Of a DNA stretch of 41,753 nt, positions 1 through 41,753 are shown piece by piece. The translations under genes and the position numbers were made by a program. Numbering within the stretch: position 1 is the stretch's first letter; each line of letters opens with the position of its first letter. The DNA comes from an uncultured Solirubrobacteraceae bacterium (lineage in GTDB: Bacteria; Actinomycetota; Thermoleophilia; Solirubrobacterales; Solirubrobacteraceae). Where the stretch lies: contig CADCVQ010000176.1 of assembly GCA_902806175.1 (NCBI GenBank), forward strand, positions 1-41,753, read 5' to 3'. The notes beneath the pieces are model-generated. The model did not search any database, was not told where the DNA came from, and saw only the letters and a program-made list of their open reading frames with translations.

Positions 1-1
1 G

Positions 2-1948
2 GCGGGCGAGCGCGCGCCCGGCACCGCCGGCCCCGGTGGCCGTCGCCGGGTCGTGATCGACTCGCAGGCCTCGCGCCGCACGCCCGGCCAGCAGCAGCAG
101 CCGCCGCGCCGCCAGCGCCGCGGACGCCGGCGCCGTGGCACGTACGACGACACGGTCGCGCCGCTCAACGAGGCTGCCGCGACGCACACCGATCTCGTGC
201 GCATCAACTCCGGCTCGACGGTCAAGGACATCGCCGAGTCGATGGGCGTGCCGGTCCCCGACATCATCAAGAAGCTGATGATGCTCGGCGAGATGGCCAC
301 GCTGACGCAGACCCTCTCCGACGACGCCGTCGGCGTCCTCGCCGAGGAGTTCGGCAAGGAGGTCGAGATCGTCCACGCCGCCGACGAGGTCGAGGCCGAG
401 CCCGTCTACGAGGACGACGACGGAGACCTGACGGAGCGCCCGCCGGTCATCACGATCATGGGCCACGTCGACCACGGCAAGACGTCACTGCTGGATGCGA
501 TCCGCACGACCGATGTCGTCAAGGGCGAGGCCGGCGGGATCACCCAGCACATCGGCGCCTACCAGGTGCGTCACGACGACAAGCTCGTCACCTTCCTCGA
601 CACGCCGGGCCACGAGGCGTTCACCGCGATGCGCGCCCGCGGCGCGGGCGTGACCGACATCGCCGTCATCGTCGTCGCCGCCGACGACGGCGTGAAGCCG
701 CAGACCGACGAGGCGATCGACCACGCCAAGGCCGCCGAGGTGCCGATCGTCGTCGCGGTCAACAAGATCGACAAGGAGGGCGCGGACCCGACCCGCGTGC
801 GCACCGAGATGACCACCCGCGGGCTGCAGCCCGTCGAGTGGGGCGGCGAGACGGAGTTCGTCGATGTCTCGGCGAAGACGAAGGTCGGCCTCGACGCCCT
901 GCTCGACACGCTGCAGGTCGTCGCCGAGGTCGAGGAGCTCAAGGCCAACGCGACCGCGCCCGCGTCGGGCGCCGTCGTCGAGTCCAAGCTCGACCCCGGC
1001 CGCGGCCCGGTCGTGACGATCCTCATCCAGCGCGGCACGCTGCGCGTCGGCGACGCGCTCGTCGCGGGTGCCAACTGGGGCCGCGTCCGCGCGATGCACG
1101 ACTTCAACGGCGACCGCGTCAAGGAGGCGACGCCCGGCGACCCGGTCGAGGTGCTCGGCTTCGACGGCGTCCCCGAGGCCGGCGAGCACGTCCGCGCCGT
1201 CGAGAACGACCGCCGCGCGCGCCAGATCGCGCACGAGCGCGAGCAGCGCCTCAAGCAGGAGCAGCAGGCGCGCCGCTCGGGCCGCAAGCGCTCGCTGGAG
1301 GACGTCTTCCGCGAGATCCAGGCGGGCGAGCTCAAGGAGCTCAACCTGCTCGTCAAGGCCGACGTGGCCGGCTCCGCGGAGGCGCTGCAGGACGAGATCG
1401 CCAAGCTTCCGCAGGACGAGGTCGCCGTGAACATCATCCGCAGCGGCGTCGGCGGCATCAACGAGTCCGACGTCATGCTCGCGGCCGCCTCGGAGGCGAT
1501 CATCATCGGCTTCAACGTGCGGCCGGTCGGCGACGCGCGCGCCGTCGCCGAGCGCGAGGGAGTCGAGGTCCGCAACTACTCGGTCATCTACAAGGTGCTC
1601 GACGAGCTGCGCGCCGCGATGGAGGGCATGCTCGAGCCCGACGAGGTCGAGCAGGCGCTCGGTCACGTCGAGGTCCGCCAGATCTTCCGCGCGTCGAAGA
1701 TCGGCGTCATCGCCGGCTCCTACGTCACCGACGGCAAGATCACGCGCGGCGCCAAGACGCGGATCGTCCGCGACGGCACGATCGTCTATGACGGCGAGAT
1801 CGCATCGCTGCGGCGCATGAGCGAGGACGTGCGCGAGGTGGCCGCGGGCTACGAGTGCGGCATCGTGCTGCGCAACTTCCAGGACGTCAAGGAGGGCGAC
1901 ATCCTGGAGGTCTACGAGACGCGCAAGGTCGACCGCGCGCTGGCCTGA
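2..1948 (+). CDS. infB: translation initiation factor IF-2, 5'-truncated by the window
   Basis: GTPase that positions initiator fMet-tRNA on the 30S subunit and promotes subunit joining. The frame is open from base 2, so the true start lies upstream. The visible N-terminal part is Arg/Gln-rich, then comes an IF2-N module (about residues 45-110). The G domain follows, with GHVDHGKT (G1, about residue 154), DTPGHEAF (G3) and NKID (G4), then the beta-barrel domains II and IV. The end matches the usual IF-2 C-terminus (DILEVYE). It is the first gene of a run with DUF503 and rbfA only a few bases downstream, the classic infB-rbfA arrangement. Identity is certain; only the N-terminus is missing. 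Confidence 0.98.
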
Positions 1949-1953
1949 GCGCA

Positions 1954-2271
1954 ATGGCCGCCGCCGACGGGGCGTACGTCGCTCTGCTGCTCGTCCATCT
2001 GCACTTCCCAGATGCCGGTTCGTTGAAGGCCAAGCGCAAGGATCTCGCCTCCGTGAAGGCCCAGTTGCACGGCCGCATGGGCGTGACGGTGGCCGAAGTC
2101 GCACACCAGGACCTCTGGCAGCGCGCGACGCTCGCGGCCGCCCTCACCGGCGGCTCGATCAACCACGTCGAGAGTGCCACCGACCGCGTCGAGCAGTTTC
2201 TGCTCGAGCGCTTCCCGGAGAGCGTCCGCGTCGAGCGCACCGTCCGTTCGTTCGACGAGGTTTGGCACTAG
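1954..2271 (+). CDS. DUF503 (YlxP-like) family protein
   Basis: A 105-residue protein starting at the ATG five bases after the infB stop. The N-terminus (ALLLVHLHFPDAGSLKAKR) and the middle (VAEVAHQDLWQRATLA) are the hallmarks of DUF503, a small ferredoxin-like fold family. These genes very often sit between infB and rbfA, as here, and the B. subtilis member is YlxP. Its molecular role is poorly defined; a link to ribosome maturation is inferred from the neighbourhood only. It is translationally tight with rbfA, whose ATG begins two bases after this stop codon. Confidence 0.9.
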   Translation: MAAADGAYVALLLVHLHFPDAGSLKAKRKDLASVKAQLHGRMGVTVAEVAHQDLWQRATLAAALTGGSINHVESATDRVEQFLLERFPESVRVERTVRSFDEVWH

Positions 2272-2272
2272 G

Positions 2273-2620
2273 ATGCCCTCCGACCGGATGAGGCGCGTCG
2301 ACGAGGCCATCAGGCAGGTGTTGTCCGATGCCGTCACACAGGATCTGCAGGACCCCAGAATCGGTTTCGTCACGATGACGAGCGTCAAGACCTCCCCAGA
2401 TCTGCGCCATGCCAAGGTCTACGTCAGCGTGCTCGGAAACGACGCTGAGCGGGCCGCGACGCTGGCCGGCCTGCAGTCCGCGCACGGCGCCCTGCAGCGT
2501 CGCCTCGCGCGCGAACTGCGGATGAAGCGCACCCCGACGCTCGAGTTCCTCTACGACGAGACGACCGACCGCGCGATGCACCTCGAGGAGATCCTGCGAC
2601 GCGAGGCGCAGGAGACGTGA
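2273..2620 (+). CDS. rbfA: 30S ribosome-binding factor RbfA
   Basis: A 115-residue KH-like protein that binds immature 30S subunits and helps mature the 16S rRNA 5' end. The start (MPSDRMRRVDEAIRQVLSD) and the segment DPRIGFVTMTSVKTSPDLRHAKVYVSV are typical of RbfA, as is the ending around LEFLYDETTDRAMHLEEIL. The ATG at 2273 lies immediately after the DUF503 stop. A longer upstream extension of the same frame would run through DUF503 and is rejected. The stop overlaps the nrnA start as GTGA, so the two are probably translationally coupled. Confidence 0.97.
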   Translation: MPSDRMRRVDEAIRQVLSDAVTQDLQDPRIGFVTMTSVKTSPDLRHAKVYVSVLGNDAERAATLAGLQSAHGALQRRLARELRMKRTPTLEFLYDETTDRAMHLEEILRREAQET

Positions 2621-3612
2621 CGATCGCCGGCACGGCGGCAGGCACGCGCGCAGAGATCCTCGGCGCGATCCGCGAGGGCGAGCGCTTCGTGCTCGTCACG
2701 CACGAGAACCCCGATGGCGACGCGCTCGGCTCGCTCGTCGCGATGCAGGGCGTCATGCGCGCGCTCGGCAAGGACTCGCTGATGTTCATCGGCCGCGACG
2801 AGTTCCCGCTGCCCTACGAGTACGCCTTCTTTGAGTTCGACGGCCTCGTCAGCGACGTGCCCGGCGACGTCGCGCAGCGCACGATCGTCTTCCTGGACTG
2901 CGGCAACTCCGACCGCAACGGTTTCGAGGTCGGCGACTCGCCCGTCCTCAACCTCGACCATCACCACGACAACACGCAGTTCGGCACGATCAACCACGTC
3001 GTCTCGCAGGCGTCCTGCACCGCCGAGATCGTCTGGGACCTCTCGCGCGCGCTCGCCGTGGCGCTCACGCTGGAGATGGCCGAAGCGCTCTACGTCGGTC
3101 TCGTCACCGATACCGGGCGCTTCATGTACGAGAACACCGGGCCCGCCGCGCACATCATGGCGGCCGACCTGATCGAGGCCGGCGTCGACGTGCACGAGAT
3201 CTACCGCCGCCTGTACGAGGGGATGCCCGAGCCCAAGCTCGCCCTGCTCACGCGCGCGCTGAGCCGCGTGCAGCGCTTCGACGGCGGGCGCCTGACGCTC
3301 GCGCGCCTGACGCGCGCGGACTTCGCGCAGACCGGCGCCGAGGAGTCCTACACGGAGGGGATCATCGACCACCTGCGCGCCGTCGAGGGCACGAAGGTCG
3401 CCGCGCTCGCGCGCGAGTTGACCGGCGACGATCGCGATGGCTGGTCGAAGGTGTCCCTGCGCGCAACCGACGGTGCGGTCGACGTCTCGCTGATCGCGCG
3501 CGTCCAGAGCGGCGGCGGCCATCGCCAGGCCGCGGGCTTTGCGACCGCGATGACCCCGGATGAGCTCGTGGCGTTCCTGCGCCAGGAGGTGGCCGCGCAG
3601 CTTGACGGGTAG
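2617..3612 (+). CDS. nrnA: DHH/DHHA1 family phosphoesterase, NrnA-like oligoribonuclease / pAp phosphatase
   Basis: A 331-residue DHH-family phosphoesterase. NrnA-type enzymes degrade 2-5 nt RNA oligomers to mononucleotides and dephosphorylate 3'-phosphoadenosine 5'-phosphate. Metal-binding motifs are visible: HENPDGDALGS (about residues 28-38), the conserved Asp in VFLDCG, and LDHHHDN (the DHH signature). The C-terminal DHHA1 substrate-binding motif appears as GGGHRQAAGFA. The GTG start overlaps the rbfA stop (GTGA). Location behind rbfA is the usual actinobacterial and firmicute context. Family assignment is secure; exact substrate preference is inferred from the family. Confidence 0.93.
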   Translation: MTIAGTAAGTRAEILGAIREGERFVLVTHENPDGDALGSLVAMQGVMRALGKDSLMFIGRDEFPLPYEYAFFEFDGLVSDVPGDVAQRTIVFLDCGNSDRNGFEVGDSPVLNLDHHHDNTQFGTINHVVSQASCTAEIVWDLSRALAVALTLEMAEALYVGLVTDTGRFMYENTGPAAHIMAADLIEAGVDVHEIYRRLYEGMPEPKLALLTRALSRVQRFDGGRLTLARLTRADFAQTGAEESYTEGIIDHLRAVEGTKVAALARELTGDDRDGWSKVSLRATDGAVDVSLIARVQSGGGHRQAAGFATAMTPDELVAFLRQEVAAQLDG

Positions 3613-3666
3613 TCCCTCCTGACAGGATGCGACCACGCACCCGCGAGTTGAGGAGGTATGGCGTCG

Positions 3667-4014
3667 ATGGAAGCTTCAGAAGATCAGCCCCTGCCGGGCA
3701 AGTGCCGTGACTGGAAGGCCTTGCTGGGCCCCGGAGTCGTCGTCGTCGACGTCTGGGCGACCTTCCCGTCGGCCGGCTGGCAGATGGAGCTGCGCAAGGC
3801 CGAGGAGCAGGGCGACGATCCCGAGGAGCTCATCCTCGAGCGCGTCGTGACGTTTCCGGAGGGCTACCAGCCGCCGGTCGTCCGCGGCATCGACGTGCAC
3901 TGGGAGGAGCAGAGCGACATCGAGTACAGGACCGTCAGGGTGCTGCCGGACGACCTCACGCTCGAGGTGCTCGACCGCCGCAACGCGCCGCCGCTGAACG
4001 CCGACAAGGCATAG
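3667..4014 (+). CDS. conserved hypothetical protein, acidic, about 115 aa
   Basis: I do not recognise this family. The protein is acidic and soluble, with no membrane segment or signal peptide. It is rich in Trp, Pro and Val (VVVVDVWATFPSAGWQMEL; FPEGYQPPVVRGIDVHWEEQ). A strong AGGAGG lies at 3651-3656. That is one base before an ATG at 3658 and 10 bases before the in-frame ATG at 3667, so the second ATG is the better start (spacing), giving 115 aa instead of 118. The perfect Shine-Dalgarno is unusual in this window, where many genes have none. It lies 54 bases after nrnA and 29 before truB. Confidence 0.75.
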   Translation: MEASEDQPLPGKCRDWKALLGPGVVVVDVWATFPSAGWQMELRKAEEQGDDPEELILERVVTFPEGYQPPVVRGIDVHWEEQSDIEYRTVRVLPDDLTLEVLDRRNAPPLNADKA

Positions 4015-4030
4015 CGGCGCACCGCGCGGC

Positions 4031-4043
4031 TAGCCTGGGGCCG
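4031..4043 (+). promoter_or_regulatory. putative -10 box of a leaderless truB promoter
   Basis: TAGCCT at 4031-4036 is followed by seven bases and then the truB GTG at 4044, with no Shine-Dalgarno. A transcript starting about 7 nt after the -10 box would begin at the start codon. The same arrangement, TAGCCT-NNGGCCG-GTG, recurs at 23983-23998. I see no convincing -35 hexamer. Confidence 0.45.
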
Positions 4044-4844
4044 GTGTCCGACGGCGTCCTGCTCATCGACAAGCCCGCGGGCAAGACCTCGCATGACATC
4101 GTCGCCGCCGTGCGCCGCGAGCAGCGCGCGCGTCGGGTCGGCCACGCGGGGACGCTGGACCCGTTCGCGACGGGGCTGTTGCTCGTCCTCGTCGGCCGCG
4201 CGACGCGCATCCAGCGCTACCTCATGGCGCTGCCCAAGCGCTATGAGACCGTCGCACGGCTGGGCTACGTCTCGACGACCGGCGACACGGAGGGCGAGAT
4301 CACGCAGACCGGCAGCATCCCGCCCGATCCGCCGCAGCTGCCGACGGGCGAGCTGCTGCAGCGCCCGCACGCCTACAGCGCGGTGAAGGTCAACGGGCGC
4401 CGCGCGTACGAGCTCGCGCGCGCGGGCGAGGAGGTGCAACTCGAGGCGCGGGCGATCACCGTGCACCGCTTCGAGCAGCTGTGGCGCGCCGACGGGCGCG
4501 CGGCGTTTGCGATCGAGTGCTCGGCCGGAACGTACGTCCGCACGCTCGTCGCCGACCTCGGCGACGCCTACTGCGAGCAGCTGCGGCGCACGGCGATCGG
4601 CCCGTTCGAGGTCGCCGACGCAAGCCCCTCGCGGCTCGTGGCGCTGGCCGACGTGCTGGCACGCATCCTGCCGGCCGTGCGCCTGAACGCCGACGAGGCG
4701 CGCCGCGCGGGACACGGCTCGCTCGTCGCGGCGCAGGGCCCCGCGGGCGCCGGCGACGTCCTGCTGCTCGACGACGAGGGCCCGATCGCGATCGCGCAGC
4801 GCCAGGACGGCGGGCTGAAGCCCGTCGTAGGCTTCCGCGCGTGA
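4044..4844 (+). CDS. truB: tRNA pseudouridine(55) synthase TruB
   Basis: Converts U55 in the T-loop of tRNAs to pseudouridine. The N-terminus MSDGVLLIDKPAGKTSHD and the catalytic motif GHAGTLDPFATGLL (catalytic Asp39) are diagnostic. YSAVKVNGRRAYELAR and the ECSAGTYVRTLVADLG motif are also present. At 266 aa it is slightly short compared with E. coli TruB (314), and the C-terminal PUA-like part is reduced, as in many actinobacteria. The GTG start has a TAGCCT box seven bases upstream and no Shine-Dalgarno. Its stop overlaps the ribF start (GTGA), and the truB-ribF pairing is widely conserved. Confidence 0.97.
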   Translation: MSDGVLLIDKPAGKTSHDIVAAVRREQRARRVGHAGTLDPFATGLLLVLVGRATRIQRYLMALPKRYETVARLGYVSTTGDTEGEITQTGSIPPDPPQLPTGELLQRPHAYSAVKVNGRRAYELARAGEEVQLEARAITVHRFEQLWRADGRAAFAIECSAGTYVRTLVADLGDAYCEQLRRTAIGPFEVADASPSRLVALADVLARILPAVRLNADEARRAGHGSLVAAQGPAGAGDVLLLDDEGPIAIAQRQDGGLKPVVGFRA

Positions 4845-5734
4845 AGCTCACACGCCTGCCCGACATCGAGCCGCGTGCGCGGCGTGTCGCCGTCGGAACG
4901 TTCGACGGCGTCCATCTCGGCCACCGCGAGGTCATCCGCGGCGCCGACACGGTGCTCACCTTCGATCCGCACCCGACGGCCGTCATCCAGCCCGGCGCGG
5001 CACCGCGGCTGCTGACCGATCCCGCTCGCAAGGCGCAGCTCGTCGCGTCGCTCGGGGTGCAGGAGCTCGTCGTGATCCCGTTCGACGAAGACTTCGCCGG
5101 CCGCTCCGCGCAGGACTTCCTCGACGACGTCCTCGTCGGCAGGCTCGGCGCGACGCACGTGACCGTCGGCGAGAACTTCCGCTTCGGCCGCAAGGCGCAG
5201 GGCGACCCGCAGCTGCTGCGCTCCGACGAGCGCTTCCAGACGCGCGTCGCGAAGCTCGTGGAGATCGACGGAGAGATCGTGTCCTCCAGCCACATCCGTG
5301 CCCTCGTGCTCGGCGGCGCCGTCGAGTACGCCGGGCGCCTGTTGGGCGACCCGTTCACGCTCGCCGGCGAGGTCGCCCACGGCGACGAGCGCGGCCGCGA
5401 GCTCGGCTACCCGACGGCCAACCTCATCCCCAACCCCGCCTATGTCACGCCCGGCCACGGCGTCTACGCCGCGCGCGCGACCACGAGCACGGGGGAGACC
5501 TACGCCGCGGCGGTCAACGTCGGCGTGCGGCCGACGTTCGTCACCGGCCGCGGCGAGCTGATCGAGGCCTACCTCCTGGACTTCGCGGGCGACCTCTACG
5601 ACACCCGCCTGGAGATCGCCTTCCTCAAGCGCCTGCGCGGGGAGAAGCGCTTTGACTCCGTCGACGCGCTGATCGACCAGATGGCGCTCGACGTCGACGC
5701 CGCGCGGGCGATCCACGGTCGCGCCGCTGCGTGA
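4841..5734 (+). CDS. ribF: bifunctional riboflavin kinase / FAD synthetase RibF
   Basis: Phosphorylates riboflavin to FMN and adenylylates FMN to FAD. The N-terminal nucleotidyltransferase shows [10 protein letters not shown] (about residues 19-28) and [18 protein letters not shown] follows, and the C-terminal riboflavin kinase domain shows [11 protein letters not shown] and the [10 protein letters not shown] ending. The GTG start overlaps the truB stop. Oddity: between the GH of the first motif and FDPHP there are only about 14 residues, roughly 10-15 fewer than in well-known RibF proteins, so a surface helix seems to be missing. Total length of 297 aa is close to the usual 305-315. Function is otherwise clear. 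Confidence 0.95.
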
Positions 5735-5756
5735 GTTGCTACCTTTGCCCGCGCAC

Positions 5757-6026
5757 ATGGCACTGACACAAGAACGCAAGCAAGAGCTCGTCAGCCAGTT
5801 CGGTGAGAACGACCAGGACACCGGCAACACCCGGGTGCAGGTCGCGCTGCTCACCGAGCGCATCAACCAGCTCACCGAGCATCTTCGCTCCAACCAGAAG
5901 GACCACCACTCGCGCCGCGGGCTGCTCATGCTCGTCGGCCGCCGCCGCCGGCTGCTGAACTACTTCCAGAAGCACGACCTCGACGGGTACCGGGCCCTCA
6001 TCAAGGAACTCGGGCTGCGGCGTTGA
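5757..6026 (+). CDS. rpsO: 30S ribosomal protein S15
   Basis: An 89-residue S15, the primary binder of the central domain of 16S r[46 protein letters not shown] is the signature block. The ATG at 5757 gives the canonical length; a longer in-frame start would add seven residues and is not supported. A TACCTT box at 5740-5745 lies 11 bases upstream, and no Shine-Dalgarno is seen. In many bacteria rpsO is directly followed by pnp; here bcp, an SRPBCC gene and a DsbA-like gene intervene before pnp. Confidence 0.98.
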
Positions 6027-6487
6027 GCATCCTTCCGGCGGGCTGCGACGTTCCGCCGTTCACCTTGCGTCGCGAGGACGGCGCGCCGTTCACGCGCGAC
6101 GACCTCGCGGGCAGGACGACCGTGCTCGTCTTCTATCCCGCCGCGTTCAGCTCGGTCTGCACCGACCAGTTTCAGATCTACGAAGAGGTCCTCGACGACC
6201 TCTCCGCGCAGGGCGCGACGCTCTACGGCGTCTCGATCGACCAGACCGACAGCCAGGTCGCGTTTCGCGAGTCGGTCGGCACGACGATCCCGATGCTGTC
6301 CGACGCGATCCCGCAGGCGGCCGCGGCGAAGGCGTTCGGCGTCTTCTTCGAGCCGACGGGCGTCGCCAACCGCGCGCTCGTCATCGTCGGCCCCGACCTG
6401 AAGGTGCAGTGGTCGTGGGAGGGCGAGCACCCGGGCATCCTGCCGGGGGCGAACCTCATCTTCGACGGCCTCGCCGTCGCCAGCTGA
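6023..6487 (+). CDS. bcp: peroxiredoxin (AhpC/TSA, BCP-like)
   Basis: Thiol peroxidase that reduces H2O2 and organic hydroperoxides. [17 protein letters not shown] carries the peroxidatic cysteine in the usual context, and the thioredoxin-fold core continues with [18 protein letters not shown]. The length of 154 aa is standard. The TTG start overlaps the rpsO stop (TTGA), which places the first residues ([16 protein letters not shown]) in the right register for the family. An additional Cys near residue 8 is not at a conserved resolving position. The stop codon lies in a 16-bp tandem duplication shared with the stop of the convergent gene. Confidence 0.93.
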
Positions 6488-6516
6488 TCAGCCCGCCAGC
6501 TGATCAGCCCGCCAGC
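6481..6516. repeat. 16-bp tandem duplication carrying both convergent stop codons
   Basis: The 16-mer CAGCTGATCAGCCCGC occurs twice back to back (6481-6496 and 6497-6512), followed by a partial third start (CAGC). Each copy contains the palindrome TGATCA, which supplies a TGA in both directions. bcp uses the plus-strand stop in copy 1 (6485-6487); the minus-strand SRPBCC gene uses the stop in copy 2 (6504-6506). Confidence 0.85.
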
Positions 6517-6959
6517 AGCTCGCGCACGCGCTGCGCGCGGAAGTCGAAGATCGCTGCGACGTCGCGCCGCACGACCAGCGCGTCGGCCAGCGCGCCGAGC
6601 GGTCCGAAGCCGACGCGGTAGCGCACGACGTCGCGCATGATCGTCTCGTCGCCGTCGGCGGCGAAGGTGTGCGTGTGGTGCCACAGCGCGTAGGGCCCCT
6701 TGAGCTGCTCGTCGACGAAGCGGTGCGGCGCGTCCCATTCCTTGATCTCCGTCAGCCAGCTGACGGGCACGCCGCGCACGCGCAGCCGGTAGCGGATCAG
6801 CGTCCCGCGGCCCATCGCGATCGGCTCGGGCGTGACGACGCGGAAGCGCAGCAGCGGCGGCGTGATCGCCTCGAGGTTGCGCGCGTCGGCGAAGAACTCG
6901 AACACCTCGGCCGGCGAGCCGGGCAGGCGCTGCTCGCGCTCCAGGATCTGAACGTTCAT
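6504..6959 (-). CDS. SRPBCC family protein (START/polyketide-cyclase-like fold)
   Basis: A 151-residue helix-grip protein that binds a hydrophobic ligand in a central cavity. The pattern EREQRLPGSPAEVFEFFADARNLEAITPPLLRFRVV is characteristic of a widespread SRPBCC subgroup, and the C-terminal helix ends in FDFRAQRVRELL. Ligand and role are unknown. The ATG at 6959 (MNVQILEREQ) is chosen because it matches the family N-terminus; an upstream start would run into the divergent gene. It is convergent with bcp and divergent from the DsbA-like gene, only about 25 bases apart. Confidence 0.85.
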   Translation of the reverse strand: MNVQILEREQRLPGSPAEVFEFFADARNLEAITPPLLRFRVVTPEPIAMGRGTLIRYRLRVRGVPVSWLTEIKEWDAPHRFVDEQLKGPYALWHHTHTFAADGDETIMRDVVRYRVGFGPLGALADALVVRRDVAAIFDFRAQRVRELLAG

Positions 6960-6984
6960 GCGGTGGATTACGCTCATACACGGC

Positions 6985-7518
6985 ATGGAGGATCTTCGAA
7001 CGGCCCCGCCGCCGCCGATCTGCGACGCCGACCATGTCCGCGGCGACGCCGCCGGCACAGCGATCGTGTTCTACGCGGACTTCACGTGCCCGCGCTGCGC
7101 GCTTGCCCATGAGCGGCTGACGCAGGCGGGAGCGCACGTCGCGTTTCGCCACATGGCGCTGCGCGCCAAGCACGAACGCGCGGTGCCCGTCGCCTGTGCC
7201 GCCGAGGCGGCCGCGGCGCAGGGTGCGTTCTGGCCGTTCGCCGACGCGCTGTACGCCGACCAGGGCCGGCTCGACGACCCGCATCTCTGGCAGCGCGCGC
7301 GCGACCTCGGACTCGACGTCGAGCGCTTCGACACCGACCGCCGCGACCCGCTCGTGGCGGCGCGCGTCAAGCGCGACACGCGCGCCGCGCTCGCCGCCGG
7401 CGCCACGACCACGCCGACGCTCTTCGCCGGCAAAGGCCCTCTTTCCGGGGTTCCCCACAGCGACTGGCTCGCGCAACTGGGCTACGATGAGCGGGTTCGT
7501 ATACCGAAGCCACGATAA
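6985..7518 (+). CDS. DsbA-like thiol-disulfide oxidoreductase domain protein
   Basis: A 177-residue thioredoxin-fold protein of the DsbA/FrnE-like class: IVFYADFTCPRCALAHERL holds a CPRC redox motif near residue 35. An alpha-helical insert follows (AFWPFADALYADQGRLDD, LWQRARDLGLDVERF), and the cis-Pro region is ATTTPTLFAGKG. There is no signal peptide, so it is probably cytoplasmic. The ATG at 6985 is preferred because TACGCT (6969-6974) lies 10 bases upstream. An in-frame ATG at 6958 would overlap the divergent start and add nine residues with no match to the fold. It reads toward pnp with 53 bases between. Confidence 0.85.
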   Translation: MEDLRTAPPPPICDADHVRGDAAGTAIVFYADFTCPRCALAHERLTQAGAHVAFRHMALRAKHERAVPVACAAEAAAAQGAFWPFADALYADQGRLDDPHLWQRARDLGLDVERFDTDRRDPLVAARVKRDTRAALAAGATTTPTLFAGKGPLSGVPHSDWLAQLGYDERVRIPKPR

Positions 7519-7525
7519 AGACGCA

Positions 7526-7550
7526 GGTGCACCGAACAGACGGGTGCACC
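7526..7550 (+). promoter_or_regulatory. stem-loop made of two GGTGCACC palindromes in the pnp leader
   Basis: GGTGCACC occurs at 7526-7533 and 7543-7550. The octamer is its own reverse complement, so the two copies pair as a perfect 8-bp stem with a 9-nt loop. It ends 21 bases before the pnp ATG, and an AAAGGA ribosome-binding site follows at 7557-7562. There is no T-run, so it is not a typical terminator. E. coli pnp is autoregulated through a leader hairpin; a similar role here is inference. Confidence 0.6.
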
Positions 7551-7571
7551 CGAACAAAAGGACAACTTCAT

Positions 7572-9845
7572 ATGAGTACTGCCGAGACCCGTGTCTCCGT
7601 TGAGATCGCAGGATCCGAGATCTCCTTCGAGACCGGCAAGATGGCCAAGCAGGCCTCCGGCGCCGTCGTCGTCCGTCAGGGCGACACCATGGTTCTGAGC
7701 ACAGCAACCGCGGGCAGCCTCCGCGACGTCGACTTCCTCCCGCTGACGGTGGACGTCGAGGAGCGCATGTACGCCGCGGGCAAGATCCCCGGCTCGTTCT
7801 TCAAGCGCGAGGGCCGCAGCACCGAGAAGGGCACGCTCGTCGCGCGCATGATCGATCGCCCGCTGCGCCCGCTGTTTCCCAAGGGCTGGCGTCGTGAGAC
7901 GCAGCTCGTGTCGCTGACGCTGAGCGTCGACCACGTCCACCCGTTCGACATCCTCGCGATGAACGGCGCGTCCGCCGCGCTGATGATCTCCGACATCCCG
8001 TTCCCGACGCCGGTGGCGGCGGTCCGGATCGGCAAGGTCGAGGGCAACTTCGTCGTGAACCCCAACGAGGAGGACACGTTCGAGAACTCCGACCTCGACC
8101 TCGTCGTCGCGGGCACCGAGGAGGCCATCCTCATGGTCGAGGCGGGCGCCGACGAGGTCTCCGAAGCGGAGATCCTCGACGCGCTCGACATCGCGCACGG
8201 CGAGATCAGGAAGATCTGCGCCGCTCAGCACGAGCTGCGCGAGAAGGCCGGCAAGGACAAGATGCAGATCGAGGTCCCGAGCGTCGACGAGGGGCTGTTC
8301 GCGGCCGTGCAGGAATCGCACGGCGCCGCCCTCGACGAGGCGACCCAGATCTTCGACAAGCTCGAGCGCCAGAACGAGTCCACGCGGGTCATGGACGAGG
8401 CCGTCACGGCCCACTCCGGAGATCCCGAGGATCCCGCGTACGGCGAGCGCAAGGCCGCCGCGCAGATGGCCGTCGACAAGCTCGAGAAGACGATCATCCG
8501 CCAGCGCATCGCCATTCACAAGAAGCGCCCCGACGGACGCTCCGAGCAGGAGATCCGGCCGATCTCGATCGAGGCCGGCCTGCTGCCCCGCGCCCACGGC
8601 TCCGCGCTGTTCACGCGCGGCCAGACACAGGCGATCTCCGTCGCCTCGCTGGGCACGCTGAAGGAGGAGATGCGTCTCGACACGCTCGGCCTCGAGACGA
8701 AGAAGTACTACTTCCATCACTACAACTTCCCGCCGTTCTCGGTCGGGGAGGCGGGCTTCATGCGCGGCCCCAAGCGCCGTGACATCGGCCATGGCGCGCT
8801 CGCCGAGCGCGCGCTGACGGCGATGGTCCCGTCGATCGACGAGTTCCCGTACACGATTCGCGTCGTGTCGGACATCCTCGAATCCAACGGGTCCTCCTCC
8901 ATGGCGTCGGTCTGCGGGTCGTCGCTGTCGCTGATGGACGCCGGCGTGCCGCTCAAGCGGCCCGTGGCCGGCATCGCGATGGGGCTCATCAAGGAGGGCG
9001 ACGACTACGTCGTGCTCACCGACATCGCCGGCGTCGAGGACCACCTCGGCGACATGGACTTCAAGGTCGCCGGCACGAGCGAGGGCATCACCGCCCTGCA
9101 GATGGACATCAAGATCACGGGCGTCACGTTCGAGATCCTGCGCGACGCGCTGACGCAGGCGCTCGAGGCCCGCACGTTCATCCTCTCTGAGATGGCCAAG
9201 GTCATCGCCGAGCCGCGACCGGAACTCAGCGAGCACGCGCCGCGGATCATGACCGTGCAGATCGACACCGACAAGATCGGCCTGCTGATCGGCAAGGGCG
9301 GCGAGACGATTCGCGGCCTGGCCGAGGAGTTCGAGTCGCAGATCGACGTCAACGACGACGGTCAGGTGCTCGTCTACTCCGCCAACGGCACGCTGGGCGA
9401 GGCGCTCGCCGACCGCATCCGTTCGATGACCAAGGAGGTCGAGGTCGGCGACGAGTACACCACGGCGAAGGTCGTCAAGACGACGACGTTCGGCGCCTTC
9501 GTCGAGCTCTCCAAGGGCACCGACGGGCTGCTGCACATCTCCAACGTCTCGCCCGGCCAGCGTGTCGACACGGTCGAGGACGTCCTCAACAAGGGCGACG
9601 AGATCCACGTGAAGGTCGTCGAGGTCGACCGCGAGCGGGGCCGCATCGGCCTGCGCCTGGCGGAGGACCCCGACATCGCGGGCAAGACCAAGGAGGAGCT
9701 CGTCGCGGTCGGCAACGGCGGCGGCGGATCACGCCCCCCGCGCGAGTCCCGTGACCGCCCGCCGCGCGGCGGCGGCGATCGCGGCGGTGACCGCGGACGG
9801 CGCGGCTCGGGCCGCCCGCGCCACGGCGAGTCCGACCGGGGCTGA
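7572..9845 (+). CDS. pnp: polyribonucleotide nucleotidyltransferase (PNPase)
   Basis: Phosphorolytic 3'-5' exoribonuclease, trimeric, central to mRNA decay. The 757-aa protein has two RNase PH domains (first: VVVRQGDTMVLSTATAGS, KREGRSTEKGTLVARMIDRPLRPLF; second: RAHGSALFTRGQTQAI, IAGVEDHLGDMDFKVAGTSEGITALQMD). A KH domain follows with GLLIGKGGETIRGLAEE (about 568-584), then an S1 domain from about 622 (FGAFVELSKGTDGLLHIS). It ends in an Arg/Gly-rich tail of about 55 residues, common in high-GC actinobacteria. The ATG at 7572 follows AAAGGA (7557-7562). The stop overlaps the likely CTG start of the next gene. Confidence 0.98.
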   Translation: MSTAETRVSVEIAGSEISFETGKMAKQASGAVVVRQGDTMVLSTATAGSLRDVDFLPLTVDVEERMYAAGKIPGSFFKREGRSTEKGTLVARMIDRPLRPLFPKGWRRETQLVSLTLSVDHVHPFDILAMNGASAALMISDIPFPTPVAAVRIGKVEGNFVVNPNEEDTFENSDLDLVVAGTEEAILMVEAGADEVSEAEILDALDIAHGEIRKICAAQHELREKAGKDKMQIEVPSVDEGLFAAVQESHGAALDEATQIFDKLERQNESTRVMDEAVTAHSGDPEDPAYGERKAAAQMAVDKLEKTIIRQRIAIHKKRPDGRSEQEIRPISIEAGLLPRAHGSALFTRGQTQAISVASLGTLKEEMRLDTLGLETKKYYFHHYNFPPFSVGEAGFMRGPKRRDIGHGALAERALTAMVPSIDEFPYTIRVVSDILESNGSSSMASVCGSSLSLMDAGVPLKRPVAGIAMGLIKEGDDYVVLTDIAGVEDHLGDMDFKVAGTSEGITALQMDIKITGVTFEILRDALTQALEARTFILSEMAKVIAEPRPELSEHAPRIMTVQIDTDKIGLLIGKGGETIRGLAEEFESQIDVNDDGQVLVYSANGTLGEALADRIRSMTKEVEVGDEYTTAKVVKTTTFGAFVELSKGTDGLLHISNVSPGQRVDTVEDVLNKGDEIHVKVVEVDRERGRIGLRLAEDPDIAGKTKEELVAVGNGGGGSRPPRESRDRPPRGGGDRGGDRGRRGSGRPRHGESDRG

Positions 9846-11143
9846 CGGCCCTGGCCGAATGTGAACTGACGGTCCTGGACTCCGGCGTCCGGGTCGTAAC
9901 GGAGGCAATGCCTGCCGTGCGATCCGCGACGCTCGGGGTCTGGATCGCAACGGGCTCGGCCAACGAGACACCGGACGAGGCCGGGCTGTCGCACCTCGTC
10001 GAGCACATGCTCTTCCGGGGCAGCGCCCGCTTCGGCTCGCTGGAGATCGACCAGATCTTCGACGCGATGGGCGCCGAGCTGAACGCGGGCACCGGCAAGG
10101 AGAACACGTCGGTCTACGCGCGGGTCATCGACGAGCACCTGCCGCACGCGTTCGACGTCGTCGCGGACATGGTCTGGCATCCGCGCTTCGACGCGGCCGA
10201 CCTCGCCAACGAGCGCGAAATCGTCCTCGAGGAGATCGCGATGTACGAGGACGAGCCGCACGACCGCGTCTTCGACGAGCTCGGCGAGGCGGTATTCGGC
10301 GAGCATCCGCTGGGCCGCGCCATCATCGGTCGCGCCGACGTCATCAGCACGACGACGGCGGAGGGGCTTGCGCGCTTCCACGCCGAGCGCTACGCGCCCG
10401 GCGACATCGTCATCGCGGCGGCGGGATCGCTCGAGCACGACGCCGTCGTCGACCTCGCGCGGGCGATCGAGGTTCCCCAGCGCCCCGCGCCGCCCCCGAT
10501 GGCGGCCGTACCGGCGCAGCTGCCGCCGCGCCTGCGCTTCCTACGCAAGGACACCGAGCAGTACCACCTGACGATCGGTGCGCCCGCGCCCGCGCGCGAC
10601 GACGAGCGGCGCTTCGCGCTGCGCGTGCTGGACAACATCCTCGGCGGGACGTCGTCGTCGCGCCTGTTTCAGGAGGTTCGCGAGCACCGCGGGCTGGCCT
10701 ACAACGTCTATTCGTTTCAGGCGCTGTTCGCCGGGACAGGGCAGATCGGTGTCTACCTCGGCACGCGGCCCGACAACGTCGCTCCCGCGCTGAAGGTCGT
10801 CGCCGACGAGCTCGCGCGCCTGCGCGAGGACGGCGTGAGCGCCGAGGAGCTCGATCGCTCCAAGGAGAACGTCAAGGGGCGCATCCTGCTGTCGCTCGAG
10901 TCCACGGCGTCGCGCATGAACCGCCTTGGCCTGGCGGTGCTCAGCGACCTGCCGCTGCTCTCGATCGACGAGGTCGTCGAGCGCATCGAGTCGGTCTCGC
11001 TGGAGGAGGTCAACGGCCTCCTGCGCGAGCTGCTGGCGCCCGACAAGCTCAGCGCGGCGGCGATCGGCGCCGACGAGGAGATCTTCCGCGCGGCGATCGA
11101 GCCCCTCGCACCGGGGCTCGTCGCGGCAGCGGTCGCGTCGTGA
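9842..11143 (+). CDS. M16 family zinc peptidase (PqqL/MPP-like); probable CTG start
   Basis: Processing-peptidase-like M16 enzyme, often encoded behind pnp. The inverted zinc motif HLVEH (His51, Glu54, His55 from 9842) and the downstream Glu in NEREIVLEEIAMYEDEP are present, as is the C-terminal inactive-lobe R-x-Y region (YNVYSFQALFAG). The first ATG in frame is at 9908, but that start would remove the first beta strand (LTVLDSGVRVVTEAMPAVRS), which every family member has. No ATG, GTG or TTG exists between the upstream in-frame limit and 9908. A CTG at 9842 overlaps the pnp stop as CTGA, so initiation there is proposed. The conservative alternative is 9908-11143. Family assignment is certain, start is not. 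Confidence 0.88.
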   Translation: MTALAECELTVLDSGVRVVTEAMPAVRSATLGVWIATGSANETPDEAGLSHLVEHMLFRGSARFGSLEIDQIFDAMGAELNAGTGKENTSVYARVIDEHLPHAFDVVADMVWHPRFDAADLANEREIVLEEIAMYEDEPHDRVFDELGEAVFGEHPLGRAIIGRADVISTTTAEGLARFHAERYAPGDIVIAAAGSLEHDAVVDLARAIEVPQRPAPPPMAAVPAQLPPRLRFLRKDTEQYHLTIGAPAPARDDERRFALRVLDNILGGTSSSRLFQEVREHRGLAYNVYSFQALFAGTGQIGVYLGTRPDNVAPALKVVADELARLREDGVSAEELDRSKENVKGRILLSLESTASRMNRLGLAVLSDLPLLSIDEVVERIESVSLEEVNGLLRELLAPDKLSAAAIGADEEIFRAAIEPLAPGLVAAAVAS

Positions 11144-11793
11144 TCCGCGTCGCCGTGGCCGGTGCCGCGGGACGGATGGGCCAGGCCGTCGTCGCCGCCG
11201 TCGAGGACGCAGAGGACATGCAGCTCACCGGCAAGGCCGATCCTGCGCTCGGGACGCCGCTCGCCGACGTGCTCGACGACGCCGACGTCGTCGTCGACTT
11301 CACGCGCCCCGACACGGCGCTCGGCAACGCGCTCGAGTGCCTGCGCGCCGGGGTGCACGTCGTCATCGGCACGACCGGATTTGAGATCGACGCGCTGCGC
11401 GACGGCGCCGCGCAGTCCGACGCGAACGTCTTCGTCGCCCCGAACTTCGCGATCAGCGCCGTCCTCATGATGCGCTTCGCCGCGGAGGCCTCACAGCACA
11501 TGGCCAGGGCAGAGATCATCGAGCTGCATCACGACGCGAAGCTCGACGCCCCGTCCGGCACCGCCGCCCGGACCGCCGCGCTCATGCAGGGCGACGTGCC
11601 GATCCACTCGGTGCGCCTGCCCGGGCTCGTCGCGCACCAGGAGGTCATCCTCGGGGACGTCGCGCAGTCGCTGACGATCCGCCAGGACTCCTACGCGCGC
11701 GAGTCGTTCATGCCGGGCGTGCTGATCGCCGTGCGGCGGGTGGGGCAGCTCGAGAAGTCGCCGCTCGTCGGCCTCGAGCACCTGCTGTTCTGA
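11140..11793 (+). CDS. dapB: 4-hydroxy-tetrahydrodipicolinate reductase
   Basis: NAD(P)H-dependent step of lysine/diaminopimelate synthesis, reducing the product of DapA. The Rossmann motif VAGAAGRMGQAV is at residues 5-16. VVIGTTG, VFVAPNFAISAVLMM and the catalytic/substrate loop IELHHDAKLDAPSGTA follow. At 217 aa it is shorter than the 245-270 of most DapB, mainly in the C-terminal domain, but all motifs remain. The GTG start overlaps the M16 stop (GTGA). dapA is 3.7 kb downstream in the same direction. Confidence 0.96.
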   Translation: MIRVAVAGAAGRMGQAVVAAVEDAEDMQLTGKADPALGTPLADVLDDADVVVDFTRPDTALGNALECLRAGVHVVIGTTGFEIDALRDGAAQSDANVFVAPNFAISAVLMMRFAAEASQHMARAEIIELHHDAKLDAPSGTAARTAALMQGDVPIHSVRLPGLVAHQEVILGDVAQSLTIRQDSYARESFMPGVLIAVRRVGQLEKSPLVGLEHLLF

Positions 11794-11795
11794 GC

Positions 11796-11824
11796 TTGCG
11801 CGCCTGTGGGACAGGGCGTAGCGT
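11796..11824 (+). promoter_or_regulatory. sigma70-type promoter for the 11868 gene
   Basis: TTGCGC (11796-11801), a 17-bp spacer, then TAGCGT (11819-11824). The predicted start at about 11831 gives a leader of roughly 37 nt before the ATG at 11868. It sits directly behind the dapB stop. This is one of the better -35/-10 pairs in the window. Confidence 0.6.
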
Positions 11825-11867
11825 TCGTGACGATACGCACAAATCTCTCGCTCCCTCGGTGAATCTC

Positions 11868-12284
11868 ATGGCTTGGACCACGAACCTGCTCGTCATCGCC
11901 AACCGCACCGTCGATTCGGACGAACTGCTGCGCGTCCTGCGCGACCGTGCCCTCTCCGGCTCGATCCACGTGACGCTCGTCGCACCCGCCGACGCCGGCC
12001 GCGTTCCGGCCACCCGCCGCCTGGAGCACGCCGTCGAACGGCTGAAGGCTCAGGGCATCAGCGTCCAGGGCAGCGTCGGGGCGCCCGATCCGCTCGTCGC
12101 GGTCGAGGAGGTGTGGGATCCGCGCCGCTTCGACGAGATCATCGTCGCGACGCTTCCGACCGACGTCTCGCGTTGGATGGCGCTGGACCTGCCACGCCGG
12201 ATCGCCCGCTTGACGGACGCCAAGGTGACGCACGTCGTCGCGTCGCGCCGCGCGAACACGCGGATGCCGCGAGCCCACGCGTGA
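11868..12284 (+). CDS. small Rossmann-like (universal-stress-protein-like) protein
   Basis: A 138-residue protein: TNLLVIANRTVDSDELLRVLRDRALSGSIHVTLVAP looks like the first beta-alpha-beta of a USP/HUP-type alpha/beta fold. A second strand is visible in FDEIIVATLPTDVSRWMALDLPRRI and a last one in KVTHVVASR. I see no nucleotide-binding G-2X-G-9X-G motif, so ATP binding is doubtful. The ATG at 11868 matches the start of the fold; a longer TTG frame from 11796 would begin inside the promoter. Its last 146 bases overlap, tail to tail, a minus-strand gene. Function unknown. Confidence 0.75.
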   Translation: MAWTTNLLVIANRTVDSDELLRVLRDRALSGSIHVTLVAPADAGRVPATRRLEHAVERLKAQGISVQGSVGAPDPLVAVEEVWDPRRFDEIIVATLPTDVSRWMALDLPRRIARLTDAKVTHVVASRRANTRMPRAHA

Positions 12285-12591
12285 CAGACGGCGTGACGTC
12301 GCCGTCACCGATCACGCCGTCGAGCGCTTCCGCCAGCGCGTCGGCACGCGTCAGGGCGGCTTCGACATCGCGCTCCTCGCGCGCCGCGCGCAACTCGGCG
12401 ATGAAGCTCTGCGCGACCCGCTCTCCGCGCAGGCTCATCTGTAGGACCTCCAAGCGGACGTCCTCGAGCGCCTGACGAAACTCGGCGAGCGCCTGACGGT
12501 TCTCGGAGATGACGTCGTTGCTACGTGCCATGATCTCGTTGCCGCGCACCATGTGCTCGTCGAGGCGCCGCAGGATGTCGTCATCGGCCAC
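12139..12591 (-). CDS. small helical (coiled-coil) protein of unknown function
   Basis: From the GTG at 12591 the frame encodes about 150 residues. The first 85 (VADDDILRRLDEHMVRGNE..., SENRQALAEFRQALEDVR, FIAELRAAREERDVEAAL) are charged and helical with coiled-coil heptads. The final 50 residues, antisense to the 11868 gene, are Ala/Arg/Ser-rich and look like read-through of an antisense frame. The start is well supported: TTGGAT (12626-12621), 17-bp spacer, CAGAAT (12603-12598), six bases, then GTG, with no Shine-Dalgarno. No family recognised. Either a true convergent overlap of 146 bp or a lost stop codon. Confidence 0.6.
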   Translation of the reverse strand: MADDDILRRLDEHMVRGNEIMARSNDVISENRQALAEFRQALEDVRLEVLQMSLRGERVAQSFIAELRAAREERDVEAALTRADALAEALDGVIGDGDVTPSVTRGLAASACSRGATRRRASPWRPSSGRSGVAGPAPSNARRRSEASRR

Positions 12592-12597
12592 GTCGTC

Positions 12598-12626
12598 ATT
12601 CTGGCAGCGCAGCAGCGGCGATCCAA
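12598..12626 (-). promoter_or_regulatory. promoter of a leaderless minus-strand gene
   Basis: Read on the minus strand: TTGGAT, exactly 17 bp, CAGAAT, then six bases to the GTG at 12591. Spacing and sequence fit a housekeeping sigma promoter whose transcript would begin at or next to the start codon. It lies in the 56-bp gap behind recD2. Confidence 0.6.
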
Positions 12627-12647
12627 CACGTGATCGCGACGATCTCG

Positions 12648-14849
12648 TCACGCCTCTGCGACGAGCTCGCGCAGCCGGGTGTACCGCAGCCGCGCGTCGG
12701 CGCGTCGCACCGCAAGCTGCAGCGCCGCCCGCTCGCCGACGACCACGCACACGTCCTGCGCGCGCGTGACCGCCGTGTAGACGAGGTTGCGCGTGAGCAT
12801 GATGTGGTGGCCGCGGTAGATCGGCACGACGATCGCGCGCGCCTGCGATCCCTGCGCCTTGTGGACCGTCGCGGCGTAGGCGAGCTTCAGCGTGTCCAGC
12901 GCGTCGACGGGCAGCGAGACGCGGCGGCCGTCCTCGCCGGCGAACATGACGCGGTCGCCGTCGGGGTCGTGATGCAGCAACACGCCGCGCTCGCCGTTGA
13001 AGAGGTCGTGCTCGTAGGAGTTGCGCGTCTGCATGACCTTGTCGCCGACGCGCAGCCCGCTGCCGGGGATCGGCGCGCCATCCGGGTTCAGGCGCGCGCG
13101 CAGCTCGCTGTTGAGCGCGTCGATGCCGAGCGGACCCTTGTGCATCGGCGCGAGCACCTGCACATCGGCGGCGGGATCGAGGCCGTAGTGCCCGGGAAGC
13201 CGCGTCACCGCCAGCTCGCAGACCTGGTCGAAGATCGCCTGCGGGCCGTCGCGGCCGATGAGGAAGAAGTCGCGCACGTCGTCCTCGCCGACGACGAGCT
13301 CGGGCAGCTCGCCGGCGTTGATCGCGTGTGCCGCACGTACGATCAGCGATCGCGCGGCCTGGCGGAACACCTCCGTCAGGCGCGTCGACGGCACCTCGGC
13401 CGCGAGCAGGTCCTCGAGCACGCGGCCGGGTCCGACCGGCGCGAGCTGGTCGATGTCGCCGACGAGCAGCACGTGCGTGCGCGGCCCGACCGCCGCCAGC
13501 AGCGCTTCGGCGAGATGGACCGACAGCATCGACGCCTCGTCGACGATGAGCACGTCGCAGCCCTCGATCGGGTGCGATGCATCGCGCGTGAAGCCCTCGT
13601 CGGGAGCCCATTCGAGCAGCCGGTGGATCGTCGTGGCATCGGCGCCGGTCAGCTCGCTCAGCCGCCGCGCCGCCTTGCCGGTCGGCGCGCACAGCCGCGC
13701 CCGGTGCTTGGCGTCCTTCAGGAGGTCGACGAGCGCGCGCATCGTGGCGCTCTTGCCGGTCCCGGGGCCGCCCGTCAGGATCGAGAGGCGGTGCTCGAGC
13801 GCCTGCGTCACGCCACGCCACTGGTCATCGCTGGGGACGAACTGCCCCTCGCGTGGGCGCTCGACGTCGGCGAGCTCGAGCGCCGGGTCGCTGTGCAGCA
13901 GCGCCCGCGCGTGCGCGGCCAGGCGCTGCTCGACGGCATGCAGGCGCGCCTCGGCGACACGCCCGGCGGCGTCGGCGACGACCCGGCCGCGGGCCGCCAG
14001 CATGTCGATCGCATCGGCGACGACGTCGTCGGCGCCGCCGCCCAGTAGTCGCGCGGCGCGCTGCGCAAGCTCACCGCGGGGCAGGTGGCAGTGCCCGTCG
14101 CCCTGGGCCTGGTCGAGTGCGTGCATGACGCCGGCGGCGAGTCGGTCGGGTGCGTCGAGCGGCGTGTCGAGCGCACGGGCCAGCGCGTCGGCGGTCGCGA
14201 AGCCGATCCCCTCGAGCTCGCAGATCGCGTATGGCTCGCGCTGCAGCCGGGCGATCGAGCCGGCGCCGAAATGGCGCGCGATCCGGCCGGCCGATGCGGC
14301 ATCGACGCCGTGCGTGTCGAGGAACAGCCGCAGCTCGCGCAGCTCGCGCTGGTCGCGCCAGGACCGCACCGCGGCCGCCAGGCGCCGCGAGCCGAGGCCC
14401 GGAAGGGCTCCCAGCGCGCGCTCGGGATCGCGGTCGATCGCGGCGATCACCTCGCCCGCTCCGAAGCGGTCGACGAGGCGTGCCGCCGCCAGCGGGCCGA
14501 TGTGCTTGACGGACTGCAGGTATGACTGGACGGCGGCCTCGCTGACGGGCTCGCAGATCCGCACGCGCTCGACGGCGAACTGCCAGCCATGGCGCGCGTG
14601 GCTGCGCCAGCCGCCGGCGACCGCCACCGACTCGCCCTCGCGCACGTGGCCGAGCGCGCCCACGAGCACGACCTGCTCGCCGTCCTCGGCGACGGCATCC
14701 AGCACGGCGAAGTCCCCGTCGGGCACGGTGAAGCGTACGTTCATGACCTCCGCGACCAGCTCGCCGGCCGCCGGGTCGCGGGGCGAAGCGTCCTGCACGC
14801 GGTCTTGCATCCGTTCGAAGTCTGGCAGGCGCGCCCGACGGCGATCCAC
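12648..14849 (-). CDS. recD2: RecD2-type ATP-dependent DNA helicase
   Basis: Superfamily 1B 5'-3' DNA helicase, the RecBC-independent RecD2 (Deinococcus/Bacillus type). The 733-aa protein has an N-terminal OB-like domain, helix-hairpin-helix segments (VKHIGPLAAARLVDRFG; LEGIGFATADALA) and Walker A GGPGTGKS (360-367). CAPTGKAARRLSELTG, Walker B IVDEASML (435-442), GDIDQLAPVGPG and the C-terminal UvrD-like motifs TVHKAQGSQ and VYTAVTRAQ follow. The GTG at 14849 is the longest start; an ATG at 14810 is an alternative, because conserved sequence begins only near residue 33. It is divergent from marR with about 85 bases between. Confidence 0.94.
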   Translation of the reverse strand: MDRRRARLPDFERMQDRVQDASPRDPAAGELVAEVMNVRFTVPDGDFAVLDAVAEDGEQVVLVGALGHVREGESVAVAGGWRSHARHGWQFAVERVRICEPVSEAAVQSYLQSVKHIGPLAAARLVDRFGAGEVIAAIDRDPERALGALPGLGSRRLAAAVRSWRDQRELRELRLFLDTHGVDAASAGRIARHFGAGSIARLQREPYAICELEGIGFATADALARALDTPLDAPDRLAAGVMHALDQAQGDGHCHLPRGELAQRAARLLGGGADDVVADAIDMLAARGRVVADAAGRVAEARLHAVEQRLAAHARALLHSDPALELADVERPREGQFVPSDDQWRGVTQALEHRLSILTGGPGTGKSATMRALVDLLKDAKHRARLCAPTGKAARRLSELTGADATTIHRLLEWAPDEGFTRDASHPIEGCDVLIVDEASMLSVHLAEALLAAVGPRTHVLLVGDIDQLAPVGPGRVLEDLLAAEVPSTRLTEVFRQAARSLIVRAAHAINAGELPELVVGEDDVRDFFLIGRDGPQAIFDQVCELAVTRLPGHYGLDPAADVQVLAPMHKGPLGIDALNSELRARLNPDGAPIPGSGLRVGDKVMQTRNSYEHDLFNGERGVLLHHDPDGDRVMFAGEDGRRVSLPVDALDTLKLAYAATVHKAQGSQARAIVVPIYRGHHIMLTRNLVYTAVTRAQDVCVVVGERAALQLAVRRADARLRYTRLRELVAEA

Positions 14850-14919
14850 GGGCTCGGGGGGCTGCCGGCGCTGCGACGCGTCCCGCGGCCGGCGCGGCCT
14901 TGACGGCGCCGCCGGGCCT

Positions 14920-14931
14920 GTGTATGTACAC
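14920..14931 (+). promoter_or_regulatory. inverted repeat over the marR -10 region, candidate operator
   Basis: GTGTA-TG-TACAC is a perfect 5-bp inverted repeat with a 2-bp centre. It contains TATGTA (14923-14928), a plausible -10 box, and ends four bases before the marR ATG at 14936. A repressor bound here would block the promoter, which fits MarR autoregulation. The repeat is short, so other sites would be needed for confidence. Confidence 0.45.
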
Positions 14932-14935
14932 GCGA

Positions 14936-15397
14936 ATGCATTACCTGACCGCCGCGGAGCTTGACCTCTGCGCCCATGTTCGCGCGATGTGCGCCTGCAA
15001 CCAGCTGCGGCGTGCGACGCGCGGGATGACGGCGCTCTACGAGTCCGCGCTGGCGCCGAGCGGGCTGAAGGTGACGCAGCTTCCGATCCTGGTCGGCCTC
15101 GGCTCAGGCGGCGACCTGTCGGTCTCGACGCTCGCCGACGCGCTCGCCCTCGACCGCACGACGCTGACGCGCAACCTCAAGGTGCTCGAGGGCCGCGGCC
15201 TGATCCGGACGAGCGAGAGCGACGACGACGCGCGCGTGCGGATGGTCTCGCTGACGCTCGACGGCGCGGACGTGCTGGCGACGGCGCTGGAGCACTGGGA
15301 GGAGATGCAGCTCGTCGTGGAGGAGCGCTTCGGCCGCGAGCGCCTCAGCGCGCTGTACGGCGAGCTCGAGGCGCTCGGCGACGTCGTCGAGGCATAG
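14936..15397 (+). CDS. MarR family transcriptional regulator
   Basis: A 153-residue winged-helix regulator, dimeric in this family. The winged-helix core shows LSVSTLADALALDRTTLTRNLKVLEGRGLIRTSESDDDARVRMVSLT, including the conserved wing motif DDARVRMVSLT (MarR D-x-R). The N-terminal helix has CAHVRAMCACNQLRR with three cysteines (two as CAC), which could sense oxidants or electrophiles; that is inference. The ATG at 14936 is preferred over ATG 14924 because the likely -10 box and operator cover 14920-14931. No adjacent obvious target; it is divergent from recD2 and upstream of dapA. Confidence 0.9.
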   Translation: MHYLTAAELDLCAHVRAMCACNQLRRATRGMTALYESALAPSGLKVTQLPILVGLGSGGDLSVSTLADALALDRTTLTRNLKVLEGRGLIRTSESDDDARVRMVSLTLDGADVLATALEHWEEMQLVVEERFGRERLSALYGELEALGDVVEA

Positions 15398-15440
15398 CGG
15401 CCCTCGACTACAGCGCAGGCGGGGTTTCCGCCAGTTCGGC

Positions 15441-15449
15441 TGCGATACT
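15441..15449 (+). promoter_or_regulatory. extended -10 promoter of a leaderless dapA mRNA
   Basis: TGC-GATACT (15441-15449) matches an extended -10 element and is followed by six bases and the dapA GTG at 15456. No Shine-Dalgarno is seen, so the transcript probably starts at the GTG. Confidence 0.5.
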
Positions 15450-15455
15450 GAGGCG

Positions 15456-16316
15456 GTGCCTGAGCTCGGAGCAATCCTCACCGCGATCGTCACCCCGTTC
15501 GGGGAGAACGGCGCCATCGACGAGCACGCGTTCGTCGAGCTCATGCACCACCTCGCCGCGCACGGCTCGGACGGCTTTGTCGTCTGCGGCACGACGGGGG
15601 AGGCCGCCACGCTCGACGACGAGGAGCACCTGCGCGTCATCGAGCTTGCCGCCGCCGAGCGGCCGCCCGGCACGACGATCGTCGCCGGTGTCGGATCCAA
15701 CGACACGCGCCACGCGATCCATCTCACGAACGGCGCCTGCGAGCGCGGCGCAGACGCGCTGCTGTCGGTCAACCCGTACTACAACCGCCCCAACCGGCGC
15801 GGCATCATCGCCCACTACCGCGAGATCTCGCGCGTCGCCGACCGACCGATCGTGCTCTACAACATCCCGCAACGCACGGGATCAGACCTTCCCAACGACC
15901 TGCTTGCCGAGCTCGCCCAGCTGGATCACATCGAGGCCGTCAAGCAGGCAAACAACGACAACCTGGCCCCGATCGACGGACTGCGCATCTACGCCGGAAA
16001 CGACGAGATCCTCACCGCGGTGCTCGACATGGGCGAACCCGGAGGTATCTTGACCGCCAGCCACATCGTAGGCCCGCAGATGCGCCGCATGGTCGACGAA
16101 CCAGACCAGCGCGCCGCGATCCACGAGAGCCTGCTGCCCGTCTTTGCGGCCATGAGCGTCGCCCCCGCGGCCATCACCAACAAGGCCGCGCTGAACCTGC
16201 TCGGCCACGCCGTCGGGGTGCCGCGCCTGCCGTACGTCGAGGCCGACGAGCATGAGACCGCGACGATCCGCGCGATGCTGCAGGACCGCGGCCTCCTCGT
16301 CGGAGCGACAGTTTGA
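15456..16316 (+). CDS. dapA: 4-hydroxy-tetrahydrodipicolinate synthase
   Basis: Condenses pyruvate with aspartate semialdehyde, first step of the diaminopimelate branch. A 286-aa TIM barrel with ILTAIVTPFGENGAID, the FVVCGTTGEAATL substrate motif, SVNPYYNRPNRRG, the catalytic Tyr in IVLYNIPQRTG, and the Schiff-base Lys in IEAVKQANND. YAGNDEI follows. The GTG start has an extended -10 box just upstream. The stop overlaps the RNase J start (TTGA); a dapA-rnj pair is common in actinobacteria. Confidence 0.97.
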   Translation: MPELGAILTAIVTPFGENGAIDEHAFVELMHHLAAHGSDGFVVCGTTGEAATLDDEEHLRVIELAAAERPPGTTIVAGVGSNDTRHAIHLTNGACERGADALLSVNPYYNRPNRRGIIAHYREISRVADRPIVLYNIPQRTGSDLPNDLLAELAQLDHIEAVKQANNDNLAPIDGLRIYAGNDEILTAVLDMGEPGGILTASHIVGPQMRRMVDEPDQRAAIHESLLPVFAAMSVAPAAITNKAALNLLGHAVGVPRLPYVEADEHETATIRAMLQDRGLLVGATV

Positions 16317-17983
16317 GCAGCCCGTTGCGGGTCTTGCCGCTCGGCGGCCTGGGCGAGATCGGCAAGAACATGACCGTGGTCGAGTACGAGGACCGCATCG
16401 TCCTCGTCGATGTCGGCCTGCGCTTTCCGACCGCCGAGATGATGGGCATCGACCTCGTCCTGCCCGACTTCGCCTACCTGCGCGGCCGCGTCTCGGACAT
16501 CGAGGCGATCGTCGTCACGCACGGCCACGAGGACCATCTCGGCTGCCTGCCGTTTCTGCTGCGCGAGCTCGGCGTGCACGACGCGCCCCCCGTCTACGGC
16601 GGTCCGCTGACGATGGCGATGGCGCGCTCCAAGCTCGACGAGCACAAGCTCGCGCGCGACGTCGTCGTCGAGGACGTCAAGGACGGCGAGATCATCGAGG
16701 CCGGCCCGTTCGACGTCGAGCTGATCCATATGACGCACTCGATCCCGGATGCGAGCGCCGTCGCGATCAAGAGCGAGCTGGGCACGATCCTCATCACCGG
16801 CGACTACAAGTTCGACCAGACGCCCGTCGACGGGCGGCCCGCTGACGTCTCGCGCCTGGCCGAGCTCGGGCGCGACGGCCTGCTGCTGCTGTGCGGCGAC
16901 TCGACCAACGCCGACCGTCCCGGCTTTGCCCCGAGCGAGAAGGTCGCGGGGCCGAACCTGCTCGACGTCTTCAGCCGGGCCAAGGGGCGCATCGTCGTGA
17001 CGTCGTTTGCGTCGAACATCCATCGCGTCCAGCAGGTCGTCGACGCGGCCGCGGTGCTGGGTCGCAAGGTCGTGCTCGTGGGGCGCTCGATGCGCAAGAA
17101 CACGAACATCGGCCGCTCGCTGGGGCACATCAAGATGCCCGAGGGGATCGTCATCGGCCCGCGCGAGATGTCGAGCTTCCCCGACGAGAAGATCGTGATC
17201 ATCTCGACCGGCTCACAGGGCGAGCCGCTCAGCGCGCTGCGCCGGATGGCCCATCGCGACCACCCGCAGGTCGAGCTGCACGCCGGCGACACGATCGTCT
17301 TCAGCGCGACGCCGATCCCCGGCAACGAGCGCGCCGTCAACGAGACGATCGACCGGCTCTACCACATCGGCTGTGACGTGATCACGACAAAGGACGCGCC
17401 GATCCACGCCTCCGGCCACGGCTACGCCGAAGAGATCAAGCTCATGCTCAACCTCACCAAGCCGCGCTACGTCATGCCGTTTCACGGCGACCACAAGCGC
17501 ATCCACCTGCACGCGCAGCTGGCCGAGGCCGTGGGCGTGGCGCCGCAGAACATCTTCAAGGGCGAGAACGGGCTGCCGCTCGAGCTCGATGCCAAGGGCG
17601 CGCGCTGGGCCGACAAGGTGCAGTCGGGGATGATCTTCGTCGACGGCGTCGACATCGGCGACGTGACCGACGTCGCGCTGCGCGACCGCCGCATGCTGTC
17701 GGCCGACGGCATCTTCGTCATCGTCGCGACGATCTCCGAGCAGGACGGCTCCTCGGTCGCCGAGCCGGAGGTCATCTTCCGCGGCGTGCCCTACGCCGGC
17801 GAGGCCGACAAGCTGCTCGACTCGCTGCGCGACTGCGTCGAGGGCTCGCTGGACCGGGCGGCCAAGGAGGAGATCCGCGAGATCGACCTGCTCCAGGAGA
17901 TCCTGCATGACGATCTCGCCGCGTTCGTGTACGACCGCATCAAGCGCCGCCCGATGGTGCTGCCGGTCGTCGTAGAGGTGTAG
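16313..17983 (+). CDS. rnj: ribonuclease J
   Basis: Metallo-beta-lactamase ribonuclease with 5'-3' exo- and endonuclease activity on RNA. PLGGLGEIGKNM at the N-terminus, the zinc motif THGHEDH, and HMTHSIPDA identify it. GTILITGDYKFD, the beta-CASP motifs (VTSFASNIHRVQQV, STGSQGEP, FSATPIPGNERAVN), ASGHGY and MPFHGDHKRI follow. At 556 aa it is full length with the C-terminal domain. The TTG start overlaps the dapA stop (TTGA) and places MSSPLRVLPLGG in the family register. Confidence 0.97.
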   Translation: MSSPLRVLPLGGLGEIGKNMTVVEYEDRIVLVDVGLRFPTAEMMGIDLVLPDFAYLRGRVSDIEAIVVTHGHEDHLGCLPFLLRELGVHDAPPVYGGPLTMAMARSKLDEHKLARDVVVEDVKDGEIIEAGPFDVELIHMTHSIPDASAVAIKSELGTILITGDYKFDQTPVDGRPADVSRLAELGRDGLLLLCGDSTNADRPGFAPSEKVAGPNLLDVFSRAKGRIVVTSFASNIHRVQQVVDAAAVLGRKVVLVGRSMRKNTNIGRSLGHIKMPEGIVIGPREMSSFPDEKIVIISTGSQGEPLSALRRMAHRDHPQVELHAGDTIVFSATPIPGNERAVNETIDRLYHIGCDVITTKDAPIHASGHGYAEEIKLMLNLTKPRYVMPFHGDHKRIHLHAQLAEAVGVAPQNIFKGENGLPLELDAKGARWADKVQSGMIFVDGVDIGDVTDVALRDRRMLSADGIFVIVATISEQDGSSVAEPEVIFRGVPYAGEADKLLDSLRDCVEGSLDRAAKEEIREIDLLQEILHDDLAAFVYDRIKRRPMVLPVVVEV

Positions 17984-18016
17984 CCGGGCGCGCGCGGCCA
18001 CGGCGGGCGCGTCCGC

Positions 18017-18952
18017 TCAACCCACGACCGTCGAGACGAACCCCCGGTCGAGGTAGCGGTACCCGACAAGGACCCACCCATGGATCGCGTACGCCCGAGA
18101 TCCGCCGGCCTGCACCCGCGCATAGGCGAACTCGACGTCGCCGTTCACGACACCCGCACGATCAAACGCCGCCAGCCGCAGTCGGTCCGCGGCGCACAGC
18201 GAGATCGCCTGCCCCTCACGCAGGACCGCGCGGATGATGCCGCCGCCCGGCAGCAGCCCGTGCAGCGTCCGTGGCAGGTTCCACAGCAGGTAGTTGTAGC
18301 TCGCCCGGCGCCCGCCGCGTGATCGATAGGTGCGGCCGGGATCGCCGTAGTTCGACCAGCGCGCGCCAGCGCCGCCGGACCGGCCGGCGTTGCGTCGCGC
18401 GCGAAGCTCCGCCGGGGTCTTGTAGTACATCCGCCGCAGCGCGCCGCCCACCGCTCGGGGTGCGTTGCGCACCGGCGTATCGCAGCCCGCCACCGGCGCG
18501 CCGTTGCCGTTGCGCGCCGATCGCGCCAGCAGGCTCACCGGCCGCGCGAACGCGCGCGCCGGCACATGCACCGTCGCCTGGCGCACGACGCACGGCAGCG
18601 CGCAGCCGCCGCGGCGCACGTACGTGCGCGCGCCGTCGAGCTGTAGCGCCTCGAAGCGCAGCAGTCGCAGCTCGCCGTGACGGCAGCGCGGGCGCGAGCC
18701 CGGCTCGTGCCCGGCGGCGACGCTCGCCGGAAGCTGCTTGCCGTCGAACGTCAGCGCGCGCACGCGCTGCGGGCGCCGTGCGGGCACGCACTCGCTGATC
18801 AGCGAAGCCTCGAACGCGTTGTTCGGCGCGCGCTGCGGCTCCGACGCGCCGTGTCCCGCCGCAGCGATCAACAGCGCGGCCGTGACGCCGACCGCGGCGA
18901 GCAGCGTGAGCTTTGCGATCGTCCCTGACCTCAGCCTGGATTCCAGGCTCAG
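18017..18952 (-). CDS. secreted protein of unknown function; probable CTG start
   Basis: About 311 residues. A signal peptide follows a short basic stretch (SGTIAKLTLLAAVGVTAALLIAAAGHGAS). The mature part has paired cysteines (GGCALPC) and a Tyr/Trp/Gly-rich C-terminal half (YYKTPAELRARR, SYNYLLWNLPRT, YAIHGWVLVGYRYLDRGF). I do not recognise the family. There is no ATG, GTG or TTG ahead of the signal peptide in this frame except far upstream inside the kinase. A CTG at 18952 overlaps the kinase stop (CTGA on the minus strand). It lies last in a regulator-kinase-secreted protein unit, so its product may be a target or partner of that system (inference). Confidence 0.65.
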   Translation of the reverse strand: MSLESRLRSGTIAKLTLLAAVGVTAALLIAAAGHGASEPQRAPNNAFEASLISECVPARRPQRVRALTFDGKQLPASVAAGHEPGSRPRCRHGELRLLRFEALQLDGARTYVRRGGCALPCVVRQATVHVPARAFARPVSLLARSARNGNGAPVAGCDTPVRNAPRAVGGALRRMYYKTPAELRARRNAGRSGGAGARWSNYGDPGRTYRSRGGRRASYNYLLWNLPRTLHGLLPGGGIIRAVLREGQAISLCAADRLRLAAFDRAGVVNGDVEFAYARVQAGGSRAYAIHGWVLVGYRYLDRGFVSTVVG

Positions 18953-20364
18953 CCGGCCTGCGCGCCGACGACGGGCCGGACGCTGTGCGACAGCGGCAGC
19001 TGCACGGCAAAGCGCGTACCGCGGGCGCGCCCGGCGCCGTTCATCGTCGGCGACTCGATCGTCACCGTGCCGCCGTGTGACTCGGCGACGGCGTGGACGA
19101 TCGACAGGCCCAGCCCCGACGAGCCGCCGCGGTCGCCGACGCCGCGCACGAAGCGCTCGAAGACGCGGTCGCGCAACTCGGCCGGAACGCCGGGGCCGTC
19201 GTCCTCGACGATGAGCCGCACCGAGCCGTCGACGCACTCGACCGACGCGCGGACCTGCGTGCCCGGCGGCGTGTGGCGGATCGCGTTCTCCATGAGGTTC
19301 AGCGTCAGGCGGTGCAGCTCGTCGCGCGCGCCGTCGACGATCGCCCGGTTGGCCTCGATCGAGACGTCGTGCCCGTCGGCGATGACGCCGACCTCGGCGG
19401 CGGCCTCGACGAGCACCTGGCCGAGGTCGGTCGGCGTGTGCGGCGCCTGGCGGGCCGCGTCGTGGCGCGCGAGCAGCAGCAGGTCGGCGACGAGGCGGCG
19501 CATCCGGCGCGAGGACCGCAGCGCGGAGTTGGCCGCCTCCTCCTGCTCGCCGTCGAGGCTCTCGGCGAGCAGCTCGAGGTTCGCGAGCACGCTGGTCAGC
19601 GGCGTGCGCAGCTCGTGCGACGCATCGGCGACGAACTCGCGCTGGCGGCGCAGCGCGTCCTCGGTCTCCGCGCGCGAGGCGTCCAGCGCGTGCAGCATCC
19701 CGTCGAGGGTTCGAGCGAGCTCGGCCACCTCGTCGTCGGCCTCGACCTGCGGGATCCGCTCAGCCGGGTCGCGCGTCTGCTCGATCTTGCGTGCGGTCGC
19801 GGTCAGCTCGGTGATCGGCGCCATCGCGCGCCGGGCGACCATCAGCCCCGCCAGCAGCGCCAGGCCCGCGCCGCTGAGCACGCCGATCGTGAGAAACAGG
19901 CGCAGGCGGGCGACGGTGGCGTCGACGGTGGCCAGCGGCCGGGCGTACTGCAGGTACAGCGGCAGCGGCACGATCTCGTCCGCCACCGGAGGACGCAGCT
20001 GGCGCGTCTCGACGCGGTAGCCGTCCTCTTCGGCGCTGCGCTTGCGGGGAGGCCCGAAGTCCTTGGTGTGCACGGTGCTCTTGAGCAGGATCCCCTCGCG
20101 CGTGACGATCCGGACGACGGTCGAGCCGTCCTCGTAGAACGCGAGGTCGGGCTCCAGGCCGTCGAGGTTGAGGCCGCCCATGTACGGGACCGGCGCGGTG
20201 TAGGTGATCTTCTCGCGCAGGAGGTCGGCTGCGTCGCGCAGCTCGCGTTCGAAGTCCTCGTGCAGGCGCTGCGACGTCAGGCCGCCGACGGCGCCGGCGA
20301 AACCGCAGAGGATCACGAGCGTCAGGAGCGCAGAGCCGCCGGCGAGCCGCCAGCGGATCGGCAT
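18949..20364 (-). CDS. two-component sensor histidine kinase
   Basis: A 471-aa membrane kinase: first TM at about 8-28, extracytoplasmic sensor region of about 120 residues, second TM at about 157-177, and a HAMP linker (APITELTATARKIEQTRD). The HisKA motif REFVADASHELRTPL carries the phospho-acceptor His250. The HATPase boxes are NLMENAIRHTPPG (N), EDDGPGVP (G1) and GSSGLGLSIV (G2). The start at 20364 (MPIRWRLAGG) lies four bases after the response-regulator stop; a longer in-frame start would overlap that gene. With the upstream OmpR-type regulator it resembles actinobacterial MprAB/CutRS-like systems. The signal sensed is unknown. Confidence 0.93.
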   Translation of the reverse strand: MPIRWRLAGGSALLTLVILCGFAGAVGGLTSQRLHEDFERELRDAADLLREKITYTAPVPYMGGLNLDGLEPDLAFYEDGSTVVRIVTREGILLKSTVHTKDFGPPRKRSAEEDGYRVETRQLRPPVADEIVPLPLYLQYARPLATVDATVARLRLFLTIGVLSGAGLALLAGLMVARRAMAPITELTATARKIEQTRDPAERIPQVEADDEVAELARTLDGMLHALDASRAETEDALRRQREFVADASHELRTPLTSVLANLELLAESLDGEQEEAANSALRSSRRMRRLVADLLLLARHDAARQAPHTPTDLGQVLVEAAAEVGVIADGHDVSIEANRAIVDGARDELHRLTLNLMENAIRHTPPGTQVRASVECVDGSVRLIVEDDGPGVPAELRDRVFERFVRGVGDRGGSSGLGLSIVHAVAESHGGTVTIESPTMNGAGRARGTRFAVQLPLSHSVRPVVGAQAG

Positions 20365-20368
20365 CTGC

Positions 20369-21052
20369 CTAGGCGCGGAGAACGTAGCCTGCGCCGCGGA
20401 TCGTATGGAGGAGACGCGGCTCATCGCCGGCTTCCAGCTTCCTTCTCAGGTTGGATACGAACACCTCGATCGTGTTCGTCGTCGCGAAGGGATCGTAACC
20501 CCATACCTCTTCCAGTAGTCGCTGCCGGGGCACGACGATACGCTCGTTGCGCATCAGGTACTCCAGTAGCTCGAACTCGCGCTGCGTGAGCTCGATGTCG
20601 CGCTCCAGGCGACGGACCTCGTGCGTGTCGGGGTTGAGCTGCAGGTCGCCGACGACGAGCGAGGCGCTGCCGCGCGGCGGCCGCCGGCGCAGCAGCGCAC
20701 GCAGGCGCGCCAGCAGCTCCTGGCGCTCGAACGGCTTGACGAGGTAGTCGTCGGCGCCCGCGTCGAGGCCTTGGACGCGCGCGTCGACGGCATCGCGCGC
20801 GGTGAGCATGAGGATCGGGACGTCGCCGCCGTCGCTGCGCAGCGTGCGCGCGACGTCGATGCCGTCGATCTTGGGCAGGCCGAGGTCGAGAATCACGAGG
20901 TCGGGGCTGAACTCGCGCGCGTCGGCGAGCGCGGTCTCACCGTCATAGCTCGCGCGCGCCTCATAGCCCTCCATCCGCAGCGACCGCAGCAGAACCTGCG
21001 CGATCTCCTGGTCATCCTCGACGACGAGGACGCGTGGTTGGCGCTCGGACAT
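20369..21052 (-). CDS. OmpR/PhoB-type response regulator
   Basis: A 227-aa regulator: receiver domain with acidic pocket VVEDD (10-14), phospho-acceptor Asp56 (LVILDLGLP), Thr84 region (LMLTARD) and Lys106 (LVKPFE). The C-terminal winged helix contains LTQREFELLEYLMRN, RLLEEVWGYDPFATTNTIEVFVSNLRRKLE and the final wing TIRGAGYVL. The start codon has TACCCT nine bases upstream on the minus strand and no obvious Shine-Dalgarno. It is co-transcribed with the kinase (gap of four bases) and divergent from ftsK across the long hairpin. Confidence 0.96.
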   Translation of the reverse strand: MSERQPRVLVVEDDQEIAQVLLRSLRMEGYEARASYDGETALADAREFSPDLVILDLGLPKIDGIDVARTLRSDGGDVPILMLTARDAVDARVQGLDAGADDYLVKPFERQELLARLRALLRRRPPRGSASLVVGDLQLNPDTHEVRRLERDIELTQREFELLEYLMRNERIVVPRQRLLEEVWGYDPFATTNTIEVFVSNLRRKLEAGDEPRLLHTIRGAGYVLRA

Positions 21053-21061
21053 GGCCTCATC

Positions 21062-21067
21062 AGGGTA
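21062..21067 (-). promoter_or_regulatory. putative -10 box of the response-regulator operon
   Basis: TACCCT on the minus strand, nine bases before the ATG at 21052. A TTAACC about 19 bp further upstream is a weak -35 candidate that touches the outer edge of the long hairpin. Confidence 0.4.
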
Positions 21068-21089
21068 GGGCCGCGGCTCAACCCACGGT

Positions 21090-21256
21090 TAAGGGGCTAT
21101 CTCGGTAGAGATCGTGCGCTGACGCGTTCGAGAACCGAGCGGGGCGGTACGGACACCGATCTTTCGTACTGGTGGTACGACGGATCGGTGGCCGTGCCGT
21201 ATCCGCGACGGTCATCGGGCGCGTCGGCGTGCGAGATCTACCGGGATAGCCCCTAA
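21090..21256 (+). ncRNA. 167-nt near-perfect hairpin, candidate structured RNA or palindromic MITE
   Basis: The left arm 21090-21169 pairs with the right arm 21175-21256 around a 5-nt loop (21170-21174). By hand alignment, of 80 left-arm positions about 62 form Watson-Crick pairs and 10 form G-U pairs on the plus strand; two single-base bulges lie in the right arm (near 21201 and 21207). The outer 18 bp (GGGGCTATC... with ...GATAGCCCC) and the innermost CGTAC/GTACG are the strongest parts. Non-Watson-Crick pairs are almost all G-U on the plus strand and only one is A-C, which is expected if the plus-strand RNA is the selected molecule. TAA flanks the core on both sides (21090-21092 and 21254-21256), as after transposition. 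No protein-coding sense. Confidence 0.6.
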
Positions 21257-21268
21257 GGGCGGCTCGAC

Positions 21269-21355
21269 GTGCACGAGCTCCTGTCGGCGCCGCGGCGGCG
21301 GGCACGCCTGCGCCGCGCCCGCAAGCAGGACCACCCGCGGTCGCCGTCGAAGTGA
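21269..21355 (+). CDS. possible 28-aa leader ORF coupled to ftsK
   Basis: A GTG at 21269 opens a 28-codon frame (VHELLSAPRRRARLRRARK...), very basic, whose TGA overlaps the ftsK GTG as GTGA (21352-21355). It starts 13 bases after the long hairpin. No good Shine-Dalgarno or -10 box precedes it, so it could be chance; the overlap with ftsK is the only support. Confidence 0.3.
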   Translation: MHELLSAPRRRARLRRARKQDHPRSPSK

Positions 21356-23985
21356 ACCGCGGCACAACCATGGCCGCAGCCCGAAAGCCCGCACTCCGCC
21401 GCACGCCGGCCAAGAGCAAGCCGCGCGCCCGCGCGCGGCGCTCGTCGCTGGGCGCCCTCGGCCTGCCGGCGATCGAGCAGCGCCACATCGACCTCATCGG
21501 CCTCGGGCTCGTCGCGCTCGGCGTCTTTCTCGCCTTCCCGCTGTACCTCGATTGGGACGGCGGCGCGGCCGGCCACGCCGCGACCGACGGCCTGGCGTAC
21601 ATCCTGGGACAGGTCTCCTATGCGGTGCCCGTGGCGATCGTCGCCGCCGGCGCGATCCTCGTCCTGCGTCCCGTGCTGCCCGCGGTGCGACCCTTTCGCT
21701 CGGGCGCGCTGTGCCTCTTCGCCGCGCTGGCGCTCATGCTCGCCGCCGGGACGTTCGGGATCGGCCCGCGCGGCATGCGCGACGGTTACTGGGACGCATC
21801 GTTCTTCGAGCCACGCGGGGGCATCGTCGGCGACGCGCTGCTGTACTGCGTCGCCACGGCGGTGTCGACGATCGGCGCGCACATCCTCGCCGTCTTCCTG
21901 TTCGTCGCGGGCACCCTGCTGCTGACCGGCGCCTCCGTCGCCGGCGTCCTGCGCGCGACGGGCTCCGGCCTGGCCGACACGACGCGCGCGATCAGCCGCA
22001 CCGTACCCGCGCGTGCGCGACGGACGGCGCCGATCGCGGCAGATCGGCCCGCGCACCTCCCCGAGCCCGAGCCCTACCACCCGCCCGAGCCCGCCGACAG
22101 CGAGGTCGTCGTGCGCGCGACGCACGTCGAGGCGCCCGCGCCCGCGGCTCCCGCGGTGACGTCCGGCCGCGACGGCTTCTGGTCGGGCGCGGCGCGCTTT
22201 CCCGACATCTACGGCGAGCCGTCGGCGCAGGACGAGCCCGAGGACGCGGAGTCGCTCGGGCGCCAACCGGCCGAGTCCGCGCCCGACGAGCAGCCGCTCG
22301 CCTACGAACCCGACCCCGAGCCCGACGACGAGCCCGACGACGAGGACGAGGACGGCGATCCCGAGGCCACAGCCGTCCTGCCCGCCGCGCGCCCGGCGCC
22401 GTCACCCGAGGACCTCACGCCGCAGGGGCGCCTGCGCGGATCGGTCACCGACGATCCCGACTTCGAGTGGATCCTGCCCGACCCGGCCGTGCTCAAGCGC
22501 TCCTCCGCCGAGCAGTCGCGGCCCGACACCGCCGGACAGGAACGCACCGCCAAGCGCCTGATCGAGGGCCTGGGCCACTTCGGCGTCGAGGCGAAGATCG
22601 TCGGCACCGTCGCCGGGCCGCACATCACGCGCTTTGAGCTGCGCCTAGCACCCGGCATCAAGATGAGCAAGGTCGCCCAGCTCAAGGACGACCTCGCCTA
22701 CGCGCTCGCCGCGACCGACATCCGCATCCTCGCGCCGATCCCCGGCAAGACCGCCGTCGGCGTCGAGGTTCCCAACGCGCGCCGCCGCATCGTCCAGCTC
22801 GGCGACGTCAACCAGGACGCGCCGCCCGGCTGGTCGCCGCTGACGATCTGGCTCGGCAAGGACGTCGCCGGCAAGGCGATCGGCGCCGACCTCGCGAAGA
22901 TGCCACACCTGCTCGTCGCCGGCACGACCGGCGCGGGCAAGTCGGCCTGCATCAACGCGATGCTGTCCAGCGTCCTGCTGCGCGCGACGCCGCACGACCT
23001 GCGCCTGGTGCTGATCGACCCCAAGCAGGTCGAGCTCAACCACTACGAGTCGATCCCGCACCTGCTCACGCCGGTCATCACGAGCCCGCGGATGGCCGCC
23101 AACGCGCTGCAGAACCTCGTCCGCGAGATGGAGCAGCGCTACTCGATCATGTCGCTGGCCAAGACGCGCTCGCTCGTCGAGCTCAACCGCTTCCGTGCCA
23201 GGCGCGGCGACCCGGAGTTGCCGTACATCCTGTGCGTCATCGACGAGCTCGCGGACCTCATGATGGTCGCGCCGGCCGACGTGGAGGATTCGATCATCCG
23301 CCTCGCGCAGAAGGCGCGCGCGGTCGGCATCCACCTCGTGCTCGCGACGCAGTCGCCGCGCGTCGACGTCATCACCGGGATGATCAAGGCCAACGTCCCC
23401 TCGCGGATCGCGTTCAGCGTCTCCTCGCAGACCGACTCGCGCGTGATCCTGGACTGCAACGGCGCCGAGTCGCTGCTGGGACAGGGCGACATGCTCTTCT
23501 CGCCGGTGGGTTCGTCGAAGCTGCAGCGCATCCAGGGCGCCTACATCGACGAGCCGCAGATCGAGGCGCTGACGACGTTCTGGCGTCGTCAGGGCGAGCC
23601 GGAGATGCGCGAGGACCTGCTCGACGAGGTCGAGAACGACGACGAGATCGCCGCGGGCGCCGCCGACGACGGCTTCAGCCCCGACGAGGACCCGTTGCTG
23701 GAGGACGCGATCCGGCTCTGCGTCGAGATGGGGACGGCGTCGACGTCGATGCTGCAGCGCCGCCTGCGCCTGGGCTACACCCGCGCCGGCCGGCTGATCG
23801 ACATGCTCGAGCGGCGCAACGTCATCAGCGGCTACGAGGGCTCCAAGCCGCGCCAGGTGCTCGTCGGCGCGGGCGACGTGGATCGCTTCCTCGCCAACCT
23901 GCGCGAGCGCGGCGGCGCCCCGGTCGACGCACCGGTGGTCGAGCGCCCGCCGGAGCCCACCGAGCCCGCCGCGGGCCACGAGTAG
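21352..23985 (+). CDS. ftsK: DNA translocase FtsK/SpoIIIE
   Basis: Septum-anchored ATPase that pumps chromosomal DNA during division. The 877-aa protein has an Arg/Lys-rich N-terminus and about four TM segments (roughly 45-200). An acidic Pro/Glu/Asp linker follows (about 225-360), then the motor domain with Walker A GTTGAGKS (about 524-531), IDPKQVELNHYE, Walker B YILCVIDELADLMM and LATQSPRVDVITG. The gamma winged helix ends the protein (DAIRLCVEMGTASTSMLQRRLRLGYTRAGRLIDMLE). The start could be the GTG at 21352 or the in-frame ATG at 21370 (MAAARKPAL); neither has a strong Shine-Dalgarno. The stop TAG is part of the TAGCCT box of the next unit. Confidence 0.97.
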   Translation: MNRGTTMAAARKPALRRTPAKSKPRARARRSSLGALGLPAIEQRHIDLIGLGLVALGVFLAFPLYLDWDGGAAGHAATDGLAYILGQVSYAVPVAIVAAGAILVLRPVLPAVRPFRSGALCLFAALALMLAAGTFGIGPRGMRDGYWDASFFEPRGGIVGDALLYCVATAVSTIGAHILAVFLFVAGTLLLTGASVAGVLRATGSGLADTTRAISRTVPARARRTAPIAADRPAHLPEPEPYHPPEPADSEVVVRATHVEAPAPAAPAVTSGRDGFWSGAARFPDIYGEPSAQDEPEDAESLGRQPAESAPDEQPLAYEPDPEPDDEPDDEDEDGDPEATAVLPAARPAPSPEDLTPQGRLRGSVTDDPDFEWILPDPAVLKRSSAEQSRPDTAGQERTAKRLIEGLGHFGVEAKIVGTVAGPHITRFELRLAPGIKMSKVAQLKDDLAYALAATDIRILAPIPGKTAVGVEVPNARRRIVQLGDVNQDAPPGWSPLTIWLGKDVAGKAIGADLAKMPHLLVAGTTGAGKSACINAMLSSVLLRATPHDLRLVLIDPKQVELNHYESIPHLLTPVITSPRMAANALQNLVREMEQRYSIMSLAKTRSLVELNRFRARRGDPELPYILCVIDELADLMMVAPADVEDSIIRLAQKARAVGIHLVLATQSPRVDVITGMIKANVPSRIAFSVSSQTDSRVILDCNGAESLLGQGDMLFSPVGSSKLQRIQGAYIDEPQIEALTTFWRRQGEPEMREDLLDEVENDDEIAAGAADDGFSPDEDPLLEDAIRLCVEMGTASTSMLQRRLRLGYTRAGRLIDMLERRNVISGYEGSKPRQVLVGAGDVDRFLANLRERGGAPVDAPVVERPPEPTEPAAGHE

Positions 23986-23995
23986 CCTCTGGCCG

Positions 23996-24061
23996 GTGGT
24001 CGTGCTCGTGAGTACCAGCGCTGTCGCGGCGGTCGCTGACGCCGTCTGGCAAGGACGCTGA
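23996..24061 (+). CDS. 21-aa leader peptide ORF ahead of rodZ, probably leaderless
   Basis: TAGCCT (23983-23988, overlapping the ftsK stop) is followed by seven bases and a GTG at 23996. This opens a 21-codon frame, MVVLVSTSAVAAVADAVWQGR. The TGA (24059-24061) overlaps the rodZ ATG as TGATG. The promoter-to-start arrangement is the same as at truB (14 of 16 bases identical). The overlap and the AAGGA at 24051-24055 suggest termination-reinitiation onto rodZ. Peptide function unknown; it may only serve coupling. Confidence 0.5.
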   Translation: MVVLVSTSAVAAVADAVWQGR

Positions 24062-24828
24062 TGCCGGACATCGGCGCATCGCTGCGCGAGGCACGGATGC
24101 GCGCGAGGATCGACATCTCGGAGATCGAGTCGCAGACGAAGATCCGCGCAAAGTACCTGCGCGCCCTGGAGAACGAGGAGTGGGACCTGCTGCCGGGGCC
24201 GACGTACGTCAAGAGCTTCCTGCGCACCTACGCCGAGGCGCTGGACCTCGACGCCAAGCTGCTCGTCGACGAGTACAAGCTGCGCCACGAGCGCCTCAGC
24301 GAGGTCGAGCTGCAGCCGATCAGCGCCGCCGCGCCCGGTCGCGAACGCCGCCGTCAGACGCCGCTGCTGCCGCCGTGGTTCTTCATCGCGGTGATCTTTG
24401 CCGGGCTCGTCTTCGCCCTGTACCTGCTCGGCACGACGGGTGACGATCCCGACGACGCCGCGACGGCGCCGGCGGCGACCACGACGACCACCACCACGGC
24501 GCGGCAGCCCGCGCGCGAGACCCCGCGGCGCCGGCGCGCGCGGCCGCGCAAGGTCAGCCTGCGGCTCGAGGCGACGGGGCCGGTCAACGTCTGCCTGCGA
24601 GCGGGCGGCCGCACGCTCGTCGACAGCGTGACGCTCGAGTCCGGCCAGCGCACCCGCACCTTCCGGTCGCGGCGCTTTCGGCTCACCGTCGGCAACAACG
24701 CGGTGATCCTGCGGATCAACGGAAAGGCGCGCCGGCTGCGGGCATCAAGCGATCCGATCGGCGTCGAGATCACGCCGCGCCGCGGGCGCCAGCCGCTGTC
24801 TGACGCCAGGCGTCCGGTCTGCCGGTGA
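24061..24828 (+). CDS. rodZ: RodZ-like helix-turn-helix membrane protein
   Basis: Bitopic protein linking the cytoskeleton or shape machinery to the membrane in other bacteria. The 255-aa product has an N-terminal HTH ([61 protein letters not shown]). One TM follows at about 103-123 ([19 protein letters not shown]), then a Thr/Ala/Arg-rich linker and a C-terminal DUF4115-like beta domain ([17 protein letters not shown]...). The ATG at 24061 has AAGGA (24051-24055) and overlaps the leader ORF stop. The ftsK-rodZ-cinA order is commonly seen in actinobacteria and firmicutes. Confidence 0.9.
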
Positions 24829-24838
24829 AGCGCTCGCG

Positions 24839-26134
24839 ATGAGCGTCCGCGCCGGCATCGTCGTGACGGGGACCGAGGTGCTGACCGGCCGCGTGTCCGA
24901 TCGCAACGGGCCTTGGCTGTCCGAGCAGCTGCTGGCGCTGGGCGCCGACCCGATCGCGATCGCGGTCGTCGGCGACCGCCCGCAGGACATCCTGCGCGCG
25001 CTGCGCTTCCTGGCGTCCGAGGGCTGCTCGCTGATCGCCACGAGCGGCGGCCTGGGGCCGACGGCCGACGATCTCACCGCCGCGGTCGTGGGCGAGTTCC
25101 AGGGCCGCGAGATGGTGCTCGACGAGCCGCTGCAGGCTCGCATCGCGGTGATCCTGGCGCCGCTGATGTCGCGCTGGCCCGACCTCGATCCCGAGGCGAT
25201 CCTCATCTCAAACCGCAAGCAGGCCGTCATCCCGGCGGGCGCCGAGATCCTCGAACCGGTCGGCACGGCGCCTGGGCTCGTCGTGACGCCGCTGGCCGGC
25301 GGCGGCCCGACCGTGGTCGTGCTGCCGGGCCCGCCGCGCGAGCTGCAGCCGATGTGGACCGCGGCGCTGCGCGACAGCGAGCAGCTGCGCGCGGCGCTGG
25401 CGGGCGCGGCCGAGTACCGGCGCGACATGCTGCGCCTGTACGGGATCCCCGAGTCCGAGATCGCGGCGACGCTGCGCGCCGCGCAGGACGCGGGGGTCGA
25501 GCTCGAGCGGCTGGAGATCACGACGTGCCTGCGCCGCGGCGAGGTCGAGGTCGTCACGCGCTACGAGCCCGCCGCGGCCCCGGTCTACGACGCGTTCGCG
25601 CAGCTCGTGCGCGAGCGCCATGCGCGCACGCTGTTCTCCGACGACGGCACGACGGTCGACGAGCAGGTGTTCGGCCTGCTGCGCGCAGACGGCGCGCGCC
25701 CGGTGCAGACGATCGCCGCCGCCGAGTCGTGCACGGGCGGGCTGCTGAGCGCGCGCCTGACCGAGCGCCCGGGTTCCTCGGACGCCGTACGCGGTGGCCT
25801 CGTCGTCTACTCCGACGAGGCAAAGGTCAAGCTCGCGGGCGTCGACCCGGCGCTCATCGAGCACGTCGGCGCGGTCTCCGAGGAGGTCGCCGCCGCGCTT
25901 GCCGACGGGGCGCGCGCGGCGCTCGACGCCGACGTCGGCGTCGGCATCACGGGGATCGCCGGGCCGGGCGGGGGCACGGCCGAGAAGCCGGTGGGCCTCG
26001 TCTGGCTGGCGGTCAGCCACGGCGACGGCCGCCGGTTGACGCGCTCGGTGAACCTGCCCGGCAGCCGCGCCGACATCCGCGACCGCTCCACGACGGTCGC
26101 GCTTCACCTCATCCGGCGACTGCTGCTGGGCTGA
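24839..26134 (+). CDS. cinA: CinA family protein (nicotinamide-nucleotide amidohydrolase type)
   Basis: A 431-aa two-domain protein. The N-terminal molybdopterin-binding-like domain contains [39 protein letters not shown] and [14 protein letters not shown]. The C-terminal CinA domain contains [21 protein letters not shown] (about 294-314) and [21 protein letters not shown]. CinA homologues deamidate NMN and some are DNA-damage or competence linked. It lies 10 bases after rodZ and three bases before thpR. In Deinococcus and other bacteria cinA, a LigT/ThpR gene and recA form one operon; here recA is 11 kb further on. Confidence 0.95.
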
Positions 26135-26137
26135 GAC

Positions 26138-26671
26138 GTGCGGCTGTTCGTCGCACTGGACCTTCCGTCGCGGGTGCGCACGGCGCTTGCCGACTGGGCC
26201 GACGCGGCAGCGCCGCCGGTCGTGCGCCGGGTGGCGCCGGACAACCTCCACGTGACGCTCGCGTTCCTCGGTTCGCGCGACGAGGACGACGCGCTGGTCG
26301 TCGCCCGCCTGCTGTCCGCGCGCGCGCGAAAGCTCGCGCGGCTGCAGACCGCCGGCGCGCTGTGGCTCCCACCACGCCGCCCGGGTGTGCTGACGGTCGC
26401 GCTGCTCGCGGACGACGGGCTGTCGGCGCTGCAGGCCGATCTCGTCGCGGTGCTGCGCAGCGCGATCGGCTTCGAGCCCGAGGCGCGCCCGTTCAGGCCG
26501 CACATCACGGTCGGCCGCGTCCCGCGCGGGACGCGGATCGCCACCCGGGACGCGCTGCGAGCGCCCGCGCCCGCACTGACGTTCCGGGCGCCTGCGGTCA
26601 CGCTCTTCCGATCGCATACGAGCGCCGGCGGTGCGCGGTACGAGCCGCTGGCGCGCGCCGTGCTGCCCTAG
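26138..26671 (+). CDS. thpR: RNA 2',3'-cyclic phosphodiesterase (LigT/ThpR, 2H family)
   Basis: A 177-aa 2H phosphoesterase that opens 2',3'-cyclic phosphates on RNA ends. The two HxTx motifs are HVTL at residues 38-41 and HITV at 122-125, and the N-terminus MRLFVALDLP is typical. The GTG start is three bases after the cinA stop. The downstream side is the boundary of the accessory block, and the next gene is convergent. A GTGGG-TCG-CCCAC stem-loop begins on the last base of its stop codon. Confidence 0.93.
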   Translation: MRLFVALDLPSRVRTALADWADAAAPPVVRRVAPDNLHVTLAFLGSRDEDDALVVARLLSARARKLARLQTAGALWLPPRRPGVLTVALLADDGLSALQADLVAVLRSAIGFEPEARPFRPHITVGRVPRGTRIATRDALRAPAPALTFRAPAVTLFRSHTSAGGARYEPLARAVLP

Positions 26672-26683
26672 TGGGTCGCCCAC
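26671..26683. terminator. short GC stem-loop between convergent genes
   Basis: GTGGG-TCG-CCCAC, a perfect 5-bp stem with a 3-nt loop, starts at the last base of the thpR stop, in the 47-bp gap before the convergent M50 gene. There is no U-tract, so it is only a weak, possibly bidirectional, terminator candidate. Confidence 0.3.
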
Positions 26684-26718
26684 AAACGTACGGTCGCGCG
26701 CAGCCTGCGGCTGGCTGG

Positions 26719-27807
26719 TCAGGGTTGTGTTCGTGCGCGACCGGCCGGCGCGGCCTGGGCGCGCTCGCGCCAAGCCAGCACCGCCGGATCGCTTGCCATC
26801 GGTTCGTCGAGCGTCGAGAACGCGTCGAGAGCGTCGGCAGTTGCGCCAGTTGCCGTAAGCGCGATCGCACGGTGTGCTCGTACCCAGGCCCTCGTCTCGG
26901 GGGCGGCGCCGGAGAGCTCCTCTGCGCGGGTGAGCGGCCCGAGCGCCTCATGGAAGCAGTGGCGGCGCAGCAGCGCGCCACCGAGGATCGCGTACAGCGT
27001 GCTGTCCTCTCCACAGTCCTTCAGACCCTGGGCCGCAGCCTCGGCGGCCCATTGCGGGCGATGACCATCGAAGAACAGGTTTGAGAGCTTGCGCCGCGCG
27101 ACGACGTCAGCCGGATCACGCACGACCGCCGCCCGCGAACCTCGCAGGTCGTCCAGCCGGGCGCCGGCGATCGCCCATCCCAGCTCGAGCAGCCGCCGCC
27201 GAGACATCCACAGCGCGCCGAGCAGGCCAGCATGTGCTGCCGCTGCAATCGAGCTCGCGATCGGTGTCACGGTGAAGTCATAGATCGTCTTCCAGTCAGA
27301 CGCGAAGGAGCCGTCCAGCGTCAGCAGCGGGTAGACGACCAGCGTGAAGACGATCTCGAGCTGTCCGGCGACCAGCAGCACTCGCCCAGCGGCAGGTCGC
27401 CGGCGCCCGATCACCGTGGCAAGCCCCAGGAGGCCCGCGCCGAAGAGCAGTCCCCCTACGTTGCCCGCGAGCGCAATCCACCAGGACCCAAGCGCACCGA
27501 ACTCCCCGACCGGCACGATGAAGCCCCAATACACGCGCCAGCTCAGTTGCGCGACCTCGCCGCCGACCGACCACGTCGCGACGGCATGTCCCAACTCGTG
27601 CAGGAGCACACCGACAGGGATGACGAGAAAGAACGCGCACGCCCACGCGAGCTGCTCGTCGCGAGCAGCGAGCGGGCCGCGCCAAAATTTCCGGCCGCGG
27701 CGTACGAGCGCGAACAGCGTGGCGATCGCCACCAGCCCGTAGAGCAGGCTCACGAGGTCCATCGCGTCCGTGGAGACTGTGCGATCCATCTGAAGTTGCG
27801 CCAGCAT
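26719..27807 (-). CDS. membrane metallopeptidase of the M50 type with a TPR-like C-terminal domain
   Basis: About 362 residues. TM segments flank the zinc motif HELGH (70-74; VIPVGVLLHELGHAVATW), with AGNVGG (114-119) as a possible counterpart of the second M50 motif. Further TMs lie at about 140-215. From about 240 the protein is soluble and helical with TPR-like repeats (RRKLSNLFFDGHRPQWAAEAAAQGL, LGGALLRRHCFHEALGPLTRAEEL, AIALTATGATADALDAF). M50 proteases cut substrates within the membrane, often anti-sigma factors. No anti-sigma or sigma gene is adjacent, so the substrate is unknown. The start could be 27807, 27789 or 27762 (all ATG). It is divergent from the NfeD/ClpP-class gene. Confidence 0.8.
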   Translation of the reverse strand: MLAQLQMDRTVSTDAMDLVSLLYGLVAIATLFALVRRGRKFWRGPLAARDEQLAWACAFFLVIPVGVLLHELGHAVATWSVGGEVAQLSWRVYWGFIVPVGEFGALGSWWIALAGNVGGLLFGAGLLGLATVIGRRRPAAGRVLLVAGQLEIVFTLVVYPLLTLDGSFASDWKTIYDFTVTPIASSIAAAAHAGLLGALWMSRRRLLELGWAIAGARLDDLRGSRAAVVRDPADVVARRKLSNLFFDGHRPQWAAEAAAQGLKDCGEDSTLYAILGGALLRRHCFHEALGPLTRAEELSGAAPETRAWVRAHRAIALTATGATADALDAFSTLDEPMASDPAVLAWRERAQAAPAGRARTQP

Positions 27808-27969
27808 GACAGCGCCGCGCGCGACGGCCAGCGGAGGACCAGCGACACAGCATGCTCGGGAACGGGTGGAGTTGGCGGCAAGCCGTCCGCACCGCGGCAG
27901 GCGGCATCGACGCAGCAGTGACCAAAATTTCTCTTGTCACCAGCGCCCAAAGCTGTTCGACTTCGGCTG
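27808..27969. other. intergenic region between two divergent protease genes
   Basis: 162 bases between the M50-type gene and the NfeD/ClpP-class gene. The part around 27918-27938 is AT-richer (ACCAAAATTTCTCTTGTC) than nearly all other sequence in the window, so it is a likely regulatory or promoter stretch. No clear -35/-10 pair or repeat was found. An in-frame TTG at 27934 is an alternative start for the rightward gene. Confidence 0.4.
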
Positions 27970-28881
27970 GTGCCTGCTTTCACTATCTCGACCAACGCTG
28001 CGCGCCGGCGGGTTCTCGGGGTGCTCGCGCTGGTCGTGATGACGCAGTCGCTGGTGCTCGGTCTGGCAGCAGCGCAAGGCGAGCGCGTGGCGTACTCGAT
28101 CGAGGTCGCGCGTGACATCGACCCGTCGACGGCGCGTGACCTGGACCTCGCGATCGACGATGCCCGCCGACGGGATGCGGCGTTGCTGATCATCGCCCTC
28201 GACACACCCGGCGGTCGCGCTGACAGCACGCGTGCGATGGTGCGGTCGATCGCCGCCGCGCCAATGCCGGTGATCGTCTACGTCCATCCCAGAGGAGCTC
28301 GCGCCGACTCGGCCGGGCTGATGTTGACCCTCGCGGCCGACGTGGCAGCGATGGCGCCTCAGACGAACATCGGATCCGCTACGCCGGTTTGGCAAGGCCC
28401 GCCGCCTCGCAGCAAGAGCGAGGATCAGCTGATGCAGGATCTTCGCCGCAAAGCGATCAACGGTAGCGTCGCCTTCGTGCGCGCGCTTGCGGAGGATCAC
28501 GGCCGTAACGCAGATCTTGCCGCGCGGATGGTCCGAGATGCTGAGAATGTCACTGCTAAGGAGGCCCACCGTGCAAGGTTGATCGACGTGCTCGCCCCGA
28601 CGGAGCAGGCGCTTCTGCGCTCGCTTGACGGCCTCGCCGTCAAGGGCTCCAAGGCACAGCGGCTCCAGACGCGCAACCTCGAGGTCAAACACGTCGATGT
28701 CGGATCACTCGATGCCGGTTTCGCCGACAACTACGAGAACTCGTCGTGGTTGCGGTCCTTCGCCTACCTGATCGGCGGCGTGGCCACGATCTCGCTCGTG
28801 CTGGCGGGGGCCAGGCGCGGGCCTTCGTCGTGGCGTCGCTGGCAGCGCAAGCGCCGCCGTCTGAAGCGCGAGCGCGCCTGA
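27970..28881 (+). CDS. NfeD/STOPP-type membrane-bound ClpP-class serine protease, lacking the NfeD domain
   Basis: From the GTG at 27970: about 303 residues with a signal peptide or anchor (RRRVLGVLALVVMTQSLVLGLAAAQ), then the 1510-N/NfeD-like serine protease fold. The fold shows AIDDARRRDAALLIIALDTPGGRADSTRAMVRSI, the likely catalytic Ser114 in RGARADSAGLM, the hallmark APQTNIGSATPV, the likely Lys161 in RRKAINGSVAFVRALAE, and VTAKEAHRARLIDVLA. A C-terminal TM (YLIGGVATISLVLAG) and a very basic tail end the protein; the usual NfeD OB domain and extra TMs are absent. A TTG at 27934 would add 12 residues. These Ser-Lys proteases act at the membrane on hydrophobic segments. Confidence 0.82.
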   Translation: MPAFTISTNAARRRVLGVLALVVMTQSLVLGLAAAQGERVAYSIEVARDIDPSTARDLDLAIDDARRRDAALLIIALDTPGGRADSTRAMVRSIAAAPMPVIVYVHPRGARADSAGLMLTLAADVAAMAPQTNIGSATPVWQGPPPRSKSEDQLMQDLRRKAINGSVAFVRALAEDHGRNADLAARMVRDAENVTAKEAHRARLIDVLAPTEQALLRSLDGLAVKGSKAQRLQTRNLEVKHVDVGSLDAGFADNYENSSWLRSFAYLIGGVATISLVLAGARRGPSSWRRWQRKRRRLKRERA

Positions 28882-29045
28882 TCAAGACCGGTGCGAAGAA
28901 GACCCGCTGCGGTGTCGGCTGCACCCGCGTGCTCCGCACGCGATTTCCGCAACCGGAGCAAGCCGATCAGTTAGCGGGACTGGAGGCACGCACCGGCGCG
29001 CTGTCTGCGCCGCTCGGCAGCCCAGGCCCCGAGTAGGCTCCTGAC
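28882..29045. other. 164-bp intergenic region with a leaderless promoter at its end
   Basis: No gene seen. TAGGCT at 29034-29039 lies six bases before the ATG at 29046 of the YdeI-like gene, fitting a leaderless transcript. No terminator with a U-tract was found after the protease gene. Confidence 0.4.
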
Positions 29046-29506
29046 ATGGAAGGGGTCTGCTTCGCGCGCGTGCAGATCCCGCAGGGGCAGGTGACCGCGA
29101 CGATGTTCGAGGCGCCGGTGGACATGCGGGCGACCTTCGGCCGCGCCCGGCCGCCGCTGCTGGTCACCGTCAACGGTCACACCTACCGGACCACGCCAGG
29201 CGCGTGCGGCGGGCGGGCCTACGTGCCCCTCAACCAGACCAATCGCGCGGCGGCCGGCGTGCAGGCCGGCGACGAGATCGAGGTCGTGCTGGCGCTGGAC
29301 ACCGAACCGCGCACCGTTGATGTCCCTGACGACCTCGCTGCGGCGCTCGCGGTGGACGCGATCGCGCAGGAGCGCTTCGCGGCGATGTCTTACTCGCACC
29401 CACGCGAGTACGTCGACTGGATCGAGGAGGCCAAGCGACCCCAGACCTGCGCGCGCCGGATCGGGCGTGCGTCGAGCGGGTGCGCAGCGGTCACCGTGAG
29501 CGTTGA
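29046..29506 (+). pseudogene. YdeI/OmpD-associated (DUF1905-type) gene with a -1 frameshift
   Basis: The N-terminal DUF1905 barrel is intact (VTATMFEAPVDMRATFGRARPPLLVTVNGHTYRTT, GRAYVPLNQTNR..., GDEIEVVLALDTEPRTVDVPDDLAAAL). The C-terminal YdeI helix follows (FAAMSYSHPREYVDWIEEAKRPQTCARRIGRA). The usual end of the family then appears in another frame: VERVRSGHRER and TGA at 29504-29506. Restoring one base between 29470 and 29471 joins the two halves exactly. In the unshifted frame translation runs on to 29726 with no family resemblance. Either a recent inactivation, a truncated or elongated protein, or a sequencing error. Role of the family is uncertain. Confidence 0.8.
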
Positions 29507-29609
29507 TGCTGGCCGTGCGCGTCGCTCGCGGCGGTGGCGAGGTCTCGTGACGACCAGTTGCCCCAGCCAAGAGAGGGTGACGTTTCGCAGGAACAGTCTG
29601 GATACGCCG

Positions 29610-29615
29610 TACGAT
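29610..29615 (+). promoter_or_regulatory. -10 box of a leaderless promoter before the 38-aa peptide gene
   Basis: TACGAT followed by exactly seven bases and the ATG at 29623. The expected transcription start coincides with the start codon. No Shine-Dalgarno and no clear -35 box. Confidence 0.45.
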
Positions 29616-29622
29616 CTCTCCG

Positions 29623-29739
29623 ATGAGCGCGTCGGAGCGGTCACGCGACGTTGTGTCCTTCGGGGCGTTCATCGTGAGCGTGCTCGCTACGACGAGCTTC
29701 GATCTTGCCGATGGCGCCGCATGTGACGAGGGCGAGTGA
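29623..29739 (+). CDS. 38-aa peptide gene overlapping the ABC exporter start
   Basis: The frame from ATG 29623 encodes 38 residues: a charged start (MSASERSRD), a hydrophobic middle (VVSFGAFIVSVLATTSF, residues 10-26), then an acidic tail with one cysteine (DLADGAACDEGE). The TGA overlaps the exporter GTG as GTGA (29736-29739), so translation is probably coupled. TACGAT sits seven bases upstream, placing the transcript start on the ATG. It could be a small membrane peptide, a leader that only regulates the exporter, or a peptide substrate; the sequence does not decide. No homologue is recognised and the unshifted frame of the preceding gene runs across it. Confidence 0.45.
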   Translation: MSASERSRDVVSFGAFIVSVLATTSFDLADGAACDEGE

Positions 29740-31619
29740 GCCGGCGAGGCAAGGACGAGGGCCGCCCGCCGATCGATCGGCGCTGGGAGGACGTCAATCC
29801 CTGGGAGCGCGAGGATGCCCGGCTCGGTCCGCGGCGGCTGCTCGAGCTGATGCGCGCGTCGCTGCGGCTCGTCTGGCGCGCGAGCCCAACGGAGACGATC
29901 AGCCTGCTCGTGCTGCAGGTGCTCTCGGGCCTTGCGCTCCCCCTCCAGGTCCTCGCGGCGAAGTGGGCGCTGGACTCGATCTTCGATGCCAGCCGCTCGA
30001 ACGGGGGCATGGACGACGCGTTGCCGGCGCTCGCGCTCGCGCTCGCTGCGATGACCGCGGGACAGATCGTGGCAACCGCGGCCCGCCACCGCCAGCGCCT
30101 GCTGCCCGAGCTCGCGGGCCAGGCGGCGCAGGAGATGCTCGCCGAGAAGGCCGCGGCGATCGATCTCGAGGCGCTGGAGACGCCGGCGTTTCACAACCGG
30201 CTGAACCGCGCGCAGAACGAAGCCTCGTTTCGTCCCGCGAACATGGTCGCGGACATGGCGCGGATCGTCAGCTCGACGGTCGCGGTCGTCGGTCTGGCGG
30301 TACTGCTGTTCACCGTTCACCCGCTCCTGGTCGCGGGGCTCCTGGCGGCCATGCTGCCGCTGTCGTGGGCAAGCGTGGCGGGGGGGCGCGCCTACTATCG
30401 CTACGCCGTCCGGCGCACCCCCAAGCGCCGCCTGATCGCCTATCTGCAGGGCCTTCTCTCGCAGCTGGACTCGGGCAAGGAGATTCGCGCCTTTGCTCTC
30501 GGCCCGTATCTGCTCGAGCACCGCCGGCGGCTGTTCGACGAGGAGATGGTCGAACTGCGCAGGCTCATCCGCGAACGCCTGCGCCACGACGTGCTTGCCA
30601 CGTTGGCCAGCTCCGCCGTCATCGGCGGGGGCGTCGCCTTCATCCTCTGGATGCATTTCTCGCAGCGGATCTCGCTCGCCGAGACGGTCGCGGCGGCCGG
30701 CGCGCTGCTGCTCATGCTGCCGCGGATGAACATGCTGACCGGGTCCGTCGGGCAGTTGCACGAGAACGCGCTGTTCGTCGAGGACCTGTGGGCCTTCGTC
30801 GCCGTCGAGTCGCGGCAGGTCACTCCCGACTCGCCCGCGGCGATGGCGCCGACGTTCACCGCGATCCGCGTCGACGATCTCACCTTTCGCTACCGCGACC
30901 GCGACGCGCCCGTCCTGCGCGGGGTGTCGATGGAGATCCGGCTCGGCGAGACGGTCGCCGTCGTGGGAGAGAACGGCGCCGGCAAGACGACCCTCGCCAA
31001 GCTCCTGTGTCGCCTGTATGACCCCGAGAGCGGCACGATCACCTGGGACGGCCGCGACCTGCGCACGTGCGATCCCGACGATCTGCGCAAGCGGATCGCG
31101 GTGGTCTTCCAGGACTTCGTGCGCTACGACCTGACCGCACGCGAGAACATCGGGTTCGGCGACGTCCTCGCGATGGATGACGCGGCGGCGATCGCGGAGG
31201 CCGCCCGACGCTCGGGCGCCGCCGACTTCCTCACCGCCCTCCCCGACGGTTACGACACGCGCCTGGGCCGCAGGTTCCTGCACGGTCACGAGCTCTCGAT
31301 CGGGCAATGGCAGCGCGTGGCCCTCGCGCGCGTGTTCTTCCGCGACGCGCCGCTCGTGATCATGGACGAGCCGACGGCGTCGCTGGACGCGCGCTCCGAG
31401 CACGAGCTGTTTCAGACCATGCGCGGTCTCTTCCACGACCGCGCGGTACTGCTGATCTCACATCGTTTCTCCAGTGTTCGGATGGCCGACCGCATCTACG
31501 TCCTGCGCGACGGCGCGGTGGTCGAGGTCGGAACGCACGACGAGCTCATCGCGAGCGATGGCCTCTACGCGGAGCTGTTCGGTCTGCAAGCGGCCGCCTA
31601 CACGCAGCGCCGGCACTGA
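29736..31619 (+). CDS. ABC exporter, fused membrane and ATPase domains
   Basis: A 627-aa half-transporter. An N-terminal cytosolic segment of 50 residues precedes a six-TM exporter core (about 55-330). The nucleotide-binding domain has Walker A GENGAGKT (411-418), Q-loop Gln459 and signature LSIGQ (520-524, second Gly replaced by Ile). Walker B is VIMDEPTASLD and the H-loop His is 576. The ELSIGQWQRVALARVF form, with Gln-Trp after the signature, is typical of exporters found with peptide natural products, though not exclusive to them. The GTG start overlaps the 38-aa ORF. The next gene is an S9 peptidase 50 bases on. Substrate unknown. Confidence 0.9.
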   Translation: MSRRGKDEGRPPIDRRWEDVNPWEREDARLGPRRLLELMRASLRLVWRASPTETISLLVLQVLSGLALPLQVLAAKWALDSIFDASRSNGGMDDALPALALALAAMTAGQIVATAARHRQRLLPELAGQAAQEMLAEKAAAIDLEALETPAFHNRLNRAQNEASFRPANMVADMARIVSSTVAVVGLAVLLFTVHPLLVAGLLAAMLPLSWASVAGGRAYYRYAVRRTPKRRLIAYLQGLLSQLDSGKEIRAFALGPYLLEHRRRLFDEEMVELRRLIRERLRHDVLATLASSAVIGGGVAFILWMHFSQRISLAETVAAAGALLLMLPRMNMLTGSVGQLHENALFVEDLWAFVAVESRQVTPDSPAAMAPTFTAIRVDDLTFRYRDRDAPVLRGVSMEIRLGETVAVVGENGAGKTTLAKLLCRLYDPESGTITWDGRDLRTCDPDDLRKRIAVVFQDFVRYDLTARENIGFGDVLAMDDAAAIAEAARRSGAADFLTALPDGYDTRLGRRFLHGHELSIGQWQRVALARVFFRDAPLVIMDEPTASLDARSEHELFQTMRGLFHDRAVLLISHRFSSVRMADRIYVLRDGAVVEVGTHDELIASDGLYAELFGLQAAAYTQRRH

Positions 31620-31669
31620 GCGGGGATGGTGCGTTCTCAGTCGATGACTCACGCCGAGGCGCGGATCCG

Positions 31670-34024
31670 GTGGCCCAGCGCTCGCTGACGCCACACGACC
31701 TGGCCGGCCTCGAGGGGCTGTCCGCGGCAACGCTCTCGCCCGATGGCGGCTGGCTCGCGTACGTGCGGACGCGGCCTCGCCGTACTGCGACGTTTCACAA
31801 GTACGACCTCCTGGCGGGCGCCGACCGCGGCGACATCTGGATCGTCGACGCCGCGGGCGGTGCGCCGCAGAACCTGACGCGCGGTGTCGATGACGGGTCC
31901 GGTCATTGGGCGCCGAGTTGGTCTCCCGACGCGAAGCGACTCGCCTTGCTGTCGACACGCGGCGCAAATGTCTGCGCGTGGGTCTGTGACATCGGCACAC
32001 GACAACTGCACCGGCTGAGCGCACGAGCGGTGGACCTCAGGTCGCACTCCGCGCCGATGCTGTGGGCGTGCAACGAGGAGATACTGCTGGCCACCCTGCC
32101 CGAGGGTGAGCGTCCGGGCCGTATGAGCATCGAGATACGGGCGGCGCAGATCGCCATGCGCGAGTGGCCGAAGGCGTGGGAGGGGCTGCAGGCCACCGCG
32201 AGCGCGCTCGACAGTGGGACGACACAGCCCTTTGGCGAGCGACCGCAGGGCGCGCTGGTGCTCGTGAATGCAGCCACGGGCGTGGAGCGGACCGTCATGC
32301 GAGGCTTGTTTCGAGATCTGCGGATCGCTCCCGACGGGCATCACGTCGCGTTCTTTCGTCAGGTCGACGTGCGCCCGCCGCACCTGGACGTCAAGCTCGA
32401 CCGGCGCCGTCACGAGGTTGTCCGTCTCGGCATCGTCACCGCCGACGGAAAGCTGCTCGCCGATGGCGTGCGGGAGATCGAGCAGCCGGTGGGCAGCTCG
32501 CTTCGCTGGTCTGCCGACAGCACGGAGGTGGCACTGCTGGGCCACGTCGAGCAGGCCGCCGCAATGTCGAAGGTGATCTTTCGCTACCGGTTGGCCGACG
32601 GCCGGCTGCGGCGCGAGAACAGCGCGGGCCTGGAGCCGGCGTCGATCGTCTGGACGGGCGACAACTCGATCCTCACGTTCGCCCGGCCGGTGCAGGGCGC
32701 GTCGCCGCAGCGCGCGGACTGGTGGCTTCTCGCAAGCGGCGACGAGCCACGCAACCTGTCCGCCGACCTCGACGCGGTCCCCACGCGCCTGTTTCCGGAG
32801 GCGGGCCGCCGGTCGTTCGCCGGCCTCGGCGCCGAAGGCGTCCTGCGGCTGTCGCCCAGCGATGGTCGCTGGGTCAACGTGACCGACGGCTTCGAGCACA
32901 GGATCTCGGCGCTGCTATGGCCACCGGGCGGGGAGTCCGATCGCCGCACGACCACGCAACTCGTGCTGACGGTCGCTGCGCAGACGTCGCAGGAGAGGTT
33001 CTCGCTCGACCTGAACAGCGGCACGATCACCTCCCTGCGCTGGCCGTCGGACAACGCGTGGCTGCTGCACTTCGCGCCGGAGCACGACACGGCCGCGCAC
33101 GCCGCGTTCGATCGCACTGGTGCCGCGTTGTGGATCTCGCGGCCGGCGTTCGGGCGCCACCGCGCGCTCGTGCAGACGAACACGTGGCTTCGCGACGTCG
33201 CAGAAGGAGAGATCAGGCGCGTCGACTACCGGGGAGCCACAGGAGAGCAGCTCAGCGGCTGGCTGATCCTCCCGGTCGATCACGAGCCCGGCAGGCGCCA
33301 CCCCCTGATCACGACGTTCTACCCGGGCGTCGTCTTCGGCGGCCAGACGCCGCCGCCGATGCTCTCGATCGTCGGGGAGCACGCGAACAACCCACAGCTG
33401 CTGGCTGCGCGCGGCTATGCGGTGCTCTTTGCGAGCATGCCGCTGAGCCCGGAAGGCGAGCCGAGCGATCCCTGCCGCGACGTGGCGAACGGGCTCCTGC
33501 CGGCCGTCGATGCGGCGATCGAGACGGGACTCGCCGACGCCGACCGGCTCGGGCTCCTGGGACACAGCTACGGCGGCTACGGCACCTACGCCGCGATCAC
33601 GCAGACACATCGCTTTCGCGCGGCGGTGGCTCTCGCCGGGATCGCCGACCTGGTCAGCCTGTACGGGCAGTTCGACGCGCGCCTTCGCTACGAGCCCGAC
33701 GCGCACGAGTACCTGCTGCAGAGCCTGGCCGAGACGGGCCAGCTACGCATGGGCGCGCCGCCGTGGCAGGACCCCGAGCGCTACGTGCGCAACAGCCCGC
33801 TGTTCGCCGCCGGCGACGTGCGGACCCCGCTGCTGATCATCCAAGGCGACATGGACTACGTGCCGATACAGCAAGGCGAGCAGTTCTTCAGCGCTCTGTA
33901 CCGCCAGGGCAAGCGCGCGCGGTTCGTGCGCTACTGGGGCGAAGGACACGTCTTCCAGAGCCCCGCCAACATCCACGACATGTGGCAGCAGATCTACGCG
34001 TGGCTTGAAGAGTTCCTCAGCTAG
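31670..34024 (+). CDS. S9 family (prolyl-oligopeptidase-type) serine peptidase
   Basis: A 784-aa two-domain peptidase: an N-terminal beta-propeller (repeated SPDG/SWSPDAKRLAL-like blades) gates a C-terminal alpha/beta-hydrolase. The triad is Ser633 (GHSYGGYG), Asp729 (QGDMDYVP) and His760 (GEGHVF). No signal peptide, so probably cytoplasmic. The GTG at 31670 is the first canonical start. The frame is also open back to a CTG at 31616 that overlaps the exporter stop (CTGA), which would add 18 residues. Family members cut oligopeptides, some after proline and some in maturation of ribosomal peptides. Position directly behind an exporter suggests a peptide-related role (inference). Confidence 0.92.
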   Translation: MAQRSLTPHDLAGLEGLSAATLSPDGGWLAYVRTRPRRTATFHKYDLLAGADRGDIWIVDAAGGAPQNLTRGVDDGSGHWAPSWSPDAKRLALLSTRGANVCAWVCDIGTRQLHRLSARAVDLRSHSAPMLWACNEEILLATLPEGERPGRMSIEIRAAQIAMREWPKAWEGLQATASALDSGTTQPFGERPQGALVLVNAATGVERTVMRGLFRDLRIAPDGHHVAFFRQVDVRPPHLDVKLDRRRHEVVRLGIVTADGKLLADGVREIEQPVGSSLRWSADSTEVALLGHVEQAAAMSKVIFRYRLADGRLRRENSAGLEPASIVWTGDNSILTFARPVQGASPQRADWWLLASGDEPRNLSADLDAVPTRLFPEAGRRSFAGLGAEGVLRLSPSDGRWVNVTDGFEHRISALLWPPGGESDRRTTTQLVLTVAAQTSQERFSLDLNSGTITSLRWPSDNAWLLHFAPEHDTAAHAAFDRTGAALWISRPAFGRHRALVQTNTWLRDVAEGEIRRVDYRGATGEQLSGWLILPVDHEPGRRHPLITTFYPGVVFGGQTPPPMLSIVGEHANNPQLLAARGYAVLFASMPLSPEGEPSDPCRDVANGLLPAVDAAIETGLADADRLGLLGHSYGGYGTYAAITQTHRFRAAVALAGIADLVSLYGQFDARLRYEPDAHEYLLQSLAETGQLRMGAPPWQDPERYVRNSPLFAAGDVRTPLLIIQGDMDYVPIQQGEQFFSALYRQGKRARFVRYWGEGHVFQSPANIHDMWQQIYAWLEEFLS

Positions 34025-34094
34025 TACACGCTCCAGGGTCTGCGTGCCGAACCGGCGGCCATCCTGACGAACTCCTGTGTCGGCGCGGGTGGCG

Positions 34095-34958
34095 CTACGC
34101 CTGCTGGATCTGTGCGGCAACCCGTCCGGCCAGCCGGCGGAAGCGCTCCGCCTGGGCGCTGTGCGGCGCCGCGACGAGCAGCGGCTTGCCGTGCTCGGCG
34201 GCCTGTGCGAGCTGCGGCTCGAACGGAAGCTCGGCAAGTTGTTCGATTCCCATCGACCAGATCGCGCGTGACTCTCTGACTCTGGGGAAGAGCTCCATGT
34301 CGTGATGGCAGTGCGGGCACTGCAGTGCATGCATGTTCTCGACGCCGCCGAGCACCGGCACGCCCTGCTCGCGGAACATCGACACGACCTTCTTTGCGTC
34401 GAGATGCGCCGCGTCCTGAGGTCCGACGACGATCAGCGCTCCCGACGGGCGCAGCAGAGACACGAGATGTTGGAGCACGTCGGCCGTCCCCGGCGGGAGG
34501 TCGACGACGAGGTAGTCGAGTTCGCCCCAATGCACGTTCTGCGTGAGTTGGTCCAGAACGAAGTTCACCGACGATGCCGGAAACGACAGCGACTGGTCCT
34601 CGCCGATCAGAAATCCCGCGGACATCAGCTTCAGCCCGAAGCACTCGACGGGCTCCATGCGTGTCGCGGGGAACTGCGGGTTTCGATACATCGGCCAGCG
34701 CTTGCGGTGCCGTTTACGCGTGAGGTTGACCAGCAAGGGGATGTCGGGCGCGTAGACGTCGGCGTCGAGAAGGCCGACCGACGCGCCGTTCTGGGCCAGC
34801 GCGAGCGCGAGGTTCAAGCTGATCGTGGACTTGCCGACGCCGCCCTTGCCGCTCGCCACGAGGATCACCGCGCCCGCCAGCGGCGCGAGATGCGGATCGG
34901 CCGGCTGCGCCAGTGCGGCCGGATCAGGAGCTGATTGCGAGGGATCCTCGACGCTCAT
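34095..34958 (-). CDS. Mrp/ApbC/NBP35 family ATPase (Fe-S cluster carrier)
   Basis: A 287-aa P-loop protein: deviant Walker A ASGKGGVGKST (35-45), switch I LLDADVYAPDIP, DYLVVDLPPGTAD (switch II) and IVVGPQDAAHLDAKK. The C-terminal CPHC (Cys214 and Cys217) can bridge a cluster between two subunits. Such ATPases load or carry Fe-S clusters. The common N-terminal DUF59/MIP18 domain is absent; only a 28-residue acidic lead remains. The ATG at 34958 is chosen for the family register and has CAGACT six bases upstream. The same frame stays open far beyond it, but that sequence is antisense to the RTX gene and rejected. Its cluster client is not evident nearby. Confidence 0.88.
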   Translation of the reverse strand: MSVEDPSQSAPDPAALAQPADPHLAPLAGAVILVASGKGGVGKSTISLNLALALAQNGASVGLLDADVYAPDIPLLVNLTRKRHRKRWPMYRNPQFPATRMEPVECFGLKLMSAGFLIGEDQSLSFPASSVNFVLDQLTQNVHWGELDYLVVDLPPGTADVLQHLVSLLRPSGALIVVGPQDAAHLDAKKVVSMFREQGVPVLGGVENMHALQCPHCHHDMELFPRVRESRAIWSMGIEQLAELPFEPQLAQAAEHGKPLLVAAPHSAQAERFRRLAGRVAAQIQQA

Positions 34959-35129
34959 CCGGTCAGTCTGGCGCAAGTCGACCTCGTCCAGTCGCCGGCA
35001 CTGCACGACAACCGCTCGCGGTGACGCCAGAGGCGCAACCGCAGGCGAAACGTGCGCGCTGGTGCCGGCTTGGGCCCGGCGTTGTCGCTGGCGCTCGCGT
35101 TGTCGGGTCGTTTGGTCGATACGTGCGGG

Positions 35130-36524
35130 GTGCCCCGGATCCTCGTGCTGGTCGTGTTGTGCGTGCTGTGCGCCGCGCTGGTCGCTGGGCAGGCGTCGGC
35201 CGGTACGCGTGGCCCCGACGTGCTGCGCGGCGGCGCGCAGGCCGATCGGCTTGCGGGCGGCTTTGGCCGTGACCGGCTGTTTGGTCTTGGCGGAGCGGAT
35301 GTGTTGCGCGGCGACTCCGGCGGAGATCGCCTTGCCGGTGGCGCCGGCGCGGACCGGATGAACGGGGGCAGCGGCAACGACCGCGTCGACGGCGGTACCG
35401 GTGACGACCAGCTCGACGGCGGAGACGGCGACGACATCGTGCGCGGTGACGGCGGCGACGACTTCATCGTCGAGGCCGGCTTTGGCAACGACACGCTGCT
35501 CGACGGCGGAGACGGCGACGACTACGTCGACGCCAACCGCGGCAGCGACCGCGCGGTGCGCGGCGGGCGCGGCGCGGACATCCTGCGCGGCGGCGCGGGC
35601 CGCGACCGCCTGGACGGGGGCCCCGGCAACGACCGCCTGTCGGGCGGCGACAGCGTCGACACGCTGATCGGCGGTGACGGCGACGACATCGTCGTCAGCG
35701 GCAGGCAGTACGACAACGTCAGCCTCGGTGCCGGCGACGACCACCTCTACCGCAGCGGCTATGACAACGTCGACTGCGGCCCGGGGATCGACACGATCCA
35801 CGCGACCAAGTCCGCCGACGCGCCCACAGCGGTCGCGCCCGAGCGCTATGTCGGCCCGCGCCGCGGTCACATCAGCAACTGCGAGCTGATCGTCAGCGAC
35901 GACACGACCGATCCCCAGCAACCGGGCATCGACATCTCCCTGGGATGGACAAACGCCGGGCGCCAAGCGGGCCCCAGCGGCTCAGGGCGCGCCGGTGGCT
36001 CGACGGATGCCTCGCTGCGCTCGCGCGCGACGGTCCGGCTGACCGGCGGCGACGACTACTTCGATCCGATCGCTCGTGGCATCGGCACGGCCAAGGTCCG
36101 CTACGACTTCGCCTACGGCTTCGTGCCGCTCGGATTGCTGGTCTTCGCCCGTGCAGGAGACGACGTCGTCATCGCAACGCACGGCTCCGATCACGTCGAG
36201 GGCGAGGCCGGAAGCGACACGCTGCGCGGAGCAGCAGGCAACGATCTGCTCTTCGGTCGCACCGGAGCTGACCTGCTGGTCGGCGACGACGGCAACGACG
36301 AGCTCGAAGGCGGCCGCGGACGCGACCGCCTCGACGGCGGCGCCGGCAACGACCGGCTCACAGGCGGCTTCGACCGCGACACGCTGCGCGGCGGCGGCGG
36401 GCGCGACAAGATCGTCGCCGTCGACGGCAAGCGCGACATCGTCGACTGCGGAGCAGGACGCGACACCGCACTCGTCGACAGCCACGACGACGTGCGCAAC
36501 TGCGAGCGCATACAGCGCGACTGA
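35130..36524 (+). CDS. secreted RTX (hemolysin-type calcium-binding) repeat protein
   Basis: From the GTG at 35130 (MPRILVLVVLCVLCAALVAGQASAG, a clear signal peptide) about 464 residues. Two blocks of GGxGxDxLx nonapeptides are present: block 1 at roughly 30-205 (for example GGAGADRMNGGSGNDRVDG, GGPGNDRLSGG) and block 2 at roughly 340-440 (GAAGNDLLFGRTGADLLVG, GGAGNDRLTGG). A non-repeat segment of about 130 residues separates them. Each block is followed by a DCG...D...CE motif (NVDCGPGIDTI...CELI; IVDCGAGRDTA...NCERI) common in actinobacterial RTX proteins. RTX blocks fold on binding Ca2+ outside the cell. A GTG at 35052 would add 26 residues before the signal peptide. No dedicated type I exporter is adjacent. 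Confidence 0.85.
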   Translation: MPRILVLVVLCVLCAALVAGQASAGTRGPDVLRGGAQADRLAGGFGRDRLFGLGGADVLRGDSGGDRLAGGAGADRMNGGSGNDRVDGGTGDDQLDGGDGDDIVRGDGGDDFIVEAGFGNDTLLDGGDGDDYVDANRGSDRAVRGGRGADILRGGAGRDRLDGGPGNDRLSGGDSVDTLIGGDGDDIVVSGRQYDNVSLGAGDDHLYRSGYDNVDCGPGIDTIHATKSADAPTAVAPERYVGPRRGHISNCELIVSDDTTDPQQPGIDISLGWTNAGRQAGPSGSGRAGGSTDASLRSRATVRLTGGDDYFDPIARGIGTAKVRYDFAYGFVPLGLLVFARAGDDVVIATHGSDHVEGEAGSDTLRGAAGNDLLFGRTGADLLVGDDGNDELEGGRGRDRLDGGAGNDRLTGGFDRDTLRGGGGRDKIVAVDGKRDIVDCGAGRDTALVDSHDDVRNCERIQRD

Positions 36525-36683
36525 CAAGCACGTGGCCAACGTCCACCGCAACGCCATCGGTGACCAGACGCTGAGAGCAACCGTCGCCGCCTCGAGCTCG
36601 GGTGGTGACCACCGATGTCGCGAGGCAAGCGACGATCAGCGCGACGCCATGCGCTCGGCCTGGACGGACCGTGAACGCTGTCG
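36525..36683. other. 159-bp convergent intergenic region with small inverted repeats
   Basis: Between the RTX gene and the convergent AAA ATPase gene. Contains GTGGT-G-ACCAC, a perfect short palindrome near 36602-36612, and an 8-bp inverted pair CATCGGTG / CACCGATG about 50 bases apart. Possible weak bidirectional terminator structure, no U-tract. No gene seen. Confidence 0.3.
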
Positions 36684-37652
36684 TCAGGCGGGCGATTCGT
36701 TGGCGCCACCTGTCTGAGCGAAGAGCTGCGCCACAGTCACCGGTTCGCTGACGCGATCGGTGTGGTCGTGTCGTTCCAGCCAGCGGTTCGCCGTAGCGAC
36801 ATCGAGCGCAGGCACCTCTATCTGGGCTGCGCAGCGGCCCGGTCGCAGCACGGCGGGGTGGAGCTTGTCGATCGGCTCGTTGGTCGTGATCAACGTACAG
36901 AGGTTGAGTCCTTGGCCGAGCAATCCGTCGGTGACATTCAGCAGCCGCGAGAGTGCTTGGCCGGTTTGCGCCCTGGCGTCGGCAGCCACGAGCTCGCCGG
37001 CGTCCTCGAGCACGATCAACCGTGCTTTCGGCTTTCCCTCGGGGTCTCGGCGGGGCTCGAGGAACAGGATGTCGATGAGGTAGGAGCTGTCCTCTCCGAA
37101 GAAGATGTCGGGATCCACGACGACGTGAAAGTCACACCAGTCTCGCCACGCGCGGGCAAGGGCACGCAGGGCGTAGGTCTTGCCGGTGCCGGGCGGCCCC
37201 TGCCAGAGAATCAGTCGCCCGCCGTCCAGAGCCTGGGTGGCCATGAGGCGCTCGAGCCCGGTGCACGCCTGCGCGGCGTAGTTGTCGGCGATCTCCTCCC
37301 AGAGCGGGCTCGCGATCAGCTTGGGCATCGGCCTCGGTCCGTGCGACGTCCGCGTCCAGAACGTCATCGGCACAAGATGGGGCGCTGGATCCGGCGCACC
37401 GAACGCCTGCGCGACACGCTCGGCGAGCCAGTCGGCCGCGTGCGGGTCGTGCGCGGCAACCGTCACGGTGGCCTGGAGCGGGCTTCCCTTGGCCTCCCCG
37501 CCGTACATCTGAAGAAGAGCGAGCGCGCCCTCGTCGTCATGCAGCAGGAGGTTGGAGTTGCCGGCCCGCAGCTCGGACATCTCGACCCGGAGTCCGAGCT
37601 CCGACAGCCGCTCGGGCGTGATCTCGCGCGCGGCGAACCCACGGTGTCGCAC
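36684..37652 (-). CDS. AAA family ATPase (DUF5925-type)
   Basis: From the GTG at 37652, 322 aa. The C-terminal AAA domain has Walker A GPPGTGKT (152-159), Walker B LIVLED (212-217), sensor 1 TTNE (256-259) and arginine RPGR (270-273). ALRALARAWRDWCDFHVVVDPD and GQALSRLLNVTDGLLGQG match an actinobacterial family with an N-terminal DUF5925 domain; role unknown. The frame stays open upstream with convincing sequence (YQLAAAAFYTATAVGELNHV) back to a TGA at 37721-37719, and holds no ATG, GTG or TTG. Either translation starts at a CTG (37703), or a frameshift has cut off a longer N-terminus. Convergent with the RTX gene, divergent from recA. Confidence 0.85.
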   Translation of the reverse strand: MRHRGFAAREITPERLSELGLRVEMSELRAGNSNLLLHDDEGALALLQMYGGEAKGSPLQATVTVAAHDPHAADWLAERVAQAFGAPDPAPHLVPMTFWTRTSHGPRPMPKLIASPLWEEIADNYAAQACTGLERLMATQALDGGRLILWQGPPGTGKTYALRALARAWRDWCDFHVVVDPDIFFGEDSSYLIDILFLEPRRDPEGKPKARLIVLEDAGELVAADARAQTGQALSRLLNVTDGLLGQGLNLCTLITTNEPIDKLHPAVLRPGRCAAQIEVPALDVATANRWLERHDHTDRVSEPVTVAQLFAQTGGANESPA

Positions 37653-37721
37653 GTGGTTGAGCTCGCCGACCGCCGTGGCGGTGTAGAAGGCCGCCGCCGC
37701 CAGCTGGTACCTGCGGAGTCA

Positions 37722-37897
37722 AGTGTGAAGTGCGGGTGCGGAAAGCGTCGAGGATGGCGTGGCTGGGATCGGATCCATGCGGGTCAGGATCGCAGACGGC
37801 CGTCCATTGTCTTGCGCTCCGAGCACCTGCAGCCGCCACCGGCATCAACGAGTGCTGGCTCTTCTGGCCGGCGAACGACGCAGAGTCTGCGCGGACT
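37722..37897. other. intergenic region upstream of the recA promoter
   Basis: About 176 bases with no supported gene. On the minus strand a frame resembling SHAILDAF runs through it and could be a displaced N-terminus of the AAA gene. No LexA-type GAACNNNNGTTC was found here. Confidence 0.3.
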
Positions 37898-37942
37898 TGT
37901 GACGAAGCGGTGTTGAGACGTCACAGGCGCCCGCCCTAGCGT
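37898..37942 (+). promoter_or_regulatory. recA promoter with an inverted repeat around the -35 box
   Basis: TTGAGA (37913-37918), an 18-bp spacer and TAGCGT (37937-37942) form a good promoter; the leader would be about 64 nt. The -35 box is enclosed by a perfect 7-bp inverted repeat, TGTGACG (37898-37904) and CGTCACA (37919-37925), with 14 bases between and 21 bp centre to centre, i.e. two helical turns. That is a plausible dimeric operator. It is not a LexA box of the Bacillus/actinobacterial type. Confidence 0.6.
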
Positions 37943-38012
37943 GCGATTTCCGTCCGATCCCGCCCGTATCGTGCGCTGTTCGTCCCAAGCGCAGAAAGGC
38001 TTCTGAGTTCCC

Positions 38013-39104
38013 ATGGCTCTTACCGACACCGAGAAGGCCGCGAAGGCCCGCAACGACGCTCTGCAGGGCGCGCTCACGCAGATCGAGCGCGAGTTCGGCA
38101 AGGGAACGATCATGCGCATGGGCGACGAGGGTGCGCAGGTGAAGGTCAACGCGATCCCGACGGGCGCGCTGTCGCTGGACCTCGCGCTCGGGATCGGCGG
38201 CATGCCGCGCGGGCGGATCGTCGAGGTCTTCGGACCCGAGTCCTCGGGCAAGACGACGCTCGTCTACCACGTCATCGCCGAGACCCAGAAGCTCGGCGGG
38301 GTCTGTGCCTTCATCGATGCCGAGCACGCGATGGACCCGCTGTACGCGCGGGAGATCGGCGTCGACATCGACGAGTTGCTCGTCTCTCAGCCCGACTACG
38401 GCGAGCAGGCGCTCGAGGTCTGCGACATGCTCGTGCGCTCCGGCGCGGTCGATCTCGTCGCGATCGACTCGGTCGCCGCACTGACGCCGCGCTCTGAGCT
38501 CGAGGGCCAGATGGGTGACCAGACCGTCGGCCTGCAGGCGCGGATGATGAGCCAGGCGATGCGCAAGCTCGCCGGCAACCTCAACCGCACGCAGACGCTG
38601 TGCCTCTTCACGAACCAGATCCGCGAAAAGGTCGGCGTCATGTTCGGCTCGCCCGAGACGCAGCCAGGCGGCCGCGCGTTGAAGTTCTACGCGTCCCAGC
38701 GCCTCGACATCCGCCGCATCGAGACGCTCAAGGACGGCACGGAGGCCGTCGGCAACCGCGTCCGCGTGAAGGTCGTCAAGAACAAGGTCGCGGCGCCGTT
38801 TCGCCAGGCGGAGTTCGACATCGAGTTCGGCAGGGGCATCTCGACCTCCGGCAACCTGCTCGACCTCGGCATCGAGCACAACGTCGTCTCGAAGTCGGGC
38901 TCGTTCTTCTCCTACGGGGGCGAGCGCCTCGGCCAGGGGCGCAGCAACGCCAAGGCCTTCCTCGACGAGCACTTGGAGGTCGCGAAGGAGATCGAGGCCA
39001 AGATCTATGCCGCGCTCGGGATCGGGCAGGATCTCGTCGCGCCGATCGAGCGTGACGAGGACATCATCGTGCCGTCGATCCCTGCCGCGATCGAGGCCGC
39101 GTAG
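38013..39104 (+). CDS. recA: recombinase RecA
   Basis: ATP-dependent strand-exchange protein of homologous recombination. A 363-aa protein with [19 protein letters not shown], Walker [23 protein letters not shown], Walker [16 protein letters not shown], loop L1 EGQMGDQ, loop L2 [27 protein letters not shown], and the C-terminal domain with an acidic end. The ATG has AAAGG at 37995-37999 (spacing 13, slightly long). It is followed by recX after eight bases. It has its own promoter, which fits its separation from cinA-thpR. Confidence 0.99.
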
Positions 39105-39112
39105 GTCGCAGC

Positions 39113-39580
39113 GTGGGCAGCTCCGAGCGCGCACTCGAGCTGGCGTTTCGCCACCTCGGCCGTCGTGACCGCACGGAGGCCGAGCTGCGCCGGCACCTCG
39201 CTGCCAAGGACGTCGGCGAGCCCGAGGCGGACGCGGCAATCGCAGAGGTCGTGCGGATGGGCTACCTCGACGACGCGCGGTACGCGCGGACGTTCGCCGA
39301 GGACCGCCGCAACCTCGACGGCTGGGGAGCCGGGCGGATCGAGCGCCGGCTGCTCGAGCTCGGCGTCGACAGCGAGCACGTCGCGGCGGCGCTCGGTGCG
39401 CGCGACGGCGCCGGCGAGCTCGAGGCGGCGCTGGAGCTGCTGCGGCGTCGCTTCCGCGACGAGGTGCCCGCCAGCGAGCGCGCGCGCGAACGAGCGCTCG
39501 GGATGCTCGTGCGCAAGGGCTACGAGCTCGAGCTCGCCTACGACGCGGTGCGCGCGTTCGGCGGCACGCGACCCGCGTAA
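39113..39580 (+). CDS. recX: regulatory protein RecX
   Basis: A 155-aa all-helical RecA modulator. AFRHLGRRDRTEAELRRHLAAKDVGEPEADAAIAEVVRMGYLDDARYARTFAEDRR is the RecX signature, followed by the second three-helix repeat (GAGRIERRLLELGVD) and the third (RALGMLVRKGYELELAYDAVRAF). RecX caps or inhibits RecA filaments. The GTG start lies eight bases after the recA stop, as in most recA-recX operons. Confidence 0.95.
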   Translation: MGSSERALELAFRHLGRRDRTEAELRRHLAAKDVGEPEADAAIAEVVRMGYLDDARYARTFAEDRRNLDGWGAGRIERRLLELGVDSEHVAAALGARDGAGELEAALELLRRRFRDEVPASERARERALGMLVRKGYELELAYDAVRAFGGTRPA

Positions 39581-40017
39581 ACCTCGGTCGATGCGGTCGA
39601 TCTCGGTAGACACGAAGATCGTCCACGGGCGTCATGACCCCGAGCCGCTGCAGCCGCCCGCCGCGGGCGGCGCTGCTGTGCTGCGCGGTGCCGGACGGCG
39701 ATGTCGTGCTCGACGCCTGAGCGCGAGCCCTGGCGCAGCGCCGGGGTAGCGCCGGTTGTGCGCACCTGTCCGCGCTGGCATCATCAAGCCTCAGTCAGAT
39801 CGAGCCCGTGAGGGCGACCAACCCAGCACCCAAATACGTTCTTCAGACATCTCACAGCTTCCGACGACGGCCCACGATCACGCTCTACGAACCCACTTCG
39901 ACGCGCACTCCGCCCCTCGCTTGACCCGTCTCTGAAGCACGGCGCCGAGCGCCGCCTGCCCACAGCTCCCGCAGTGCCCGTTCTGACTCCCTGACACGTC
40001 GATGCAGGACCGCACCA
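39581..40017. other. long gap between recX and rny, probably the rny leader region
   Basis: About 440 bases without a supported gene. A 28-codon frame from ATG 39634 to TGA 39720 (MTPSRCSRPPRAALLCCAVPDGDVVLDA) is possible but has no start signals. The stretch 39800-39940 is distinctly less GC-rich than its surroundings (for example ACCCAAATACGTTCTTCAGA), consistent with a promoter or untranslated leader. Small GC hairpins occur near 39733-39760. Confidence 0.35.
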
Positions 40018-40034
40018 CCCGGACCTCGTCCGGG
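40018..40034 (+). promoter_or_regulatory. hairpin in the rny leader just before the Shine-Dalgarno
   Basis: CCCGGAC-CTC-GTCCGGG, a perfect 7-bp stem with a 3-nt loop, ends six bases before GGAGGAGG (40041-40048), the strong ribosome-binding site of rny (ATG 40057). It could be a stability element or an RNase-processing site; that is inference. Confidence 0.5.
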
Positions 40035-40056
40035 AACGCGGGAGGAGGAACGGCAA

Positions 40057-41444
40057 ATGGAGCTGATCGTGCCGGCAGCGATCGTGGCGGTGGCCATGGT
40101 GGTTGCCGTGATCGCGTTCGTGCTCGTCACGCGCCGGCGCCGTGCGCCTGCCGCGCCTGCCGCTGCCGTCGACCGCGAGGAGCTCGTGCGTCTCGAGGAG
40201 CGCCTCAACGCGCGCGCGCAGGACCTCGACCGCCGCGTCGGCGAGCTCGACGACCAGACGCGCGCGCTCGAGGCCGAGCGCGAGCAGCTCGAGCGCCGCC
40301 GGCGCGAGCACGAGTCGGCGCTCGAGCAGATCTCCGGCCTCAGCGCCGGGCAGGCCAAGCAGCGGCTGATGGGAGAGATCACCGACCAGGTCCGCCACGA
40401 GAGCGCCCTCGAGATCCGCCAGATCGAGGAGCAGACCAAGCGCGACGCCGAGCGGCGCGTGCGCTCGATCCTGGCCGTCGCGATGCAGCGCCTCGCCGCG
40501 CGCCACGCCGCCGAGACGACGGTCTGCGTCGTGCAGCTGCCATCCGACGACATGAAGGGCCGCATCATCGGTCGCGAGGGGCGCAACATCCGCGCGCTCG
40601 AGAACCTCACCGGCGTCGACCTCATCATCGATGACACGCCCAGCGCGGTCGTGCTGTCGGCGTTCGACGGCGTGCGCCGCGAGATCGCCCGCATGACGCT
40701 CGAGAAGCTGCTGGCCGACGGGCGCATCCATCCGGCGCGCATCGAGGAGACGTACTACCAGGCGAAGTCCCGAGCTCGAGGCGCACATCCAGCAGGCGGG
40801 GGAGGACGCGGCGTTCGAGTCCGGCGTCCAGGGTCTCGATGCCGAGATCATCCGCATGCTCGGTCGGCTGAAGTTCCGCACAAGCTACGGCCAGAACGTG
40901 CTCGCGCACTCCGTCGAGTGCGCGCTGCTCGCGGCGATGATGGCCGACGAGCTCGGCGCGAGCCGCAAGACCGCGGCGCGCGCGGGCGCTGCTGCACGAC
41001 ATCGGCAAGGCCGTCACGCACGAGGTCGAGGGGCCGCACGCGCTCGTCGGCGGCGACATGGCGCGCCGCCACGGCGAGTCCGAGGCGGTCGCGCACGCGA
41101 TGGAGGCCCACCACAACGAGGTCGAGCCCCAGACGGTCGAGGCCGTCATCGTGCAGGCCGCAGACGCGCTCTCCGGCGCACGTCCCGGCGCCCGCGGCGA
41201 GTCGCTGGAGTCCTATGTCAAGCGCCTGCGCGAGCTTGAGCAGATCGCCCAGCGCCACGAAGGCGTCGAGCAGGTCTACGCGATGCAGGCGGGCCGCGAG
41301 ATCCGCGTGATCGTCGCCCCGCTGAAGATCGGCGACGACGAGGCGATGCTGCTCTCGCGCGAGATCGAGCGTGAGCTCGAATACCCCGGCCAGATCAAGG
41401 TCACGGTCATCCGCGAGTCGCGGGCGGTGGAGTTCGCCAAGTAG
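40057..41444 (+). pseudogene. rny: ribonuclease Y gene with two +1 frameshifts
   Basis: Membrane-anchored endoribonuclease of mRNA decay. Frame 1 holds the N-terminal TM ([24 protein letters not shown]), the coiled coil, and the KH domain ([30 protein letters not shown]) to AKS. One extra C at 40769-40771 moves the sequence to the next frame ([23 protein letters not shown]... [17 protein letters not shown] ...TAARAG). One extra base at 40982-40988 moves it to the third frame ([22 protein letters not shown]..., [40 protein letters not shown]). All parts including the HD motif are intact, so with both bases removed it is a complete 461-aa RNase Y. Both sites are in C/G runs, so sequencing error is as likely as inactivation. 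Confidence 0.9.
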
Positions 41445-41518
41445 GCGGCAACTTCAGCAGGCGGCCATGCGCCGGCGCGCCGCACCCGCCTACCCGAACG
41501 CGTACCGTGCCGCACGGG

Positions 41519-41753
41519 ATGGGTTTCAGAGGTCTGCATGCGTGGCGCTCGGTCTGCGCCGCCGGGTGCGCCGCGGCAGCGATGCTCGTCGCCCTGCCTG
41601 CCGCTTCGGACGCCGCCGAGCCGTGGCTTGCCGGCGTGGCACGGGAGCTGCGCGAGCAGCCGATATACGTCAGCGACTCCGTGCCGCGCGCGGCGTCGCC
41701 GAGCGAGCTCGCCCGGCTGCGCGCGACGATTCGCCTCATGGCGTTTCCCGTGC
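41519..41753 (+). CDS. secreted protein, 3'-truncated by the window end
   Basis: From ATG 41519 the frame is open to the end of the window: a signal peptide (WRSVCAAGCAAAAMLVALPAASDAAE) and then EPWLAGVARELREQPIYVSDSVPRAASPSELARLRATIRL. This resembles the start of actinobacterial membrane or secreted proteins that carry a YV-D-S motif after the signal peptide, whose function I cannot name. TACCGT at 41503-41508 lies 10 bases upstream, again a leaderless arrangement. Only 78 residues are visible. Confidence 0.6.
   Translation, partial: MGFRGLHAWRSVCAAGCAAAAMLVALPAASDAAEPWLAGVARELREQPIYVSDSVPRAASPSELARLRATIRLMAFPV

What the first reader, a model, noticed from the sequence alone, without database searches (positions are those of the whole stretch)
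21090..21256. 167-nt near-perfect hairpin upstream of ftsK with the substitution pattern of a structured RNA
Two arms of about 80 nt pair around a 5-nt loop, with about 72 of 80 left-arm positions paired. By hand alignment, imperfect pairs on the plus strand include about ten G-U pairs and only one A-C pair. A DNA palindrome drifting neutrally should give both kinds equally, because a G-U on one strand is an A-C on the other. The bias argues for selection on a plus-strand RNA reading toward ftsK. I know no described family of this shape at this place. It could be an ftsK leader element, a processed small RNA, or a substrate for a double-strand-specific nuclease.
Basis: partly seen in the sequence, partly recalled or inferred. 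Interest (0 to 1): 0.85.

Follow-up and report, generated by a model that had tools for sequence, protein, structure and literature searches.

The report
Mobile hairpin element inserted beside ftsK
The hairpin is one copy of an apparently undescribed family of about 160-base jumping DNA hairpins scattered through actinobacterial genomes; it landed beside ftsK by chance, but the family as a whole shows that the folded shape of one strand has been selected as the element spread, which hints at an unusual way of copying itself.

Summary
The hairpin is real: 161 bp (21093-21253), 71 predicted pairs on the + strand, shuffle z -12.7. The given coordinates are the element plus a 3-bp direct repeat TAA on each side. 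It is a mobile palindrome, not an ftsK leader. Close relatives lack it at a preserved single GGTTAA site. Copies of the same kind lie dispersed in other genomes (at least 40 in one), with target duplications TNA or CTAG (46 of 114 copies; 9.9 expected by permutation). A covariance model finds 150-166-nt relatives in 35 of 399 genomes of the class and in other families of the phylum; there is no Rfam match. Stem pairing, terminal repeats included, covaries strongly although the terminal sequences differ between families.

In 11 multi-copy families, mismatches fixed in the consensus are 77 G-U to 9 A-C; changes private to one copy are 27 to 35 (Fisher p = 1.6e-9). So the + strand fold was selected in the propagating lineage, while resident copies drift. 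I read this as a MITE-like element whose spread needs a folded + strand (RNA or single-stranded DNA). The moving enzyme and the RNA-or-DNA question are open.

The parts
21090..21092 (.). left target-site duplication TAA
   Evidence: matches 21254-21256; single GGTTAA site in relatives L010, L066, L011
21093..21253 (+). 161-bp palindromic mobile element; + is the strand whose fold is conserved in the family
21130..21148 (+). left part of the conserved core (GAGAACCGAGCGGGGCGGT)
   Evidence: family alignments
21199..21219 (+). right part of the conserved core (GTATCCGCGACGGTCATCGGG)
   Evidence: family alignments
21254..21256 (.). right target-site duplication TAA
20369..21052 (-). neighbour: response-regulator gene (Response_reg, Trans_reg_C), context only
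   Evidence: Pfam
21352..23985 (+). neighbour: ftsK, context only
   Evidence: Pfam FtsK domains

Best explanation
The hairpin is a non-autonomous mobile palindrome (MITE-like) of a large family in Actinomycetota that appears undescribed. It inserted into the divergent promoter region between a response-regulator gene and ftsK, duplicating TAA. It encodes no protein. Shown: mobility, target duplication, family-wide conservation of the paired structure with extensive covariation, and strand-specific selection on the fold that acts on the propagating sequence and not on resident copies. Inferred: propagation requires the + strand to fold as a single strand, either as an RNA made from active copies or as a single-stranded DNA intermediate or substrate, while an enzyme supplied in trans that cuts with a 3-4 bp stagger at TNA or CTAG does the insertion. 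Resident copies, this one included, are mostly neutral passengers at intergenic or stop-codon sites.
For: Dispersed copies: own genome C95 (shortened, before smpB) and C18, G001, at least 40 in G038. Target duplications with matched variable base (TAA, TTA, TCA, TGA) or CTAG: 46 of 114 against a permuted mean of 9.9, maximum 16. Empty site in L010, L066, L011. Class and phylum distribution: 35 of 399 and 17 of 396 genomes. On 49 sequences not used to build the model, 88.5% of cells pair against 61.5% in shuffles, covariation score 0.686 against 0.198, 54 of 58 pairs change on both sides, including all 13 of the terminal stem. Consensus mismatches GU 77:AC 9, GA 75:CT 3, GG 27:CC 2; private changes GU 27:AC 35, GA 8:CT 9, GG 10:CC 11. 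Outer 34 nt only: 35:1 against 15:15, p = 7e-6. For sequences not found through the covariance model: 30:2 against 7:14, p = 4e-6.
Against: No transposase or other partner with matching ends was found: IS1380, DDE_Tnp_4 and DUF4096 searches gave none with these ends, and a terminal-repeat search in 10 genomes gave only complete or truncated palindromes. No transcription data. The + strand is not preferentially co-oriented with neighbouring genes (tandem: 11 sense, 20 antisense), so a read-through RNA is not obviously the selected form. No replication-strand bias by GC skew. Most families were found with a model that itself scores G-U above A-C, and families share ancestry, so consensus counts are not fully independent.
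Confidence: 0.75

Rival explanations
1. Ordinary MITE moved as double-stranded DNA by a cut-and-paste transposase; the strand asymmetry is a by-product of a mutational bias during copying or of inherited ancestral mismatches, and no folded single strand takes part in transposition.
For: Target duplications, terminal repeats and intergenic sites are all MITE-like. Many MITEs lack a visible partner. Families share ancestry, so part of the bias is inherited.
Against: Bias is as strong in the outer 34 nt, where families differ in sequence (35:1), and covers G-U, G-A and G-G together, which C-to-T deamination alone would not give. Private changes show no mutational bias of this kind (27:35). Sequence of the ends is less conserved than the core, unlike a normal transposase-binding end.
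Confidence: 0.3
2. Host-selected regulatory RNA (leader, processing site or terminator) at this and other loci, the family being a co-opted regulator.
For: Stable + strand fold; about a third of classified copies touch a stop codon, and some lie in promoter regions. Other MITE transcripts are RNase III substrates (PMC10969869).
Against: Private changes are symmetric, so resident copies are not under fold selection. No conserved position: empty site before ftsK in relatives, member in 1 of 80 other ftsK loci. No orientation bias to genes. No terminator-like T run in the window.
Confidence: 0.1
3. Element moved by a single-strand-specific (HUH/Y1) transposase, as in REPIN/RAYT or IS200/IS605.
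For: Would explain strand-specific hairpin selection directly.
Against: These enzymes leave no target duplication (own knowledge), whereas the variable base of TNA agrees left and right copy by copy within one subfamily. No lagging-strand bias. RAYT genes were not searched for.
Confidence: 0.1

Closest known systems
ERIC / RU-1 (127 bp, enterobacteria) and similar orphan MITE-like palindromes (YPAL/RU-2, RU-3)
   Same: Short intergenic repeat with palindromic folding, no established partner transposase; small duplications on insertion for several of them (PMC2229807, PMC10969869)
   Different: Different host range; target TNA or CTAG; much wider taxonomic spread; conserved core with variable but paired ends; strand-specific fold selection shown here
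Correia / NEMIS elements (Neisseria)
   Same: MITE with terminal repeats whose transcripts fold into long stems (RNase III substrates; PMC10969869, PMC2229807)
   Different: Confined to Neisseria; RNase III processing is untested here; sequences not compared directly
RUP, BOX, SPRITE (pneumococcus)
   Same: BOX and RUP are tightly folded with their ends paired (PMC3049150)
   Different: RUP has a likely partner (IS630-Spn1, PMC2229807); none found here
REPIN / RAYT system
   Same: Palindromic mobile unit predicted to fold as ssDNA or mRNA; the unit itself is argued to be under selection (PMC3116915)
   Different: A 160-bp continuous rod rather than paired REPs; true 3-4 bp target duplications; RAYT linkage not tested
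IS5-family (IS1031/IS427 groups) derived MITEs
   Same: 3-bp TNA duplications (from memory of ISfinder, not checked in a source)
   Different: No IS5-type transposase with these ends found

Membership tests
MITE (non-autonomous transposable element) | short, non-coding, with terminal inverted repeats | tested here: met
   161 bp, complementary ends, no start-to-stop gene within it
MITE (non-autonomous transposable element) | target-site duplication and empty sites | tested here: met
MITE (non-autonomous transposable element) | multiple dispersed copies | tested here: met
MITE (non-autonomous transposable element) | autonomous partner with the same ends | tested here: inconclusive
   none found; not all transposase families were searched
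IS5-derived MITE | IS5-type transposase gene with matching ends | tested here: not met
   PF13359 and PF13340 gave no partner in the own genome, its genus or G038
IS1380-derived MITE | IS1380 transposase bounded by these ends | tested here: not met
   the single case (L168) is an IS1380 remnant between two half-elements of different subfamilies with unmatched flanks; its near relative L182 lacks the ends
Described structured RNA family (Rfam 15) | match to a covariance model | tested here: not met
   no match over the element in the window nor in 13 loci
REPIN/RAYT | REP pairs linked to a RAYT gene | not tested
   no RAYT search made; the 3-bp duplications argue against it
ftsK leader RNA | conserved position upstream of ftsK orthologues | tested here: not met
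   1 of 80 other loci, different subfamily; empty site in nearest relatives
ERIC / Correia / RUP | sequence relationship | not tested
   not aligned; compared through papers only

The most novel reading that the evidence does not exclude
A phylum-wide mobile element that spreads through a folded single-strand stage (an RNA, SINE-like or acting as a structured cofactor, or a structure-recognised single-stranded DNA) yet inserts with short target duplications: a transposition mode not described for bacterial palindromic repeats.
Probability: 0.25. Interest if true: 0.93.

Novelty: new variant of a known kind. Interest (0 to 1): 0.68.

Why it matters
Orphan palindromic repeats are common in bacteria, and how they move is mostly unknown. 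Here a fixed-against-private comparison separates selection on the mobile unit from selection on the resident copy, and points to strand-specific folding as a condition of spread. That makes the mechanism directly testable, and the same test can be applied to ERIC, Correia and similar elements. The family also deserves annotation: copies sit in promoter regions and on stop codons and can be mistaken for leader RNAs or terminators, as happened here.

Tried and rejected
ftsK leader: rejected by empty sites and by absence from 79 of 80 other ftsK loci. IS1380 as parent: attractive because a transposase remnant in G038 C134 lies between two element ends 1.3 kb apart, but the ends belong to different subfamilies, the flanks do not match and a near-identical IS1380 copy lacks the ends. 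IS5-type parents: DDE_Tnp_4 and DUF4096 not found with such ends. Terminal-repeat search for a longer element in 10 genomes: hits were complete elements or, in G098, unpaired ends that on inspection look like truncated or half palindromes. Rfam, plasmids, phages and viral contigs: no match. Gene-orientation and replication-strand bias: none found. The ungapped palindrome scan was too strict and missed even the window hairpin; its negative result was not used.

Full report
WHAT IS THERE. The finding's coordinates, 21090-21256, are exactly a 161-bp palindrome (21093-21253) plus a TAA on either side. The + strand folds with 71 pairs, 11 of them G-U, at -132.9 kcal/mol; the - strand has 61 pairs and one G-U. 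No dinucleotide shuffle folds as well. A symmetric arm alignment counts 9 G-U and 1 A-C. The hairpin lies between a response-regulator gene transcribed leftwards (20369-21052) and ftsK transcribed rightwards (from 21352).

IT IS MOBILE. In three of the nearest ftsK relatives (L010, L066, L011) the intergenic region aligns up to a conserved GGTTAA and continues without the hairpin; the window has GGTTAA, the element, then a second TAA. The own genome carries a shortened copy before smpB (C95) and a distant member on C18. The sister species G001 has a near full-length copy elsewhere and a decayed copy before smpB. G038, of another family of the order, has at least 40 matches to one copy. Their flanks are direct repeats TNA whose variable base agrees copy by copy (TAA, TTA, TCA, TGA). 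Over 114 copies, 46 show a TNA or CTAG-type duplication, against a mean of 9.9 and a maximum of 16 with permuted right flanks.

IT IS A LARGE FAMILY. A covariance model from 15 copies of three genomes finds nearly uniform members, mostly 150-166 nt, in 35 of 399 genomes of the class. A second model built from 49 members not used in the first finds members in 17 of 396 genomes of the phylum, including two families outside the class. Only the best 7 candidates per genome were scored, so these are lower bounds, and the model E-values are rough. Sequence conservation sits in the inner part: CC-RAGC on the left, GCATCCGCG-MM-G on the right and, in many families, GGACGCAGG with CCGAGGACG around the tip. 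The ends differ widely between families, yet they pair: helix 1 is 95% paired and all 13 of its pairs change on both sides. Over the whole structure 88.5% of cells pair (shuffles 61.5%) and the covariation score is 0.686 (shuffles 0.198; slid structures at most 0.093). These alignments were fitted to the model's structure, which inflates such counts; I judge the margin too large for that alone. No Rfam family matches, and nothing was found in plasmids, phages or viral contigs.

THE G-U ARGUMENT, TESTED. Over 39 families the counts are 231 to 70, with G-A 277 to C-T 22 and G-G 87 to C-C 15. To separate selection on the spreading lineage from selection on resident copies I compared, in 11 families with three or more copies, mismatches fixed in the consensus with changes found in one copy only. 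Fixed: GU 77, AC 9; GA 75, CT 3; GG 27, CC 2. Private: GU 27, AC 35; GA 8, CT 9; GG 10, CC 11. Fisher p is 1.6e-9 for GU/AC and 3.5e-6 for GA/CT; in the outer 34 nt alone it is 35:1 against 15:15, p = 7e-6. The sequences in this subset share some inherited mismatches, so these p-values are optimistic. The tolerated mismatches are the thermodynamically stable ones (my own knowledge of mismatch stability, not looked up). So the + strand fold has been selected, as RNA or as single-stranded DNA, but in the propagating sequence; resident copies drift neutrally.

HOW IT MOST LIKELY WORKS. Shown: insertion with a 3-4 bp duplication, dispersal, conserved structure, strand-specific selection at the level of spread. 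Inferred: an enzyme acting in trans inserts the element, and a folded + strand is needed at some stage. I could not identify the enzyme. Read-through RNA from host genes is not obviously the form, since the + strand is sense to tandem neighbours in 11 and antisense in 20 loci (gene calls by a home-made codon model), and there is no GC-skew bias. Twenty-seven of 80 classified copies touch a stop codon of a neighbouring gene, as expected for TNA and CTAG targets that spare the gene.

KNOWN OR NEW. It works like, and meets most tests of, a MITE; the partner test is inconclusive. It is closest in kind to orphan palindromes such as ERIC (PMC2229807, PMC10969869). What differs is the breadth, the conserved core with variable but paired ends, and the strand-specific fold selection. 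I found no description of it in the paper searches made, which cover open-licence papers only and matched words, not sequences.

Noticed in passing
L004:5557-5615 (G000 C95) and L008:1501-1569 (G001 C13): A decayed member sits before smpB in both species, apparently one old orthologous insertion; the own-genome copy has lost its middle, as palindromes tend to do.
   Followed up: partly
L015:1736-1893: An independent insertion of a different subfamily lies in the same regulator-ftsK intergenic region of another Solirubrobacterales genome, so this region has been hit at least twice.
   Followed up: partly
window 21074-21092: A stretch around GGCTCAACCCACGGTTAA is conserved between relatives just before the insertion point and may be a promoter or operator of the regulator gene.
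   Followed up: no
L314-L333 (G098): About 20 one-ended or internally deleted derivatives share the GACCTATCCCGGTAGGG end; L315 is a half-element flanked by TTAG on both sides, as if an inner site had served as an end.
   Followed up: partly
L168 (G038 C134:18177-19521): An IS1380 transposase remnant lies between two half-elements of different subfamilies.
   Followed up: yes
L169, L170, L171, L178 (G038): A 113-bp version with an internally shortened palindrome is itself present in several copies, with TAA on both sides in at least two of them.
   Followed up: no
L291, L292, L297, L299 against L224, L252: In family f13 the inner motif changes from GGACGC with GAGGACG to GGCCGC with GAGAACG on both arms together, which may be covariation of a non-Watson-Crick pair.
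   Followed up: no
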